Assembly (NCBI RefSeq): GCF_003386095.1 | Contig: NZ_QREG01000012.1 | Location: 1-64,000, forward strand | DNA length: 64,000 bases | Direction: 5' to 3' | Source of the DNA: Marinoscillum furvescens DSM 4134 | GTDB taxonomy: Bacteria; Bacteroidota; Bacteroidia; Cytophagales; Cyclobacteriaceae | Shown: positions 1 to 64,000 of the stretch, one piece after another | How the letters are laid out: every line of letters begins with the position of its first letter | Position numbering within the stretch: the stretch's first letter is position 1 | The notes under the pieces: generated by a model | Database searches by the model: none | The model's input: the letters and a program-made list of their open reading frames with translations, nothing else | Told to the model about the DNA's origin: nothing | Made by a program: the position numbers and the translations under genes

Positions 1-357
1 TGTCAGCAGATGATGAAGAAGTTTCCGAAGGCCAAGAAGGTGATCACTACCCTTAGAGGCTCTATTTCGGCTTCACACAACACCTGGGCAGGCGTACTGT
101 ATGACGGCAGCAAAATGTATGAGACGCGTCAGTACCAGATCACGGATATTGTAGACCGTGTAGGGGGAGGAGATTCATTCATGGGCGGACTGATCTACGG
201 ATTGCTGACTTACCCAGAGGATGACCAAAATGCACTGGACTTTGCCGTGGCGGCTTCATGTCTGAAGCACACCATCAAAGGTGATGCGAACCTGGTGAAG
301 GTAGAAGAAGTACAAAAACTCATGGGCGGAGATGCTTCCGGCCGAGTAGCGAGATAA
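1..357 (+). CDS. PfkB-family sugar kinase, probable 2-dehydro-3-deoxygluconokinase, C-terminal part
   Basis: The reading frame is open from base 1, so the gene begins before the window; 118 residues are visible. The fold-defining PfkB signature DRVGGGD is present, its last Asp being the usual catalytic base, followed by a glycine-rich stretch (FMGGLIYGL) typical of the anion hole. The tail aligns closely with the complete kinase at 475 (shared features: SASHN, IVDRVG, GLIYGL/GIIYGL, LKHT, GDAN), so the two are tandem paralogues. The likely role is phosphorylation of 2-keto-3-deoxygluconate to KDPG, since the KDPG aldolase gene follows. The PfkB family is clear, but the substrate is inferred only from position, and ribokinase-like alternatives are possible. 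Confidence 0.8.
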   Translation, partial: CQQMMKKFPKAKKVITTLRGSISASHNTWAGVLYDGSKMYETRQYQITDIVDRVGGGDSFMGGLIYGLLTYPEDDQNALDFAVAASCLKHTIKGDANLVKVEEVQKLMGGDASGRVAR

Positions 358-364
358 TAAAGAC

Positions 365-457
365 ATTCAATGTATCGGCCGGCAAATTAAGTGTGGGTTT
401 GCGTCGATAATTCATATTCACAATGGTTTTTAAGAAGCGGCCGGCCGTGCATTGAAT
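365..457 (+). repeat. long-range inverted repeat between the two kinase genes
   Basis: The arms ATTCAATG (365-372) plus CGGCCGGC (376-383) are complementary to GCCGGCCG (440-447) plus CATTGAAT (450-457). That gives 16 perfect pairs interrupted by a small internal loop (TAT against TG), around a loop of 56 bases. No T-run follows, so it is not a standard terminator. It could be an RNA processing or stability element, or the relic of the duplication that made the two kinase genes. Confidence 0.6.
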
Positions 458-474
458 AATTAAAATACAAGCTT

Positions 475-1485
475 ATGAAACGAGTAGTCACATTTGGAGA
501 AGTCATGATGCGGTTGTCTCCGCCAGGTTATGCCAAGTTTTCGCAGACCAACACCCTGGATGTGGTGTATGGTGGAGGAGAAGCTAATGTGGCCATTTCT
601 TTGGCCTACCTTGGTGTATCTGCAGCACATGTCACGCGTTTTCCAGACAACCTACTCGGACGCTCTGCTGAGCAATTTTTACGTCACCACTGGCTGGATA
701 CCTCTGCGATCATCTACGGCGATCATCACATGGGCAAATATTTCCTGGAAAAAGGTGCCGTGCATCGTGGTAGCCAGGTAGTATATGAGCGCGATGGATC
801 AGCGTTTGCTAAGATAGAGCCCGGTATGGTAGATTGGTCTCAGGTGCTGGACGGAGCCGATTGGTTTCACTGGACGGGGATCACACCTGCAGTTTCTGCT
901 GGAGCGGCTGCATGCTGCCAGGAGGCCATCGCTGAAGCCAACAAACGCGGGATTACCGTTTCGGCCGATATACACTCTCGTAAAAGTCTCTGGAATTATG
1001 GCAAGGCACAGCAGGAAATTATGCCTGAGCTAATAGCAGGTTCGGATGTGGTGATTGGCAGTGAATACGATGTTTCGGAGATTTTTGGAGAACCTATCAC
1101 CGGAGAAGGAAACGAGCGTTTCAGAATAGCAGCCGAAAAGCTGACCAAACTTTGTCCACGGATACAAAAGGTATTTGATAAAAACAGGGAGATGGTGAGT
1201 GCCTCGCACAACCGAATCCAGGGAAAGCTTTGGAATGGCAAAGAATTTTTGAAAACCACCAAGCTGGATGTGACTCACATCGTGGACCGGGTAGGTACAG
1301 GTGACGCATACGCGGCGGGCATTATTTATGGCTTGTTGCACTATGCAGAAGACATTCAGGCGCTAAAGTTTGCCACCGCAGCATGTGCGCTCAAGCACAC
1401 CGTAGAAGGAGACGCCAACATGGTTTCTTTGGAAGTGGTGCAAAACGTAATGGAAGGAAATACATCAGGAAAGATATCTAGATAA
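475..1485 (+). CDS. kdgK: 2-dehydro-3-deoxygluconokinase (KDG kinase), PfkB family
   Basis: A complete 336-residue PfkB kinase, the usual length for KDG kinases. The N-terminus MKRVVTFGEVMMRLSPPG and the substrate-side motif GGGEANVAISLAYLG (about 33-47) are typical of the KDG kinase branch. The second PfkB signature DRVGTGD spans residues 271-277, with Asp277 as the expected catalytic base. The cytosolic reaction is ATP plus 2-keto-3-deoxygluconate to KDPG, the entry of uronic acids (for example from alginate or pectin) into the Entner-Doudoroff route. It lies 4 bp upstream of the KDPG aldolase gene, which strongly supports the role. It is a paralogue of the truncated kinase at the window start; why two copies are kept is unclear. 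Confidence 0.9.
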   Translation: MKRVVTFGEVMMRLSPPGYAKFSQTNTLDVVYGGGEANVAISLAYLGVSAAHVTRFPDNLLGRSAEQFLRHHWLDTSAIIYGDHHMGKYFLEKGAVHRGSQVVYERDGSAFAKIEPGMVDWSQVLDGADWFHWTGITPAVSAGAAACCQEAIAEANKRGITVSADIHSRKSLWNYGKAQQEIMPELIAGSDVVIGSEYDVSEIFGEPITGEGNERFRIAAEKLTKLCPRIQKVFDKNREMVSASHNRIQGKLWNGKEFLKTTKLDVTHIVDRVGTGDAYAAGIIYGLLHYAEDIQALKFATAACALKHTVEGDANMVSLEVVQNVMEGNTSGKISR

Positions 1486-1489
1486 TAAC

Positions 1490-2164
1490 ATGGCAAGATT
1501 TACAAGAATAGAAGTAGCATTAAAAATGAAAGAAACCGGCATAGTGCCGGTATTTTACCACAAAGATTTAGAAGTCTGCAAGGAAGTTCTCATGGCGTGC
1601 TACCGTGGTGGTGTGCGTGTGTTTGAGTTTACCAATCGTGGCGATTTTGCTCATGAGGTGTTTGCTGAGCTCAACAAGTTTGCTGCAGAAAATGCACCTG
1701 AAATGATCCTCGGTGTAGGGTCCATAGTGGATGCAGGTACTACATCACTATACATTCAGCTCGGGTCCAATTTCATCGTATCTCCGGTGCTCAATGCTGA
1801 TATGGCTAAGGTTTGTAATCGTAGAAAAATCAGCTGGTCTCCAGGCTGTGGCTCTGTAACTGAGATTTCATATGCAGAAGAACTAGGAGCAGAGGTGGTG
1901 AAAATTTTCCCTGGTTCTCAGGTAGGAGGTCCATCATTTGTGAAAGGTGTGAAAGGACCGTTTCCATGGTCGAGCATCATGCCTACAGGTGGTGTGGAAC
2001 CTACCGCAGATAACCTTACCAAATGGCTGGAAGCAGGCGTACACTGCGTGGGTATGGGCTCTCAGCTAATTACGAAAGACATCTTAAAAAATGGCGATTA
2101 TGCCACTTTAGAGCAAAAAGTGAGCGATGCGATCGCTCTGGTACAGCAAATTCGTTCCAAATGA
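1490..2164 (+). CDS. eda: KDPG/KHG aldolase (bifunctional 4-hydroxy-2-oxoglutarate / 2-dehydro-3-deoxyphosphogluconate aldolase)
   Basis: A 224-residue class I aldolase that cleaves KDPG to pyruvate and glyceraldehyde 3-phosphate. The Schiff-base lysine is Lys138 in VVKIFPG; the catalytic glutamate is expected in VFEFTNRG near residue 45; the phosphate-binding glycine motif PTGGV is present near residue 167. The length is normal for the family. The start lies 4 bp after the kinase stop, and the stop overlaps the ATG of the TRAP binding-protein gene (ATGA at 2161-2164), so kinase, aldolase and transporter are one transcription unit. The identification is secure; preference for KDPG over 4-hydroxy-2-oxoglutarate is inferred from the kinase neighbour. 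Confidence 0.93.
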   Translation: MARFTRIEVALKMKETGIVPVFYHKDLEVCKEVLMACYRGGVRVFEFTNRGDFAHEVFAELNKFAAENAPEMILGVGSIVDAGTTSLYIQLGSNFIVSPVLNADMAKVCNRRKISWSPGCGSVTEISYAEELGAEVVKIFPGSQVGGPSFVKGVKGPFPWSSIMPTGGVEPTADNLTKWLEAGVHCVGMGSQLITKDILKNGDYATLEQKVSDAIALVQQIRSK

Positions 2165-3141
2165 AGAAGTTCATTTACTTCCTGACTCTGCTTGTTCTTA
2201 TAGCGGGATGTGCTGGTAATCAGGAAAAGAAAGTGCTCAAACTTGCCCATGGACTGGATGTGTCTCATCCAGTTCATAAAGGCATGGAAAACCTTGCTGA
2301 GCGACTTGCAGAAAAGTCAGAAGGTAAACTTACGATCAAAATTTACCCCTCCGGTCAGCTTGGCAATGAGCGAGAGTGTTTAGAGCTTTTACAGATAGGA
2401 GCCCTGGCTATGACCAAAGTGTCTAGTGGTGTGTTGGAAAACTTTGTGCCTGATTTTAAGGTGCTTGGACTGCCATATCTCTTTCAAAACAAAGACCATC
2501 TTTTTGGAGTGTTGAATGGCCCTATAGGGCAAGAGCTGTTGGCTAAAGGTCAAGATTACAGATTTAGAGGCTTGTGTTTTTACGATGCGGGTTATCGCAG
2601 CTTTTACACCAAAGAGCGACCGATCTATGAACCCAAAGATCTGGAAGGCTTGAAAATCAGAGTGATGAAAAGCGTAACTGCCGTGAATATGGTTGATCAA
2701 CTCGGCGGTTCGCCTACACCAGTGTCGTTTGGTGAGCTTTACACCGCACTACAGCAAGGTGTAGTAGATGGTGCAGAGAACAATCCTCCAAGTTTCTATT
2801 CCAGTAGGCATTATGAAGTTTGCAAATACTATACTTTAGATGAGCATACAGCTCTTCCGGATGTACTGCTGGTAAGTCTTGACTGGTGGAAGAGTCTTAC
2901 TGATCAGGAACAATCCTGGCTGAAAGAAGCAGCCATGGAATCTGTTGGATTTCAGATGAAAGTGTGGGAAGAGTCAGAGCAACACTCGCTTGAAGAAGTT
3001 CAGAAAGCAGGTGTGGAGATTATCAGACCAGATAAAAGTACATTTTCTAATCAGGTGGGCCCACTCTATGAAGCCTATAAAGATCAGCCTGAGCAGTATA
3101 AACTGATACAACGAATCAAAGATTATGCAGCTAAGAACTAA
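2161..3141 (+). CDS. dctP: TRAP transporter substrate-binding lipoprotein (DctP/TAXI-type DctP family)
   Basis: A 326-residue solute receptor of a tripartite ATP-independent periplasmic transporter. I chose the ATG at 2161, inside the aldolase stop, because it begins a lipoprotein signal (MKKFIYFLTLLVLIAGC, lipidated Cys17); the longer upstream reading frame is shadow coding of the aldolase. Family hallmarks follow: KLAHGLDVSHPVHKG, KIYPSGQLGNERE, and LKIRVMKS carrying the conserved carboxylate-binding Arg. The neighbours indicate that the ligand is a uronate or 2-keto-3-deoxy sugar acid. It is lipid-anchored rather than freely periplasmic. The family is certain; the ligand is inferred from gene order only. 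Confidence 0.9.
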   Translation: MKKFIYFLTLLVLIAGCAGNQEKKVLKLAHGLDVSHPVHKGMENLAERLAEKSEGKLTIKIYPSGQLGNERECLELLQIGALAMTKVSSGVLENFVPDFKVLGLPYLFQNKDHLFGVLNGPIGQELLAKGQDYRFRGLCFYDAGYRSFYTKERPIYEPKDLEGLKIRVMKSVTAVNMVDQLGGSPTPVSFGELYTALQQGVVDGAENNPPSFYSSRHYEVCKYYTLDEHTALPDVLLVSLDWWKSLTDQEQSWLKEAAMESVGFQMKVWEESEQHSLEEVQKAGVEIIRPDKSTFSNQVGPLYEAYKDQPEQYKLIQRIKDYAAKN

Positions 3142-3589
3142 AGTAGACAAAGTATTGGCCGCCGTGTTAGTCGTACTTATGTCAGTCATGGTCATTAATG
3201 TATTGTGGCAGGTTGCCTCCCGGTATTTGTTGGGGTCACCGAGCTTGTTTACCGATGAACTTGCCAATTTTTTACTTATTTGGGTAGGGCTGCTAGGTGC
3301 GGCGTATGCTGCCGGGCAACGGGCACACTTGTCTATAGACATCTTGCCTGAAAAGCTTTCCGGAGCTAAGAAGCGTACGCTCCATATCATTCTTGGGGTG
3401 CTTACTATAGGTTTTGCACTGACGATCATGGTGATAGGAGGCATTCGGTTGGTGTATGTGACGCTGCTACTGGAGCAAGCTTCTGCCACCTTGCGGTTGC
3501 CACTGGGATATGTATACCTCGTAATTCCCGTGAGTGGCTTGCTCATCATTTTTTACACACTTTTAGACTTCAAATCCCAACCCAAATGA
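3125..3589 (+). CDS. dctQ: TRAP transporter small permease subunit
   Basis: A 154-residue membrane protein with four hydrophobic segments (about 10-32, 45-65, 85-107, 127-147) and the family pattern of a charged DELANFLLIWVG stretch in the second segment. DctQ subunits pair with the large permease to form the sodium-driven transporter. The gene overlaps the end of dctP by 17 bp, and its own stop overlaps the dctM start (ATGA at 3586-3589), so the three subunits are translationally coupled. This family is recognised mainly by topology and context, both of which fit. Confidence 0.88.
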   Translation: MQLRTKVDKVLAAVLVVLMSVMVINVLWQVASRYLLGSPSLFTDELANFLLIWVGLLGAAYAAGQRAHLSIDILPEKLSGAKKRTLHIILGVLTIGFALTIMVIGGIRLVYVTLLLEQASATLRLPLGYVYLVIPVSGLLIIFYTLLDFKSQPK

Positions 3590-4881
3590 GTTTAACAGAG
3601 ATATTAATTTTGGTTTGCAGCTTTGTGGTATTGCTCGGTATTGGGTTGCCCATAGCTTACTGCATAGGCCTGTCATCGCTTTTCACCCTGGTGGTGTCTA
3701 TGCCCTCACTTACGGCTTTTACAACCATGGCGCAGCGCATGGCTACTGGCCTGGATAGTTTCTCGTTGTTGGCTATACCATTTTTCGTGCTTTCGGGTCA
3801 GTTGATGAACAGTGGAGGTATCGCCCGAAGATTGGTGGATTTTGCCAAAGCCATGGTAGGTGGATTACCCGGAGGACTGGCCTTTGTCAACATTGTGGCT
3901 AGTATGTTATTTGGGGCTATATCAGGTTCGGCCGCAGCTGCTGCATCAGCCATTGGTGGATTTATGGGGCCTCGCATGGAAAAGGAAGGTTATGATAAAT
4001 CTTTTGGTGCTGCAGTAAACATTACCAGTGCCACTACAGGATTGGTTATTCCCCCTTCTAATATTTTGATTGTCTATTCACTGGCTAGTGGGGGAGTATC
4101 TATTGCTGCATTGTTCATTGCGGGGTATGTACCAGGTTTGTTGGTAGGTCTTGCTTTGATGATTGTCTCTGCTGTAATTGCCCTGCGCAATAAATACAAA
4201 AGAGGAAGCTGGGAAAGTCTTGGAGAGACCTTTAAGAAGTTTATGAGTGCGTTTCCTAGTTTGCTGTTGTTGGTGATCGTAATAGGAGGAATCGTGGTGG
4301 GGATTTTTACAGCCACAGAGGCTTCTGCGATTGCGGTACTTTATACTCTGATTTTGGCTTTTATTTACAAGGAAGTAAAAGTGCAGGACTTACCAGGTAT
4401 TATCCTTAATACGGTGGTAACTACTTCTATCGTAATGCTATTAATTGGTACATCGATGGGGATGTCCTGGGTGATGTCTTACGAAAACATCCCTCAGGAG
4501 GTGAGTAAAGCATTGATCACCCTTTCTGATAACCCCATAGTGATCTTACTGATCATAAACATGATTCTTCTCTTTGTCGGGGTTTTCATGGATATGACTC
4601 CAGCAGTTTTAATTTTCACTCCTATATTCTTACCGGTTGTTACCAACCTGGGTATGGATCCGGTTCATTTTGGGATCGTAATGGTGCTAAATCTATGTAT
4701 CGGTCTATGTACTCCTCCTGTGGGGTCTGTTTTATTCATTGGTTGTGGAGTAGCTGGTATCAGCATTCAAAAAGTACTCAAGCCTTTGATACCCATGTTT
4801 CTGGTGATGATCCTGGTTTTATTATTGGTGACTTACGTACCACAGCTCAGCCTTTGGTTGCCGGGAGTATTTGGTTATTAG
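3586..4881 (+). CDS. dctM: TRAP transporter large permease subunit
   Basis: A 431-residue DctM protein of normal length with about 12 hydrophobic helices. Family marks include AIPFFVLSGQLMNSGGIA (about 62-79), the glycine/alanine-rich FGAISGSAAAAASAIGG re-entrant region, and the matching C-terminal half with DMTPAVLIFTPIFLPV and the LGMDPVHFG loop. It carries the transport path and the sodium sites in the inner membrane. It is the last gene of the uronate operon; a strong intrinsic terminator lies 50 bp downstream. With DctP and DctQ it would import the sugar acid that the upstream kinase and aldolase consume. Confidence 0.93.
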   Translation: MSLTEILILVCSFVVLLGIGLPIAYCIGLSSLFTLVVSMPSLTAFTTMAQRMATGLDSFSLLAIPFFVLSGQLMNSGGIARRLVDFAKAMVGGLPGGLAFVNIVASMLFGAISGSAAAAASAIGGFMGPRMEKEGYDKSFGAAVNITSATTGLVIPPSNILIVYSLASGGVSIAALFIAGYVPGLLVGLALMIVSAVIALRNKYKRGSWESLGETFKKFMSAFPSLLLLVIVIGGIVVGIFTATEASAIAVLYTLILAFIYKEVKVQDLPGIILNTVVTTSIVMLLIGTSMGMSWVMSYENIPQEVSKALITLSDNPIVILLIINMILLFVGVFMDMTPAVLIFTPIFLPVVTNLGMDPVHFGIVMVLNLCIGLCTPPVGSVLFIGCGVAGISIQKVLKPLIPMFLVMILVLLLVTYVPQLSLWLPGVFGY

Positions 4882-4930
4882 ATAAATGTATTAATTACAC
4901 TATTGATTATTCTGTATCTTTGAAGGGCAA

Positions 4931-4961
4931 AACCTCTATGAGTAGATCATAGAGGTTTTTT
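4931..4961 (+). terminator. intrinsic terminator of the uronate/TRAP operon
   Basis: A perfect 11-bp stem (4931-4941 with 4947-4957) with a 5-base loop GTAGA, running into six T (4956-4961). Four A just before the stem would give a short T-run on the opposite strand too, but no - strand gene ends here. Confidence 0.9.
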
Positions 4962-5044
4962 GCTTGGTCGGGGGTTGAATTTAGAATAATCTACAAGTGA
5001 TTAAATAAAATCCATTATGAAGATTTTGTAAAATGGAGTGATTT

Positions 5045-5124
5045 TACCTTGTAGTTTCCAATTATTATGGGGAAATGTTGAAGATTTATTCTACTTTTGG
5101 CCGAAACTACCGTACCTGGTAGTT
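5045..5124 (+). promoter_or_regulatory. promoter and repeated operator of the transketolase unit
   Basis: A perfect Bacteroidota -7 box TACTTTTG lies at 5092-5099; no clear -33 TTTG was found. Just downstream, near the expected transcription start, is an inverted repeat AACTACC (5105-5111) / GGTAGTT (5118-5124). A direct copy of its right half with flank, TACCTTGTAGTT, occurs at 5045-5056 and matches TACCTGGTAGTT at 5113-5124 in 11 of 12 positions, 68 bp apart. Flanking the -7 box in this way suggests a repressor site with looping. The rest of the 354-bp gap 4882-5235 holds only the terminator at 4931. Confidence 0.5.
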
Positions 5125-5235
5125 GTGCTCCAATCGAATGCCCCAAATAGATCATAACAACGTGACATGTGCTGTTTACAGGATGTGTTTCGTAGAGGTA
5201 TGCAATTGGAATATTAATAATAAACGGATTATAGT

Positions 5236-7260
5236 ATGAGTAACCAACAGATTGATGTAAGGTGTGCGGATAATATCAGGGCTTTGTCAGCGGCCATGGT
5301 AGAAGCTGCAAAATCGGGTCACCCGGGTGGTCCAATGGGTGGAGCTGACTTTATTCACATCCTGTATAGTGAGTTTTTAAGATTCGATCCTGATAACCCG
5401 CAGTGGGCCTGGAGAGATCGTTTTTTCCTGGATCCCGGACACCTTTCGGCTATGCTTTATGCACAGCTACATTTGGTTGGAAATTATTCAAAAGAAGATA
5501 TATCAAACTTTCGTCAGTGGGGTTCTGTGACTCCCGGACACCCGGAAGTAGATCAGGCCAGAGGTGTAGAAAATACCTCAGGACCACTGGGACAAGGGCA
5601 CGCCATGGGCGCGGGTGCAGCTTTGGCGGCTAAGTTTTTAGCGGCCAAATTTGGGGCCTGGACCGACCATAAAATCTATGCTTACATTTCTGATGGAGGT
5701 ATTCAGGAGGAGATTTCACAAGGGATTGGTCGTATCGCAGGATACCTTGGTCTCAATAACCTCATCATGTTTTTTGATTCCAACGACGTACAGCTGTCTA
5801 CCAAAACGGATGAGGTAACGTCTGAAGATACCGCCAAAAAATATGAAGCCTGGGGCTGGAATGTAGTAGTGATTGATGGGCATGATCATGATGCCATTCG
5901 CAAAGCGCTACAGGATGCCCAAAATTCAGACAAGCCTACACTCATCGAAGGAAAGACCATCATGGGTAAAGGGTGTGTGGATGCTGATGGCAATTCGTAT
6001 GAAGGACATGTAGAGCTGCACGGTAAGCCACTAGGAGGTACAGGTGCTGATTTTACCAAAACACTGGAAGCACTAGGAGCTAACCCGGAAGATCCATTTG
6101 AAGCGTACAGCGATGTAAAAGAGTACTATGCTCAGATTCTAGACCGCAAACGCGAAGAAGTAAAAGCTGCAAAGCAAACAGAGCAGGAGTGGAGAGCAGC
6201 CAATGCAGAGCTAGCCAAGAAGCTGGATTTATTCCTCAGCGGCGATATTCCTGAGGTAGATTTTGCCGAGGTACAGCACAAAGCGAATGGAGCATCTAGA
6301 GAAGCTTCTTCTGCTGTATTGGGATACCTGGCAGGAAAAGTAGAAAACTTGATCGTAGCATCTGCAGACCTTGCCAATAGTGACAAAACGGATGGGTACC
6401 TCAAGAAGGTGAAGCAATTTGGTCCGGGTACATTTGATGCTAATTTCTTACATGCAGGTGTGGCTGAGTTTTCCATGGCGGCTATGGCCAATGGTATGGC
6501 GCTCCATGGCGGTGTGATTCCGGTGATAGGTACATTCTTTATTTTCTCTGACTACCAGAAGCCAGCTTATCGCTTGTCTGCACTCATGGAACTCCCAGTA
6601 ATTTACTTATGGACGCATGATGCGTTCCGAGTAGGAGAGGATGGTCCAACCCACCAGCCAATTGAGCAAGAAGCACAGCTAAGACTTTTAGAAAAACTGA
6701 AAAATCACTCTGGTAAACGCTCGATGCTGGCACTACGTCCGGCAGATGCTGCTGAAACCACCGTGGCATGGGAGATGGCTCTTAAAAATACTGCTACCCC
6801 TACAGGTTTGATTTTTTCTCGTCAGGGAATCAAAGATCTGCCTGCAGAAGGTAGTCGACTGGAAGTAGCTCAACAAGCTGCTAAGGGTGCATACCGAGTA
6901 AAATCTGATGCTGATGCAGAGGTCACTTTGATTGCCAATGGTAGTGAAGTGGCTACACTAGTGGATGCTGCTGAGCTGCTTGAAAAAGAAGGGATCAAGT
7001 CAAATATAGTTTCGGTGATCTCAGAAGGACTCTTTAGAGATCAGTCAGCAGACTATCAGGCGGAAGTGCTGGGCGATAAACCGAAGTTTGGATTGACTGC
7101 AGGACTTCCGGTGACTCTGGAAGGACTGGTAGGGCTAGATGGTAAAGTGTTCGGATTAGAGCATTTTGGCTACTCTGCACCTGCAGGTGTGCTGGATGAT
7201 AAGTTTGGCTACACAGGTCCTAAAGTTTTCGAACAGGTAAAAGCATTTTTGGGTAAATAA
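5236..7260 (+). CDS. tkt: transketolase
   Basis: A single-chain 674-residue transketolase, the normal full length, transferring two-carbon units between pentose, heptose and hexose phosphates in the cytosol. Visible motifs: KSGHPGGPMG (about 28-37), the thiamine diphosphate/Mg site ISDGGIQEEISQG (about 153-165) with FDSNDVQL downstream, IMGKGC, and in the pyrimidine domain EDGPTHQPIEQ (about 470-480). The C-terminal domain includes LIANGSEV. The start ATG follows a 130-base leader after the -7 box at 5092. The transaldolase gene lies 13 bp downstream, so the non-oxidative pentose phosphate branch is made from one unit. The pathway would link Entner-Doudoroff glyceraldehyde 3-phosphate to pentose synthesis. 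Confidence 0.95.
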   Translation: MSNQQIDVRCADNIRALSAAMVEAAKSGHPGGPMGGADFIHILYSEFLRFDPDNPQWAWRDRFFLDPGHLSAMLYAQLHLVGNYSKEDISNFRQWGSVTPGHPEVDQARGVENTSGPLGQGHAMGAGAALAAKFLAAKFGAWTDHKIYAYISDGGIQEEISQGIGRIAGYLGLNNLIMFFDSNDVQLSTKTDEVTSEDTAKKYEAWGWNVVVIDGHDHDAIRKALQDAQNSDKPTLIEGKTIMGKGCVDADGNSYEGHVELHGKPLGGTGADFTKTLEALGANPEDPFEAYSDVKEYYAQILDRKREEVKAAKQTEQEWRAANAELAKKLDLFLSGDIPEVDFAEVQHKANGASREASSAVLGYLAGKVENLIVASADLANSDKTDGYLKKVKQFGPGTFDANFLHAGVAEFSMAAMANGMALHGGVIPVIGTFFIFSDYQKPAYRLSALMELPVIYLWTHDAFRVGEDGPTHQPIEQEAQLRLLEKLKNHSGKRSMLALRPADAAETTVAWEMALKNTATPTGLIFSRQGIKDLPAEGSRLEVAQQAAKGAYRVKSDADAEVTLIANGSEVATLVDAAELLEKEGIKSNIVSVISEGLFRDQSADYQAEVLGDKPKFGLTAGLPVTLEGLVGLDGKVFGLEHFGYSAPAGVLDDKFGYTGPKVFEQVKAFLGK

Positions 7261-7273
7261 ATAAGCGACGAAT

Positions 7274-7930
7274 ATGAAATTTTTTATAGATACTGCCAAT
7301 CTCAACGATATCAAGGAAGCCTATGACCTTGGAGTTCTTGATGGTGTGACTACCAATCCTTCGCTCATGGCAAAGGAAGGAATCACTGGCGAAGCAAACA
7401 TTTTGAAGCACTACAAAGACATCTGCGATATCGTGGATGACAATGTAAGTGCTGAGGTAATCTCCACTACCTACGATGAAATGGTAGAGGAAGGTAGAAA
7501 ACTTGCCAAGATCGACGATAAGATTGTGGTAAAAGTACCGATGATCAAAGATGGCGTGAAAGCGATCAAGCAATTTACTGCTGAGGGCATCCGCACCAAC
7601 TGTACCCTGATTTTCAATGCTGGTCAGGCGATATTGGCAGCAAAAGCTGGAGCAAGCTATGTTTCGCCATTCATTGGTCGACTAGATGATATTTGCCAGG
7701 ATGGTCTGGACCTTATTGCTCAGATTGTACAGATATATAGCAACTTTGGTATCGAGACTGAAGTGTTGGCTGCCTCTGTGCGTCACAACATGCACCTGAT
7801 CAAGTGTGCTGAGATAGGCGCTGATGTGGTTACTTGCCCTCTTAACGTCATCACTGGATTGCTTAAGCATCCATTGACTGACAGTGGATTGGAAAAATTC
7901 CTTGCAGATTACGCGAAAGGAAATAAATAA
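7274..7930 (+). CDS. small transaldolase / fructose-6-phosphate aldolase-like (TalC/FSA family)
   Basis: A 218-residue class I aldolase of the short transaldolase group (about 215-220 residues, unlike the 320-residue TalB type). Motifs: [16 protein letters not shown] at the start, [14 protein letters not shown] (about 23-36), the Schiff-base lysine in KIVVKVPMI (about 84-92), and [13 protein letters not shown] with VLAASVRH further on. It sits 13 bp after transketolase, which favours true transaldolase activity over fructose-6-phosphate aldolase activity; the sequence alone does not separate them with certainty. A strong terminator follows the stop by 22 bp. Confidence 0.92.
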
Positions 7931-7952
7931 GTATTTACTTTACCAATATCAG

Positions 7953-7985
7953 AAAGGCAGCCGCAGGAATGTAGCTGCCTTTTTT
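7953..7985 (+). terminator. intrinsic terminator after transaldolase
   Basis: Stem AAAGGCAGC (7953-7961) / GCTGCCTTT (7974-7982), 12-base loop, T-run 7980-7985. The next ATG is only 12 bp beyond the T-run, so the following gene must be read by read-through, or from a promoter overlapping the terminator as an almost leaderless message. Confidence 0.88.
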
Positions 7986-7996
7986 AGTTTGTTGTT

Positions 7997-9076
7997 ATGC
8001 TAGATTACTTTGACTACTTAAAACCTACCATTGGCTCTTTCGCTTTGTATACTTATGAGCATCGTATACCTAAGATTGTAGCTGATGTAATTGCTAATAA
8101 CCAAATTTCGGCAGAAATAGAGACCAGGCTGGTAGAGTTGAAAAATGCTTTGACCATTCGTGTTTCTTCACAATTACCAACGTCGGGTAATCCATATTGG
8201 CATCCGTTTCTAGAGGAGTACGATGGGGAAGAGCTCCAATCTGTACCATTTCTATTGGGTGAAATCTACTGGTATAAGCTACTTTATGAAGTAGTGAGCC
8301 AAGAGGTAAGTGACCCATTTCAGCAAATAAAGGAGTCTGATCTCAAGGGAAACATGGATTTTGTATCCGATTGCTTGTCCAGGGACTGGTCGCTCAATGA
8401 CCTTATTTACTTATGTGTGGAAGGCAATAGCGCTGATTTAAGTCAAATGAATGGATCTGCGCATGGGAAAAGCCTTAGCTATATATTGGATCATTCTAAC
8501 CTACTTGTAGACGAGTTAAACCGGGTGAGCAAAGTAGAAGTTCTTTGCGACAATGCTGGTATTGAGCTATTTACGGATTTGATGCTGGTGGCAAACCTAC
8601 TGGATAGTGGCCTGGTAGAAAAAGTGGTGCTACATCTAAAAGCACAACCCATCTTTGTTTCCGATGCTACCCGAAAGGATTTTAACTTTTTGATGAAGCA
8701 ACTGACCAACACCATGCTTGGTCGTTCATTCGAAAATTGGATAGAGCAAGGTAAGGTGGAGCTCCAGACCAGTACTTTTTGGCATGCTCCGACGTTTTTT
8801 CGCGAGGTTCCGTCAGAGGTGTTGCAGCCGAATCCCGAAACCATTTTGATAAGTAAAGGAGATGCAAATTATCGCCGATTTTTTGAGGACCGTGCATTTC
8901 CTCCGTCATCTACTTTTGACGTTCCTTTAGCGTACCGGGCTGTATATGCTTTTCGTACCCTTAAGTCTGAACTACAAACGGGACTGGATCCGGAGCGTAC
9001 AGCGGAACTCAACACTGCATTTGGAAAATCCTGGATGACAGATGGAACTCACGCAGTAATACAAAAGCTGTCTTAA
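7997..9076 (+). CDS. DUF89 / ARMT1-like metal-dependent damage-control phosphatase
   Basis: A 359-residue protein that I place in the DUF89 family (damage-control phosphatases, ARMT1-like subgroup). Seen: DNAGIE with Asp185-Asn186, SDAT with Asp223, and SKGDANYRR with Lys287 and Asp289. The Asp-Asn to Asp spacing of 38 and the late KGDxNYR motif are those I recall for human ARMT1 and its yeast relatives, where these residues bind Mn or Co and phosphate. Such enzymes hydrolyse sugar phosphates and off-pathway phosphate metabolites. Position right behind transketolase and transaldolase fits removal of side products or overflow of that pathway. A convergent ThuA gene overlaps its end by 4 bp. 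Family confidence is good; the substrate is unknown. Confidence 0.75.
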   Translation: MLDYFDYLKPTIGSFALYTYEHRIPKIVADVIANNQISAEIETRLVELKNALTIRVSSQLPTSGNPYWHPFLEEYDGEELQSVPFLLGEIYWYKLLYEVVSQEVSDPFQQIKESDLKGNMDFVSDCLSRDWSLNDLIYLCVEGNSADLSQMNGSAHGKSLSYILDHSNLLVDELNRVSKVEVLCDNAGIELFTDLMLVANLLDSGLVEKVVLHLKAQPIFVSDATRKDFNFLMKQLTNTMLGRSFENWIEQGKVELQTSTFWHAPTFFREVPSEVLQPNPETILISKGDANYRRFFEDRAFPPSSTFDVPLAYRAVYAFRTLKSELQTGLDPERTAELNTAFGKSWMTDGTHAVIQKLS

Positions 9077-9789
9077 TCTTTAGAACAAACCCACTTTATG
9101 CCACCAAGAATGTGGTTTAAAAAATGAGGTTCCCGATAGGACGCTTTGGTATGGCCTAGTGCTGTATAGAAAGCTCTACCTCCATCAAACTCATGATACC
9201 ATGCAATAGGGTGATGGTTTCCCATTTTACCTCCAGTGTAGGTCTGCTCATCTACTGTAAGTAACACTTGTATGCTGTCGTCCAATGCTGACCTAAAATT
9301 GTACCATTCGTCTGATCGTATCCACGGATCTGGCAGGTGTTCTGTAGCCAAATGCGATGCTAACACATGTAATTCCGCCTCTTGTACTTTGGGGTGATCG
9401 GCAAAATAACTGCCAACCAATTTTCCGTACCAGGGCCAATCATACTCTACGGTGGAGGCACCATGAATACCCACAAAGCCACCACCGCTTCTAATATAAT
9501 GTTGGAGTGCATCTTGTTGCTCCTCATTGAACACATCCCCCGAAGGACTTAGAAAAATCAGTGCATCGTATTTTGATAGGTTGTTACGGGTAAATGCTAA
9601 GGAATCTTCCGTAAAATAGATACTGAAGTCATTGCTAGCTGCCAGGGAATCCAGGGCTTCTTTGCCTGCGGCGATGCTTTCATGTCGGAAGCCATTCGTT
9701 TTTGAAAATACCAGCAGGTTTTGAGTGACGGCTTGTACAGGGCCAGTGACAATAAAAAGAATTAATAGGCAATGTTTAAGCTTGGTCAT
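9073..9789 (-). CDS. secreted ThuA-domain protein
   Basis: A 238-residue ThuA-like (glutamine amidotransferase-fold) protein with a Sec signal (residues 1-20, ending PVQA). Seen: LVFSKTNGFRHESI, KYDALIFLSPSGDVFNEEQQ, GGGFVGIHGAST with the usual small-residue turn, HPIAWYHEFDGGRAFYTALGH near the C-terminus, and a conserved DHP motif. The family is common in Bacteroidota polysaccharide loci; its role is thought to be in sugar turnover outside the cytosol, and no reaction can be assigned from sequence. Its start lies inside the end of the propeller-regulator gene (14-bp overlap), so both are made from one - strand message divergent to the PUL. Confidence 0.8.
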   Translation of the reverse strand: MTKLKHCLLILFIVTGPVQAVTQNLLVFSKTNGFRHESIAAGKEALDSLAASNDFSIYFTEDSLAFTRNNLSKYDALIFLSPSGDVFNEEQQDALQHYIRSGGGFVGIHGASTVEYDWPWYGKLVGSYFADHPKVQEAELHVLASHLATEHLPDPWIRSDEWYNFRSALDDSIQVLLTVDEQTYTGGKMGNHHPIAWYHEFDGGRAFYTALGHTKASYREPHFLNHILGGIKWVCSKD

Positions 9790-12697
9790 ATTCTAGCATA
9801 TAGTCCACAAGGTTCGTGTCTCTTGTGAGGTTGAGTTTTTTGCGTAATCGGTATCGGCTAATTTCTACACCACGGACCGAAATATTGAGCAAATTGGCAA
9901 TTTCTTTTGAGGTCATGTTCATGCGCAAGTAGGCACACAGTTTTATCTCTTGAGGAGTAAGTGTAGGGTGGTCTTTTTTGATGTTAGACAGGAAATCACC
10001 GTGTACCTGATCAAAATGCTTTGTAAACTGCTCCCAGCCTTCATCCTCGGACATGTTTCGGTCTATATCTCTGATCAGCTTTTTTGCTACATCTTTAGAG
10101 CCATTTTTAGCCAAATCTTTAATCGACTCCCGGATCGTAAGCATAAATTCGTTTTTATTGATCAGGTGCATGGTGGTAGTCGCCAGTTCCCTGTTTTTAT
10201 GGTCGATTTCTGCACGCAACTTGTCATTTCTCAGTTTGGTGATTTCCTGCTCGGATTTTTTCGAAACTTCTTGCAACTGACTGTCTTTCTTTTGCAGTTC
10301 GTGCTTTTGTAGTTCGGCAAGTATTTCATGTTTTTGACGGTGCCTTTTATCCAGAATAAACATGGATATAGCAAATATTAAAACTAGCACAGAAGCATAG
10401 ATCAGGTATGCTAACCTGGACTGATACCAGGGAGGATACACGGTGAAGGTAAACACTGCCGGTTCGCTAATCACTCCAAATACATTTTTGGCACGAACAT
10501 GAAAAGTGTAGGTGCCCTGTGATAGGTTAGTATATTCCTTTTCAGAGATTTCTGTCCAGTCTGACCAATCTTTATCAAAATTTTCCAACTTGTATTGGTA
10601 AAGCAAATCTTCCTGACCATCAAAGTAAGGAGTAGCATATTTGAATTTTAGCGAAGAAAAATATGCCGGTAATGAGAAGTCTGGAACATAAACACTGTCT
10701 GCTCCACCATGTACGATAATGGCACTATCTGTAACAGCCTCAATATGTCGTAAATAAGTTTGAAAAGACTGATCTCTATTATAGTTTTTACTTGGGTTAT
10801 AATGTATGAAGCCCTCTTTAGCACCAATGAAAACATTTTGATGATCTATTACGGTGATGTTTTCCAGGTCATCATTCACATATTTTAAGATTCTTGAGAA
10901 TTCTGCTGAGCGTTTTTGATATGATCCAAAATTGTTTTTTTCAAGTATCCCCAGCTCCTGATCTGTTAGGTAATAGATGTTTCCATGAATGTCTGAAGTC
11001 ATTTCTCTGACATGTTGATTAGGTGCAATCCATTTTTCCAGTTTTTGATGGTGAACAAAGCGATCTATATCTGAATCATAACTAAATATGCCAGTAGCAG
11101 CAGGGAAGACCAGCTCATTTCCAAGATCAAATACATTAATCAGGATGTTGGACGGAAACCCGCTCTGATCTCCATAGTATTTTACTTCAGAAAACTGATT
11201 CTTATGTGTGTTGTAGGTTAACCTGTAAACTCCTTTATAACCATGGGTCATAAAAATGACAGAGTCGTTGTAAAACTCAAAAACTCTACTGGACTCACGA
11301 AAATCATCTAACAATTCAATATGCCTAGACCCTGAAGAGGTGGTGTTGAGTTGCAAAAAACCGTCATAAGTTCCGGCCAAAATTTCCGTTTCATGAGGGA
11401 TTTTTTCAAACTTCCAGGTGCCAGAGACATCATAAAATGGTACAGCCTGATCATTGATAATTTCAAACGCACCACTGTGATGCCCCAAAAGTAGCGAGTT
11501 GTTGATTTGCTGGATGTTGTATACCTGCCCTCCAGAGCCAGGGATCAGTTCATAATTGCGACTTTCTGCTATGGGATCGGGGTGTGCATCCAGTTTAAAC
11601 AGTCCATTACTGGTTCCCAGGTACAGTGTATTGCCAAAGAAACCTGCACAATAACCCGTGCCTGGCAGTCCTGATTGCTCATCGATAATCGAAAAAGGTG
11701 AGGCAAGTTCCACCATAGAAATACCATTATTCAGTCCTACCCACAGGTTTTGAAATTGATCTTCATGAAGTGCCAGCACTGTTCGGTTGCCTAACCCACG
11801 GTCTTTGGTAAGGTGTAATACCGATTTTCCTGTACTGTCCAATATAAGAATGCCATTGTTTTGAGTGCCTATAGCAATCTGGTTGTTTTGAAGTAATAGC
11901 ACCTTATTTATAAGGGCCTCCTTCAGAAAATCTCCTGCCGCTACTGACCAGGGGGAAAGTTTGCCGTTGGAGAATTTAAATATGTGGCCATCTTCGAGGA
12001 ATATTAGGAGATTTCCATTTTGGTGAGGGATAATTTCTTTTATCTGATTATCCCCAAACCTTTTGGTATTAGGTATTACCTGGAAAGTTTGACCGTTGAA
12101 TTCAGCAAGGCCATGCTCAGGTGCGTAGACATACATTTTGTTGGCCACGTTGAATGCCAGACCATACTCAAATGGACGCGGTAACATGCGTGCTTTTTTG
12201 CCGTCATAGCCTATGATACCCAGGTACGAGCAAAACCAGATTTCATCTTCGTAACGCGTAATCTTCCAAATGTCCTCAAGACTTTTATTTTGGTCAGTTA
12301 GGCTGTCATATATGCTGCTGAAAGTGAGGGTGCCTGAGCTGTCTGGAGCGAAATACCCGAATTGATTTTGCCCCCCCACGTATACACGGTTGGTTTCATC
12401 TACATATACTGATCGCACACGAGTGTTGTTTTGTACTTCATATTTACGCCACTCATTTCCATCATATTCGAGCAAACCGAAGTTGTTTGCCACGTATACA
12501 AACCCGCGTTGATCCTGAATTAGGTCCCAGTTTTGAATGCCTCCCTGATAGTCTGAAGTTTGAAACGTCGTGTAAACAGGGATCTTAGAAAAACCATATG
12601 TGTCGTGCTGAGCATAGAGCATCATTGAACTCAACAAACAAAGTATTGAAGCTAGGAGCTGCATATCAATAGGAGAGCTGCGTATGAAATGGTTCAT
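9776..12697 (-). CDS. membrane-spanning propeller (Reg_prop/Y_Y_Y) transcriptional regulator with LuxR-type HTH
   Basis: 973 residues. A signal sequence follows Met12 (MQLLASILCLLSSMMLYAQ), so translation may begin at 12664 rather than 12697. A beta-propeller built of Reg_prop-like blades covers about 35-640 (for example DQRGFVYVANNFGLLEYDG and EDQFQNLWVGLNNGISMVE), then a Y_Y_Y domain (about 650-745: YQYKLENFDKDWSDW), one membrane helix (about 757-780) and a coiled coil (about 785-845). A LuxR/GerE HTH fills the C-terminus (LTPQEIKLCAYLRM, then SKEIANLLNISVRGVEISRY). There is no kinase or receiver domain, so it is a one-component sensor linking periplasmic glycan fragments to DNA. It is divergent from susC and is the likely PUL regulator. 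Confidence 0.85.
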   Translation of the reverse strand: MNHFIRSSPIDMQLLASILCLLSSMMLYAQHDTYGFSKIPVYTTFQTSDYQGGIQNWDLIQDQRGFVYVANNFGLLEYDGNEWRKYEVQNNTRVRSVYVDETNRVYVGGQNQFGYFAPDSSGTLTFSSIYDSLTDQNKSLEDIWKITRYEDEIWFCSYLGIIGYDGKKARMLPRPFEYGLAFNVANKMYVYAPEHGLAEFNGQTFQVIPNTKRFGDNQIKEIIPHQNGNLLIFLEDGHIFKFSNGKLSPWSVAAGDFLKEALINKVLLLQNNQIAIGTQNNGILILDSTGKSVLHLTKDRGLGNRTVLALHEDQFQNLWVGLNNGISMVELASPFSIIDEQSGLPGTGYCAGFFGNTLYLGTSNGLFKLDAHPDPIAESRNYELIPGSGGQVYNIQQINNSLLLGHHSGAFEIINDQAVPFYDVSGTWKFEKIPHETEILAGTYDGFLQLNTTSSGSRHIELLDDFRESSRVFEFYNDSVIFMTHGYKGVYRLTYNTHKNQFSEVKYYGDQSGFPSNILINVFDLGNELVFPAATGIFSYDSDIDRFVHHQKLEKWIAPNQHVREMTSDIHGNIYYLTDQELGILEKNNFGSYQKRSAEFSRILKYVNDDLENITVIDHQNVFIGAKEGFIHYNPSKNYNRDQSFQTYLRHIEAVTDSAIIVHGGADSVYVPDFSLPAYFSSLKFKYATPYFDGQEDLLYQYKLENFDKDWSDWTEISEKEYTNLSQGTYTFHVRAKNVFGVISEPAVFTFTVYPPWYQSRLAYLIYASVLVLIFAISMFILDKRHRQKHEILAELQKHELQKKDSQLQEVSKKSEQEITKLRNDKLRAEIDHKNRELATTTMHLINKNEFMLTIRESIKDLAKNGSKDVAKKLIRDIDRNMSEDEGWEQFTKHFDQVHGDFLSNIKKDHPTLTPQEIKLCAYLRMNMTSKEIANLLNISVRGVEISRYRLRKKLNLTRDTNLVDYMLEYDQA

Positions 12698-12791
12698 TCT
12701 TGTTGATGTGGCTAATGAGAAAAGAAAAATAAGTAATCGAATATTGAAAACCCTTTAAAATGCTTAAAAACCTATTAAAAAGGTGCCTTTG

Positions 12792-12845
12792 ATGTAGTAA
12801 TGATGTAGTAGTTATTTGGTGTTGATGTATTAATGTAGTGATGTA
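12792..12845 (+). promoter_or_regulatory. cluster of five ATGTA-core repeats upstream of susC
   Basis: The core ATGTA starts at 12792, 12803, 12825, 12833 and 12841, mostly within TGATGTAGTA-like 10-mers (two exact copies at 12790-12799 and 12801-12810). Spacings are 11, 22, 8 and 8 bp; the first three are in helical phase. A small inverted repeat ATCGT/ACGAT follows at 12848-12861, and a poor -7 box TAAATTGG at 12874-12881. The 262-bp divergent gap separates the propeller regulator from susC, so this is a likely regulator-binding array. Confidence 0.5.
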
Positions 12846-12959
12846 AAATCGTTTTCACGATCTCATACTCATCTAAATTGGTCAAAGGTTTTCGTGCAGC
12901 GAAGTGCAGCATTAACCTCATCAAGTTCTAACCATTTCTAAACTAAAACTACAATTTAG

Positions 12960-15900
12960 ATGAGACCAAGCAGAAGTATAAAGTATCAAGTGTCCGCGCT
13001 GGTGGCACTGCTGCTTATCAGTTTTTGGGCCACTGCTCAGCAGCGCACCATCAGTGGTATGGTGACCGATGCTGGAGATGGTACTCCTTTGCCAGGAGCT
13101 ACTATCATGGAGAAAGGTTCCACCAATGGAACCATAACAGATATAGAGGGACAGTTTCAGCTTACGCTGCAGGGAACAACACCTGTACTTACCGTTTCAT
13201 TCGTAGGGTTTGAGACCCAGAAAATAGTAGTGGGTGAACGGACCAATGTAGATGTACAGTTGTCCATGGCACTGGACGAGCTGAGTGAGGTGGTAGTAAT
13301 TGGCTACGGTACCCAACAGAAAAAGGTAGCCACAGGGTCTATTTCTAAAGTGAAGGCTGAAAACCTTGAAGGCTATAAGGTGCCTAGCGTACAATCAGCT
13401 CTTGACGGTCAGGTGTCTGGGGTGATAGTCAATGAAACATCTGGCCAGCCGGGATCTGGGAAAAGCATACTCATTCGTGGTATCAGCACCAATGGCGACA
13501 ATTCTCCGCTGTATATAGTAGATGGACTCACAGTGAGTAGTATAGACAATATCAACCCATCGGATATTGAATCCATTGATGTACTGAAAGATGCCGCCTC
13601 TACAGCTATATATGGTGCGAGAGCAGCTAATGGCGTAATCATCATCTCCACTAAACAAGGTAGTGACGAGGGTAGCATTACTTATGAAGGTTTTACATCC
13701 TATGCCAATCCGTGGAAACAACCAGAGATGCTCAATGCCAATCAATATGTAGAACTGATTAGAGAGAAGTTTGCCAACAGTGGACAAACTGCACAGTTGG
13801 ATAATCGAGGGTTCCCAACGAGCGGAGAAGGAGCAGTAAACACTGACTGGATGGATGAGATTTTTGATCAGTCTACCATGGTCAATCACCGCCTTTCAGC
13901 TACCATGAACAATTCCTACCTTTCACTGGAATACTGGGATCAAAATGGTGTAATAGGAGGCGAAAAGTCAAATTATAAGCGCTACGCCATTCGTATCAAT
14001 AGCACCAAAGACATCAATGATTTGATAAGTATAGGTCAAAACCTGTACCTCAATCGTACTGAAAACCAAAACCTGGGAACAAACAACGCTTTTGGAACAC
14101 TAGTAGCTGATGCGTTTGCTTATGACCCACTTACTCCGGTCTATGACGCTGATGCAGAATATGGATTTGCTCAGTCTGAGTGGGTGCAAAAGGAGTACAT
14201 CAACCCATTGAGCAGATTGTTTTTGGCAGACAATGACGGCCATGCAGATCAGATTCAGGGAAATGCTTATGTGAAAATCAAGCCTATTGAAGGCTTAACG
14301 ATAAGTAGTGACCTGGGGGTGGATTTTAGCTGGTATAACTATCGTTCTTTTCGACCAGACTACAACTATCATGCTGCATTTAATAACCCCAACAATAGCA
14401 TTGCTCAGGGATATGGCTTTGGCCAAAGGCTGCAATTTGAAAATTATGTAAACTATCAAAAAGATTTTGGCTTACACTCTATCAATGCAGTAGTAGGTAC
14501 CACCAACATCAGCCAGGAATTTGAAACTGCCGGTGGAAGTACTTTGAATATACCAGATGCAGTAAAATTCAATGATCAGTTTCAGTACATAGATGCAGCA
14601 CCGACGGATACCATAGATCTTGCTTTTGGATCAGCTGCTGTTGATTATCGTCTGGTCAGCTACTACGGCCGTCTGATTTATGATTACAACGACAAATACT
14701 TGTTTAGTGCTACACTACGCCGCGATGGTTCCAGCCGATTTGGAGCCAACAACCGATGGGGGGTATTCCCTTCATTTTCACTTGGGTGGGTAGTGTCTGA
14801 TGAGTCATTCTTTCCTACCAGTCCTGTTAGTTTCTTAAAAGTAAGAGGTAGCTGGGGGGTAAATGGTAGTGACCGAATAGGGGATCTGCGTTATGCATCG
14901 CGTATAGAAAATGCGTTTTCGTATACCTTAGGAATGAGCCCGGCATTGAACCAGGGGTCTACACTAGCTACCATACCCAATCCGAATCTCAAGTGGGAGG
15001 AAAGTGTGCAGCTTGATGTAGGTGTGGAAATGAAATTGTTTGACGATCGCCTCTCTACCGAATTTGATTACTATATCAAGACTACACGAGACCTGTTGGG
15101 TGATGAACGTATTCCTGGCTATGTGGGAGCTACCAATTTTCCAGTTTCCAATTTAGGGGAGATCCAAAACAAAGGATTCGAAGCAAGTATCAGCTACCGT
15201 CAGCGAATCGGTGATTTAAACTTTAGAAGTACGCTCAATTACACCACATTTAAAAACACTACAGTGGAAATCCCGGGTACTACTGAGTTTATCAATGGAT
15301 GGAGCTGGCCAGTGCGCAATACCGCTATTACTCGAATGACCGAAGGTGAGCCTGTAGGACATTTTGTAGGCTACAAAACCTTGGGGATTTTTCAAGATGA
15401 ATCCGATGTATTTGGGCACATCAGCAGTGAGGGAGATGTATTGCAACCTGATGCACAGCCGGGAGATCTAATCTTTGCAGATGTAAATGGAGACGGCACG
15501 ATTAACTCCGATGACCTTACAAACATTGGTTCCCCATGGCCTGATCATATTTTGGGTCTCAATCTAAGTGCAGATTATAAGGGATTTGACATTAACATAC
15601 TCTTTTCTACCCAGATAGGTCATGACATCTACAGAACCTATGAGCGGTCCGATGTGCCGTTTAGCAACCTTCAGTCTTTTTGGATGGACCGCTGGACTGA
15701 GAGCAACCCCAGCACAGAATACCCACGACTGGTACTCAACGATGTGAACGGCAACCAAAACCCATCAGATTTTTATGTAGAGGATGGGTCATTCCTCCGG
15801 TTGAGAAACCTACAAGTAGGTTATAACCTTCCAGAGAGCATTTTAGATGTGCTGCATTTGAAATCACTTCGCATCTACTTCTCAGCCAACAACCTGCTGA

Positions 15901-16028
15901 CACTGACGGGTTACAAAGGCTTTGATCCAGAGATCGGTACAGACGGCTGGATACTCAATACGGGTATTGATAAAGGCTATTACCCGAGCAACAAAACGCT
16001 GGGCGGTGGTATACGCATCTCTATGTAA
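12960..16028 (+). CDS. SusC-family TonB-dependent outer-membrane glycan transporter
   Basis: A 1022-residue SusC/RagA protein of normal length. A signal peptide covers about 1-26 (ending ATAQ), then a carboxypeptidase-regulatory-like domain (about 28-105: TISGMVTDAGDGTPLPGATI), a TonB-box-like stretch ELSEVVVIGYGTQ, and a plug domain (about 120-235) with ILIRGISTNGDNSPLYIVDG and DVLKDAASTAIYGARAANGV. The C-terminal 780 residues form the 22-strand barrel. It takes up oligosaccharides together with the SusD-like lid encoded 19-31 bp downstream. The hydrolases of the same locus (two GH16, one GH3) make a beta-1,3-glucan such as laminarin the most likely ligand; that is inference from context. 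Confidence 0.96.
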   Translation: MRPSRSIKYQVSALVALLLISFWATAQQRTISGMVTDAGDGTPLPGATIMEKGSTNGTITDIEGQFQLTLQGTTPVLTVSFVGFETQKIVVGERTNVDVQLSMALDELSEVVVIGYGTQQKKVATGSISKVKAENLEGYKVPSVQSALDGQVSGVIVNETSGQPGSGKSILIRGISTNGDNSPLYIVDGLTVSSIDNINPSDIESIDVLKDAASTAIYGARAANGVIIISTKQGSDEGSITYEGFTSYANPWKQPEMLNANQYVELIREKFANSGQTAQLDNRGFPTSGEGAVNTDWMDEIFDQSTMVNHRLSATMNNSYLSLEYWDQNGVIGGEKSNYKRYAIRINSTKDINDLISIGQNLYLNRTENQNLGTNNAFGTLVADAFAYDPLTPVYDADAEYGFAQSEWVQKEYINPLSRLFLADNDGHADQIQGNAYVKIKPIEGLTISSDLGVDFSWYNYRSFRPDYNYHAAFNNPNNSIAQGYGFGQRLQFENYVNYQKDFGLHSINAVVGTTNISQEFETAGGSTLNIPDAVKFNDQFQYIDAAPTDTIDLAFGSAAVDYRLVSYYGRLIYDYNDKYLFSATLRRDGSSRFGANNRWGVFPSFSLGWVVSDESFFPTSPVSFLKVRGSWGVNGSDRIGDLRYASRIENAFSYTLGMSPALNQGSTLATIPNPNLKWEESVQLDVGVEMKLFDDRLSTEFDYYIKTTRDLLGDERIPGYVGATNFPVSNLGEIQNKGFEASISYRQRIGDLNFRSTLNYTTFKNTTVEIPGTTEFINGWSWPVRNTAITRMTEGEPVGHFVGYKTLGIFQDESDVFGHISSEGDVLQPDAQPGDLIFADVNGDGTINSDDLTNIGSPWPDHILGLNLSADYKGFDINILFSTQIGHDIYRTYERSDVPFSNLQSFWMDRWTESNPSTEYPRLVLNDVNGNQNPSDFYVEDGSFLRLRNLQVGYNLPESILDVLHLKSLRIYFSANNLLTLTGYKGFDPEIGTDGWILNTGIDKGYYPSNKTLGGGIRISM

Positions 16029-16059
16029 TCCTATTCACAAGACTTAAATGACATTAGAT

Positions 16060-17667
16060 ATGAAATCATTAAAACTATTAGCTGCTTCTCTGTTGCTATT
16101 CGGGGCTTGTAAACAGGACCTTGAAGTGGAGCCAGTCAATCAATATTTGTCAGAGAATTTTTATCAAACCGAAGAGCAGGTATTTGCTTCTCTCATCGCA
16201 GCGTATGACCCTATCGGATGGTCTATGGCCATGGGGCAGTGGATATCACCGGTCATGCTAGGAGAGATTCGCTCAGACAATGCGAATGCCGGAGGTGATG
16301 CTTCTAACAATGATCAACCTGCATGGCAGGAATTGGATGATTTTAGAGAAACCAATACCAACACCATTCTACAGCCGATCTATCGTAAAAATTATATTGG
16401 TATTTTTCGGGCCAACCTGGTCATACTGGAGCCAGAATTAGAATCTGCCAATATCGATCGCTATCAGGCAGAAGCAAGGTTTTTGCGCGCTTATTACCAC
16501 TTTGAGCTTTTTCGCCATTTTGGCCCTGTGCCAGTAATCGACCGCTTGTTGACTCCCGATGAGGTAGGTCTGGAGCGTAGTTCCATGGATGAGCTGTTTA
16601 CACTAATCAAGGATGACCTGAAAGCAGCGATAGAAGTTCTCCCTACTACGCTTTCAGAAAATGAATTAGGACGTGCGAGCCGAGGTGCTGCTCAGGCATT
16701 ACTTGGTAAGGCTTATCTCTACTGGGCAGATTTAGACAATGATGATGCAGAAAAATTTGGGCTAGCAGCCCAGTACCTTCAGGATGTGGTGGATTCGCGC
16801 CAGTACCAGCTGGAAGATGATTTTGCAAACCTTTTTGCTTATGAGACCGAAAATTCACCTGAGGCTGTTTTAGAAATTCAGCATTCAAATCTTTGGCCTA
16901 GTGACTGGGGATGGTTTGAAGGTATTGAAGGAAACGGAATTATTCAGCTGTGTGGTATTAGAGGGCTATGCTCTGACTATCCGGAGTATTCCGCCGGATG
17001 GGGATTTTTACTGCCTACTGCAGATCTAAACGACCATTTTCTTAGCGATGACGATTACAGACGAGATGCTGCGATCATTTCATTGTCGGAATTAGAAGAA
17101 ACTGTAACCAACGAAGGAATTGCCGGCTGTGGTGTGGTGGTAGACCTTTCAGAAAATAACCCATCGGATTACACGGGCTTTTGGCAACAAAAATATGCCA
17201 ATTACAAGGAATATGAAGGAAACAACATCAATGGGGGAGATCCCAATCTCACCAAGGATGGAAATACCTACGCTATACGCTATGCGGATGTATTGTTGAT
17301 GCTTGCAGAGGCTATCCATCGTAGTGGCGGGGCGGATGCCCAGGCTTTGGAATATATAAACCTGGTACGCGAACGTGCCGCCGGTCCCGGTGACAACACA
17401 GGTTCGTTTCGCACTGCACAGCAGCTAATGGCAGATACAGGTTGGAGTTTGCAGGATGTCATCTGGTATGAGCGTCGTGCCGAGCTGGCGGGCGAAGGAG
17501 ATCGCTGGTATGACCTGGTACGAAGCGGAAGAGTTTCCAATGACCTGTTTGATGCCGAAAAGGCTTCCAACCTCAAGACTGAGAGTATTTGGCTGCCCAT
17601 TTCGCTAGAGGAAACCAGCGTGGCTACCAAGCTCTCTACATATCCTGAAACAGAGCTATTTAATTAA
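16060..17667 (+). CDS. SusD-family glycan-binding lipoprotein
   Basis: 535 residues from the ATG at 16060, which I prefer over the in-frame ATG at 16048 because it directly begins a lipoprotein signal (MKSLKLLAASLLLFGAC, Cys17). Helical SusD/RagB features follow: YQTEEQVFASLIAAYDP near the N-terminus, AEARFLRAYYHFELFRHFGPVPV in the TPR-like core, ALLGKAYLYWADL, IRYADVLLMLAEAIHR, and the C-terminal ERRAELAGEGDRWYDLVRSG typical of the family. It is surface exposed and forms the lid of the SusC barrel. It follows susC closely and is transcribed with it. Confidence 0.96.
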   Translation: MKSLKLLAASLLLFGACKQDLEVEPVNQYLSENFYQTEEQVFASLIAAYDPIGWSMAMGQWISPVMLGEIRSDNANAGGDASNNDQPAWQELDDFRETNTNTILQPIYRKNYIGIFRANLVILEPELESANIDRYQAEARFLRAYYHFELFRHFGPVPVIDRLLTPDEVGLERSSMDELFTLIKDDLKAAIEVLPTTLSENELGRASRGAAQALLGKAYLYWADLDNDDAEKFGLAAQYLQDVVDSRQYQLEDDFANLFAYETENSPEAVLEIQHSNLWPSDWGWFEGIEGNGIIQLCGIRGLCSDYPEYSAGWGFLLPTADLNDHFLSDDDYRRDAAIISLSELEETVTNEGIAGCGVVVDLSENNPSDYTGFWQQKYANYKEYEGNNINGGDPNLTKDGNTYAIRYADVLLMLAEAIHRSGGADAQALEYINLVRERAAGPGDNTGSFRTAQQLMADTGWSLQDVIWYERRAELAGEGDRWYDLVRSGRVSNDLFDAEKASNLKTESIWLPISLEETSVATKLSTYPETELFN

Positions 17668-17704
17668 GAAATACCTAAAAAACACAATAACTAAAAACAA
17701 CTCG

Positions 17705-19357
17705 ATGATGAAGAAGATGAAGAACAATTTGGTCCTGCAAGGACGAGTATTAATGAGCATACTCGTGCTTGCTTTGATGGCTTCATGCGAAACAGGTGAA
17801 GATGCTGAGCCAGAGCAGGAAGATCCCATTGCAAGCTTCCAGTTTGAAGTAAGCACGGATAATTTCCTTGAGGTTACTTTTTCGAACTTTTCAAAAAATG
17901 CCACGAGCTATGCCTGGGATTTTGGAGATGGCAATACAAGTGAGGAAGAAAGCCCTGTACATACATTTGAAACTGTCGGAACCTATGAGGTGACCCTTAC
18001 AGCCAGCAATGAAGCCGGTGTAAGTGCTACCAAAACCAATACGGTAGCGATCTCAGACCCAGATGCTGAGCTTACCAAGCTGGCTGGTCTGGAATCCAAA
18101 ACCTGGATACTACAGCGTGAGGGAGTTGCTCTTGGAATAGGCCCTGCAGCAGGAGATACTCAGTGGTGGAGCTTTGGTGGGGTGACCCCTCTAGGTGATC
18201 GTCCTTGCATACTGGATGATGAATATACCTTTAAGCGTGATGGTTCATTTGAGTTAAACTCAAACGGTACGCTATTTACCGATGGTACTGGTAATGGAGG
18301 TTGGAATGATTCCAATATTGACCTGTGTGGTGATGAAGCGAGTGTAGATTGGACTTCAGCCGGAGGCATTGATATGAGTGCTTATCAAAATGGTGGTGCA
18401 TATACCTACACCTTTGCCGATGGTACATTGAAACTGATGGGAGATGGTGTGTATGTAGGGCTGGCCAATAAGACTAATGCTGGTGATATCGGTACACAGA
18501 GCGCACCTCAAAGTGAGCTTACTTATTCGATTGTTAAGCTTGTAGACAATGATGATGTGGATTCCTTACAAATCGCCTTGCAGGTAAATGGTGAAGCTGT
18601 ATTCTGGACATTTAATCTGGTGCACTATGATGATGAATCAAAGAAACCTGCCATTCCTGCCGAAGGCCCTAAAGCATTATTTGATTTTTCCTATACAGAC
18701 GGAGATCAAACGGTGACATTTACCAATTCATCTAGAAATGCTACAAGTTATACCTGGGATTTTGGAGATGGTAATACCTCTACAGATGAAAATCCTGTGC
18801 ACACTTATTCAGCTGATGGAGTTTACTCCGTTACGCTTACAGCTACAGATGGTACCACAGAGTCTGTTATTACGAAAGCAATAGAACTAAACGTAACGCC
18901 AGTAACTGATTTTGTAATTGACCATGAGTCGGCTGTAACATGGGATGTGTTTGGTGGGTCAGTTGTGGAGATCGTAGCAAACCCTGATGCTTCAGGATTA
19001 AATACCAGTGCCAATGTGCTCAAGCTCACACATGGAGATCAAACCTGGGCCGGAATTGTAACACAACTTGATGGACCACTTGATTTCACTGGCAAGACGA
19101 AAATGAAGGTGAAGCTGTGGGCTCCAGCTACAGGCACACTTAAGTTTAAGTTGGAAGGCGTAGGCGGTGAGCCCAATCAGGAAATAGACCTTACTGTAGA
19201 TAAGGCCAACGAGTGGGTAGAGCTAACATGGGACCTTAGCACGGACATCAATGGAAATCCGGTGGCCTCAAATGCTTACTCAAGAGTGGTATTATTCCCA
19301 GGGTGGGATACCACTACTGCTGATGTATACTACATTGATGATATTACCATGGAGTAA
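17705..19357 (+). CDS. PKD-domain surface glycan-binding lipoprotein (SusE/SGBP position)
   Basis: 550 residues. A lipoprotein signal is present (lipobox LMASC near residues 25-29). It has two PKD domains, about 42-115 and 322-400, each with the motif YxWDFGDGNTS and a later VHTF/VHTY plus VTLTA strand. Between them is an uncharacterised beta-rich region (about 120-315). A C-terminal module (about 405-550), ending in a YYIDDITM strand, looks like a carbohydrate-binding jelly roll. Genes in this slot after SusD usually encode surface glycan-binding proteins that present polysaccharide to the hydrolases. No catalytic motif is visible. The two PKD modules resemble each other strongly, suggesting internal duplication. 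Confidence 0.8.
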   Translation: MMKKMKNNLVLQGRVLMSILVLALMASCETGEDAEPEQEDPIASFQFEVSTDNFLEVTFSNFSKNATSYAWDFGDGNTSEEESPVHTFETVGTYEVTLTASNEAGVSATKTNTVAISDPDAELTKLAGLESKTWILQREGVALGIGPAAGDTQWWSFGGVTPLGDRPCILDDEYTFKRDGSFELNSNGTLFTDGTGNGGWNDSNIDLCGDEASVDWTSAGGIDMSAYQNGGAYTYTFADGTLKLMGDGVYVGLANKTNAGDIGTQSAPQSELTYSIVKLVDNDDVDSLQIALQVNGEAVFWTFNLVHYDDESKKPAIPAEGPKALFDFSYTDGDQTVTFTNSSRNATSYTWDFGDGNTSTDENPVHTYSADGVYSVTLTATDGTTESVITKAIELNVTPVTDFVIDHESAVTWDVFGGSVVEIVANPDASGLNTSANVLKLTHGDQTWAGIVTQLDGPLDFTGKTKMKVKLWAPATGTLKFKLEGVGGEPNQEIDLTVDKANEWVELTWDLSTDINGNPVASNAYSRVVLFPGWDTTTADVYYIDDITME

Positions 19358-19384
19358 ATAAAGCAGAAACGCTTATTTATAAAA

Positions 19385-19427
19385 GATCTATCAGGTTGGT
19401 CAGTACTCCTGATCAATCTGATAGATC
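19385..19427 (+). repeat. 19-bp stem-loop between the glycan-binding and hydrolase genes
   Basis: Bases 19385-19403 pair with 19409-19427 without a gap (17 Watson-Crick pairs and two G-U pairs), closing a 5-base loop TACTC. It sits 28 bp after the SGBP stop and 73 bp before the first GH16 start. A T-run follows only 11 bp later (19441-19445), so it is not a standard terminator. It may protect the susCD-SGBP part of the message or set the ratio between binding and hydrolase genes. Confidence 0.7.
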
Positions 19428-19500
19428 ATACCTCTACTGTTTTTCAGTATCTTATGTTAGGCCAAGTTGTGCTTAGCTCTTATCAAACGAATCACATACT

Positions 19501-20700
19501 ATGCGTAATCTCCTGTTTCTAGTAGGGCTGCTGCTAATCACAGCGTGCCAGGAAGAAAATAACGAAACCGATCCTAACATCGAACTTACCATAACCAACC
19601 TTAGTGTAACGGAAGGAGACGAGAATGCCACCATCGCAGTAGATGTGGCACTTTCTAGTGAAGTTTCAGAAGAATTTACCATCATCTATGAAACAGAAGA
19701 TGGTACTGCAGTAAAGGGAGAGGATTACATCCAAACTGGAGGTCAGATAGCATTCAGTAGTGAAGTGAAAAGACAATCCATTTTTATTGATATCATAGGT
19801 GATTCAGAAAAGGAAGAAGATGAGATCTTCACCGTAAAGTTGCTTGGCATACCAAATACCATTGGTTACGAATCGGATGAAGCCATCATTACCATAATGG
19901 ATGATGATGAAGCAGCTTCGGGTTCTGGTGAATTGGTGATTCCTACTACTGGATATACCTCTCCTGAAACTTACGAAGGCTGGAAACTTGTCTGGCAGGA
20001 TGAGTTTAATGGCGAAGCGCTCAATGAATCAGATTGGACTTACGAGATAGGCGATGGATGTCCGGGGCTGTGTGGCTGGGGCAACAATGAGCTTGAATAC
20101 TATCGAAAGGAAAACACATCGATAGTAGACGGAAACCTGGTTATCACGGCAAAACAAGAACGATTTGGAAATCGCGGGTTTACCTCATCTCGGATTATTA
20201 CAAAAAGGAAACAGTCTTTTCAATATGGTAGAATAGATATTCGTGCTGTTCTGCCGAAGGGACAGGGCCTATGGCCTGCCTTGTGGATGCTCGGAGCTAA
20301 CATAGATCAGGTAGGTTGGCCTGCATGTGGTGAAATCGACATCATGGAAATGATAGGTGGCAATGGTCGCGAAAACACAGTTCATGGTACCATACACTGG
20401 TCAAATGCTGGAAGTCATGCAAACTATGGCGGTAGCAAAAAGCTTAGTACCGGAACATTAGCAGATCAATATCATGTGTATTCGATTATTTGGGATAGTA
20501 ACAAAATCAGCTGGTTGCTAGATGGCGAGGTTTATCACGTAGCAGACATTACTCCTGCAGAGCTATCGGAGTTTCATGAGTCTTTCTTCCTAATCTTTAA
20601 TGTAGCTGTTGGTGGTCGATGGCCAGGATCGCCTGATGCTACTACAGTATTTCCCCAGTATATGATTGTGGATTATATACGTGTCTTTCAGCAACAATAA
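19501..20700 (+). CDS. GH16 endo-beta-1,3-glucanase (laminarinase-type) lipoprotein with Calx-beta domain
   Basis: 399 residues. Lipoprotein signal MRNLLFLVGLLLITAC (Cys16). A Calx-beta domain spans about 28-138 (SVTEGDENATI, TEDGTAVKGEDYI, ITIMDDDE) and probably holds the enzyme off the cell surface. A GH16 jelly roll covers about 155-399, with WQDEFNG at its start and the catalytic motif GEIDIME: nucleophile Glu278, Asp280, acid/base Glu283. Flanking W-rich strands (PKGQGLWPALWML, GTIHW, VAVGGRWPG) are typical of bacterial laminarinases. It cleaves internal beta-1,3 or mixed-linkage glucan bonds at the cell surface, feeding the SusCD transporter. Confidence 0.92.
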   Translation: MRNLLFLVGLLLITACQEENNETDPNIELTITNLSVTEGDENATIAVDVALSSEVSEEFTIIYETEDGTAVKGEDYIQTGGQIAFSSEVKRQSIFIDIIGDSEKEEDEIFTVKLLGIPNTIGYESDEAIITIMDDDEAASGSGELVIPTTGYTSPETYEGWKLVWQDEFNGEALNESDWTYEIGDGCPGLCGWGNNELEYYRKENTSIVDGNLVITAKQERFGNRGFTSSRIITKRKQSFQYGRIDIRAVLPKGQGLWPALWMLGANIDQVGWPACGEIDIMEMIGGNGRENTVHGTIHWSNAGSHANYGGSKKLSTGTLADQYHVYSIIWDSNKISWLLDGEVYHVADITPAELSEFHESFFLIFNVAVGGRWPGSPDATTVFPQYMIVDYIRVFQQQ

Positions 20701-20720
20701 CCCTAACTGTTTAGAGAAGT

Positions 20721-21515
20721 ATGCATTTATTCATTTATACATTTTTAGCCCTTATTTTAACCACCGACCCTTCACCATCATCTTTAGCCCTGGTTTGGTC
20801 AGATGAATTTAACACATCCGAGGTAGACCTAAGTAAATGGACGATCATAGAAGGGGATGGGTGCCCAGAGCTATGCGGTTTCGGTAATCAGGAACTTCAA
20901 CATTATGCATCAGAAAACATCACTTTAGATGATGGTATACTGAAAATCACTGCTCGAAAAGAACAAAAAGGACAAAGAGCCTACAGCAGCGGAAAACTCG
21001 TAAGTAAAGGAAAGGGAGATTGGAAGTATGGCAAAGTGGTGGTGCGGGCCCGGTTGCCACAAGGCACTGGAACCTGGCCAGCCATCTGGATGCTTCCTAC
21101 ATTAGATCGACCATTGAATTGGCCACGTGATGGCGAAATCGACATAATGGAGCATGTGGGGTACAATCAGGGCATGGTCTATGGTACCATTCATACAGAA
21201 AAGTATAACCATGCCATCGGTACACACATTTCAGATAGTATTTATGTTCAAAACGTGCATGAGGAGTTTCACGATTATGCCGTCTTTTGGGACGAACAAA
21301 TAATGATCTGGTCTGTAGACGGCACCGAATATGCGCGCATAGCAAAGGGCAACGAAGAATATGCTGGTTGGCCCTTTGATCAGGAGTACCATCTCATAAT
21401 CAACCTTGCCGTAGGTGGTGCCTGGGGAGGCAAAATGGGTGTGGATGATAGCATTTGGCCTCAATCGCTAGAAATAGACTATGTGAAAGTATATCAACCT
21501 AAACTACCTGAATAA
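20721..21515 (+). CDS. GH16 endo-beta-glucanase (laminarinase-type), secreted
   Basis: 264 residues: a hydrophobic signal (about 1-22, without a lipobox Cys) followed directly by a GH16 domain with no extra module. Catalytic motif GEIDIMEHVG: Glu139 nucleophile, Asp141, Glu144 acid/base. Surrounding family strands are WSDEFNTSEVDLSKW, ARLPQGTGTWPAIWMLP, GTIHTE and LAVGGAWGG. It is clearly related to the upstream GH16 domain but diverged. The lack of a lipid anchor suggests periplasmic location, so it may work on imported oligosaccharides. Its stop overlaps the GH3 ATG by one base (TAATG at 21513-21517). Confidence 0.92.
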   Translation: MHLFIYTFLALILTTDPSPSSLALVWSDEFNTSEVDLSKWTIIEGDGCPELCGFGNQELQHYASENITLDDGILKITARKEQKGQRAYSSGKLVSKGKGDWKYGKVVVRARLPQGTGTWPAIWMLPTLDRPLNWPRDGEIDIMEHVGYNQGMVYGTIHTEKYNHAIGTHISDSIYVQNVHEEFHDYAVFWDEQIMIWSVDGTEYARIAKGNEEYAGWPFDQEYHLIINLAVGGAWGGKMGVDDSIWPQSLEIDYVKVYQPKLPE

Positions 21516-23791
21516 TGAAAACATGGATGATGTTGGTGCTGATACTGTCAGGTATACTGGTAGAAGCTCAGAGCACTATGGATGAAAAGGACGAAAAGAT
21601 TGCCAGGCAGGTACAAGAGTTGCTTGACAAAATGACGCTGGCCGAAAAGGTAGGCCAAACAAACTTATACAATGGCACCTGGGAGTTTACCGGACCGGTA
21701 CCTGCGGACGACAACAGTCAGGAAAAAGCCGAATTAATCAAAAACGGTGGCGTAGGCGGCATGCTCAATGTCTTAACCGCCAAAGGAACACGTGAAGCAC
21801 AGAAACTAGCTGTAGAGAATAGTAGATTGGGCATACCCTTAATTTTTGGCTACGATGTGATACATGGCTATCGTACCATGCTACCTGTACCTTTGGCGCA
21901 GGCGGCGAGTTGGGACCCTGAAGTCGCTCGCAAAGGAGCAGAAGTGGCCGCTAGGGAAGCAGCAGCTAGTGGTTTACATTGGACATTTTCTCCAATGATA
22001 GATATTAGTAGAGATGCCCGTTGGGGACGCATCATGGAGAGTGCGGGAGAAGATGCTTTTCTTACTTCGGTAATGACCAAAGCCTGGGTGGAAGGATATC
22101 AGGGAGAAGATCTGTCCGCTGTACATACCATCGCAGCATGTGCTAAGCACTTTGCAGCGTATGGTTTTGCTGAAGGCGGTCGAGATTACAATACCGTTCA
22201 AATATCTGATCAAACATTGTATAATGTGGTATTGCCTCCTTTCAAGGTGGCTGCCGATGCAGGCGTGGCTACGTTTATGAATGCCTTCAATGAACTAAAC
22301 GGTGTACCGGCAAACGGAAGTGAGTTTTTGCAGCGTGACATATTGAAAGGCAAGTGGGGGTTTGACGGTTTTGTAGTGTCAGACTGGGGTTCTATAGGCG
22401 AAATGATCACGCATGGCTTTGCGGCGAACGATAAGGATGCAGCTCGTAAAGCGATGCGAGCCGGAAGTGATATGGATATGGAAGCCAGGGCTTACGAAAA
22501 GCACCTTGAAGCTCTAGTGTCATCAGGCGAGCTAGATGAGAAAATACTGGATGACGCGGTGCGTCGTATCCTTACCATCAAATTTAAGCTAGGTCTGTTT
22601 GAAGACCCTTACCGTTACTGTGATGAGCAACGTGAGTCCGAGAGCATTGGAACCACGGAGAATCTTGCAGTTGCCAGGGAGGCAGGGCGAAAGTCAATTG
22701 TTTTGTTGAAAAATGATAAGGGTTTATTGCCATTGCCGAAAGACGTAAAATCCATAGCGGTAATTGGCCAATTGGCCAACAGTAAGGACGTGCCCTTGGG
22801 TAGTTGGAGAGCTCAGGCAGTGACTAACTCTGCAGTCTCCGTGTTGGAGGGTATAGAATCAGCCGTTTCATCAGACACTGAAGTAACATTTGCTAAGGGG
22901 TATACACTGACTACAGGTCGACGTACTTTTATTCATGAGTTAACGATTGTACCTGAAGATGAGACGGGTTTTGATGAGGCCATAGCCGTGGCTAAAAGTG
23001 CTGAAGTAACTGTACTTGTACTTGGTGAGGATTGTTTCCAGACTGGAGAGGGTAGAAGTCAGACAGACATTCAGCTAAAGGGAAGTCAGCTAGCTTTGTT
23101 TCGTGAATTGATGAAAGTAAACCAGAACATCGTTGTGGTCTTGATGAATGGAAGACCATTGGCTATACCAGAGCTAGCAGCAGAGGCACCGGCATTAGTA
23201 GAGACCTGGTTTGCCGGCTCACAGGCAGGCCATTCCATCGCAGATGTGCTTTTCGGAAAATACAACCCTTCAGGTAAACTTCCTGTGTCCTTCCCGTACC
23301 ATGTTGGTCAGGAGCCCCTTTATTATGATCGTAAGTCTACCGGAAGACCTCAAACCAACGCTACCGATGACGGATTGGTCTTTTGGTCTCACTATACAGA
23401 TGCCCCAAATGAAGCTCTATATCCATTCGGGTATGGTTTGAGCTATGCTAATTTTGCCTATGACCAGCTGAAATTGTCAAAATCCGACAATGGAGTAACC
23501 GTTTCGGTGAGTATAACCAATACTTCTTCTTTAGACGGTATAGAAACTGTGCAGGTTTATGTTCATGATGTAGTTGCTTCATGGACTCAACCAACCAAAC
23601 GACTTGTAGCCTATAAACAGGTAGAGTTAAAAGCTGGAAGTACATATACCGTAGAATTTGAGCTTACAGAGCAAGAACTGGGCTTCTATCATCAGGGATA
23701 TGAGTTTTATGCCGAAGACGGCACATTTGTAGTGATGGTCGGTGGTAATTCCCGAGACGTACTCAAAAAATCAATTGACCTTTCGTTTTAG
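21515..23791 (+). CDS. GH3 beta-glucosidase (BglX-type), periplasmic
   Basis: 758 residues with a signal peptide (about 1-19). The N-terminal GH3 barrel carries VGGMLN, LIFGYDVIHGYRT, CAKHFAAYG and the nucleophile Asp290 in GFVVSDWGS. The second alpha/beta domain (about 395-620) includes the sugar-site loop VLVLGEDCFQTGEGRSQTD. A fibronectin III-like domain closes the protein (about 660-750). The length and order match BglX-like exo-beta-glucosidases. It would convert laminari-oligosaccharides entering through SusC into glucose. It is the last gene of the PUL, followed after 22 bp by an intrinsic terminator. Confidence 0.95.
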   Translation: MKTWMMLVLILSGILVEAQSTMDEKDEKIARQVQELLDKMTLAEKVGQTNLYNGTWEFTGPVPADDNSQEKAELIKNGGVGGMLNVLTAKGTREAQKLAVENSRLGIPLIFGYDVIHGYRTMLPVPLAQAASWDPEVARKGAEVAAREAAASGLHWTFSPMIDISRDARWGRIMESAGEDAFLTSVMTKAWVEGYQGEDLSAVHTIAACAKHFAAYGFAEGGRDYNTVQISDQTLYNVVLPPFKVAADAGVATFMNAFNELNGVPANGSEFLQRDILKGKWGFDGFVVSDWGSIGEMITHGFAANDKDAARKAMRAGSDMDMEARAYEKHLEALVSSGELDEKILDDAVRRILTIKFKLGLFEDPYRYCDEQRESESIGTTENLAVAREAGRKSIVLLKNDKGLLPLPKDVKSIAVIGQLANSKDVPLGSWRAQAVTNSAVSVLEGIESAVSSDTEVTFAKGYTLTTGRRTFIHELTIVPEDETGFDEAIAVAKSAEVTVLVLGEDCFQTGEGRSQTDIQLKGSQLALFRELMKVNQNIVVVLMNGRPLAIPELAAEAPALVETWFAGSQAGHSIADVLFGKYNPSGKLPVSFPYHVGQEPLYYDRKSTGRPQTNATDDGLVFWSHYTDAPNEALYPFGYGLSYANFAYDQLKLSKSDNGVTVSVSITNTSSLDGIETVQVYVHDVVASWTQPTKRLVAYKQVELKAGSTYTVEFELTEQELGFYHQGYEFYAEDGTFVVMVGGNSRDVLKKSIDLSF

Positions 23792-23813
23792 ATAATGATT
23801 GAATCTATCGTAT

Positions 23814-23837
23814 AAAAGGCCCTTCGGGGCTTTTTTT
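23814..23837 (+). terminator. intrinsic terminator of the PUL
   Basis: Stem AAAAGGCCC / GGGCTTTTT with one G-U pair, TTCG tetraloop (23823-23826), T-run 23831-23837. Confidence 0.9.
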
Positions 23838-24024
23838 ATTGAATCAGATTAGTGAACTATTGCTAATGCTGTTTACCTCATGTTTGCACTTGAAGAATTC
23901 TGCCTGCATTTCACAAAATATAAAGGTCGATTCATAAAAATCACCCTAAATAGGTAGACCACTTTTCATTATCATCTAGTACTTTTAGGATGATTTTAAG
24001 AAGAAATTAGACTATCCATTAACT

Positions 24025-26502
24025 ATGATTAAATCTACACTGACTTCCTTTTTACTACTGGTACTGGTATTTGCCCAGGCTCAGAAGATCCCTTTTCAGG
24101 GTAAACTTGTTGAAAACAATGTGGCTGTAACGGGCACAAAAACGTTTCAATTTTCAATAGACTCTACCTGGAGTGAAACACATACTGACGTCAATGTTCA
24201 GGATGGGTTTTACGCGGTTGTTTTAGGTAGCATTAACCCACTTCCTGTTGATTTGTACCAGGGAAGGGATGAAGTAAGTCTATCGATAAATGTAGATGGG
24301 ACAGCACTTTCTTCGGTCCAATTGTTCGCACCGATTAGTTCAGCAGAGGTTTCACGACGAGAATATATTGGTCCAGACGATTTGCGTGGGAGTGATACCG
24401 TGTATTATTTTCAGGTAAATGCGGATGTAAACCGCGTGCTACAGGTGGACAATCTTGGCTCAGGTTCGCGAGGAAACGCATACGGTATTAGAGCCAATTC
24501 AATAAGCCAGGCTGGTGATACTACTTTTAGAGTTGGAGTGTTTGGTAGTGCCACAGGCGATGGCTCAGGTGATCATACCGGCTTGTATGGCCAGGGCTGG
24601 GGCCAGGGCCACTTTAATAATGGTGTGGTAGGCCGTGCTGGTGGTGCTGGCAATGGAGATGTTGGTTTTGGCACTGGTTCCTACAACTCCGGTATATATG
24701 GAGCAGGGTTCAACAACGCCTGGGGTAACGTAGGGGTAACTGGTGAAGCTCTTGGTTCTACAGGCGTAGATAACGTGGGAGTATCAGGAGTTTCTAGAGT
24801 AAATGATGGCTCAGATACTATACAAAACAAAGGGATGATAGCCCGTGCAGAAGGTCCTGGCATCAACTACGGTATAATGGCAGAAGCTTTTGGAGGAAAA
24901 GAAAATTACGCCGGTATTTTTAATGGCGATGTAGACGTAAATGGTGTTTTACGTGTTAACGGTCAGCAGGTAGGAGCCTCAGACAGTATTTCAGCACGCG
25001 ACATTGAAGTGACAGATGAGTTTGGTACCATGAAGGCTCACCTTAACTATTTTGGCCCTAATAAGTCTGGTAGTTTAGTGATAAACGGCGCTAATGATAG
25101 TACAAAAGTGATTTTAGGCACTGGTGGCGGAGGTTACGGTGCTTACCTCGGTATGTATGACTCTTTACGCTATTTGGGAGCAAGGCTTGGTGTGAATAAC
25201 AAAGGAAGAGGAAATTTATTTACCTACAACGAGCAGCATAAAAACGTTGGCTGGATTGGTTCCAACGATGGTAATAGTGGTCTTATGCAAATCGTTGGGT
25301 ATGATGATGCCGGTAACCAACTAGGGGCCATGCTTGGTTATCACCCTGGAGGTCTTCCCACGCTTATTTTGGAAAGTAACAATGGTGGTGTTGGTCCATT
25401 TGCTAATCTGATTCACCTTAATACATTCCAAAATGGTGTAGGAAACTATGTGGGAGAGATCAATTTGGGATCACAGAACCGAACCAATAACGGAGTAGGC
25501 TCTGGTATTACCATGAGCATAGATGATAACGACCTGCCATTTATTCAATTAAAAGGTGGTAATGATCTCGGCTGGGATGTCCGTGGACAATTTAAGCTAG
25601 ACAGTGTTGGTTCGCTAGGTACAGCTGGCAGACTTGAGCTACTCGGGCCTGGAGGAAATGTAAACAATGATGTTCTGCAGCTTTTTAGTGTAGGCGCGTC
25701 ATTTGATCCTGGAGGGCAAGATGCTGGTAGAGCTGCCGGCGAAATGTTCCTTTGGGGAGGTGAAGCTCCAAACTTCCAGTTTGGAGGTAGACAATGGGAG
25801 AACACAGATCAGGCCTACTTTACCATGTATGGAAGTCATGATGATGGAGGTGGATGGTACATGTCCAACCTCAATATGGAGGTAGTAAATCAGGGAGCTT
25901 ACGAAGGAGTTTCTTTTAAGATGTTTAATACCCAAAGTGGTGGAATAGCTCAGGAAAATGTTCTGATTGAAAGTAACCTTTACGGATCTAATGGTGGAGG
26001 TATTGTACTTCGTAATCTGAGTGATAGTGTGACTATTGAATTATTAGGAGAGGGTGGTACAATAAACGCCACTACAGTTAACCAATCATCTGATCGTAGA
26101 CTAAAGGAAAATATCGTTTCGCAAGAAGGAGCTTTAGCTAAAGTAAAAGAACTTCAAGGTGTTACTTATGAGTGGAAAAATGATGAGACTGACGCTCAAA
26201 ACATTGGCTTCATCGCTCAGGAGGTAGAAAAAGTATATCCTGAAGTGGTAACTACTCGTCAAGATGGATTCAAGGCAGTAAACTACGCCGTGTTGGTCTC
26301 TGCACTGGTAGAAGCCATCAAGGAGCTCGATGCGAAAGTAGCTGACTTAAAGACGGAGAATGCAGACCTAAAGGCGGCACTTAATGAAAGTGCATCTCAG
26401 GATGATTTGAGTGAACTCAAAGCGGAAATTGAATCCATCAAAAAACTGCTTTCGCTCTCTGTAGAGCAAAACAAAACGACCACTGTAGGTCAAACAAAAT
26501 AA
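24025..26502 (+). CDS. secreted tail-fibre-like protein with C-terminal S74 intramolecular chaperone
   Basis: 825 residues. Signal peptide about 1-19 (ending AQA). The N-terminal 110 residues (KIPFQGKLVENNVAV and following) are a beta domain seen in many Bacteroidota surface proteins. A long glycine- and asparagine-rich beta region (about 140-690) probably forms a trimeric fibre. The C-terminus is a Peptidase_S74 / endosialidase chaperone domain beginning SSDRRLKENI (about 691) with IGFIAQEVEKVYPEVV, and ends in a leucine-rich coiled coil (about 770-815). Such domains direct trimerisation and cut themselves off before the conserved Ser. A -7-like box TACTTTTA is at 23980-23987. The LRR gene follows at once. 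Confidence 0.82.
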   Translation: MIKSTLTSFLLLVLVFAQAQKIPFQGKLVENNVAVTGTKTFQFSIDSTWSETHTDVNVQDGFYAVVLGSINPLPVDLYQGRDEVSLSINVDGTALSSVQLFAPISSAEVSRREYIGPDDLRGSDTVYYFQVNADVNRVLQVDNLGSGSRGNAYGIRANSISQAGDTTFRVGVFGSATGDGSGDHTGLYGQGWGQGHFNNGVVGRAGGAGNGDVGFGTGSYNSGIYGAGFNNAWGNVGVTGEALGSTGVDNVGVSGVSRVNDGSDTIQNKGMIARAEGPGINYGIMAEAFGGKENYAGIFNGDVDVNGVLRVNGQQVGASDSISARDIEVTDEFGTMKAHLNYFGPNKSGSLVINGANDSTKVILGTGGGGYGAYLGMYDSLRYLGARLGVNNKGRGNLFTYNEQHKNVGWIGSNDGNSGLMQIVGYDDAGNQLGAMLGYHPGGLPTLILESNNGGVGPFANLIHLNTFQNGVGNYVGEINLGSQNRTNNGVGSGITMSIDDNDLPFIQLKGGNDLGWDVRGQFKLDSVGSLGTAGRLELLGPGGNVNNDVLQLFSVGASFDPGGQDAGRAAGEMFLWGGEAPNFQFGGRQWENTDQAYFTMYGSHDDGGGWYMSNLNMEVVNQGAYEGVSFKMFNTQSGGIAQENVLIESNLYGSNGGGIVLRNLSDSVTIELLGEGGTINATTVNQSSDRRLKENIVSQEGALAKVKELQGVTYEWKNDETDAQNIGFIAQEVEKVYPEVVTTRQDGFKAVNYAVLVSALVEAIKELDAKVADLKTENADLKAALNESASQDDLSELKAEIESIKKLLSLSVEQNKTTTVGQTK

Positions 26503-26517
26503 TTGGTGATTGTGAGG

Positions 26518-29500
26518 ATGTCTTATATGAAACGACTATTAACACTCATCATAGCTATAGGCATTTGCCGTTTGGGTTACGCTCAAACTGAAAATGCAGC
26601 GAGCGCCCAATCCATCGGGGGAGCAGCGGTTACCGGAGGTAACTTCTCCTCTCACGTAGTGGTTGGCGAGCAAGGCCCTAGTGGTCAGGTAGCTTCGGCT
26701 GGAGGATTGAAAATGTATACTGGTTTTATGCCGGCAGCATTCATGACTACCGAAGCAGATACCACTGCGGTAAATGAACAGGACAAGGCAGCTTTGGTGG
26801 CTATTTACCAAGCTACCGGAGGTGATACCGCCTGGATCAAGAAAGAAGGGTGGTTGTCAGGTTCTCCGAGGTTTTGGACTGGTGTATCTATCAGTGAAGG
26901 CGGGCGTGTGGTTGGACTGGAACTACCGAACAATAACCTCGTAGGAAGTCTTCCCGGAGAGCTTACAAGTCTTGATTCTCTGGAGTTTTTGCGCCTGGGC
27001 AATAACATGCTTTCTGGTGATTTGCCAGATAGCATTGATAAGTTAACTGTGCTCAACGACCTTGTTCTCAAAAACAATCAGCTGGACGGCTCGATTCCAC
27101 CAACTATAGTCTCCTTGACTGGCCTGGTGAGAATTGATCTTTCTGGAAACCAGATGATTGGTGAAATTCCCGAAGGGATGTCAGTGTTGACAGAGTTGAG
27201 AGATTTCCAAATTCAGGACAACCAATTCATTGGCTTTTTCCCTCAGGAGGTGGCTCAAATTTCTACTTTAGAGCGACTTGATCTTTCTGGGAATCAGTTT
27301 GAAGGAGATCTGCCAGCTTTGGACTTAGAAGCATCCGCGTTGGCTGTGCTTGATATCAGTAGCAATTTCTTCGGAGGTACACTTCCAGAAACGTGGGGCA
27401 AAGCGCCTTCACTCAAAGAATTTAGACTGGATAGCAACGAATTTGAAGGAGAGATTCCTGTAGAATGGTCAGGACTTACATCACTGCAGTTGCTGGATTT
27501 GAGTGCCAACTCACTTTCGGGTAGCTTAGGCACGGTTTCGAGCCTTCCTGAATTACACGCACTGAATGCACGTGGAAACAGATTTACCGCTCTTGGAGAA
27601 TCCATAGGAAGTCGTATGCAGCAGTTGATGGCTACCTATAATTACCTCGATTTTGGAGACTTTGAAGCAAACAATTCTCTGATTCAGGAAAATGTAATTC
27701 GTGTAAACCCACAGGATTCCTTATTTGATCCGGTAGATTCTCTGCACGAGGTAGGAAGTCCTATTGAGATTATTTATGCTGTGAGTGGAGACTTTAATAC
27801 TTACAGATGGTATAAAGATGGAGAGTTAGTAGCAGACCAAAACTCTAATTCCATCTTGATTAACAGTCCGGACTTTCAACATCAAGGAACTTATGTGTTG
27901 GAAATAAGGAATGAACTCTACCCAGACATTAAACTGTATACTTCGGGTTTTACACTTAAGCTTTCATCTTTAGAGCGAGACAAAGAAGCACTACTGGCAT
28001 TTTTGGGTGCCTTGACTGAAAAGTTTACTCCAGAAAACTGGTCCGAGAGCAATGAGCTGACGAGTGATTGGGAGGGAGTAACAGTAGAGAACAACCGGGT
28101 GACACGTCTGGAACTCCCGGGCACTGCTGAGAAGCAATTCATAGGTAATGTTTCGCCAAGGTTTAGAGAGCTAAACGGAATTCAGGTGCTGGACTTGAGT
28201 AATCACCAGTTACGATCATTTCCTGATGTCTCTAAGTGGGAAGGACTCACGAGTCTTAATATCAGTGGGAATAGACTGTCATTCCAGCACATCATTCCGA
28301 ATGTAAATATTGATGGAATCACGTACAGCCCACAGAGACGTTGGCATGTTACGCTCAATGACACCTTGCAGGCTGGAGCAGATTACCTTGTCACAGTCCC
28401 AGATCTGGGCAAAGGCACAGAGTATCAATGGAATTTTGGTCCATTGGTTCCTGGTAGGCCGTTCAACAATGATGTAAGCCCAATAGAAGGAGCGAACAGT
28501 AGACGCTATCAAATCGAAGGGTTGGACTATGACCAGCAAGGCACCTACCGTGTAGATGCTACGCACCCGCTAGTGCCCGGTCTAACTATCACCAGTCGTA
28601 ACCGAAACCTTTGGGCAAGTACGGATTTGTTTGGAACAGTTTATTCAGATGAAACTCAGTCCTTGCTTACTGCCGGTACGGTAGCTATTTACCGGGTTAC
28701 AGAGCCTCCCTTTTACCTGGAAGATACTGTCTCTGTCGATGGTTTTGGACAGTACAAATTCGAAGATTTAGTATTGGGTGATTTCATTCTTTTGGTAAGG
28801 CCTGATCGGGAGGTTTATCCTCTTAGTAAAGCGGCAGGAGCTACGAATATCGTTCAGACTTATTACATAAAGAGTGAGTTCGACACGGCAGCAGTTAAGC
28901 TGATTGTCCGCGACCGTATTGAAAATGTTAATATTGAGATGGTCAACTATACTGTCCCTACACCTCAGTCAAATGGTGCGACTTTCAATGGAGTTTTGGA
29001 AGAAGAATTGCCCGCAGATTCTGTAGGTGATGAGGAGTCGAATGGTCGTATTTTGGCCCGTAGGAAAGTTAAACGTGCTGGTTGTTCCATGCGCAGGTTT
29101 GTAAGAAGAGGACGTATGGACCAGGAAGAGGGGACTTATGAACTCTATGCTTACGTTGAATCTGATGATGAGGGAAGGTTTCAATTCGAAGATGTAGAGG
29201 ATGGTCAATATAAGTTGAACATTGAGTACCCCGGTGTGCCTTTGGATGAAGATGCGGCTATCTATTTCGAAGTAGGTGGTGATAAAGAAAATCAGCTTTT
29301 CGAAATTAGCGCTGTAGTTACTGAAGAAGGAATACAGGTAGAATCTAATGAGGTGCTGTACAGCTTAAAACCTTATATCAAAGAGGTAAGGCTATACCCT
29401 AATCCTACTGACGGTCAGCTGGGAATCGACTACCTCGTGTATAGAAAGCTGGATAATCTGAAAATCGAACTGATGGATATCCGAGGAACCAAACTGGTAG

Positions 29501-29637
29501 AAATGGAAATTCCTCATGCTATGGATTATCATCATGCTGAGTTAGATCTCACAGAATACGAGTCAGGAATTTATTTTGTAAACTTTACAGATGGGGCCAG
29601 ATCGTTCCGGCACCAGATAAAAGTAAGTCGTAAGTAA
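26518..29637 (+). CDS. large secreted leucine-rich-repeat protein with T9SS type A sorting domain
   Basis: 1039 residues from the ATG at 26518; an ATG at 26527 is also possible, and the upstream TTG at 26503 is unlikely. Signal peptide ends near GYAQ. A short domain with NFSSHVVVGEQG is followed by plant-type LRRs (about 90-380; repeats of LxxLxLxxNxLxGxLP form), an Ig-like domain (about 395-480), a second short LRR group (about 515-590), another Ig-like region, prealbumin-like domains (about 705-800 and 850-950), and a Por-secretion tail (VRLYPNPTDGQ, then YESGIYFVNF) over the last 80 residues. It should be exported by the type IX system and attached to the cell surface. It begins 15 bp after the S74 gene, so the two are co-expressed. 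Confidence 0.88.
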   Translation: MSYMKRLLTLIIAIGICRLGYAQTENAASAQSIGGAAVTGGNFSSHVVVGEQGPSGQVASAGGLKMYTGFMPAAFMTTEADTTAVNEQDKAALVAIYQATGGDTAWIKKEGWLSGSPRFWTGVSISEGGRVVGLELPNNNLVGSLPGELTSLDSLEFLRLGNNMLSGDLPDSIDKLTVLNDLVLKNNQLDGSIPPTIVSLTGLVRIDLSGNQMIGEIPEGMSVLTELRDFQIQDNQFIGFFPQEVAQISTLERLDLSGNQFEGDLPALDLEASALAVLDISSNFFGGTLPETWGKAPSLKEFRLDSNEFEGEIPVEWSGLTSLQLLDLSANSLSGSLGTVSSLPELHALNARGNRFTALGESIGSRMQQLMATYNYLDFGDFEANNSLIQENVIRVNPQDSLFDPVDSLHEVGSPIEIIYAVSGDFNTYRWYKDGELVADQNSNSILINSPDFQHQGTYVLEIRNELYPDIKLYTSGFTLKLSSLERDKEALLAFLGALTEKFTPENWSESNELTSDWEGVTVENNRVTRLELPGTAEKQFIGNVSPRFRELNGIQVLDLSNHQLRSFPDVSKWEGLTSLNISGNRLSFQHIIPNVNIDGITYSPQRRWHVTLNDTLQAGADYLVTVPDLGKGTEYQWNFGPLVPGRPFNNDVSPIEGANSRRYQIEGLDYDQQGTYRVDATHPLVPGLTITSRNRNLWASTDLFGTVYSDETQSLLTAGTVAIYRVTEPPFYLEDTVSVDGFGQYKFEDLVLGDFILLVRPDREVYPLSKAAGATNIVQTYYIKSEFDTAAVKLIVRDRIENVNIEMVNYTVPTPQSNGATFNGVLEEELPADSVGDEESNGRILARRKVKRAGCSMRRFVRRGRMDQEEGTYELYAYVESDDEGRFQFEDVEDGQYKLNIEYPGVPLDEDAAIYFEVGGDKENQLFEISAVVTEEGIQVESNEVLYSLKPYIKEVRLYPNPTDGQLGIDYLVYRKLDNLKIELMDIRGTKLVEMEIPHAMDYHHAELDLTEYESGIYFVNFTDGARSFRHQIKVSRK

Positions 29638-29659
29638 TTATTAGTTGTTTCAACGCATC

Positions 29660-29693
29660 AAGTCGCCTCTATTCAAACTGGAGGCGACTTTTT
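29660..29693 (+). terminator. intrinsic terminator after the LRR gene
   Basis: Perfect 10-bp stem AAGTCGCCTC (29660-29669) / GAGGCGACTT (29681-29690), 11-base loop, T-run 29689-29693 with more T after one G. Confidence 0.9.
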
Positions 29694-29884
29694 GTTTTTA
29701 AGGGACAAATCAAGAAAAGTGCTTGTGGAAATGAAAGTTGAATAAAATAGAACCTCAATTCGCTGGTCAAAAATGCCTGCCTTGTGTCCTGAAATTGCTC
29801 GAAAAAACAAATTTTTTAAGAAAACGAGGCGATTTTGATTTTTAATGAAAATATTATGTGCTGAAAATCAGTGTTTTATGAAAT

Positions 29885-30031
29885 TAAATTTCGGTCAAAA
29901 TGAAAAATACCATATTTATGGTATTGACCTTGGTAAATGGCCACTTTACCTTAGTAAAACATTTCACAGAATACTTCTGTATCTGTTCACCGCTGGTTAA
30001 GAGCCTCCCTAAGACGTAGGGGGGCTTTTTT
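29885..30031 (+). ncRNA. candidate structured small RNA ending in an intrinsic terminator
   Basis: The 392-bp gap 29638-30029 has no plausible ORF. From 29885 it carries, in order: a near -7 box TAAATTTC (29885-29892); hairpin A, AATACCAT (29906-29913) / ATGGTATT (29918-29925), extended by GGTC/GACC (29893-29896 / 29926-29929) across a bulge; hairpin B, GGTAAA (29932-29937) / TTTACC (29945-29950); hairpin C, ACAGAA (29966-29971) / TTCTGT (29975-29980); and a terminator at 30002-30031. The preceding gene already has its own terminator and the next gene is on the other strand, so the terminator at 30002 has no protein gene to serve. No known RNA family was recognised. In 29694-29884 I see nothing but AT-rich sequence. 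Confidence 0.4.
30002..30031 (+). terminator. intrinsic terminator without an upstream protein gene
   Basis: Nine-pair stem (30002-30010 with 30018-30026, one G-U), 7-base loop, six T at 30026-30031. It points into the end of the convergent pseudogene. On the - strand it lacks a T-run and would not work for that gene. Confidence 0.85.
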
Positions 30032-30674
30032 ATTTGATTGCTGTGAGAATGTCTTTGCCGAGGTAGTCGTTGCCTGGCAATTGGTACCAGGCGCGCGTCT
30101 TAGGAAACTTGATGCCACTAGTCACATGCTCACCCTCTAGTAGTATGATTTCACCACCTGGTTTTTCACTAAACATGAATTGATAAGCATTTAGTGAGTA
30201 ATCACTTTTGCGGAAGTAAAAGGTCCAAACATCTTTTGCATATGGTACAGTTATTCCAAAAACATCTTCATCATTTACTACCGTGTCTTTCACCTGGGCC
30301 ACGATGTTGGTGCCAGGGTCTTTTAGCTTCATGGGGAGCCCCCACAGGTAGAGGTAAAAGTTACGGATGGTAGCCACACGATCGCAAGGTGTGGTACCCT
30401 CTACCACAAAACAGGAATCTTCATACATGCCATGCTCGTTTGCTCCCCGGGTAAAAATGAAATAGCCTTTTTCATTTTCCAGTCCAAATGTGGTTTGTCT
30501 GATGACTCATTCATTCCTATGCTCATCTAAATGAAAGGTTCCTGAAAATGAAGGCCATCTATTTTCAGGATCGTGATAAGCAATAGCCTTGTTTAAGATC
30601 TCTGCAGCGGTCATTTGAGCGTGAGAAGCAGACCAAGTAACGAATAGCAAAAGCAAAGTGATGAGATGTTTCAT
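30030..30674 (-). pseudogene. secreted DUF6503-like protein interrupted by one in-frame TGA
   Basis: Reading from the ATG at 30674 gives a signal peptide (MKHLITLLLLFVTWSASHAQ) and AAEILNKAIAYHDPENRWPSF, then an in-frame TGA at 30509-30507. After it the same frame continues without shift (VIRQTTFGLENEKGYF and on) to 30030, giving a coherent protein of 214 codons. The pieces resemble the Bacteroidota DUF6503 family (N-terminal YHDP motif). The stop follows HRNE and could come from CGA by a single C-to-T change. Either a recent nonsense mutation or a sequencing error explains it. An internal ATG at 30428 could only make a fragment lacking the signal peptide. The function of the family is unknown to me. 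Confidence 0.75.
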
Positions 30675-30740
30675 ACTGTATAGATAAAAAAAGATTTGCC
30701 CCGAGCCAACCATTTATCATCACATGCGGTTTACAATCGT

Positions 30741-31400
30741 ATGGAAAAAGCAACCACCAAAAGAACAAAAAAGGCTATCAGTAAGGATCAGTTTAAAAAA
30801 GCATATATGGAGCATGTACTGATGCATGGTGTGAATCCTGCGTCCGTCTTTGCCTTTGCTAAAGGACTGAAAACCACAGAAGCTGAATTTTATCAATATT
30901 TCAATAGCTTCAAGGCCATGGAGCTATCCATCTGGTCTGATTGGCTAGAAGATACCCTCAAAGTATTAGAATCTGATGAAGCTTATGCCAACTACACGGT
31001 AAGAGAAAAGCTCCTGGCTTTTTATTTCACTTGGCTGGAGGCATTGAAAGACAACAGAAGTTTTGTTTTGAAGCGATTTGACGAGCTGGACAAACGAGAG
31101 CTAAACCCGCCATTTCTCTCTGGGCTTCGTTCGGCGTTCGAAGCATATGTCAATGGGCTCATCGCCGAGGGGAAAGATACCTCTGAGGTAGCTGAGCGTC
31201 CTTTTACCAATCAATATCAAAAAGCATTTTGGTTGCACTTTCTCTTTATTACGCGGTTTTGGGCCAATGACGATAGTGATGAATTTGCCAAAACGGACGC
31301 AGCGGTAGAAAAATCAGTAAATCTGGCATTTGATCTGGTAGGCAAAGGGCCACTAGACTCTATGCTTGATTTCGGCAAGTTTCTTTTTCAAAACCGCTAA
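30741..31400 (+). CDS. TetR-like transcriptional regulator
   Basis: 219 residues from the ATG at 30741 (an upstream in-frame ATG at 30696 would overlap the divergent gene's leader and adds an odd tail). The first 60 residues fit a TetR-type HTH: MHGVNPASVFAFAKGL, then TEAEFYQYFNSFKAMEL, which matches the YxxFxSKxxL recognition region. The helical C-terminal part (about 70-210) would be the ligand and dimer domain. The DNA helix is not a classical one, so binding is less sure. The next same-strand gene is the ABC1 kinase at 33569, with a convergent peptidase between; the gene ends overlap by 4 bp with that peptidase. Confidence 0.7.
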   Translation: MEKATTKRTKKAISKDQFKKAYMEHVLMHGVNPASVFAFAKGLKTTEAEFYQYFNSFKAMELSIWSDWLEDTLKVLESDEAYANYTVREKLLAFYFTWLEALKDNRSFVLKRFDELDKRELNPPFLSGLRSAFEAYVNGLIAEGKDTSEVAERPFTNQYQKAFWLHFLFITRFWANDDSDEFAKTDAAVEKSVNLAFDLVGKGPLDSMLDFGKFLFQNR

Positions 31401-33490
31401 TCGAACAGATGCTCTTCAAAAAAAGCTGAGAATAAGGCATAGTCATATAAACGATCTATTCGAGACTGCTCGCCTTGATGGCCTGCTTGCGATCGGGTAT
31501 ATAGCAGTACAGGGTTTTTCTGTTGAGGTAGGTTTTGCAGAGCAGCCGCAAATTTGTAAGCGTGTAGCGGGGGCACTCGATCGTCATTGTCACCTGTAGT
31601 GATTAGTACTGGTGGGTGGTTCACTGGTTTCAGGTTGTGATATGGTGAGTAGGCTAGGAGGTTTTGAAAGTCTAGCGAGTCTGAAACGGTGCCAAATTCA
31701 TCCACATGTTTGGTGCCTACAGTGAACTGTTCGAACCGGATCATGTCCAATACGGCGACATTCAGTAGCGCTGCCCCAAAAAGCTCAGGACGCTGAGTGA
31801 GTGCTGCCCCGGCCACCAGACCCCCATGTGAGGAGCCAGTTATGCCTATTTTGTCCGGGCGGGTATATCCTTTATCGATGAAGTGCTCTGCGGCACTGAT
31901 AAAGTCATCAAATCCTTTTTGTTTATGGTGTAGGATGCCTGATTTCCACCACTGTGGTCCCAGCTCCCCACCACCACGTATGTTTACAAAGGCAAAGACC
32001 CCTCCAGACTCTACAAAGTGAATTACTTTAGGATCATAGTAGGGAGTAGATATCGCCCCAAATCCACCATAAGCCTTGAGTAGAAAAGGGGTGTTTCCAG
32101 ATTGCTTGAGTTGGTTTTTGAACACCAAAAAGACAGGAACCTGAACTCCATCTTTAGAGGTAATATATTCCTGACTAAAACGAAACTCATCAAAATTGAA
32201 ATTGACACCTGTAGACTCTACCACTTTGTATTCGTAACTGTCCAGATCTAGCAGGCAAGTAGTAGGCGGGATGGTGAACGATTGCATAGTGAATGAAAGC
32301 CCGTTTTTATTAGGCTGAAAAGTTAGGTTGTCTATAGTGACGCCAGCTGGCAGTTTCACTTCTTTGAGGATCTGGCCGTGCCTATCGATAATCGTCAGAA
32401 ATGGAGTGCTTAATGCCTGGTAAGAAAGGGCTATGGTTTGGTCCATAAACTCATGATCTGTGAGTACCGCGCCCTCATAGGTAGGTGAAATGGGATGAAT
32501 GTCCGACGGGGCTGATTTGTTGATTTTAATAATCTGCCTTCTGTCTTTTAAGATCCCATAGAAATAAAAATGATTGTCATGGTAGTCGATAAACGAAAGG
32601 TCGAAGTTTACCTTATAGAAAAGTGGACGAAAAGCCGCAATAGACTCGGAGGGATCAAAGTAGAGCATGGTGTTTTTGCTCGTAAAGTCATTTGATACCC
32701 GCAGAAAGTACATGGTCTCTTCCGTATTGCTTTGCAGCCATAACTCATCACGGGGGTTCGAGGATTGAAATACCAGAGAGTCTTCCTCGCCATGTATAGT
32801 ATGGTAGAAAAGCTTTGGGTGTTCATTTATATCGGTAATGCCATTAAAAGGATATTTTTTGTAGAAGAACCCATTGTCATACCAGTTGATGTCCGAAAAC
32901 TTCACCCCCGTAATCACGTCTTTAGGGTGGTTGGCATCTAAAGTGGATGCAATGCGGATTTCACCCCAATCACTGCCATTTCTACTGTACTGATAGGCCA
33001 GATACTTGTCGTCCTTGCTGGGTTGGAAGTTTTGAAAAGTAATAACGTCTTTTGAAGAAATTTGTCTTGGAGCTACAAGCAGACGGTAGTCATTGAAGCT
33101 ATTGGTTTTATGATAGATCGCAGGAGTGCCAAACTCGTCATTATAAAATAGCCGGTAGTAAGAGTTGCTACCTGGGTTGTGGCTAAGTTCACGGCTACTG
33201 TTCCTCATCTCGGTGGCCATGAAGCGATTCATCTTGTTGATGGTGTTGTGCCGGTTTCTATACTTTTTTAGCTGCTTACTGCTAAGTTCGTTTTGGGCAG
33301 CTACCCAGGCCTGCACCTCTTCGGAAGTAATGTTTTCTAGCCAACGATAAGGATCCTGAACGACTACCTCATGCAGTGTATCAGCATTATTGACAGTTTT
33401 TGTGCCTGGGTATTTCAGGTTTTGAGCTCCAGATTGGAGTGCCACGAGTAAGGATATGATTAACAATTGAAATCGATACATCTTCAACAC
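31397..33490 (-). CDS. prolyl oligopeptidase family serine peptidase (S9A), secreted
   Basis: 697 residues, the normal length of prolyl oligopeptidases, with a signal peptide (about 4-22, ending SGAQ); the ATG at 33481 may be the true start. The beta-propeller covers about 80-420. The alpha/beta hydrolase domain has nucleophile Ser554 in GSSHGG, the acid in TGDNDDRVPP and the His in SQAGHQGEQS, the order of the family triad. YRWLEN near residue 49 is a family hallmark. It cleaves short proline-containing peptides, here in the periplasm. It lies between the TetR-like and ABC1 genes on the opposite strand. Confidence 0.93.
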   Translation of the reverse strand: MLKMYRFQLLIISLLVALQSGAQNLKYPGTKTVNNADTLHEVVVQDPYRWLENITSEEVQAWVAAQNELSSKQLKKYRNRHNTINKMNRFMATEMRNSSRELSHNPGSNSYYRLFYNDEFGTPAIYHKTNSFNDYRLLVAPRQISSKDVITFQNFQPSKDDKYLAYQYSRNGSDWGEIRIASTLDANHPKDVITGVKFSDINWYDNGFFYKKYPFNGITDINEHPKLFYHTIHGEEDSLVFQSSNPRDELWLQSNTEETMYFLRVSNDFTSKNTMLYFDPSESIAAFRPLFYKVNFDLSFIDYHDNHFYFYGILKDRRQIIKINKSAPSDIHPISPTYEGAVLTDHEFMDQTIALSYQALSTPFLTIIDRHGQILKEVKLPAGVTIDNLTFQPNKNGLSFTMQSFTIPPTTCLLDLDSYEYKVVESTGVNFNFDEFRFSQEYITSKDGVQVPVFLVFKNQLKQSGNTPFLLKAYGGFGAISTPYYDPKVIHFVESGGVFAFVNIRGGGELGPQWWKSGILHHKQKGFDDFISAAEHFIDKGYTRPDKIGITGSSHGGLVAGAALTQRPELFGAALLNVAVLDMIRFEQFTVGTKHVDEFGTVSDSLDFQNLLAYSPYHNLKPVNHPPVLITTGDNDDRVPPLHAYKFAAALQNLPQQKNPVLLYTRSQAGHQGEQSRIDRLYDYALFSAFFEEHLFD

Positions 33491-33568
33491 ATTAATAGCG
33501 GAAAATTATTTGAATTTTGTCAACCTTTTGTTGTTACACGCTGTTTCTCCTTCAACTAATGCAAGAAC

Positions 33569-34876
33569 ATGAAAGAACAGTCTAAAATTCCGGTAGGAAA
33601 GGTGTCGCGCGCAGCAAGGTTTGTGAAGACCGGAGCCAAAGTAGGGGGAAACTATTTGAAGCATTACGGTAGAAAGCTTCGGAACCCTGAAACAGACAGG
33701 GTGCAGCTGGACAAAGAAAATGCAGAAGATATATATGATTCACTGAGTGAGCTAAAAGGCAGTGCGTTGAAAGTGGCACAAATGCTCGCCATGGATAAAA
33801 ACCTGTTACCTACAGCATATCAGGATAAGTTTGCAATGAGCCAGTACAGTGCCCCTCCACTTTCATTTCCTTTAGTGGTCAAAACATTCAAAACAAGTTT
33901 TGGTAAAGGACCTCTGGATATGTTTGATTCTTTTACGAAAGCAGCGGTAAATGCGGCATCAATAGGTCAGGTGCATCGCGCCGAAAAGGACGGTAAAGTC
34001 TATGCGGTGAAAATACAATATCCAGGCGTTTCCGAAAGTGTACAGTCGGACCTGAAGCTCGTAAAACCTTTTGCTCTGAGGTTGTTTGGTCTCAACGAAC
34101 GCGAGCTAGACCAATACATGGACGAAGTAGAAAGTAAATTGCTGGAAGAAACTGACTACAATCTGGAAGTGCGTCGCTCGATGAAGATAGGAAAAGCATG
34201 CGCGCACATTCCCAATTTGATTTTTCCAGAATATTACCCTGAAATGTCTGCTGACCGTGTGATTACTATGGACTGGGTAGATGGGAAGCACATCAAGGAG
34301 TTTTTAGCTTCAAACCCTTCACAGGAATTTCGCAATCAGATCGGGCAGGCCATTTGGGATTTTTACCACCACCAGATACATAACTTGCGAGAAGTTCACG
34401 CTGACCCGCATCCGGGTAATTTTTTGATGCGAGAAGATGGTACGTTGGGAATCATCGATTTTGGTTGTGTAAAAGAAATTCCGGAAAGCTTTTATGATGC
34501 TTACTTCCGGCTGATGAGCAAAGACCTGGTAGCTGATAATGAGGCGTTGATGCCAATCCTTTATGGACTCAACTTTATCTATGAAGATGATAGCGAAGCA
34601 GAATTGGAGCTGTATATTGGTGTTTTTAAAGAACTTACCGGGTTACTGGGTAGACCGTTCCATACAGATACTTTCGATTTTGCAGATGATGCTTATTTCA
34701 ACGAAATCTATGCTTTAAGTGAAAAGCTAGGTAATATGAAAGAACTGCGAAACTCAAAGCATGCGCGTGGTTCCAGGCATGGTCTTTATATAAACCGCAC
34801 GTATTTTGGTCTGTATCAGTTGCTAAACATGCTAGGTGCAAAAGTGACAACAACTAAGCCCGACTGGTTGCGCTAA
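33569..34876 (+). CDS. ABC1/AarF/UbiB-family atypical protein kinase
   Basis: 435 residues with the ABC1 kinase core. The family's KxGQ motif appears as Lys68-Val-Ala-Gln71, so the Gly is replaced by Ala. The alanine-rich loop is AAVNAASIGQVHRA, the ATP lysine is Lys148 in YAVKIQYPG, the catalytic loop is HADPHPGNFL, and the metal Asp is Asp297 in IIDFGCV. Members support quinone or lipid metabolism (UbiB/COQ8), though in Bacteroidota the role is unclear. No hydrophobic C-terminal membrane segments are present, unlike E. coli UbiB. A TetR-like gene lies upstream on the same strand beyond a convergent peptidase. Confidence 0.9.
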   Translation: MKEQSKIPVGKVSRAARFVKTGAKVGGNYLKHYGRKLRNPETDRVQLDKENAEDIYDSLSELKGSALKVAQMLAMDKNLLPTAYQDKFAMSQYSAPPLSFPLVVKTFKTSFGKGPLDMFDSFTKAAVNAASIGQVHRAEKDGKVYAVKIQYPGVSESVQSDLKLVKPFALRLFGLNERELDQYMDEVESKLLEETDYNLEVRRSMKIGKACAHIPNLIFPEYYPEMSADRVITMDWVDGKHIKEFLASNPSQEFRNQIGQAIWDFYHHQIHNLREVHADPHPGNFLMREDGTLGIIDFGCVKEIPESFYDAYFRLMSKDLVADNEALMPILYGLNFIYEDDSEAELELYIGVFKELTGLLGRPFHTDTFDFADDAYFNEIYALSEKLGNMKELRNSKHARGSRHGLYINRTYFGLYQLLNMLGAKVTTTKPDWLR

Positions 34877-34968
34877 TCAGTATGTGACTGCTCATATTCG
34901 TGTACTTTTCACCCTGAATCTCACTGACATGCCTATATACAGCTGGTAATCTTTTTGTCAGGGATATG

Positions 34969-35013
34969 TGTAACATTAGTGACAATGAACCCTTATGAAT
35001 CGGGCTAGCTTTG
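34969..35013 (+). promoter_or_regulatory. operator and promoter of the YeeE/YedE pair (palindrome site 1)
   Basis: GTAAC (34970-34974)-ATTA-GTGAC (34979-34983), flanked by T and A to give TGTAAC-N4-GTGACA; a perfect -7 box TAGCTTTG at 35006-35013. The palindrome centre is 29.5 bp before the first base of the -7 box, about -42 from the likely start, the place of a class II Crp/Fnr activator. The same arrangement recurs at 37642 and 39411. Confidence 0.75.
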
Positions 35014-35049
35014 CTGTATTCTTTTTATTAATGTATTAAACTCTAGTTC

Positions 35050-35610
35050 ATGACAAACTGGTTGACAGATCCATGGCCCTGGTATGTAGCAGGTCCGTTG
35101 ATTACACTTACCATGGTATTGCTTTTTCTATTTGGGAAAACCTTCGGCGTTTCCTCTACTCTGCGCACTATCTGCTCTATTGGAGGAGCTGGTAAATGGA
35201 GTGACTTTTTTAAGTTCGATTGGCGATCTGCCGTTTGGAACTTGTTTTTTGTTGCGGGAGCCGCTATCGGTGGCTACATCGCATCTACTTATATGACTAG
35301 TGGTGAAGCAATCGCTTTGAGTGAGGCCACCACTCAGTCACTAAAACAAGTAGGAATCAAAAACCCTGGAGCAGAATTCGTGCCTTCAGAGATATTTCAG
35401 TGGGCAAATCTGGCTACCTGGCAGGGATTGCTCTTCATGGTAGTAGGAGGATTCTTAGTTGGTTTTGGTACTCGTTATGCAGGAGGCTGTACCTCAGGCC
35501 ATGCCATCACGGGTCTTAGCAATTTACAACTGCCTTCGCTTATAGCGGTAGTTGGTTTTTTTATCGGAGGCCTCATTGTTACACATTTTATTTTCCCATT
35601 CGTGTTATGA
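35050..35610 (+). CDS. YeeE/YedE-type sulfur-compound permease, first half
   Basis: A 186-residue membrane protein with about five hydrophobic segments. The YeeE/YedE hallmark GTRYAGGCTSGHAITG (about 141-156) carries the conserved Cys thought to pass thiosulfate or sulfane sulfur. Full-length YeeE proteins are fusions of two such halves; here the halves are separate, and the partner begins in the ATGA overlap at 35607. Related pairs have been called PmpA/PmpB. The location beside a persulfide dioxygenase-rhodanese gene fits import or export of thiosulfate or reduced sulfur. It has its own promoter with a Crp/Fnr-type palindrome. Confidence 0.85.
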   Translation: MTNWLTDPWPWYVAGPLITLTMVLLFLFGKTFGVSSTLRTICSIGGAGKWSDFFKFDWRSAVWNLFFVAGAAIGGYIASTYMTSGEAIALSEATTQSLKQVGIKNPGAEFVPSEIFQWANLATWQGLLFMVVGGFLVGFGTRYAGGCTSGHAITGLSNLQLPSLIAVVGFFIGGLIVTHFIFPFVL

Positions 35611-36023
35611 ATAAATTGAAATTTCTTATTGCCGGTATTTTGTTTGGTATCATTCTTACAAAATCTGAAGTGATCTCCTGGTTTCGTATTTACGAGATGT
35701 TTAGGTTTGAATCCTTTCATATGTATGGCGTGATTGGCTCTGCTGTAGGTTTGGGTATTGTGGCCGTTCAGATCATTAAGAGACTTCAGATCAAAGACTT
35801 TTCAGGAAAACCGATTGTAATTCCAGATAAACAAATGCGATTCTGGCCTTCCTTGCTGGGTGGTACTATTTTTGGATTGGGTTGGGCTCTTACCGGAGCA
35901 TGCCCGGGGCCTATTTATACCATTATCGGAAATGGATTTCTTGTATTCATTGTGGTGCTGGCTTCCGCGGTTATCGGTACACTTACCTATGGACTGGTGA
36001 TGGATAAACTGCCGCAGAAATAG
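35607..36023 (+). CDS. YeeE/YedE-type sulfur-compound permease, second half (DUF6691-like)
   Basis: 138 residues with four hydrophobic segments. The motif GLGWALTGACPGPIYT (about 91-106) carries the single conserved Cys of this half, the counterpart of GGCTSGH in the first protein. Translation is coupled to the upstream half by the ATGA at 35607-35610. Together they should form one channel with two sulfur-passing cysteines in the inner membrane. The exact substrate cannot be read from sequence. Confidence 0.85.
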   Translation: MNKLKFLIAGILFGIILTKSEVISWFRIYEMFRFESFHMYGVIGSAVGLGIVAVQIIKRLQIKDFSGKPIVIPDKQMRFWPSLLGGTIFGLGWALTGACPGPIYTIIGNGFLVFIVVLASAVIGTLTYGLVMDKLPQK

Positions 36024-36078
36024 GTCTGCGCATACAGCCAAAATTAGTTATCTTTCGTTTTCTAACCCCACTTGAAAC

Positions 36079-37008
36079 ATGACATATACCCAGGGAATGC
36101 TACGCGACGATGCGTTAAAAGGAAAAACGATACTGGTAACTGGAGGTGGTACTGGTCTAGGTAAGTCTATGGCCACCTATTTTTCAACTTTAGGAGCCAA
36201 CCTGGTCATTACCAGTAGGAAGCTCGAAGTATTAGAAGCTACCGCTGAAGAGATATCAGGTGTAAGCGGAAACCCCGTACTTCCACTGGCCTGTGATGTG
36301 AGAGATTATGAGCAGGTAGAGCGTACTATCGATGAATCCATCAAACACTTCGGGAGTGTAGATGTACTGCTCAACAATGCCGCAGGAAATTTCATTAGCC
36401 CTACCGAAAGGCTTTCTCACAGGGCATTCGATACAGTGGTAGATATTGTGCTGAAAGGCTCCTACAACTTTACCCTTGCTATGGGTAAAAAATGGATCGA
36501 TGAAAAACGGGCGGGCAATATCTTGAGTATAGTGACTACATATGCCTGGACAGGGTCTGGCTATGTAGTACCTTCGGCATGTGCCAAATCCGGGGTGCTC
36601 GCCATGACCCGTTCACTAGCCGTGGAGTGGGCAAAATACGGCATCAGGTCCAATGCCATAGCTCCTGGGCCATTTCCTACCAAAGGAGCCTGGGATCGAT
36701 TATTGCCCGGGGATCTAAAGAAAAAGTTTGACCCAGCACATAAGGTGCCAGTAGGCAGGGTAGGCGAACATCAGGAGCTGGCCAACCTTGCGGCCTATTT
36801 AGTCTCAGATTACTCAGCATATGTCAATGGAGAAGTGATTACCATAGACGGTGGAGAGTGGTTAAAAGGTGCCGGAGAGTTTAATCAGCTAGACCAAATA
36901 CCCGAAGAACTTTGGGATGCTATGGAGATGAGTAGAAAAGGTGGGTCTAAATTGAAAATGATGTGGGCTTATCTTGCGGGCATGCGAAAACTCAAATTCA
37001 GAAAATAG
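36079..37008 (+). CDS. 2,4-dienoyl-CoA reductase-like SDR (DECR1 type)
   Basis: A 309-residue short-chain dehydrogenase with Rossmann motif TGGGTGLG (about 21-28) and NNAAGNF. In place of the usual YxxxK it has the DECR-type SACAK before SGVLAMTRSLAVEWAKYG, then APGPFPTKGAW and a long tail with NGEVITIDGGEWL and SGEFN/AGEFN-like residues. This is very close to what I recall of mitochondrial DECR1, which reduces 2,4-dienoyl-CoA with NADPH in the breakdown of polyunsaturated fatty acids. A near -7 box TATCTTTC at 36050-36057 suggests its own promoter. The Crp/Fnr gene starts 3 bp after its stop. Its link with the sulfur genes around it is unexplained. Confidence 0.85.
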   Translation: MTYTQGMLRDDALKGKTILVTGGGTGLGKSMATYFSTLGANLVITSRKLEVLEATAEEISGVSGNPVLPLACDVRDYEQVERTIDESIKHFGSVDVLLNNAAGNFISPTERLSHRAFDTVVDIVLKGSYNFTLAMGKKWIDEKRAGNILSIVTTYAWTGSGYVVPSACAKSGVLAMTRSLAVEWAKYGIRSNAIAPGPFPTKGAWDRLLPGDLKKKFDPAHKVPVGRVGEHQELANLAAYLVSDYSAYVNGEVITIDGGEWLKGAGEFNQLDQIPEELWDAMEMSRKGGSKLKMMWAYLAGMRKLKFRK

Positions 37009-37011
37009 TGC

Positions 37012-37638
37012 ATGGATAATCTTGAGGAAATTTTAGAAGGCAATGGGTTTGAGAAAGAACTGGTCGCAGAAATAAAGAATATAGGACGGTCTAAACGTGT
37101 ATCAAGTGGTGGGGTAGTAGTGAGTGCAGACCTGGGGTCAGAAGAGATTCCTTTGGTCTTGTCGGGGCTACTAAAACTTCTGCGAAAAGATGACCAGGGC
37201 AACGAACTGTTTCTCTACCATCTCCAAAGTGGAGAAACTTGCGCCATGTCTATTACATGCTGTCTGGAAGGCAAGACTCAAGACATTACCGTAGTTGCAG
37301 AGGAAGATTCGCAACTGTGGATGATTCCTATGCACACTGTAGATCGCTGGATTCAGCGGTATAAATCGTTCAGGAAATTTGTTTTTCGGTCCTATCAGGA
37401 ACGCTTCGATGAGCTGCTCGGGGCCTTAGACGGTATTGCCTTCTTAAAAATGGACGAGCGCCTCATGAAGTATTTGTTAGACCTAAAGCAAGCATCTGGC
37501 AGTTTCGTGATCAAGAAGACCCATCAGGAAATAGCCAAAGAGCTAAACACCTCCAGAGTGGTGGTGTCCAGGCTATTGAAGCAGTTGGAACGAGATGATA
37601 AAATCGAACAACACCGTAATAGAATAGAGATATTGTAA
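37012..37638 (+). CDS. Crp/Fnr-family transcriptional regulator with a possible cysteine sensor
   Basis: 208 residues: a cyclic-nucleotide-binding-like beta domain (about 20-125), dimer helix (about 126-150), and winged HTH (about 168-200: HQEIAKELNTSRVVVSRLLK). Where Crp binds cAMP, this protein has SGETCAMSITCCLEG with Cys77, Cys83 and Cys84, and it lacks the usual arginine there; no N-terminal iron-sulfur cysteines are seen. Cys pairs of this kind could sense persulfide or redox state. Three palindromes GTAAC-N4-GTkAC in the promoters of the sulfur genes around it are the likely targets; one (37642-37661) lies 3 bp after its stop. The family is sure, the signal inferred. Confidence 0.9.
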   Translation: MDNLEEILEGNGFEKELVAEIKNIGRSKRVSSGGVVVSADLGSEEIPLVLSGLLKLLRKDDQGNELFLYHLQSGETCAMSITCCLEGKTQDITVVAEEDSQLWMIPMHTVDRWIQRYKSFRKFVFRSYQERFDELLGALDGIAFLKMDERLMKYLLDLKQASGSFVIKKTHQEIAKELNTSRVVVSRLLKQLERDDKIEQHRNRIEIL

Positions 37639-37641
37639 CAC

Positions 37642-37688
37642 AGCGTAACTTATGTTACGCTATCCCCCTGGCCTGCACCCTACATTTG
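37642..37688 (+). promoter_or_regulatory. operator and promoter of the SulP gene (palindrome site 2)
   Basis: Perfect palindrome AGCGTAAC (37642-37649)-TTAT-GTTACGCT (37654-37661) and a perfect -7 box TACATTTG at 37681-37688. The distance from palindrome centre to -7 box is 29.5 bp, as at the YeeE promoter. The ATG of the SulP gene is at 37695, so the expected start of the message falls on or within a few bases of the start codon, making a leaderless mRNA likely. Confidence 0.78.
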
Positions 37689-37694
37689 CCAGAC

Positions 37695-39407
37695 ATGAAG
37701 TATTTAAAACAACTTTTTCCCATACTCCAATGGATGCCTCACTACCAGCGCAAATGGCTCTACGGTGACCTAAGTGCTGGGCTTACTGTAGGAGTTATGT
37801 TGGTGCCTCAGGGGATGGCTTATGCCATGATTGCGGGACTACCGCCTGTATATGGACTCTACGCTGCTTTGGTGCCGCAGCTAATATATGCGTTGATGGG
37901 AACATCACGGCAACTGAGTGTGGCACCTGTGGCAATGGACTCCTTACTCGTGGCAGCGGGTGTATCCGTATTGGCTACTCAGGGAACCGCTGAATACATT
38001 ACATTTTCCTTGTTGCTGGCCTTTTTTGTTGGCTTTTTTCAAATTTTGCTGGGCAGTGCACGCTTGGGGTTCATTACCAACCTTTTGGCACGACCTGTCA
38101 TAAGTGGTTTTACATCGGCCGCCGCATTTATCATCGGTATCAACCAACTGAAATACTTTCTTGGGGTAGACCTGGAAAGGAGTAGTCAGCTAGTTACAGT
38201 ACTATGGGATGCCATCAAAAGCCTACCGGAGATTCACTGGCTTACATTCTTTATTGGCTTACTTGCTATACTCATCATTAAGGCTCTAAAAGTAGTCAAT
38301 GGTAAGATCCCAGGTGCTCTGGTAGTGGTAGTTGTAGGTATTGTTGCTGTCTACCTTAGTGGGTGGTCAGACCAGGGTGTACGGATAGTAGGGGAAATAC
38401 CAGGTGGATTACCGCAGTTTACCCTGCCAAATCTGGATCTGAGTGTCTTTATGTCTCTGGCTCCATTAGCTGGTACCATCGCATTGGTGGCATTTATGGA
38501 GGCATATTCTGTGGCAAAGGCTATAGAGGCCAGGAGAAGAAATTATGATGTAAAGCCTAATCAGGAATTACTTGCCATTGGTAGTGCCAATCTGGTGGGC
38601 GCGCTCTTTCAAAGCTACCCTGTGACCGGTGGTTTTTCCAGGTCAGCTGTAAACGACCAGGCAGGCGCCCACACGCAGTTGTCTTCAGTGATTTCGGCCA
38701 TGTTGGTGGCATTGGTGCTGCTATTTCTCACTCCTTTGTTTTATTACCTACCTCAGGCTGTATTGGCAGCTATCATCATGGTGGCAGTGGCCAAATTAGT
38801 GGATGTTAAATATGCAATCAACCTGTTTAAAACCAATCGGTCAGAATTTGTATTGTTGCTAATCACATTCCTGGCTACGCTTCAGTTTGGCATGGTGGAG
38901 GGTATTGTTTCGGGAGTGGTATTGTCTATCCTTATGATGCTCTATCGGATCGCGTATCCACACATAGCAGTTTTAGGTAGGCTGCAGGGATACTTCGAAT
39001 TTAGAAATATCCGTCGGTTTTCAGACTTAGAAACCTGGCCAGAATTACTGCTTGTTCGTGTAGATGCGCCTATGATTTTTGTAAATGTGCAATACATACG
39101 TGACTTTGTGTTGAAGGAGTTGGAAAAGCGCCCTACAGTACAAACCATAATATTAGATGCCAATGCTATTAGTCATGTAGACGCTACAGCCCTGGAAGCA
39201 TTAATGCAGCTTCGAAATACCTTGCATGAGCGAGGTATTAGATTGATGTACGCCGAGTTGGTAGGCCCGGTTAGAGACATGCTTCATAAAAGCGGATTGA
39301 TAGCAGATATAAAGGAGGATGTGTTTCTAGATATGAATGAGGCCGTAAACTATATTGTTAATAAAGAGCCACCCCAGCACGGGAAAGAAGCCCTACAGTC
39401 CAACTAG
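37695..39407 (+). CDS. SulP-family anion transporter with STAS domain
   Basis: 570 residues from the ATG at 37695; an in-frame TTG at 37686 lies inside the -7 box and is rejected. The SulP signature is present near the N-terminus (AGLTVGVMLVPQGMAYAMIAG), about 12 hydrophobic helices span about 25-430, and a STAS domain fills about 440-560 (ILDANAISHVDATALEAL). The family moves sulfate, bicarbonate or other anions. Shared control with a persulfide dioxygenase-rhodanese and YeeE pair supports sulfate, sulfite or thiosulfate here, but bicarbonate cannot be excluded. The ATG seems to sit at the transcription start. Confidence 0.92.
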   Translation: MKYLKQLFPILQWMPHYQRKWLYGDLSAGLTVGVMLVPQGMAYAMIAGLPPVYGLYAALVPQLIYALMGTSRQLSVAPVAMDSLLVAAGVSVLATQGTAEYITFSLLLAFFVGFFQILLGSARLGFITNLLARPVISGFTSAAAFIIGINQLKYFLGVDLERSSQLVTVLWDAIKSLPEIHWLTFFIGLLAILIIKALKVVNGKIPGALVVVVVGIVAVYLSGWSDQGVRIVGEIPGGLPQFTLPNLDLSVFMSLAPLAGTIALVAFMEAYSVAKAIEARRRNYDVKPNQELLAIGSANLVGALFQSYPVTGGFSRSAVNDQAGAHTQLSSVISAMLVALVLLFLTPLFYYLPQAVLAAIIMVAVAKLVDVKYAINLFKTNRSEFVLLLITFLATLQFGMVEGIVSGVVLSILMMLYRIAYPHIAVLGRLQGYFEFRNIRRFSDLETWPELLLVRVDAPMIFVNVQYIRDFVLKELEKRPTVQTIILDANAISHVDATALEALMQLRNTLHERGIRLMYAELVGPVRDMLHKSGLIADIKEDVFLDMNEAVNYIVNKEPPQHGKEALQSN

Positions 39408-39410
39408 AAT

Positions 39411-39454
39411 GTAACAGTAGTTACGTTTTATCGAAACAGAAATTCGTTTCTTTG
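39411..39454 (+). promoter_or_regulatory. operator and promoter of the persulfide dioxygenase-rhodanese gene (palindrome site 3)
   Basis: GTAAC (39411-39415)-AGTA-GTTAC (39420-39424). Exactly 29.5 bp from its centre begins TTTCTTTG (39447-39454), a -7 box with one mismatch. Spacing is the same as at sites 1 and 2. It starts 4 bp after the SulP stop, so the downstream gene is likely read both from here and by read-through. Confidence 0.7.
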
Positions 39455-39488
39455 TATAAGACATTAACCAGAAATAAAATATACAGTA

Positions 39489-40895
39489 ATGCATATTGAA
39501 CAAATTTATACCGGATGCCTGGCACAGGGAGCTTATTACATCGAAAGTGAAGGACAGGCAGCCATCATAGACCCGCTTAGAGAGACAAGTCCATATATAG
39601 AGAAAGCAAAAAGCCGGGATGCCGTTATCAAATACATCTTTGAGACTCATTTTCATGCGGACTTTGTGTCGGGCCATGTGGACCTGGCAGCCAAAACCAA
39701 TGCCCAAATCGTCTATGGCCCTGGTGCCAAGACAGCCTACGATATCCATGAAGCAAAAGATGGAGAGGAGTTTGTGCTTGGAAAAGTGAAAATCAAAGTG
39801 TTGCACACACCCGGACATACCCTGGAATCCACTACTTATTTACTCAGTGATGAATCTGGAAAGCCACAGGCTATTTTTAGTGGCGACACGCTCTTTATCG
39901 GAGATGTAGGAAGACCGGATTTGGCACAAAAAGGAGATGTGACGCAGGAGGATCTGGCAGGAATGCTTTATGACAGCCTAAGAAACAAAATTATGCCGCT
40001 TCCAGATGATGTAGTAGTATACCCTGCACATGGAGCGGGCTCTGCATGTGGTAAAAACATGAGTAAAGAGACCAGCGATCTACTTGGAAACCAAAAAGAG
40101 TCAAACTATGCACTAAGGTCTGGTATGACCCGTGAAGAGTTTATCAAAGAAGTGACAGATGGCTTGCTACCTCCACCTCAGTATTTTGCTCAAAATGTGG
40201 CGATGAATAAATCTGGAGCAAAAAGCCTTGAAGATGTACTCCAAAAAGGGTTGGTGGCACTTACTGTAGACGAATTTGAGGCCATGGCCAATCACGAAGG
40301 AGCAATAGTTCTGGATACCAGAAAACCTCAGGATTTTGCACAATCGCATATTCCAAATTCAATTTTCATTGGCATTGATGGCAGTTTTGCTCCATGGGTA
40401 GGAGCGCTCATTCCTGATTTGAGCCAGCCTATCGTTTTCCTAGCAGACGAAGGGAGAGAAGAGGAGGTGGTGACCCGGCTATCCCGAGTAGGCTATGACA
40501 ATACACTTGGGTACCTCGCAGGAGGAATGCAGGCGTGGAAAGAAGCTAAAAAAGATGTTGCACAGGCAGAGTCAATCACAGCTGAAGAATTAGAGTCAAG
40601 AATGACTAAAAACGAGCTCACTGTATTAGATGTAAGAAAGCCTTCAGAGTTTGAATCCGAACATTTAGAAAGTGCCGTCAACGTACCATTGGATTTTATC
40701 AATGACAATATGGGGCAATTAAGTAACAACACCAGGTATCATGTACATTGTGCAGGTGGATACCGGTCTATGATCTTTGCTTCCATATTGAAATCACGTG
40801 GTTTTGATCAGGTTGTAGATGTACAGGGAGGCTATAAAGCGTTAAAGGAAACATCCATACCCAGGACAGCTTTTGTGTGTCCGTCACAATCCTAA
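39489..40895 (+). CDS. persulfide dioxygenase-rhodanese fusion (CstB-like)
   Basis: 468 residues. An N-terminal metallo-beta-lactamase domain of the ETHE1/persulfide dioxygenase type covers about 1-235: THFHAD at 53-58 (His54, His56, Asp58), HTPGHT, SGDTLFIGDVGRPD and YPAHGAGSACGKN. A first rhodanese-like domain (about 255-355) has lost its active Cys (LADEGREE, Ala319-Asp320 where Cys is expected). A second (about 365-460) has Cys421 in HCAGGYRS. This dioxygenase / dead rhodanese / live rhodanese order is that of Staphylococcus CstB, which turns persulfides and sulfite into thiosulfate. It is a cytosolic defence against sulfide stress and is placed with sulfur permeases under a shared operator. 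Confidence 0.92.
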   Translation: MHIEQIYTGCLAQGAYYIESEGQAAIIDPLRETSPYIEKAKSRDAVIKYIFETHFHADFVSGHVDLAAKTNAQIVYGPGAKTAYDIHEAKDGEEFVLGKVKIKVLHTPGHTLESTTYLLSDESGKPQAIFSGDTLFIGDVGRPDLAQKGDVTQEDLAGMLYDSLRNKIMPLPDDVVVYPAHGAGSACGKNMSKETSDLLGNQKESNYALRSGMTREEFIKEVTDGLLPPPQYFAQNVAMNKSGAKSLEDVLQKGLVALTVDEFEAMANHEGAIVLDTRKPQDFAQSHIPNSIFIGIDGSFAPWVGALIPDLSQPIVFLADEGREEEVVTRLSRVGYDNTLGYLAGGMQAWKEAKKDVAQAESITAEELESRMTKNELTVLDVRKPSEFESEHLESAVNVPLDFINDNMGQLSNNTRYHVHCAGGYRSMIFASILKSRGFDQVVDVQGGYKALKETSIPRTAFVCPSQS

Positions 40896-40900
40896 AACTG

Positions 40901-40940
40901 ATTCACCTCAGGGCTAATGGTGTGATGTCCTGAGGTGAAT
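40901..40940 (+). repeat. 12-bp inverted repeat after the persulfide dioxygenase gene
   Basis: ATTCACCTCAGG (40901-40912) pairs perfectly with CCTGAGGTGAAT (40929-40940) around a 16-base loop, 6 bp after the stop. No T-run follows directly; a T-rich stretch begins about 30 bp later. It could end or protect the message. Confidence 0.6.
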
Positions 40941-41035
40941 AATGTCAGCTAATGCTTTCTATTGAGCTATTTTTTTAAAATTTCTAAACATTTGTTTATA
41001 GTTCTTTTAACTTAGGATTTGGCAATACCTCATAT

Positions 41036-44000
41036 ATGCTAAAACCTAATATACCTCAAGACGAAGCTAACCGGCTAGAAGCCCTGAATCAACTCAATAT
41101 TCTAGATACTCTTCCCGAAAAAGAGTTTGATAATATCACCAAACTGGCATCACAAATCTGTGGTGTGCCTATAGCCTTGATTTCGCTAGTCGACCAAAAT
41201 CGTCAGTGGTTTAAGTCCCGATACGGTCTAGAGGCTTCTGAAACCCCCCGTGAACTGGCATACTGTGCACATGCCATCAATGACCCTGATCACGTGCTGG
41301 AGGTTCCGGATGCATATAAAGATGAACGGTTTAAAGACAATCCGCTAGCGGTAGGTGAGCCTTTTGTCAGGTTCTATACTGGCGTGCCCCTTAAGGATCC
41401 TCAAGGATATGCCCTGGGTACACTCTGTGTCATCGATCATAAACCGAACAAACTTACGGATGAGCAGCTAGATGCTTTAAAAACGCTCGCTCAACACGTG
41501 ATGGCGCTGATAGCCGAAAAACGAGCCAATATAGAACTCTCCAAAAGCCAACGAAAGTACAAGGCCCTGGTAGAAAACATGGATGATATGATCTATGAGC
41601 TCGACCAAAAAGGGAGGTTCATCTTTTCAAATAACAAACTTCAAGAATTAACCGGACGCACAGCAGAGGAATTAAAGAAAACGCACTACTGGGAACTGAT
41701 TCGCCCCGATTTTGCCCAAAAGGCCATTGACTTCTACGTAAAGCAGCAGAAAGACCAAAAAAACAAAAGTTATTTTGAGTTTCCTATGGTCACATCGGCA
41801 GGTTCGGAGTGTATGGTAGGGCAGAATGTGGTGATGAGTTTTGATAGCGAATCCGGGCGCGTTAAAAGAGTGATAGCCGTGGCTCGAGATATTAGTGAGC
41901 TTAGGGAAAAGGAAGAGCTGTTTAGACTACTATCTGAAAACTCTCAAGACCTCATTTGTCTGCATCAACCTGATGGCACCTATAAGTATCTGTCACCCTC
42001 GGTAAAAGATATATTAGGCTATGAGCAGGATGAACTAGTAGGAGAGGACCCATACAACTACATGCATCCTGAGGATGTGGATCGCTTACGCCAATTGCCT
42101 CATAAGCAAACTTTAGACGGGCAAGAAGTATCAGGAGTAGAATACAGGCTGAAGACCAAAAATGGCAAATATCGATGGCTAGAGAGCTACACCAAGCCAA
42201 TTTTAAATGAGGACAAAAAGGTCGTAGCATTTCAGACTTCATCACGAGAAATCAGTGATCGCAAGTTTCACGAACTGCAATTGCTTAAGTCTCGTGAAAA
42301 TATTGCGTCCATTGTAGAAAATACAGATGACGCTATATGGTCCGTAGATCGTCAGTTACGTTTCAAGATCATCAATAAGTCATATAAGGAGTTGCTAGAA
42401 AAGTTGGGTGTGACTGGTGAATTGGAAGGTGAAGACGCTCTAACTATAGCCGATCAAACCTTTGCCGATTTAGGTCCGCATTATGAACGAGCGCTGGCTG
42501 GTGAAAAGTTTAATGTTGAGTATGAGTTAACCGTTTCCGGTGCAGAATTGTATTTTCAACTATTCTTCAATCCGATTTTTGGAGATGGTGATCGTACAGA
42601 TGGAGTTGCCGTTTTTGCAAGAGACATCACGGCTCAGAAGCGAATTTCACGCAAGGCAGAACAATACAAGGAAGGATTGCAACTGCTCAACATGCTATCC
42701 TCAAACACCTATCTTACGTTGCCTCAGCAATTGCGCCAGGCACTCAAAGTGTCTTGTGAGTATTTGCAAATTCCAATGGGACAGGTCGTTCAGGTTACAG
42801 ATGGTCAGTCCAATGTACTTCAGGAGTATCGGATGCGTGAGGGCGAAGAAGAAGACCTAAACATAGACCCTAAGGTAATCCAGACAATATTTGATCAGAC
42901 CAAGACACAGGAAATAAGTGATACCAGTCGTGTTGATGAACTAAAAGGTGTTTCGGTAGGAGCATTTATAGGTTCCGCTATCATGGTAGACGGTCGCTCA
43001 TTTGGAGTAATCGTATTTGCCAAGAAGGATGCAAAACAAATCCCCTTTGATACCAATGAAACCGATTTTGTTGACCTGCTAGCTGGATGGGTAGGGTTCA
43101 ATATTGAAAAGCAACAATATGAACGCAAGTTGCTTGCAGAACAAGATGTCTTAAAAGCGTTTGTTAACTCTGCACCAGCAGCGATTGCTATGTTTGATGC
43201 TGAGCTGTGTTATCTAGCAGCAAGTAAGCAGTGGAACGATGAATATGGTCTGGGAAACAGAAACTTGCTCGGACTAAATTATTTTGATGTTTTCCCCAAT
43301 GTGTCAGAAGAATGGGACTGTATACTAAAATCAGCCCTCAACGGAAAAATAGAAAGTAAAGAGCGGGACTCCTTTAGACGAGATAACGGAGAGGAACTTT
43401 GGTTTAAATGGGAAGTAAGACCATGGTATACCGGAGATAATGAGATCGGTGGGGTCATTATGTTTAGTGAGGACATTACTCAGCAGGTTCATCAGGAAGT
43501 AGAGCTGCGTATGGCCAAAGAAGTGGCCGAAAAAGCATCTAAAGCCAAAGAACTGTTTTTGTCCACCATGAGTCATGAGATCCGTACACCGATGAATGCC
43601 ATCCTTGGGCTTACCAACATACTTCTTCAGGATAGTCCTCGTCAAAGTCAGCTGGAAAACCTCAACTTGTTGAAATTCTCAGGCGAAAACTTGTTGGTTC
43701 TGATCAATGATATACTTGACTTTAATAAGATAGAAGCCGGTAAAATGAGCCTGGAGCTTGTTAATTTCAACTTTAAAGAACTCGCCAATAACATCTACCA
43801 AACCATGCACATGAAGTCCCAGGAAAAGCAGTTGGCCTTTATGTTTGAGTTTGAAGATGGCATACCCGAAAATTATATTGGAGACCCGGTTCGGCTGTCG
43901 CAAATACTTACCAACCTGGTGAGTAATGCCATTAAGTTTACTGATGAAGGATTTGTAAAGCTCGTGATTTCCAGCAAAGAACGAACTTCTAATGAGGTAC

Positions 44001-44974
44001 TGTTGAACATTCAGATTACAGATACGGGCATCGGTATACCTTCTGACAAGCTAAAATCCATATTTGAAAATTTCACCCAGGCAAGCAGCAGTGTCACGCG
44101 TCAGTTTGGCGGAACAGGTCTGGGGCTGGCAATTACCAAAAAACTGATCAACATGATGGGGTCAGATATTTGTGTGAGTAGCACACAGGGTGAAGGCTCT
44201 TGCTTTGAGTTTGATTTAAGCCTTCAAGTAGGAGAAGTAAAGACGCTGACAGAGGAACTAAAAGTCATCGGTGATGTGAAAGAAGAAAAGAAAAAGGGTG
44301 AAATATTTTTACTCATAGCGGAAGATAATTATGTAAACCAGGAAATTCTGGCCAAATTTTTGGATCGTTGGCAAATCCAGTATGAGTTTGCCTGGAATGG
44401 GCGGGAGGCATTGGAAATGGTCACTCGTAAGCAGTATAGCATGGTGCTGATGGATATTCAAATGCCCGAAATGGATGGGTATGAAGCTGCAAGGCACATT
44501 CGCAATATGGATGGAGAATATTATCAAAAAATACCTATCTACGCACTAACGGCTTCTGTACTGCTGGGGGTCCAAAAGAAGGCTATCAAAGCCGGTATGG
44601 ATGGGTACATTAGCAAACCATTCGACCCGAACGATCTGTATGAAAAGATTCTAACCAAATCAATCAGGATTGCACGAAATCAGGAGCAAACCATCGATGT
44701 GTTTGATCTGGATGTAGTGACAAAAATTTCAGGAGGAGATGAAGACTTTGAGTATGACCTCACGGTGTATTATCGGGAGCTATTTGCCCATGCCCTGGGT
44801 GAAATTATATCTAGCACTGCCTCAGTCAGAGTAGAAAAATGTAAGGATTTACTCATTGCTAATGGTGCTGGTATCTATAGTGGACTCAACGAACTTTTGG
44901 AAAAACTAGTAGCTGACCCTGATGATAAGCGTCTTCTGGATCAGGTAGAACAAGAACTAAAAAAGTTTAAATGA
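41036..44974 (+). CDS. hybrid sensor histidine kinase (GAF-PAS3-GAF-PAS-HisKA-HATPase-REC, degenerate Hpt tail)
   Basis: 1312 residues, with no membrane segment seen, so cytosolic. Domains: GAF about 25-160; PAS about 172-290, 296-410 and 420-535; GAF about 555-700; PAS about 703-830; HisKA with His847 in [10 protein letters not shown]; HATPase about 950-1070 with [10 protein letters not shown] and [12 protein letters not shown] about 1097-1215 with Asp1140 in [12 protein letters not shown]. The last 90 residues begin [13 protein letters not shown] and YYRELF, like Bacteroidota Hpt domains, but no AHKMKP-like phosphohistidine motif follows; the stretch there reads [10 protein letters not shown]. 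So it seems to have a dead Hpt. The next gene carries a good Hpt, suggesting phosphotransfer in trans. Confidence 0.9.
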
Positions 44975-45071
44975 GCAAAATTAGAAAAAGCTATCAGCGA
45001 GCAATGACTAGACTTCATCTGTTCACCACATCAACTCAACGAGTGCTCAATAATAAGACTTTATCGTCCTA

Positions 45072-45079
45072 TACATTTG
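45072..45079 (+). promoter_or_regulatory. -7 box upstream of the pseudokinase-Hpt gene
   Basis: TACATTTG, a perfect match to TAnnTTTG, 22 bp before the ATG at 45102; no good -33 motif. It shows that the gene can be transcribed apart from the hybrid kinase upstream. Confidence 0.55.
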
Positions 45080-45101
45080 AGTAGTAACCAGAATATAGAC
45101 A

Positions 45102-46367
45102 ATGGCAAATTCCTTAGACGAGCTTAAATACGAACACTTCAAATCATCTACACAGATCATTGTGTCAGATGAGAAAGGAGTGGTGCAATCCTCGTGCAAT
45201 ACCTTGTCCAAAATAGACAAGGGTTATGAATTGTTTGCTGCCAATTCATTTTTGGATATACCCGGCCTAAAGAAAGACATTAAGTCTAAGGAACGAATAG
45301 TTCTTGGAGATATTAGTCTCGATTTTCTCGGGCACAATTCCATTTTCAGTGTATACATTTCTCGTAAGAAAATCGAAGGTAAGAGACAGATAGTCACTGT
45401 TATCGAAGACCGAAGAGAAATGCTATCCAGTGCATCTGATGAAGTGCTGGAAGCTTTTATTTCCAAAATCAAAACTCCGCTAAAGGTTCTCAGGGAGCTC
45501 GCTGAAGTAAGCTTGGAGACCCGCACGCGCATGAATGATCAAACCGAACCAGAGATTTCGCTGATCAACGCTTATATCGACAGGTTTTCACAGCAACTCA
45601 AAGAAAGAGATCATGTCTACAAGGAAGAGATACCCTTTAAAGTAGACCATATCAGTAAAGCAGTTAGTCTCTGTTTTGAGCACATGGCAAATCACAAAGG
45701 GGTGTCACTTGAAACTGAAAGTGATTTTGATAGCAAATTTTTGATTGGGGATCGACTGAAAGTACTCCATGGTATCCTACATGCTACCAGCCATTTATTG
45801 GATAACCAGGAGCAAGGCAAGATAACTGTTGGTTTTGGCTATCAGCCAGAAGAAGAAGAAATAAAGGTAACCTTTCGCGGCAATGTAATGCCCGAAGTAT
45901 ACAAAAGGCTTTACATGGACCTGAAGCTTGTAGGTGAATATGCGTCTATGGGAGACGAAGATTTGCTCACATTGACTTACAAAGGCAAGGCTGTGGCATA
46001 CGAGCCAAAACTCAAGGAGCCAAGGAATAAAATCTCGAAAAATGAATTCCCGTATTTGTTTAGTATCACAGGGGATGATGAATCGTTGGTCATGGATATT
46101 TTGCGGACAATTCTAGATTCTATGCAGACGGAATTGGAAAATCTCAAAAAATCCTATGAAGAGCGCGACTGGAATCTGGTGGCTCGAATTACCCACAAGA
46201 TGAAGCCTAATTTTCAAAACATAGAGCAAAAAGCACTCTCGCAAATGCTTCAGGATATGGAAGGTCTGGCTATCAATAACGATGAGAAAAATTTTGATAG
46301 TACCTTTAAGGAATTTGAAGAGCGTGCAACCAGCGCTCTCAACCGTCTCAACCAATACGAAATTTAA
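45102..46367 (+). CDS. pseudo-histidine-kinase with C-terminal Hpt domain
   Basis: 421 residues. The N-terminal 105 residues look PAS-like. About 110-180 align with a HisKA helix pair, but the H-box SHEIRTPL reads ISKIKTPL, with Ser121 where the phosphorylated His should be. The following 180-300 region has the place and length of a HATPase but no N-box (HATSHLLDN in its place) and no glycine boxes. The C-terminal Hpt domain (about 318-420) is typical: ITGDDESLV, then DWNLVARITHKMKP with phospho-acceptor His365. It cannot be an active kinase but can pass phosphate. Its stop overlaps the next ATG by one base (TAATG), and two response-regulator genes follow. Confidence 0.75.
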   Translation: MANSLDELKYEHFKSSTQIIVSDEKGVVQSSCNTLSKIDKGYELFAANSFLDIPGLKKDIKSKERIVLGDISLDFLGHNSIFSVYISRKKIEGKRQIVTVIEDRREMLSSASDEVLEAFISKIKTPLKVLRELAEVSLETRTRMNDQTEPEISLINAYIDRFSQQLKERDHVYKEEIPFKVDHISKAVSLCFEHMANHKGVSLETESDFDSKFLIGDRLKVLHGILHATSHLLDNQEQGKITVGFGYQPEEEEIKVTFRGNVMPEVYKRLYMDLKLVGEYASMGDEDLLTLTYKGKAVAYEPKLKEPRNKISKNEFPYLFSITGDDESLVMDILRTILDSMQTELENLKKSYEERDWNLVARITHKMKPNFQNIEQKALSQMLQDMEGLAINNDEKNFDSTFKEFEERATSALNRLNQYEI

Positions 46368-46738
46368 TGACCAACAAAATCAGATGTTTAATTATTGATG
46401 ATGACCCATCAGCCCGAGCTATCACTAAAAGCCTAATAGCACAAGATGATCGGCTAGAGTGTATCGGAGAGTGTGAGGGCTCTACCGAAGGTGCCCTATC
46501 AATTACCAAAAATAAGCCGGATTTAGTGTTTTTAGATCTAATGATGCCTGGCCTAGATGGGTATGAAGTCTTAGAGGTGATCGAGTATAACCCTAAAATT
46601 ATTGTGGTGACAAGTAGTGAAGATTATAAGTCAGACACTTTGAGTCATTTAATTTCCGGTTATATTTATAAACCAGTGAAAAATCTGGAATTGTTTAAAG
46701 AAGCAGTTGACACTGCAATAAAAAAAGACTTAAATTAG
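46367..46738 (+). CDS. single-domain response regulator (REC)
   Basis: 123 residues, receiver only. Acidic pair in LIIDDDPSA, phospho-Asp in LVFLDLMMPGLDG (about residue 57), Thr/Ser in VVTSSED and Lys in YIYKPVK. It resembles the REC part of the LytTR regulator encoded next, so the two may have arisen by duplication. Translation is coupled to the Hpt pseudokinase upstream; with no output domain it is a natural shuttle or sink in that phosphorelay. The Hpt His365 is the most likely donor. Confidence 0.9.
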   Translation: MTNKIRCLIIDDDPSARAITKSLIAQDDRLECIGECEGSTEGALSITKNKPDLVFLDLMMPGLDGYEVLEVIEYNPKIIVVTSSEDYKSDTLSHLISGYIYKPVKNLELFKEAVDTAIKKDLN

Positions 46739-46744
46739 AAGCTA

Positions 46745-47443
46745 ATGGGTAAATACACTTGTATAGCTATCGACGATGATATAGTGGCGTTAAAGATTAT
46801 TTCGTCACTAATAGAGAAAACACCTTTCCTGGACCTGGTAGGAACTTATCAAAACTCCGTAAAAGGCGCCAGTGCTATTTTGGAAGACAAGCCGGATATC
46901 GTTTTTTTGGATATTCAGATGCCGGATCTTTCAGGAATGGATATCCTTAAAAGCCTAAATGAAAAGCCTCAAATTATTTTGGTGACTTCTCAGGACGGAT
47001 TTGCTGTAGAAGCCTTCGAATTTGATGTAGTAGATTATCTGCTGAAGCCAATAGAAAATTATGGCAGGTTCTTGAAGGCAGCAAATAAAGCCGTATCCGG
47101 GATAGAGGAAAAGTCTGGAGGCAAAGGGGATGCTCAAAACCTCTTTGTTAAATCTGATTCCTTATTGGTAAATCTGGATACCTCTGATATTCATTATGTG
47201 GAGGCCTATGGAGATTATATCAAAATCCATACACCGGAAAAAACGCACGTGGTTTACGGTAAACTAAAAGACACTGAAGCCAAGTTGCCAGACAAAGATT
47301 TTATTCGCGTTCACCGATCTTACATTGTGAGGATCGATAAGATTAAAAATATAGATCAAGGTAATTTACAGATAGGAGAGAAGATCATTCCTGTCAGTTC
47401 CTCTTATAGAGGTACATTATTGGAGCGGATAAAAACGCTTTAA
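46745..47443 (+). CDS. LytTR-family response regulator
   Basis: 232 residues: REC (about 1-118) with IAIDDDIVAL, phospho-Asp in IVFLDIQMPDLSG (about residue 56) and Lys in YLLKPIE; LytTR DNA-binding domain (about 130-232) with IHYVEAYGDYIKIHT, HRSYIVRIDKI and the C-terminal IPVSSSYRGTLLERI. It begins 6 bp after the single-domain REC gene. It gives the cluster a DNA output. LytTR proteins bind paired short direct repeats; no clear pair was found in the window. The nested inverted repeat just downstream may be its target or an RNA structure. Confidence 0.92.
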   Translation: MGKYTCIAIDDDIVALKIISSLIEKTPFLDLVGTYQNSVKGASAILEDKPDIVFLDIQMPDLSGMDILKSLNEKPQIILVTSQDGFAVEAFEFDVVDYLLKPIENYGRFLKAANKAVSGIEEKSGGKGDAQNLFVKSDSLLVNLDTSDIHYVEAYGDYIKIHTPEKTHVVYGKLKDTEAKLPDKDFIRVHRSYIVRIDKIKNIDQGNLQIGEKIIPVSSSYRGTLLERIKTL

Positions 47444-47467
47444 TTTCCACCCAAGATAACCCACCCA

Positions 47468-47529
47468 CGGAATACGAAGTAGTCAGAAGCAGTTTGTTGT
47501 TTCTGACAACACTGTGATGATGTATTCCG
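47468..47529 (+). repeat. nested inverted repeats ending at a start codon
   Basis: Outer arms CGGAATAC (47468-47475) / GTATTCCG (47522-47529), perfect over 8 bp; inside them GTCAGAA (47482-47488) / TTCTGAC (47501-47507), perfect over 7 bp. The outer arm ends at the base just before the ATG at 47530, so as RNA the structure would press directly against the start codon. Confidence 0.65.
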
Positions 47530-49143
47530 ATGAAAATAGACAATAAGTCTCTGTCCGGTAAGCTCTCCGAAGAGCTGATAAAAGAAGTCTCGCGACGGAA
47601 ATACGCCGAGAAACTGCTTTCATTATTTGTAAAGCATGCGCCCGGTGCTATAGCGATGTTTGATAGAGATATGGTGTGTCTGGCGGCTAGCGATCGTTGG
47701 TATACAGCGTTCGACCTACAACGTGTAGACATTGCAGGCAAGCATTTTTATGATATCCTGCCTGAAGCCCGAGAAAAGAAAGACTGGGCAGCCTACCATC
47801 AGCGCGTACTAAACGGAGAAAAATTACACCAAAAAGAGGATCAGCTAAGACTTTCTGATGGTGAGACGGCCAAGCTGAGCTGGGAGATGATCCCCTGGCA
47901 CAATCGCGATGGTCATATAGGAGGTGTAATCATTTCTATAGAAATACTCAAACCAGATATAGACCTCCAAAAAGACCTCAACAGAAACAAAGAACTGCTC
48001 CAAATGGCCCTGGATGTGAGCAATGTGGGCGTTTGGCATTGGACAGAGGAGGATAATAAACTAACCTGGAACGACCGTATGTATGCTATTTTCAACTGCG
48101 AAGGAAATAGCATATATAACGGTGATCAATTTTTTGATTTACTGGAAGAGCGTGACCGTAAACGCATGGCTACCTTGTTACAGCGTACTGTTCAGCAAGG
48201 GGGCGATTACACCACAGAATACCAGATCAAAGGCAATCGATTTGTAAAAGAATACGGAAAAGTATTTGATGAAGGAGGTCGCCTGAGAATGACCGGTATT
48301 TGTATGGACGTGACACAAGATCGCGCATCCATGAAACATAAAGTTGATCAGCAATACGCTTACCGATATGCCGTAGATCATTCACCTACAGCTACAGCGA
48401 TTTTTGACAATAAAGGAAAGTGCGTACAGATAAATGCCGCTTTGAGCGAGCTCCTTGGCTTTGAAGAAAGTGATTGGGTAGGTGTAGACTATAAATCCAT
48501 CATGCATCCTGAAGATGAAGACTTCTATTTGAGTGAAGTAAACAAACTCATATCAGGGGAGCGAAAGTTCATAGACAAACGTAAAAAGTGTATCACCAGA
48601 GGAGGGTACGAGATTGCAACTAAACTAACCATAGCTTTGGTACGTGACGCATCGAATAAGCCTCATCACTTTGTAGTGAGCCTCATTCCAGAGTCAAAGC
48701 AGATAAGGGAAAGTAATCGAGTATCCTTACCTCCACAAAAAAGATCGTTCGATATCCACCGGATAATCAGCGAATTCCCAAAAGAATATCACCACAAAAT
48801 CAACCTACAAAAAACACCAATGGTTTTAGGTGATCAGCAGACACTAGAGAAAGTTTTCTATGCGCTGATCGATGCGCTAATTAGGCATTTGCCCCATTCA
48901 AATACCATCGAGGTGCTTGGTGATACCAATATTAGTCACGACATCATTTTTATAACCGCAATATCCGATAAGACCGGGGTTTCGGATCACAGATCAGAAA
49001 AGTCATTTATCGAGCTCCCTCCTGATCTAAAGATCGTAGTAGATCTTTGCGAAAGACTATTGTCAGGACAAGGCGGTAGTTTATATGCAGAATCACCCAA
49101 CTCAGGAGGTTTGACTTTTACTGTTTTACTACCGCGCTACTGA
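47530..49143 (+). CDS. multi-PAS protein with degenerate histidine-kinase ATPase domain
   Basis: 537 residues. PAS domains at about 22-145 (FVKHAPGAIAMFDRDMVCL), 148-270 (MALDVSNVGVWHW) and 275-395 (DHSPTATAIFDNKGKCVQIN). No HisKA helix with a phosphorylatable His is present. The C-terminal 125 residues follow a HATPase layout (DQQTLEKVFYALIDALI for the N-box region; LCERLLSGQGGSLYAESP near the end) but the N-box Asn and the glycine boxes are absent. It is probably a non-catalytic sensor partner. The first PAS resembles the fourth PAS of the hybrid kinase at 41036. The gene end is 7 bp from the next sensor gene. Confidence 0.75.
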   Translation: MKIDNKSLSGKLSEELIKEVSRRKYAEKLLSLFVKHAPGAIAMFDRDMVCLAASDRWYTAFDLQRVDIAGKHFYDILPEAREKKDWAAYHQRVLNGEKLHQKEDQLRLSDGETAKLSWEMIPWHNRDGHIGGVIISIEILKPDIDLQKDLNRNKELLQMALDVSNVGVWHWTEEDNKLTWNDRMYAIFNCEGNSIYNGDQFFDLLEERDRKRMATLLQRTVQQGGDYTTEYQIKGNRFVKEYGKVFDEGGRLRMTGICMDVTQDRASMKHKVDQQYAYRYAVDHSPTATAIFDNKGKCVQINAALSELLGFEESDWVGVDYKSIMHPEDEDFYLSEVNKLISGERKFIDKRKKCITRGGYEIATKLTIALVRDASNKPHHFVVSLIPESKQIRESNRVSLPPQKRSFDIHRIISEFPKEYHHKINLQKTPMVLGDQQTLEKVFYALIDALIRHLPHSNTIEVLGDTNISHDIIFITAISDKTGVSDHRSEKSFIELPPDLKIVVDLCERLLSGQGGSLYAESPNSGGLTFTVLLPRY

Positions 49144-49150
49144 TCAAAGG

Positions 49151-50953
49151 ATGAAGGAGATTAACATTATATATCTTGAGGACAACCCTGACGACATCTT
49201 TTTTGTTAAGCGCAGGCTTAAAGAAGCGGGAGTCAACTTCCAATTAAAAGAAATACCATCCGGTAAGGAGTTTGTAGATGAGCTTCAAAACATTCATCTC
49301 TTTGATGTAGTGCTCTCAGATTTTAACTTACCTGAATTCACAGGTGAGGAGGCATTATGGGCTGTAAGAAATGTGTCTGATATGCCCTTTATTTTTTTAA
49401 CTGGTGCTCTGGGCGAAGAAAAAGCCGTGAGTCTCATGCGTAAAGGAGCCACAGACTTTTTGTTGAAAGATCACATGGACGCAGTGGCGAAAGTGATCTT
49501 AAGAGCCCTTCGAGAATATGAGATAAAACGCAAGGAAGAAGCTCGTGAACGAGAGCTGCGTGAAAAAACGCTAACCCTCAATACCTTGATGGAGAGCATG
49601 ATGGATCATGTTTCGCTTAAAGACGTCAATAGCAGATACCTGGCGGTAAATACTTCTTATGGAGCATTTATGAATGCGGATCCGGATGAGCTGATTGGAA
49701 AAAAAGACCATGAGGTGGTAAATGATCCAGAACTGGTAAAGCGCTATGAAGAATCGGACAGGTATGTGTTGCGGTATCAAAAGCATATCATGGAAGAAAT
49801 AGATATGACGTTTGACGGCAGGCGCATTATTTTAGAAACATTGAAAACCCCTCTGATAAACGACAAAGGAGAGACGCAGGGTATCGTTTGTGTGAGCAGA
49901 GACATTACAGCAAAAAAGGAGGCTGAAGAAGTGATTTATAAAAACGAATTACTACTTGATCAGTCTGAGACTTTCAATCAGTCGGGAAGCTTCTATTTGG
50001 ATACAGCATCCATGCAAATGACTTGCAGTAAGAATTTTCGGAGGATTCTTGGTCTGGACGAACAAAGTTCTTCTGAAATTCCATTTGTGGCATTTCTGGA
50101 TAAAATTCCTGTGTCGGAGCGAGACCTCATAGAGGACTCACTGACAATGGCTTTCAAGTTTCATAAAGAGTTGAGTTTGGAGCACCGACTTGCTGACCAG
50201 TATGGCAACGTTCTTAACCTGAGAACACAACTAAAGGCAGATACCACTACCGGTACAAATCGGTATGTGGGTATGGTGATGGATGTAACATCCGATAAGC
50301 AAGTAAACAATGCAGTTTTGCAGGCACAGGAAAATGAGCGTATGAAGGTGGCTGAGGATTTACACAACAGCCTAGGACAAAAGCTGGTTGCCCTGAAGAT
50401 GTACATCAATGCATTTCAATCTAAACTGGATGATAAAGAAATGGTCGGAAAGGCTCAAACACTGATAGCCGATAGTTTGGATGAGGTGCGAGATATTTCC
50501 AGAAATCTGTCGCTCAAAATAATTGAGCACAATGGATTAAAAAGCTGTTTGAGGCATCTCCGTGACCTGTATCAGCAGGAATTTAAGTCAGAGTTGGTTA
50601 TGGATTTTGATGATAACGATGTTTCTCTGGAAAATGCCGGTCATATCTACAGGATTGTCGAAGAAGCCATGTCTAACACGGCCAAATATGCCGAGTCAAA
50701 TTGTTTTAAGCTCTCTGTGATCAAAGAACAACACTACCTGGATATAGACATATCTGATGATGGAGTAGGGTTTGACGTAAATGCTTTACCAATGGGAAAT
50801 GGATTGAAAAACATCCAGGGAAGAGTCCGAAAAAGTAACGGCGTATTCTTTTTTAGTTCAGAACCGGGCAAGGGAACCTCTCTTAAAATAAGAATCCCGG
50901 TAAGAGAACAGATGGAAACTTCTGCCAGGGTACCATCAGGGCCAATAACCTGA
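49151..50953 (+). CDS. REC-PAS-PAS sensor histidine kinase of the HisKA_3 (NarL-partner) type
   Basis: 600 residues, cytosolic. An N-terminal receiver (about 1-125) has Asp57 in VLSDFNLPEFTG. Two PAS domains follow at about 140-258 and 268-385 (the first with LMESMMDHVSLKDVNSRYL). HisKA_3 has His405 in AEDLHNSLGQKL, and the HATPase (about 490-590) has EEAMSNTAKYA and DDGVGFDV. Having the receiver at the front makes the kinase itself a response element, so it can be controlled by another kinase of the cluster. Its natural partner type, a NarL-like regulator, is not encoded nearby on this side of the window. Confidence 0.88.
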   Translation: MKEINIIYLEDNPDDIFFVKRRLKEAGVNFQLKEIPSGKEFVDELQNIHLFDVVLSDFNLPEFTGEEALWAVRNVSDMPFIFLTGALGEEKAVSLMRKGATDFLLKDHMDAVAKVILRALREYEIKRKEEARERELREKTLTLNTLMESMMDHVSLKDVNSRYLAVNTSYGAFMNADPDELIGKKDHEVVNDPELVKRYEESDRYVLRYQKHIMEEIDMTFDGRRIILETLKTPLINDKGETQGIVCVSRDITAKKEAEEVIYKNELLLDQSETFNQSGSFYLDTASMQMTCSKNFRRILGLDEQSSSEIPFVAFLDKIPVSERDLIEDSLTMAFKFHKELSLEHRLADQYGNVLNLRTQLKADTTTGTNRYVGMVMDVTSDKQVNNAVLQAQENERMKVAEDLHNSLGQKLVALKMYINAFQSKLDDKEMVGKAQTLIADSLDEVRDISRNLSLKIIEHNGLKSCLRHLRDLYQQEFKSELVMDFDDNDVSLENAGHIYRIVEEAMSNTAKYAESNCFKLSVIKEQHYLDIDISDDGVGFDVNALPMGNGLKNIQGRVRKSNGVFFFSSEPGKGTSLKIRIPVREQMETSARVPSGPIT

Positions 50954-51166
50954 TTGGTTAAACTATTCCAGGGTATAAAGGTTATAAGCAGTATTAACCC
51001 TGCATCACCGAAAATACAGATCGTCAGGAAAAGCAATCGCTTGCACATCTGAAATTGAAATTGGCCATTTCCAGTCAACAAGAATTAGCCGCCAGTGAGC
51101 GTGAATCAACTGGCAGCTATCGAATGAATGGAATGTCTACCTGTCTCATGTTTTATTTTCGGTACT

Positions 51167-52090
51167 ATGAACACAACAGCTACCCCTTTTCGAACTTTAC
51201 TTTTTAGCGCTTTCATTTTGTTTGGGCTGGTGGTTTTTGCCCAGCAACAACCCATGTACACCCAATACATGTTCAATACACTTGCCGTAAACCCGGCGTA
51301 TGCAGGAAGCCACGAATCCATTAGTGCAACAGCACTTTCCCGTATTCAATGGGTAGGAGTAGATGGAGCTCCCAATACCCATACATTTTCTATTCATTCT
51401 CCGGTACCGGGTAGAAAAATCGCCATAGGAGCAATGTTTTCTCACGACCAAATTGGTGTGTCTAAGCAGACGACAGCACAGCTATCCTATGCATATCGGA
51501 TTCAGATGAAACGATCCACTCTGAGTTTGGGATTACAGGGTGGGATTCGGTCTAACCGGACAAACTACAATGAACTAGGTGTTAACGATACAAACCTGCA
51601 GGGCAGCGAGTTTGCAGTTAGGCCTAATTTTGGCGTTGGGGCATACTACTACACTGGTAGGTGTTATTTGGGCGTATCAGTGCCCACGGTGATCAAGAAC
51701 AATTGGTCGAAGGCATCAGATGAAAACCAGGTGATAGGCACAGATATTCCACACTTTTTTATAACTGCTGGAATGCTCATAGATATTTCCCCTTTAGTGA
51801 AGATAAAGCCAAGCACTCTGATCAAATCCGTGCAGGGAGCACCTGTAGAAATAGACATCAATGCCAATGTTATTTTGGATGATAAAGTGTGGGTAGGACT
51901 TTCGTACAGGTCATTTGATGCATTGAGCATGATTCTCGAATTGCAGGTAAATCCACAGCTAAGATTTGGCTACGCTTATGATCTCACGGTGTCTGATTTA
52001 AGACAGGTCAACTCAGGTTCGCATGAGTTGATGCTCAATTACCGCTTCGTTTATGAGCGAACAAAAATTGTAACACCAAGGTATTTTTAG
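51167..52090 (+). CDS. PorP/SprF family type IX secretion system outer-membrane protein
   Basis: 307 residues from the ATG at 51167, chosen because it starts the signal peptide (MNTTATPFRTLLFSAFILFG, cleavage near VFAQ). The family opening QQPMYTQYMFNTLAVNPAYAG is clear, followed by a beta-barrel of about 270 residues and the usual LMLNYRF near the end. PorP/SprF proteins work with the T9SS and often pair with long adhesins, though here the neighbours are sensor kinases on both sides. The 213-bp gap upstream contains an imperfect hairpin (51088-51096 / 51109-51117) and no clear promoter. A transmitted cell-envelope signal is one possible reason for the placement. Confidence 0.88.
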   Translation: MNTTATPFRTLLFSAFILFGLVVFAQQQPMYTQYMFNTLAVNPAYAGSHESISATALSRIQWVGVDGAPNTHTFSIHSPVPGRKIAIGAMFSHDQIGVSKQTTAQLSYAYRIQMKRSTLSLGLQGGIRSNRTNYNELGVNDTNLQGSEFAVRPNFGVGAYYYTGRCYLGVSVPTVIKNNWSKASDENQVIGTDIPHFFITAGMLIDISPLVKIKPSTLIKSVQGAPVEIDINANVILDDKVWVGLSYRSFDALSMILELQVNPQLRFGYAYDLTVSDLRQVNSGSHELMLNYRFVYERTKIVTPRYF

Positions 52091-52131
52091 TGCTATAATT
52101 TGCTAGCTTGAAGAAAGACTATCACCGACGA

Positions 52132-54447
52132 ATGACTAAAACTGGCGCAACGACATTTTTCAAAGCAACCGCTTTCTTATTGGTCGCGTTTCCTCTGATT
52201 TGGTTGGTCATTGACAGTTTTTTTCAAATAGCTATAGTAACAATCTCCCAATTTGAATTAGGGGCATTACTGCTTATCGGATTGCTGATGTATTTGAGCA
52301 AATCCAGGTGGTCAAGAAAGTTTACAGCACCGATGGCTTTATTGCTGGTGCTTGCTGCCATTTTTGTTTCTATCGGTTATAGCTCGTCTGAAAAGGTGCC
52401 GGGCCAGCCTGAAGAACCGGTAGTTGGTCAAATGATGGCTTTGGTTTATCTCATTTTTGGTGCTTCTTTTCTTTTGGTCAGAATCAGGTATCCGAGGTTT
52501 GTAGTGCCTGTGCAGTACGCCTTGCAGCTGATACTTCTTGTTCTGATCTACATGGCAGGTGAGTGGGCCTATGGGATCCCAGTTGAGCATTCGATTTTAT
52601 ACTCTTCCAGCCGCTCAATTTTTGGAGTCATCCTAATGATTTTAGCTACTGTAGCCTGTATTGCAGTATTGCCTTCGGTAGGCCTCTCTACCCTGTGGCA
52701 CGGAAGCAAGCCTGGTAATGTGATCAGTAGAACGCTGATGTCGGTATTAGTGATACTCGCGATCGTGCTGGGGTATGTGCTTAGCAGGGTGTTAGATCTT
52801 CAGCTTTTAGCACCTAACATGGCTTTGCTAATCTTTGGTTTTTCGATTCTAACCTGTTGCTTTATTGTTGTTACGGTGGTGGCTTACTTTCTAAACCAGG
52901 CCTATGATGATCGGCAAAAAATAGAAGAACAGCTGACCAAAAGCAATGAAGATTTGGAGGCGCAAGTGGCGGCTCGCACGGCCGAACTGGAGCGAACAGT
53001 TCAATTACTTAAGGAAACTAATGAAGCCGCCAGTATCGGGTATTGGCAGATAGATTTGGACAGTCAAAAGGTGCATTGGTCTGATGGAACCCGCAAAGTA
53101 TTTGGGTGGGGAGATGTACCTCTTCCTTCTTTTGAAAAGGCCCTGGAGTTTAATGCTGCAGCTCAAAATGCAGAAAAGATGAGAGTGCTGGTGAGAGATG
53201 CCATAGATCATGGTAATAGCTGGGAAGAAGAATTGCTCATAGAAACTCGTGAGGGAGAGAAGCGCTGGGTGCTCATCACATGCAAAGCCCTTAATAAAGA
53301 TGCGAAATGCAAGGAGCTGAGAGGTACAGTACAGAACATTGATGATCGCAAACGAGCGGAAATTGAACTAACGGAAGAGCAGCAGTTTCTGCAATTGGTC
53401 ATTGATAATATACCCGTGAATATTTATGTAAAAGATCTTGAATCTAGAAAAACGTTGGTAAATAAAGCGGAGCTAGAACTACTAGGTGTTAGTGATCCGG
53501 CCATGGTGATTGGAAAAAATGATTATGATCTCTACCCTAAAAGTTCAGCAGATATTTCCAGAGCAGAAGACCTGAGGATCATCAATGATCGTCAGGTGAT
53601 GCGTGGACAGGAAACTTGTCTGCATCTAAATAATGGCGATGTTAGGTGGTTTCTATCGTCTAAAATACCGCTAATCATCAAAGACAATGTAAAAGGTATT
53701 TTGGGGGTAAGTGTAGATATCACCCAAAGAAAATTAGATGAAGAAAAGCTAACCAACTATGCGGTACTAGAAGCGAAGAGCAAAGAAATGGAGGAGTTGA
53801 CTTACGTTACCTCACATGACCTGCGCGAGCCACTTCTGACAATCAAAAACTACACGCAGGCAATGGTGGAAGATTTTGGTGAGCAAATGAATGATGACGC
53901 CATTCGGTATTCTGAAGCGATCGATCGAGGAGTGGGAAGAATGGAAGAGCTGATAGGAGGTCTACTGGATTATTCTAGACTCAGTAGACCCAAAGCAATG
54001 CGTCCAGCTGATATGAACGAACTCGTTTCGGAGGTCTTATCAGATTTGCAGGCTCAAACTGAAGCAGTAGGTGCTAAAATTATTGTAGAAGACCTGCCGC
54101 AGGAGGTTTGGGGGTACACAGTGGAGATCAAGATGCTTTGGCAAAATTTGGTGGCTAATGCGTTGAAATTTAGAAGCCCGGAGAGAGTACCAGAAATAAC
54201 TATAGGATATAAGAATCAGAATGGAGTGCCCCTATACTTTGTGAAAGATAATGGTATAGGTATTCCAAAAGAAAGCTACTTGCAGGTGTTTGTTATTTTT
54301 AGGCAGTTACACGAGCGGGGTAAGTATGAAGGTATTGGGATCGGACTTGCTCATTGCAAAAAAATAGCAGAGCTGCATAATGGAAAAATTTGGGTAGAGT
54401 CTGAGCTTGGTAGTGGGAGTTGTTTTTATTTCACATTAAACTCGTAG
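52132..54447 (+). CDS. membrane sensor histidine kinase (7 helices, PAS-PAS-HisKA-HATPase)
   Basis: 771 residues from the ATG at 52132; an in-frame TTG at 52108 adds eight residues and is less likely. Seven or so hydrophobic helices occupy about 10-255, then a coiled coil (about 257-300, ending TAELERTVQLL), PAS (about 300-410) and PAS (about 415-540), HisKA with His562 in SHDLREPLLTIK, and HATPase (about 660-770) with WQNLVANALKF, DNGIGIPKE and GIGIGLAHC. It resembles phytochrome-type kinases whose partners are single-domain Rcp1-like regulators, and exactly such a gene follows after 4 bp. The signal is unknown. Confidence 0.9.
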   Translation: MTKTGATTFFKATAFLLVAFPLIWLVIDSFFQIAIVTISQFELGALLLIGLLMYLSKSRWSRKFTAPMALLLVLAAIFVSIGYSSSEKVPGQPEEPVVGQMMALVYLIFGASFLLVRIRYPRFVVPVQYALQLILLVLIYMAGEWAYGIPVEHSILYSSSRSIFGVILMILATVACIAVLPSVGLSTLWHGSKPGNVISRTLMSVLVILAIVLGYVLSRVLDLQLLAPNMALLIFGFSILTCCFIVVTVVAYFLNQAYDDRQKIEEQLTKSNEDLEAQVAARTAELERTVQLLKETNEAASIGYWQIDLDSQKVHWSDGTRKVFGWGDVPLPSFEKALEFNAAAQNAEKMRVLVRDAIDHGNSWEEELLIETREGEKRWVLITCKALNKDAKCKELRGTVQNIDDRKRAEIELTEEQQFLQLVIDNIPVNIYVKDLESRKTLVNKAELELLGVSDPAMVIGKNDYDLYPKSSADISRAEDLRIINDRQVMRGQETCLHLNNGDVRWFLSSKIPLIIKDNVKGILGVSVDITQRKLDEEKLTNYAVLEAKSKEMEELTYVTSHDLREPLLTIKNYTQAMVEDFGEQMNDDAIRYSEAIDRGVGRMEELIGGLLDYSRLSRPKAMRPADMNELVSEVLSDLQAQTEAVGAKIIVEDLPQEVWGYTVEIKMLWQNLVANALKFRSPERVPEITIGYKNQNGVPLYFVKDNGIGIPKESYLQVFVIFRQLHERGKYEGIGIGLAHCKKIAELHNGKIWVESELGSGSCFYFTLNS

Positions 54448-54451
54448 AAAG

Positions 54452-54874
54452 ATGAGCGAAAAATTGAAGTGCATATTATTGGTAGATGATGATGATGATT
54501 GCAATTTTTTTCACAAACGATTAATAGCAAAATTGGACTGTGCAGAACATGTAGAAGTTTGTACAAATGGTATAGAAGCGCTGGAGTATCTGACCCAAAG
54601 AATGGAACGGGGCTACCCCAGGCCGGAATTGATATTTTTGGATATCAATATGCCTAAAATGAATGGGTGGGAGTTTCTCGAAAAATATAAAACATTAGAC
54701 CCGGATCAGAAGGCTGAAATGCTAGTAGTAATGCTCACAACATCACTAAACCCTGACGATCGTTCGCGTGCAGATAGCAACGATGATGTGCATGCTTTTG
54801 CCAATAAATATCTCGATAAATCTAAGCTGCAATTAATCCTGGAAAAGAATTTCCCTCAGCTATTTAGTGAATAG
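54452..54874 (+). CDS. Rcp1-like single-domain response regulator
   Basis: 140 residues, receiver only, of the Rcp1 subgroup. An acidic cluster ILLVDDDDDCNFF, phospho-Asp in LIFLDINMPKMNGWEFL (about residue 68), LTTSLNPDDR and the Lys in NKYLDK match it. The gene starts 4 bp after the membrane kinase and is almost surely its cognate partner. With no output domain, it may act on a protein target or pass phosphate on. The segment EYLTQRMERGYPRPE between strands is characteristic of the subgroup. Confidence 0.92.
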   Translation: MSEKLKCILLVDDDDDCNFFHKRLIAKLDCAEHVEVCTNGIEALEYLTQRMERGYPRPELIFLDINMPKMNGWEFLEKYKTLDPDQKAEMLVVMLTTSLNPDDRSRADSNDDVHAFANKYLDKSKLQLILEKNFPQLFSE

Positions 54875-54915
54875 TAGAATACGACTCTTCACACTCACTA
54901 ATCAAGCGAAAAGTG

Positions 54916-54923
54916 TACTTTTG
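54916..54923 (+). promoter_or_regulatory. -7 box of the 266-residue secreted protein gene
   Basis: TACTTTTG, a perfect TAnnTTTG match, 24 bp before the ATG at 54947. It separates this gene from the signalling island upstream. Confidence 0.5.
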
Positions 54924-54946
54924 TAGGAATTGATTACCAGCCGTTT

Positions 54947-55747
54947 ATGAAGTATATACTGACGGGATGCATGGTTGTATTTACATTGTTGGCTCATGCT
55001 CAGCGCTTTGGAGCGTCACAAGACGTGATAGAAGTGGGAGAGTCGATGAAGGATTACATTAAAGAGCATCACATCGAAGAAATTGAAAATATTGTTCACA
55101 GGTTTACCGAATCACGGGTTTTTTTAGAGTATCTCTTGGAGCAGGGACATCATATCCCATCAGACTCAATAAAATTGCGAAGAAGAGATGTGAGAGTTGG
55201 GGATGATGTAGATGTCTATGTCAAGCATTTTACCGACCACCAAAACTTCACCATGCTTATGGTGCCAGTGGATATTTATCCGCTTACCATTTATGATACT
55301 TTACTTTTTTCGGTTTTAGAAGTAAGTGATGCCTGGCTTCAAGACAAATATTACTATCACGATATTTCGGATGAATCAGTAAAGGCGGAACTGCTCGCCA
55401 CAGAAAACCACAACCTTATCACCCAGCACATGTTTGATCAGGTAATGGCTGAGCGAAGACAAATAAGCGCAGAAGTAGAAGTGAAACTCCATGAAAGCTA
55501 TATTTCTACCAACACCATCCATCTAAACACGCATGATTTGGATAAAGATGAACGGAAAGAAGTACTTAAGCATTGGAGCCTGATGAAGCGACTTTTCACC
55601 CATAATCTGGATATGAATGTAGAAATGAATATCTATATTTTCGGCTTTGATGACATGAGAATCATTCACTATCTGGATGGCGAAGAGATTGACTATCGCA
55701 TTACTCCGCGTAATATTTTCACCAGACACCATTTTTTAGAAGAATAA
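54947..55747 (+). CDS. secreted protein of unknown function
   Basis: 266 residues with a signal peptide (about 1-19, ending AHAQ) and no lipobox. I do not recognise the family. The mature part is rich in charged residues and His, mixed helix and strand, without membrane segments, repeats or cysteines. A helical stretch DYIKEHHIEEIENIVHRF (about 36-53) and a late VEMNIYIFGFDDMRIIHY strand region stand out. It has its own -7 box and a short leader. The next gene begins within 6 bp, so they are probably co-transcribed. Confidence 0.8.
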   Translation: MKYILTGCMVVFTLLAHAQRFGASQDVIEVGESMKDYIKEHHIEEIENIVHRFTESRVFLEYLLEQGHHIPSDSIKLRRRDVRVGDDVDVYVKHFTDHQNFTMLMVPVDIYPLTIYDTLLFSVLEVSDAWLQDKYYYHDISDESVKAELLATENHNLITQHMFDQVMAERRQISAEVEVKLHESYISTNTIHLNTHDLDKDERKEVLKHWSLMKRLFTHNLDMNVEMNIYIFGFDDMRIIHYLDGEEIDYRITPRNIFTRHHFLEE

Positions 55748-55752
55748 CCGAT

Positions 55753-56007
55753 TTGGCAATGGCGTGTGTGACAGGTAAGAAAGCATATCCAACGAAAGAA
55801 CGAGCATTGGAAGCTTTGGTAGACCAGAGGGGGAGGTTTGAGTATAGGTCCAACAGTGGTCCTATAAACGTATACCACTGCGATGACTGTGGGGAATGGC
55901 ACTTTACTTCTAAAGGGGACATGCATGAATACCTCCAGTCAGCAGACATTCAGAAACGTATTGCTGACCAGAGAGAAGCTGAATATTGGGAGCGAAAGCT
56001 ACGCTAG
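55753..56007 (+). CDS. small zinc-ribbon-like protein
   Basis: 84 residues; the ATG at 55759 (MACVTGKKAYPTKE) may be the real start. YHCDDCGEWHFTSKG (about 41-55) with the CxxC pair and a nearby His, plus an N-terminal Cys, looks like a small metal-binding ribbon. Similar short proteins are frequent in Bacteroidota; I know no function. The C-terminal 30 residues are a charged helix. It ends 1 bp before the end of the convergent DUF4494 gene. Confidence 0.75.
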   Translation: MAMACVTGKKAYPTKERALEALVDQRGRFEYRSNSGPINVYHCDDCGEWHFTSKGDMHEYLQSADIQKRIADQREAEYWERKLR

Positions 56008-56008
56008 A

Positions 56009-56488
56009 TTATTTTTCTACCACTTCATTGAGTGGCTTCAGGTTGCTAGGAATTTGCTCTTCAGGATTGTAAGGGAATACCTCCAGGAAGTTGGTGAGTG
56101 TAATGGAAGGAATCTCATAAGGTACAAGCATCGAATTGAGGTGCTCCTCTATGCGCTCGTATGCTTGCTTTACATCATCTGCACTCACCAGTATATAGGT
56201 GTTGATTTTTACTTCCTTATCACTGTCGCCATCTACCGTGGCATATACTACTTTACTTTTATACCATTTTTCCGAGTCTTCGTGATGGATTACTTCCGCA
56301 ATATTCGTTTTGGTGATGGCCGTTACCGTAAACTCACCTCTAATATCGCGCTCACAAATCTCATAAAGTCTGGATTCAGCATCAGTATAGGACACTGCGT
56401 CTAACAAGAATGCTTCTGTAACTTGTTTGAGCATTCCATCGTCGAGTTCTTTATTGTGTTTTACTTTACAAGAATACCAGATCTTCAT
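56009..56488 (-). CDS. DUF4494-family protein
   Basis: 159 residues from the ATG at 56488, which begins the family opening MKIWYSCKVKHNKELDDG; a longer frame to 56569 adds a non-conserved tail. Conserved traits: KQVTEAFLLDAVSYTDAESR, GEFTVTAITKTNIAEV and SEKWYKSKVVY. This family is confined to Bacteroidota and has no known function. A perfect - strand -7 box (TATCTTTG read on the - strand) lies at 56524-56531, giving a leader of about 30 bases and supporting the start chosen. Confidence 0.85.
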   Translation of the reverse strand: MKIWYSCKVKHNKELDDGMLKQVTEAFLLDAVSYTDAESRLYEICERDIRGEFTVTAITKTNIAEVIHHEDSEKWYKSKVVYATVDGDSDKEVKINTYILVSADDVKQAYERIEEHLNSMLVPYEIPSITLTNFLEVFPYNPEEQIPSNLKPLNEVVEK

Positions 56489-56523
56489 TTGTTGTAGTTT
56501 TGAATTTTTAACATGATGGCCTG

Positions 56524-56584
56524 CAAAGATATAGGGCCAGTGCTCAAGCGGAAAATTAATTCCGTGCAAACAATCATATATTTG
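56524..56584. promoter_or_regulatory. divergent -7 boxes of the DUF4494 and acetoacetyl-CoA synthetase genes
   Basis: On the - strand TATCTTTG (56531-56524) for the DUF4494 gene; on the + strand TATATTTG (56577-56584) for the synthetase gene. Both match TAnnTTTG fully, and neither has a clear -33 element. Confidence 0.55.
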
Positions 56585-56623
56585 TAGTGCTATTGATTAC
56601 CCCATTTTGATCAATAGGACTTA

Positions 56624-58615
56624 ATGAATCAGAAAGAAAACAACATGACCCAAGACACCCCAAAAATCCTGTGGACCCCAGGTCAGGATTTGATCAAAAA
56701 TAGTAATCTCACAAGTTATATTGCATGGCTTCAGGAGGCCAAAAGTTTACACTTCTCCAACTATGATGAGTTGTGGAAATGGTCCGTAGATGAGGTGGAT
56801 GCATTTTGGGAGTCTATCTATGAATACTTTGAGGTGATAGACCATGGTAAGTATAACCAGGTGACTTCCGGGGGGCACATGCCCGGTGTACGTTGGTTCG
56901 AAGGAAGTGAGATCAATTACGCTGAGCATATTTTTCGACATGCTGCTGATGGTCCAGCGATTATCTTTCAGCGGGAAGGAGAAGATCCTGTCGAAGTTTC
57001 GTGGGACGAACTAAAGCAAAAAACAGCGGCATTTGCTGAATACCTTTTGGCTCAGGGAGTTGAGAAAGGGGACCGGGTAGTAGGGTATATTCCCAATATC
57101 CCAGAAGCTACCATTGCCTTTTTAGCTACCTGTTCCATTGGAGCCGTTTGGTCGAGTTGTTCCCCAGATTTTGGTGCCAGTAGTGTGGTGGATCGTTTCT
57201 TGCAAATAGCTCCCAAAGTATTCGTAACCGTAGACGGCTATCAATATGGAGGCAAGATGTTTGACCGCACTGCTGTGGTAGAAGAAGTAATCAATCAACT
57301 GCCTTCCGTGAAGGCAGTGGTAGAGATTCCATACCTAACCAGCGATAAGAAGCTCGCAACAAGTGACTTATGGGAGGCTTGTGTGTCCAATGATTCGTCA
57401 AAATTGACTTTCACACCTGTGCCATTTTCGCATCCTATCTGGGTGCTTTATTCATCGGGCACTACCGGTCAACCCAAAGCTATTACACATAGCCAGGGAG
57501 GAGTTTTGCTAGAACACCTAAAATATGTGTCGTTTCATAACGATGTGCGCGCAGGAGAGCGCTATTTCTGGTATACTACCACAGGTTGGATGATGTGGAA
57601 TTTTGTTCAGGCTACCTTACTCTGCGGAGCCACCATTGTTTTATATGATGGAAGTCCGGGCTTTCCGGATATTAAGTCGTTGTGGAAAATGGCCGCCGAC
57701 CTGCGTGTCAATCACTTTGGGACCAGTGCTCCATTTATTGTGGCATGTATGAAAGCTAAAGTTGATCCAGCAAGCGAATTTGACTTAGAGGCCCTTAGGT
57801 CTATTAGTAGCACAGGTTCGCCTTTACCTCCGGAGGGCTTTAGCTGGGTTTATGACCATGTGAAGAAAGATGTTTGGTTGTGCTCTATGAGTGGCGGTAC
57901 AGATGTTTGCTCAGCATTTGTAGGAGGGTGCCCGGTGGTGCCACTTTACGAAGGAGAAATACAACGTAGGGCTTTGGGCTGTGCGATGTATGCCTTTGAT
58001 GAAAAAGGAACCCCTCAAATCAATAGCGTAGGGGAAATGGTGGTAACAAAACCTATGCCTTCAATGCCCATATATTTCTGGAATGATACGGATCAGGAAA
58101 GGTATAAAGAAAGCTACTTTGAGATGTTTCCACATGTGTGGAGACATGGTGACTGGCTTGAGATAACGGATCGTAATACGTTGATCATCAAAGGGAGATC
58201 AGATGCTACACTTAACCGACATGGAATCCGAATAGGGACTGCCGAAATCTATCAGTCAATGAGTAAGGTGGAAGCCATTCAGGATAGTTTGGTAGTTAAT
58301 CTAGAGCTTGATGGTGGACACCATTACATGCCCTTATTTGTAGTGATGAAAGCTGGCTACTCTCTTTCGGAAAGCGTGAAAAAGCAAATTGCTCAGCAGC
58401 TAAAGGCCGATTATACCTCCAGACATGTACCAGACGAAGTGATAGAAGTAACTGAGATTCCTCTGACAATAAGTGGAAAAAAAATGGAAGCCCCGGTGAA
58501 AAAGATACTGATGGGACATTCGGCAGCTTCTTCTGCCAATTTGGGGGCCATGAAAAACCCTCATAGTTTACAAGTGTTTGAAAACTTCTATACGGAGAAA
58601 TTAAAAGCCCATTAG
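56624..58615 (+). CDS. aacS: acetoacetyl-CoA synthetase
   Basis: 663 residues, normal for acetoacetate-CoA ligases of the ANL superfamily. The AMP-binding P-loop is VLYSSGTTGQPKAITH (about 269-284), with WYTTTGWMMWNF, a downstream STGSPLPPEGF, and the hinge/C-domain GDWLEITDRNTLIIKGRSDATLNRHG. The acetoacetate branch is favoured over acetyl-CoA synthetase by the N-terminal WTPGQDLIKNSNL and ARWFEGS-like VRWFEGSEINYAEH. It activates acetoacetate with ATP in the cytosol, for ketone-body use or PHB recycling. The start could be the ATG at 56645. It has its own promoter and no operon partner. Confidence 0.93.
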   Translation: MNQKENNMTQDTPKILWTPGQDLIKNSNLTSYIAWLQEAKSLHFSNYDELWKWSVDEVDAFWESIYEYFEVIDHGKYNQVTSGGHMPGVRWFEGSEINYAEHIFRHAADGPAIIFQREGEDPVEVSWDELKQKTAAFAEYLLAQGVEKGDRVVGYIPNIPEATIAFLATCSIGAVWSSCSPDFGASSVVDRFLQIAPKVFVTVDGYQYGGKMFDRTAVVEEVINQLPSVKAVVEIPYLTSDKKLATSDLWEACVSNDSSKLTFTPVPFSHPIWVLYSSGTTGQPKAITHSQGGVLLEHLKYVSFHNDVRAGERYFWYTTTGWMMWNFVQATLLCGATIVLYDGSPGFPDIKSLWKMAADLRVNHFGTSAPFIVACMKAKVDPASEFDLEALRSISSTGSPLPPEGFSWVYDHVKKDVWLCSMSGGTDVCSAFVGGCPVVPLYEGEIQRRALGCAMYAFDEKGTPQINSVGEMVVTKPMPSMPIYFWNDTDQERYKESYFEMFPHVWRHGDWLEITDRNTLIIKGRSDATLNRHGIRIGTAEIYQSMSKVEAIQDSLVVNLELDGGHHYMPLFVVMKAGYSLSESVKKQIAQQLKADYTSRHVPDEVIEVTEIPLTISGKKMEAPVKKILMGHSAASSANLGAMKNPHSLQVFENFYTEKLKAH

Positions 58616-58702
58616 TCGATTTTTTGACTAAACGCAGGAAAAAAATGCCTTCTATACAGTAGTTTGCAGGCGTAGCAATAGACCAACCCACACCGCTAAG
58701 CT

Positions 58703-61501
58703 ATGTATGACAAGAGTATAATTAAAGTAGGCTTGCTATGCTTGCTCACATGTATAGCCACTCTAAAGGCATTCTCAATAGGCCTGGTTGATCAGGATAC
58801 TTTATCCGTAATGGATCGCATCGAGGGTTACAGTGAACGTGCCTGGAAGCTCCGAGACAAACGGCCTGATTCATCGCTCTTTTATGCCAATAAAGCCCTC
58901 AACCTTGCAAAAGGTCATGGTTATGAAGATCTAGAAATTCAAGCCATCAACTATATTGGTGTAGCATATCGAAACCTGAGTAATTATTCGAAAGCCTTCG
59001 AAAAGTATTTGGAAGCGCTACGTCTCTCAGAAGAGCGTGGCAATCAAGAGCAAAGGGGATATTCGCTCATCAACCTGGGGAATCTGTACCTCTACCAAAC
59101 CAATTTTCATGGAGCTATCAAATACTTCATTCAAGCGCTAGATCAGGCCCAGTCTCTTGCTAATCAGCGTATGGTGGCCTATTGTTTTACCAATCTGGGG
59201 CGATCGTACAAAGGCATAAATGAATACGGGCAGGCAGAACTGTACTTCAAGCAAGCTATTGAGATCAGAAAAAAACAAGAGGATCTATATGGACAACTAT
59301 CGGCAGAAATGGAACTGGCAGAAGTATACTTATTGCAGGGAAATTTGGATAAGGCTGAGAATTATCATTTAGCCCTGGCAGTTAATATAGAGCCAACAGG
59401 TAATCCACGCATGCTGGGAATGGTGTACAACAATGTGGCACGTGTATACCTTTCTAAGGGTGAGCTGGTGTCTGCTAAGCACTTTGCTCAAAAGGCAATA
59501 AATATCACGAACGATATTACCACGCGTTATGAAGAAAAGAATGTGTTGGAAACGCTGAGCAGAATTTATGCTTCAGGAGAAGACTACAAAAACGCCTTTC
59601 AGTATCACGTGCGCTATGCTGAGCTCAATCAGCAGTTGTTCAGCGAAGAAAACATCCGAAAGATAGAGCAGCTAAAGGGGCAATACGAAATGGAGCAGCA
59701 AGAGGCCGAAACCGAATTTCTACGTAAGCAGCGCGCTCTCAATGAGCTCATTATCAGTCGTCAAAAAGTCATTATCTGGCTGTCTACTATAGGTATTGTT
59801 TTACTGTTTTTGATTGCAGTGCTGTCTATTCGGGCGTACCTGATCAAAAAGCGGTTGAGTCAAAAGATCAGCAAACAAAAAACGGAAATAGAAAAGGATA
59901 AAACGATCATAGAAGGCCAGTCACAAAAGCTAAAAGAACTCGATGCAGCTAAGTCTAGATTCTTTGCAAATGTATCGCATGATTTGCGGTCTCCACTTAG
60001 TCTTATCATGGGGAACTTGGAGATGCTGCAGGATGATGAACAGTCTGTAATAGGTCCCAATGGCCAAAAGAACCTGGAAATAGGATATAAAAACTGTAAA
60101 CGCTTGCTGTACCTGACTGATGAGATCAATGACCTGACACGCCTGGAAGAAGGGAAAATCAGTCTTAAAAAGGAGGCCATCAGTGTGAAGCCATTTATTC
60201 AAATGCTCACGGATATGTTTGTTGGGACGGCTGAGTATAAAGGTGTCAACTTACGATATTCAGACCAAACAGAGGTGGTGGATTGCTTTGAAATCGACCC
60301 TCGTCAGTTCGAGAAAGTGTTTTATAATCTGGTGTCGAATGCCATCCGACATACCGCGAAAGGGGACAGTATAAACATCTCTACACAGTCCATAGATGAA
60401 CGTGTAGTGCTTGAAATTTCAGATACAGGAGAAGGTATACCTTCAGACAGCCTTCCTCATGTATTTGATCGGTTTTATCAGTCCAAAAGCAATGAATACA
60501 AAGCCCGCGAAGGGTTGGGTATAGGACTGGCTCTGGTTAAAGAGCTTGTGGAGCTACATGGTGGTTCTATAGAGGTTTCGAGTATAAAGGGCAAAGGGAC
60601 CACCTTTACTGTAGCCATGCCGAAGGTTCAAGCTGCTGGAGGGGGCTCAGCTGCCGGTCGGTCTTTTAGCTATGTGTCCGAACGTAAAGCTTTGTATGAC
60701 GATATAGACCGGGAAGCCAGTGCTGGAGTAAGTATTCCGGATATTGGCGATAAGAAGTCCATTTTGATAGTGGATGATCACCCGGAAATTCGGTATCACT
60801 TACGACAAATATTAGAAGATGATTACCACATAGTAGAAGCAGCTCACGGCCTGGAAGCTTTGGAACTACTTAAAACGAATGATATTCAATTGATTCTGTC
60901 AGATCTGATGATGCCCTGGATGGACGGATTCGAATTGATCAATGAAATAAAATCTACTCCAGATTATAGCAATATTCCTATCCTGGTGGTTTCTGCTCGT
61001 ATTTCGGATACTGATCAGGAGCGCGTACTGTATCAGGGCATAAATGACTATTTGCAAAAGCCTTTTCAAAAAAAGGAATTGCTTTTAAGGATCACGAATC
61101 TAATCAACCAGACCCGACATCAACCGCAGGATGTTTTTGCTGAGCTTTTTGATAAAAACAAACTCGATACAGTAGAAAAGGATATCATGATACGTTTGGA
61201 GCAAGTGGTGATGGAGAAGATTGCCGATGAACATCTTTCTGTTTACCAACTTGCAGATGCCATGGCAGCCAGTGAACGTCAGGTATACAGACTAGTCAAA
61301 AAACTTACAGGACTAACACCCTTTGAATATGTGACCGAAGTACGGATGAAATACGTGGATTACCTGATTCGTAAAAAGAAAGTAAAAAACCCTACAGCTG
61401 CCGCAAGGAGTATAGGGTCAAAGAATGTTACGGCATTTAGCCGTCAATATGAAAAACGTTTTGGCAAAAAACCTGCAGAGCTCTTAAACTCCGACAGCTG
61501 A
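58703..61501 (+). CDS. TPR-sensor hybrid histidine kinase with AraC-type HTH
   Basis: 932 residues. Signal or first membrane segment at about 5-24, then about seven TPR units (about 30-330) on the periplasmic side, a coiled coil (about 320-350), and a membrane helix (about 352-373). HisKA follows with His426 in VSHDLRSPLSLIMGN, then HATPase (about 530-640) with SDTGEGIPSD and GLGIGLALV, REC with Asp734 in SDLMMPWMDGFEL, and a C-terminal AraC-family HTH (about 830-928). It is built like the hybrid two-component systems that control PULs, but with a TPR sensor in place of a propeller. Sensing, phosphotransfer and DNA binding are all in one chain. The target genes are not evident. Confidence 0.92.
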   Translation: MYDKSIIKVGLLCLLTCIATLKAFSIGLVDQDTLSVMDRIEGYSERAWKLRDKRPDSSLFYANKALNLAKGHGYEDLEIQAINYIGVAYRNLSNYSKAFEKYLEALRLSEERGNQEQRGYSLINLGNLYLYQTNFHGAIKYFIQALDQAQSLANQRMVAYCFTNLGRSYKGINEYGQAELYFKQAIEIRKKQEDLYGQLSAEMELAEVYLLQGNLDKAENYHLALAVNIEPTGNPRMLGMVYNNVARVYLSKGELVSAKHFAQKAINITNDITTRYEEKNVLETLSRIYASGEDYKNAFQYHVRYAELNQQLFSEENIRKIEQLKGQYEMEQQEAETEFLRKQRALNELIISRQKVIIWLSTIGIVLLFLIAVLSIRAYLIKKRLSQKISKQKTEIEKDKTIIEGQSQKLKELDAAKSRFFANVSHDLRSPLSLIMGNLEMLQDDEQSVIGPNGQKNLEIGYKNCKRLLYLTDEINDLTRLEEGKISLKKEAISVKPFIQMLTDMFVGTAEYKGVNLRYSDQTEVVDCFEIDPRQFEKVFYNLVSNAIRHTAKGDSINISTQSIDERVVLEISDTGEGIPSDSLPHVFDRFYQSKSNEYKAREGLGIGLALVKELVELHGGSIEVSSIKGKGTTFTVAMPKVQAAGGGSAAGRSFSYVSERKALYDDIDREASAGVSIPDIGDKKSILIVDDHPEIRYHLRQILEDDYHIVEAAHGLEALELLKTNDIQLILSDLMMPWMDGFELINEIKSTPDYSNIPILVVSARISDTDQERVLYQGINDYLQKPFQKKELLLRITNLINQTRHQPQDVFAELFDKNKLDTVEKDIMIRLEQVVMEKIADEHLSVYQLADAMAASERQVYRLVKKLTGLTPFEYVTEVRMKYVDYLIRKKKVKNPTAAARSIGSKNVTAFSRQYEKRFGKKPAELLNSDS

Positions 61502-61687
61502 GTCTACAAATGACCTGGATTCTGAGGCGATCTCTGCAAGTTGGGCCTGATAAAAAGACTCAAAGTAGCTGCTTCTAAGGCTGGGATTGCCTACAAAAAC
61601 ATCCTGATTTGTTGGAAACTGGCTGTTTTGGTTTTGGTTAAGCATTTTAGCCAAACCATTCGAGATTTTATTTTTTCTGTTTTCCAT
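61484..61687 (-). CDS. small hypothetical protein, 67 residues
   Basis: It begins 13 bp after the stop of the 38-residue gene on the same strand, with a GGCAGG stretch before the ATG. It is rich in Asn, Gln and Ser, has no Cys and no membrane segment. Its last 18 bp overlap the end of the convergent hybrid kinase gene. No family is recognised. The tight spacing and coding-like composition support it, but nothing else does. Confidence 0.45.
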   Translation of the reverse strand: MENRKNKISNGLAKMLNQNQNSQFPTNQDVFVGNPSLRSSYFESFYQAQLAEIASESRSFVDSAVGV

Positions 61688-61700
61688 TTTCCTGCCTTAC

Positions 61701-61817
61701 TTAGTAATAAATAAATTTTTCGTTGGCTTTAATGCCTTCAGGTCGCTTTTTTGCTAGCTTTAATCCAACCATGGCCAGTGCACCTACTAAAAAGAATAAG
61801 ACTAATTTTCTGATCAT
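61701..61817 (-). CDS. small single-span membrane protein, 38 residues
   Basis: Starts with MIRKLVLFFLVGALAMVGLK: a basic N-terminus and one hydrophobic helix (about 4-20), then a Lys/Arg-rich tail ending FIYY. Too short for usual gene finding. It sits in tandem with the 67-residue gene (13 bp apart) and downstream of the DUF4249 gene on the same strand (52 bp), so it may belong to the receptor operon. The typical inside-positive pattern favours a real membrane peptide. No family is known to me. Confidence 0.45.
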   Translation of the reverse strand: MIRKLVLFFLVGALAMVGLKLAKKRPEGIKANEKFIYY

Positions 61818-61869
61818 ACACCGTTAAGGCAATCAGAATGGTAGGGACCCCTAAAAAGATTCAAAAAAA

Positions 61870-62715
61870 TTATTCGGATATATTGGTTTCGACAGTTCGA
61901 ACAGATGCCGCACCCCAAAAGCCCAGCACTTCTTCATCAACATTTTCAAAAGATAGATTGCCAGGTATGGGGCCGGGCGATACTGCAGACACCGTGCCTA
62001 TTGTGGTTGTCTGGGCCTTAAGAAGCTCAAGATAGCGGTACCCTGAAGCAGAAATTTGGAGCAGTTCAATTTTTATGTCATCGCCAAGACTATAATCAAA
62101 CGAGTTGAATTCATTTTGATAACTCTTTCCATTAATAAACCGGTCATTGAGTAGCACAATATGTCTTGGTTCATTGAAAAGAGTATCGTTTTTATAAAGC
62201 TTCCATCGGTAATAGTCTTGGCTTTGATCGTTATCAGATGTAAACACTACAGGGTAATAAACGATCTCAGGCTCGTCGGTGGTTTCAGATATGCGCTCAT
62301 AGGAAGTATAAGTCAGGCTATCGATAGCAGGGGCAGATTTCATTACTTGTGGTTCGGAAAGAATACGTCTGCCATCACTCAGCAAAATCTCTAAGGTGTA
62401 GCTGATGCCGTGCTTCCCGCTAAACGATCGCGTCGACTGGTAACGCCCATCTTTTGTATGCACGAACAGGTAAGAATCATTGATATTGCTGATGACTTTC
62501 ACAGATAGGGCGTCATTTACAGATGGAGGAGTCGTTTGTACAGCGAAACCTACGGACTGTGTGATTCTGATTTCTTGCAAAGTGTCCTGATCGATAAGCC
62601 AACCTTCTACTACTATTCTGGATGGAGATTCGCCCAGATCAACTTCATTGATAGAACATCCATAAAGTGCCATCATACTTAATATTACAATTGCTATGGA
62701 GGTTGATACTTTCAT
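61870..62715 (-). CDS. DUF4249 lipoprotein
   Basis: 281 residues with a lipoprotein signal (lipobox ALYGC, Cys20). The early motif RIVVEGWLIDQDTLQEIRIT and VNDALSVKVI fit DUF4249, a beta-rich Bacteroidota family nearly always encoded after a TonB-dependent receptor. It is thought to be an accessory surface or periplasmic protein of the receptor. Its start overlaps the receptor stop by 4 bp (62712-62715), so the two are translationally coupled. The ligand is unknown. Confidence 0.85.
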   Translation of the reverse strand: MKVSTSIAIVILSMMALYGCSINEVDLGESPSRIVVEGWLIDQDTLQEIRITQSVGFAVQTTPPSVNDALSVKVISNINDSYLFVHTKDGRYQSTRSFSGKHGISYTLEILLSDGRRILSEPQVMKSAPAIDSLTYTSYERISETTDEPEIVYYPVVFTSDNDQSQDYYRWKLYKNDTLFNEPRHIVLLNDRFINGKSYQNEFNSFDYSLGDDIKIELLQISASGYRYLELLKAQTTTIGTVSAVSPGPIPGNLSFENVDEEVLGFWGAASVRTVETNISE

Positions 62716-64000
62716 AGCTTAAAGTGATAAGTGATAGCAGGAATTACAGAATCAAAAATAGAGTAGGGCGTAACCGATGTATTTCCCGAAGATTCATTTT
62801 CATCAAAAATATAGGAGTACACATTGTCACGACCATAAACATTGTAAACCACCAGTGTCCAGTAGTCTCGCCATTTCTTCGGGCTTCCATCTTTTTTTAC
62901 CGTTCTACCTTCCCATTTGATGGACAAATCCAGACGATGGTAATCGGGTAGTCTGTTGTTGTTTCGTTTGCCAAAAAGTGGAATTACATTGCCTTCATAA
63001 TAGTATTTGCCTTCAGGTAGCGTATACGGTCTTCCTGAGTTGTAATTGAAGCTAAATGAGCCACTGAGCCGAGGGGTAAACTGATATATATTGACCAGAG
63101 AAATGTCATGTCTTCTGTCATGGTCTGCTGGGAAATAATCACCATTGTTAATCGTACTTTCTTCAAACGGCCCGGCCACCTGCACTTCACTTCTGGACAG
63201 GGTATAACTCAACCATCCCGTGTATCGACCTTTGTTTTTCTTTATAAAAAGCTCCATTCCGTAAGCTCTACCTGTTCCATTGAGTAGTTCAGTTTCAGGG
63301 TTTTCATTGAAAAGTAAATCAGCCCCATTTTTATAGGCGATAAGGTCGGATATTTGTTTGTAATATATGTCCAGGTAGGATTCCCATACATTTTCTTTGA
63401 AGTTTTTATAATAACCCAACGAATAGTGGTTGGAAACCGTGGGTGCAATGTGCGTGTCACTGAGTTTCCAGATGTCCGTCGGAGACGGAGTGATGGTGTT
63501 AGAAATTAAGTGTAAGTATTGAATATTCTTGGAATAACTTGCTTTGAGAGTAGAGGTTTCATTGACGCGGAAGGCAGCGGAGACTCGCGGTTCGAACCCA
63601 AAGTAAGACTGGGCTACCTTCCCTTGATCGTAGGATATGGTATCTACAATATTTTCATCGTTTCTTGGTTTGTTAGCTGCGTATAGGTAGACCTCTTCAG
63701 GTCCAATTGTATGCAGTGAAGAGAAGCGAAACCCGTAAAGTAGCTTTAGCCTCGAAAAAAGTTGGGTTTCGTGGCTGGCATAAAGCGCGGTTTCCAGTCC
63801 ATGCTCTGTATCTAGTAGGAGGGAATCTGACGAGGAATCTTCATCAAACGGAATGCGGTCTCCGGGTTTTAATCGATGCAAGATCAGGTTGCCACCAAAT
63901 TCAAAGTGCTGGTTCGGTGAAAGTGTAAAGCTCCAGTCTGATTTGAGTGTGTAGTCAATTATTCGAGAGTTGCCTACAAAACTAGCCGCCTCACGAGGTT
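62712..64000 (-). CDS. TonB-dependent receptor, C-terminal barrel part
   Basis: The frame is open to the window edge, so the gene starts outside; 428 residues plus stop are visible, all in the beta-barrel. Barrel traits: alternating aromatic strands such as YGFRFSSLH, FGFEPRVSAAFRVNETSTLKASY, SLGYYKNF, GMELFIKKNKGRYTGWLSYT, FSFNYNSGRPYTLPEG, LPDYHRLDLSIKW, and a C-terminal strand ending in Phe-Lys-Leu (AITYHFKL). The part with the N-terminal carboxypeptidase-like and plug domains is missing. The pairing with DUF4249 suggests the subgroup that carries a FecA-like or peptidic or metal ligand rather than SusC glycans, but the substrate cannot be read. Confidence 0.92.
   Translation of the reverse strand, partial: PREAASFVGNSRIIDYTLKSDWSFTLSPNQHFEFGGNLILHRLKPGDRIPFDEDSSSDSLLLDTEHGLETALYASHETQLFSRLKLLYGFRFSSLHTIGPEEVYLYAANKPRNDENIVDTISYDQGKVAQSYFGFEPRVSAAFRVNETSTLKASYSKNIQYLHLISNTITPSPTDIWKLSDTHIAPTVSNHYSLGYYKNFKENVWESYLDIYYKQISDLIAYKNGADLLFNENPETELLNGTGRAYGMELFIKKNKGRYTGWLSYTLSRSEVQVAGPFEESTINNGDYFPADHDRRHDISLVNIYQFTPRLSGSFSFNYNSGRPYTLPEGKYYYEGNVIPLFGKRNNNRLPDYHRLDLSIKWEGRTVKKDGSPKKWRDYWTLVVYNVYGRDNVYSYIFDENESSGNTSVTPYSIFDSVIPAITYHFKL

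Follow-up and report, generated by a model that had tools for sequence, protein, structure and literature searches.

A Crp/Fnr-type protein as probable class II activator of sulfane-sulfur genes in Marinoscillum furvescens and related Bacteroidota

In Marinoscillum furvescens and across its class, the palindrome TGTAAC-N4-GTTACA stands at one fixed distance before the promoters of a recurrent set of sulfur genes and co-occurs with one type of Crp/Fnr protein. The explanation that we consider likely for the whole pattern is that this protein is a class II activator of sulfane-sulfur genes. A dimer of the protein encoded at 37012-37638 would bind TGTAAC-N4-GTTACA centred at -41.5 and, once bound, would serve as a class II activator of sigma-A promoters that have a TAnnTTTG box. 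Its targets here would be the genes for a CstB-like persulfide dioxygenase-rhodanese, a YeeE/YedE pair and a SulP transporter, whose products would oxidise, move and detoxify sulfane sulfur, and its targets in relatives would also include TauE, sulfide:quinone-reductase-like, thioredoxin, TsdA-like and rhodanese genes. Persulfide or polysulfide would act on Cys77, Cys83 and Cys84, at the place that holds the ligand phosphate in cAMP-type regulators. That the protein binds this operator, and that binding activates rather than represses, both seem to us highly probable; that persulfide or polysulfide is the signal, sensed through these three cysteines, we favour with less assurance.

The window, by which we mean the whole 64-kb stretch of DNA analysed, contains three sites with the core GTAAC-N4-GT(T/G)AC, which the first-pass annotation had placed at 34970, 37645 and 39411; sequence reading and a pattern search reproduce these to the base, and the search found no others on the two strands of the window (Table 1). 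The five strand-matches compare with a mean of 0.18 per window after shuffling, and none of 100 shuffles reached five. In all three promoters, as had also been reported, 29.5 bp separate the palindrome centre from the first base of the -7 box, equal to 22 bp past the palindrome end. The box said to be shared by the three promoters is present at all three positions, but the third (TTTCTTTG) breaks TAnnTTTG at its second base. The earlier view that chance is a very unlikely origin is borne out, as the three palindrome-box pairs at gap 22 have no counterpart in any of 200 shuffles. Because the published start-site studies assign -12 to the first T of the box, which spans -12 to -5, the palindrome centre would fall at -41.5, in agreement with the position near -42 first suggested; the gap counts and the published box position together thus place the site where a class II activator would bind.

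Table 1. Operators, promoter boxes and genes of the sulfur locus, in window coordinates
Feature	Position	Strand	Description
Operator 1	34969..34984	+	TGTAACATTAGTGACA, right half imperfect; centre 34976.5; core GTAACATTAGTGAC at 34970-34983; kept before YeeE genes of relatives
-7 box, YeeE promoter	35006..35013	+	TAGCTTTG; gap 22 as in relatives
YeeE/YedE half 1 (Sulf_transp)	35050..35610	+	domain match
YeeE/YedE half 2 (DUF6691/Sulf_transp)	35607..36023	+	domain match
Short-chain dehydrogenase (SDR)	36079..37008	+	between YeeE pair and regulator
Crp/Fnr regulator, 208 aa	37012..37638	+	Cys77, Cys83, Cys84; recognition helix SRVVVSR
Operator 2	37644..37659	+	CGTAACTTATGTTACG; centre 37651.5; core GTAACTTATGTTAC at 37645-37658
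-7 box, SulP promoter	37681..37688	+	TACATTTG
SulP transporter with STAS domain	37695..39407	+	domain match
Operator 3	39410..39425	+	TGTAACAGTAGTTACG; centre 39417.5; core GTAACAGTAGTTAC at 39411-39424
-7 box, CstB-like promoter	39447..39454	+	TTTCTTTG; second base off TAnnTTTG
CstB-like persulfide dioxygenase-rhodanese	39489..40895	+	metallo-beta-lactamase and two rhodanese stretches

Domain searches agree with the gene identities first given for the locus, a YeeE/YedE pair, a SulP transporter and a CstB-like enzyme with the Crp/Fnr gene between them; the SDR gene possibly shares a transcript with its neighbours, the YeeE pair and the regulator. The enzyme has the domain plan of CstB, a metallo-beta-lactamase domain plus two rhodanese stretches, the second with a cysteine loop, CAGGYR, and the first, by eye, with no cysteine there. 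It lies below the NCBIfam cut-off in all 25 families shown, and we therefore call it CstB-like rather than CstB. A search of the genome for a second full-length CstB-like gene found none, and searches for TauE (E about 5e-4) and sulfide:quinone reductase (E about 6e-4) gave marginal matches only. Across the whole genome GTAACN4GTKAC occurs at 10 places, three of them at the sulfur locus, and six of the seven others sit within ORFs that are 210 to 702 codons long. The remaining one (C13:2498), 202 bp upstream of a methyltransferase-like ORF, is a possible fourth site, since it is intergenic and a box close to consensus, TATTTTTA, follows it at gap 22.

The arrangement extends well beyond this genome. 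Among 196 genomes of the family the gap is exactly 22 in 88 of 122 palindrome-box pairs, and the same holds for 66 of 100 pairs in genomes of the class outside the family but for just one pair among 20 from the phylum's other classes; in loci fetched through the Crp protein alone, where the box played no part in the choice, it holds for 23 of 25 boxes. The regulon first described as local is supported, and it is more than local, given that the gap-22 pairs are common to the class. The enrichment before sulfur genes of relatives, whose absence the first-pass annotation named as a refutation, is present as well: in the Crp-fetched loci, counting genes at least 40% identical and with 120 bp of upstream sequence, a palindrome with at most one mismatch precedes 28/28 CstB-like, 13/17 SulP and 10/15 YeeE genes. 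The genes downstream of the 88 family sites are CstB-like (29), YeeE (15), SulP (13), TauE (11), outer-membrane efflux (7), thioredoxin (3), a TsdA-like cytochrome (1), a two-member group of unknown function (2) and other single genes (7). In one genome (G478) an oxidoreductase-YeeE-ORF-YeeE-Crp run follows an operator-box site of this kind. Outer-membrane efflux (OEP) genes are a poor fit to a sulfur regulon.

The regulator belongs to the Crp/Fnr superfamily, with PF00027 and PF13545 above cut-off and matches by fold, and it departs from the characterised types that we compared. CRP contacts cAMP through Glu72, Arg82 and Ser83 of its phosphate cassette; by eye, the alignment puts Ser, Gln and Asp at these places, and the CRP equivalog model scores 48.6 against a cut-off of 266. 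Cys77, Cys83 and Cys84 are its sole cysteines, with no N-terminal cluster of the kind that marks the 4Fe-4S protein FNR. CstR, BigR, SqrR and FisR have CsoR, ArsR or sigma-54 activator domains, and Pfam shows none of these in the regulator. Its recognition helix aligns with RVTVTR of cyanobacterial NtcA, where CRP has RETVGR, and NtcA (PDB 2xgx and others) shares with it both the Crp fold and an R-V-x-V-x-R helix; the NtcA equivalog model nevertheless gives 33.9 bits against a cut-off of 244.95. NtcA activates from near -41.5, and the operator fits GTA-N8-TAC, the NtcA site, although NtcA, unlike the proposed sulfur regulator, senses 2-oxoglutarate and governs nitrogen genes. The best match by sequence and fold is 3dv8, an uncharacterised Crp/Fnr protein of Eubacterium rectale, which also has cysteines at the Cys77 and Cys83 places but differs in its E-type helix (HREVITR) and in an Ile at the Cys84 place.

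The three cysteines are invariant across 28 aligned homologues, Cys83 and Cys84 within a predicted helix (78-85) and Cys77 immediately before it; they are the candidate sensing residues. They are also retained in many siblings with an E helix, and are therefore not specific to the sulfur regulon. This lends some weight to an unlikely but still appreciable alternative, in which the same activator and operator answer another signal, whether redox state, oxygen, nitric oxide or some small ligand, and the sulfur genes are one of several outputs. Genes that resemble Hcp and cytochrome bd, named by eye, behind single sites in other families (L227, L261), and outer-membrane efflux genes at 7/88 and 9/42 of the sites read, point the same way; against it, four sulfur gene types lie behind 68 of the 88 family sites (CstB-like, YeeE, SulP or TauE).

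That the encoded Crp/Fnr protein controls these sites, inferred in the first-pass annotation, gains support from co-occurrence, helix type and linkage. Typing as a rule used only the best homologue per genome. Among genomes of the class, the site is present in 25 of 27 with a V helix and Cys77/83/84 versus 8 of 53 others (p = 1e-11, a value that, like p-values here in general, overstates independence because the genomes are related). In the family, where 13 of the 37 genomes typed out of 196 carry this V/Cys type, the counts are 10/13 versus 1/24, and within one genus, counted by hand and leaving out the untyped G582, 5/5 versus 1/17. Of 35 V-helix loci, 27 also contain a CstB-like, SulP or YeeE gene, which none of 11 E-helix loci does. 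E-helix sibling loci, save one (L083, with an exact palindrome and a near-consensus box at gap 22), are without palindrome and without sulfur genes; a search for an operator of their own, 19-25 bp ahead of their boxes, gave no recurrent palindrome, and no GTAAC-like 5-mer palindrome is prominent there. The V/Cys type was not monophyletic, forming a main clade of 48 rows (46 V/CCC and 2 V with altered cysteines) and a small mixed clade. From two sister proteins, one with a V helix from a genome with two sites (L304) and one with an E helix from a genome with none (L305), it would seem that the site tracks the helix residue and not clade alone.

The exceptions run in both directions. The site occurs outside the V/Cys type in G504 and G321 (V helix, Cys83 and/or Cys84 altered), which speak against an absolute requirement for the full set of three cysteines, in G224 (V helix with Cys-Gly-Gly), in G374, G366 and G313 (all E helix), and in G439 and G447, which have no homologue at E<=1e-20. 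Conversely, an exact site is missing from 3 of the 13 V/Cys genomes of the family: in G036 there are near-matches, correctly spaced, and G010 and G017 gave no site in the stretches searched. The co-occurrence, seen even within one genus, and the locus linkage nonetheless make it improbable that another Crp/Fnr paralogue binds the palindrome and that the adjacent gene is a bystander. A first look at the genome did give 12 candidate stretches, which favours that reading, but the 37012-37638 protein is the only one of them at E<=0.001.

Repressor sites usually vary in position, whereas this palindrome keeps one fixed helical position, -41.5, across the class, as expected for contact with polymerase, so a repressor site overlapping the promoter is a similarly improbable reading. 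In its favour, CstR, BigR and SqrR, which sense persulfide, all act by repression, according to PMC7315123 and PMC6195638. Loss of the -33 box offers weak evidence for activation: TTG at -33 occurs in 6 of 88 site promoters versus 9 of 47 control promoters (p = 0.04), but the half-site itself bars TTG at some offsets, and this bacterial group has a weak -33 box in any case. No less improbable is a sulfur-starvation regulon, with YeeE and SulP taking up thiosulfate and sulfate to be assimilated; the YeeE halves do resemble the thiosulfate transporter TsuA, weakly and far under cut-off, and SulP proteins can take up sulfate, but persulfide dioxygenase, SQR-like, TauE and sulfite-oxidase-like genes are what disposal would call for, and no cysteine synthase, APS/PAPS or sulfite reductase was recognised among the downstream ORFs examined, the unassigned ones judged by eye and part of them scanned.

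BigR belongs to the ArsR family. The closest known systems have similar genes under other regulators. In Acinetobacter baumannii, according to PMC7315123, BigR governs a yeeE-yedE-pdo2 operon and FisR a pdo1-sqr-tauE operon, like gene kinds under persulfide-responsive control, but there BigR is a repressor and FisR a sigma-54 activator, whereas here a Crp/Fnr protein would act at sigma-A promoters. In Staphylococcus aureus, likewise, the persulfide dioxygenase and TauE of the cst operon answer to a persulfide sensor, CstR (PMC6195638, PMC7315123), which is a CsoR-like repressor (PMC6195638). PMC12040651 describes another Bacteroidota Crp homologue, CrpPg of Porphyromonas gingivalis, as cAMP-independent, its loss lowering trxA and an SDR gene. 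The CrpPg structure, 2GAU, is absent from the 41 PDB sequences that match the 37012-37638 protein at E<=10. A literature search of partial coverage found no description of a Crp/Fnr sulfur regulator in this group and no named sulfide- or persulfide-response regulator in these bacteria. Sulfur genes of these kinds under persulfide-responsive control are thus known; what would differ here is a Crp/Fnr regulator at sigma-A promoters.

More tentatively, and with somewhat less than even confidence, we suggest that these proteins constitute a new, class-wide family of Crp/Fnr sulfane-sulfur sensors in Bacteroidota, in which a Cys-x5-Cys-Cys switch replaces the cyclic-nucleotide cassette and activates promoters of class II. 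One Glu/Val exchange, at residue 183 of the recognition helix, would then set the sulfur regulon apart from a sister regulator with another operator. These Bacteroidota are widespread, and now that the operator and its exact place are defined, along with a set of genes and the residues for mutagenesis, the question is directly testable. Persulfide sensing is known from the CsoR and ArsR families and from sigma-54 activators; if the sensor part of our proposal is true, the Crp/Fnr fold would join these persulfide-sensing protein families.

The three palindromes of the sulfur locus and their −7 boxes (consensus TAnnTTTG) lie where the first-pass annotation had placed them, as both sequence reading and a pattern search showed, and the identical spacing that it claimed holds to the base: in all three, 22 bp separate palindrome from box (the gap) and 29.5 bp separate palindrome centre from the first T. 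None of 200 dinucleotide shuffles of the window contained the palindrome with TNNNTTTG at gap 22, of which the window itself has three; the palindrome alone averaged 0.105 matches per shuffle. An extra TGTAAC half-site overlaps the regulator gene's stop codon, ten bases before operator 2. The SulP ATG follows the first T of its box by 14 bp, so that the SulP transcript would have little or no leader; at 4 of the 13 SulP sites in our family survey, the predicted start lies at most 16 bp from the box start.

Position of features in the window and in related sequences
Feature	Sequence	Position	Box, gap
Operator 1 palindrome, before YeeE/YedE pair	window	34970	
YeeE/YedE pair	window	35050-36023	
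SDR gene	window	36079-37008	
Crp/Fnr regulator gene	window	37012-37638	
TGTAAC half-site region	window	37634-37658	
Operator 2 palindrome, before SulP gene	window	37645	
SulP −7 box and start region	window	37681-37697	
SulP ATG	window	37695	
Operator 3 palindrome, before CstB-like gene	window	39411	
Intergenic palindrome TGTAACCTGAGTTACA	own-genome contig C13 (locus L007)	2498 (1501-1544)	TATTTTTA, 22
Palindrome, fatty-acid-hydroxylase-family gene	L041	8474	TATCTTTA, 23
Same	L042	4465	TATCTTTA, 23
Same	L054	5296	TATCTTTA, 23
Palindrome before sulfite-oxidase-like molybdopterin gene	L068	15020	TAGCTTTA, 22
Palindrome before single-domain rhodanese gene	L067	14920	TACATTTA, 21
Exact palindrome, E-helix locus	L083	1503	near-consensus
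OEP gene behind the operator	L197	267-1580	

CRP of E. coli acts as a class II activator from −41.5. In Flavobacterium johnsoniae, the −7 element spans T−12 to G−5 (PMC6847099), and the start-site map for F. psychrophilum likewise has it at −12 to −5 (PMC9723704). This published numbering from other Bacteroidota predicts a palindrome centre at −41.5, in agreement with the annotated position near −42.

The spacing extends to relatives. We searched 196 family genomes and 395 genomes of a phylum sample for GTAACN4GTTAC-N(8-38)-TANNTTTG, with family and class as ranks assigned in the genome collection used (NCBI taxonomy places Marinoscillum in Bacteroidota, Cytophagales). The family yielded 122 matches in 62 genomes, 88 of them at gap 22, followed by gaps 21 (7) and 23 (6). 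Elsewhere in the class, sampled as 83 genomes of other orders together with 6 from the same order that gave no match, gap 22 accounted for 66 of 100 matches, and in other classes of the phylum for 1 of 20; matches to a backwards control pattern, with all gaps pooled, were scattered across genomes in both the family and the phylum sample.

A survey that ignored the box gave a matching footprint. Among 46 loci fetched from named records with the Crp protein as query (Marinoscillum, Fulvivirga, Marivirga, Ekhidna, Eudoraea, Robertkochia and many MAGs among them), we counted genes at least 40% identical with 120 bp of upstream sequence present, allowing the palindrome at most one mismatch. The motif enrichment before sulfur genes that the annotation anticipated in relatives was borne out: the palindrome precedes 28/28 CstB-like, 13/17 SulP and 10/15 YeeE genes, with a near-consensus box at gap 22 behind it in 23, 10 and 9 cases, respectively. 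Two of the five YeeE genes without a palindrome (L051, L068) start 25 and 49 bp downstream of a CstB-like gene with its own site and are thus probably part of its operon. Where an exact TAnnTTTG lies 8 to 38 bp past an exact palindrome in these loci, the gap is 22 in 23 of 25 cases and 21 in two. Palindromes also occur with a few other genes (see table); in L041 and L042, about 570 bp separate the end of the fatty-acid-hydroxylase-family gene from the regulator gene that follows.

Clustering the first ORF downstream of the 88 distinct family sites, with Pfam run on cluster representatives, gave 29 CstB-like, 15 YeeE, 13 SulP, 11 TauE/SafE, 7 outer-membrane efflux (OEP) and 3 thioredoxin genes, one uncharacterised family of 2 members and eight genes that occur once each, including a cytochrome c with a SoxA/TsdA domain. 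The 42 sites examined among the 66 gap-22 sites of the class outside the family precede 12 CstB-like genes (three of them distant, at 33 to 35% identity, and two of them short matches confined to the rhodanese part), 9 OEP, 4 TauE and 1 YeeE; 16 fall outside the named clusters, two of these having no ORF in the sequence examined. These 16 include, by eye, two sulfide:quinone-reductase-like pyridine-nucleotide oxidoreductases (one confirmed as Pyr_redox_2), one Hcp-like and one cytochrome bd-like gene. The OEP genes sit poorly in a sulfur regulon. One genome, G478, holds seven matches in 26 kb, which come from six palindromes, one of them flanked by a box on either side, in a cluster of rhodanese, persulfide dioxygenase-rhodanese and TauE genes and the run oxidoreductase-YeeE-ORF-YeeE-Crp.

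The own 5.96 Mb genome contains ten matches to the palindrome pattern GTAACN4GTKAC. Outside the locus there are seven; six of these fall within long ORFs of 210 to 702 codons and lack a box at gap 22. The remaining one, on C13, has a methyltransferase-like ORF 202 bp downstream and another gene starting on its other side; it may be a fourth, weaker regulon member.

The site follows one type of Crp protein, V/CCC, defined by the recognition helix SRVV[VI]SR with Cys77, Cys83 and Cys84. Gap-22 sites occur in 10/13 V/CCC versus 1/24 other genomes (G012) among the 37 of 196 family genomes typed (p = 8e-6) and in 25/27 versus 8/53 in the class (80 of 83 typed; p = 1e-11), both p-values being optimistic because the genomes are related; within one genus, g112, the counts are 5/5 versus 1/17. 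In a tree of 123 rows, 46 of 49 V/CCC rows belong to a single 48-row clade (support 97/90). The remaining three share a small clade (91/97) with one row bearing Glu in place of Val (E helix), and here every V-helix genome carries sites (1, 3 and 2) and the E-helix genome none. A separate clade with V helix and Cys-Gly-Gly has the site in 1/7 genomes. No such palindrome was found near the E-helix Crp genes of L075-L085, L022-L024 and L027-L040, except in L083; 27/35 V-helix versus 0/11 E-helix loci, some only a few kb long, contain a CstB-like, SulP or YeeE gene.

Pfam assigns the regulator to Crp/Fnr. By alignment, its recognition helix shares R-V-x-V-x-R with NtcA and differs from the R-E-x-V-x-R of CRP; the operator falls within GTA-N8-TAC, the NtcA site. 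The regulator lacks the cAMP-contacting residues of CRP. All 28 aligned homologues, which cover both helix types, share Cys77, Cys83 and Cys84, though the three vary among more distant homologues. AlphaFold models a helix at 78-85, in the cysteine region (mean pLDDT 84 overall, only 55 for residues 81-90); the top Foldseek match is 3dv8.

We infer signal, activation and feedback as follows: sulfane sulfur would link or modify the three cysteines, shifting the regulator dimer into its DNA-binding form, which would recruit polymerase from −41.5. With 55 bases between the YeeE pair and the SDR gene, and three between the SDR gene and the regulator gene, the regulator may be co-transcribed from operator 1, which would create positive feedback; in G478 the Crp gene is likewise last in its run. 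This simple sensor story is weakened by E-helix sister proteins, which mostly keep the cysteines without the sulfur regulon, by the palindrome and box of L083, and by G504 and G321, whose V-helix proteins have Cys83 and/or Cys84 changed and whose sites are still present. Among the papers listed in literature searches covering few subscription journals, none presents a Crp/Fnr regulator of such a sulfur regulon. The persulfide regulons that CstR, BigR and FisR, members of other protein families, control in other phyla match the regulon described here in gene content (PMC7315123, PMC6195638).
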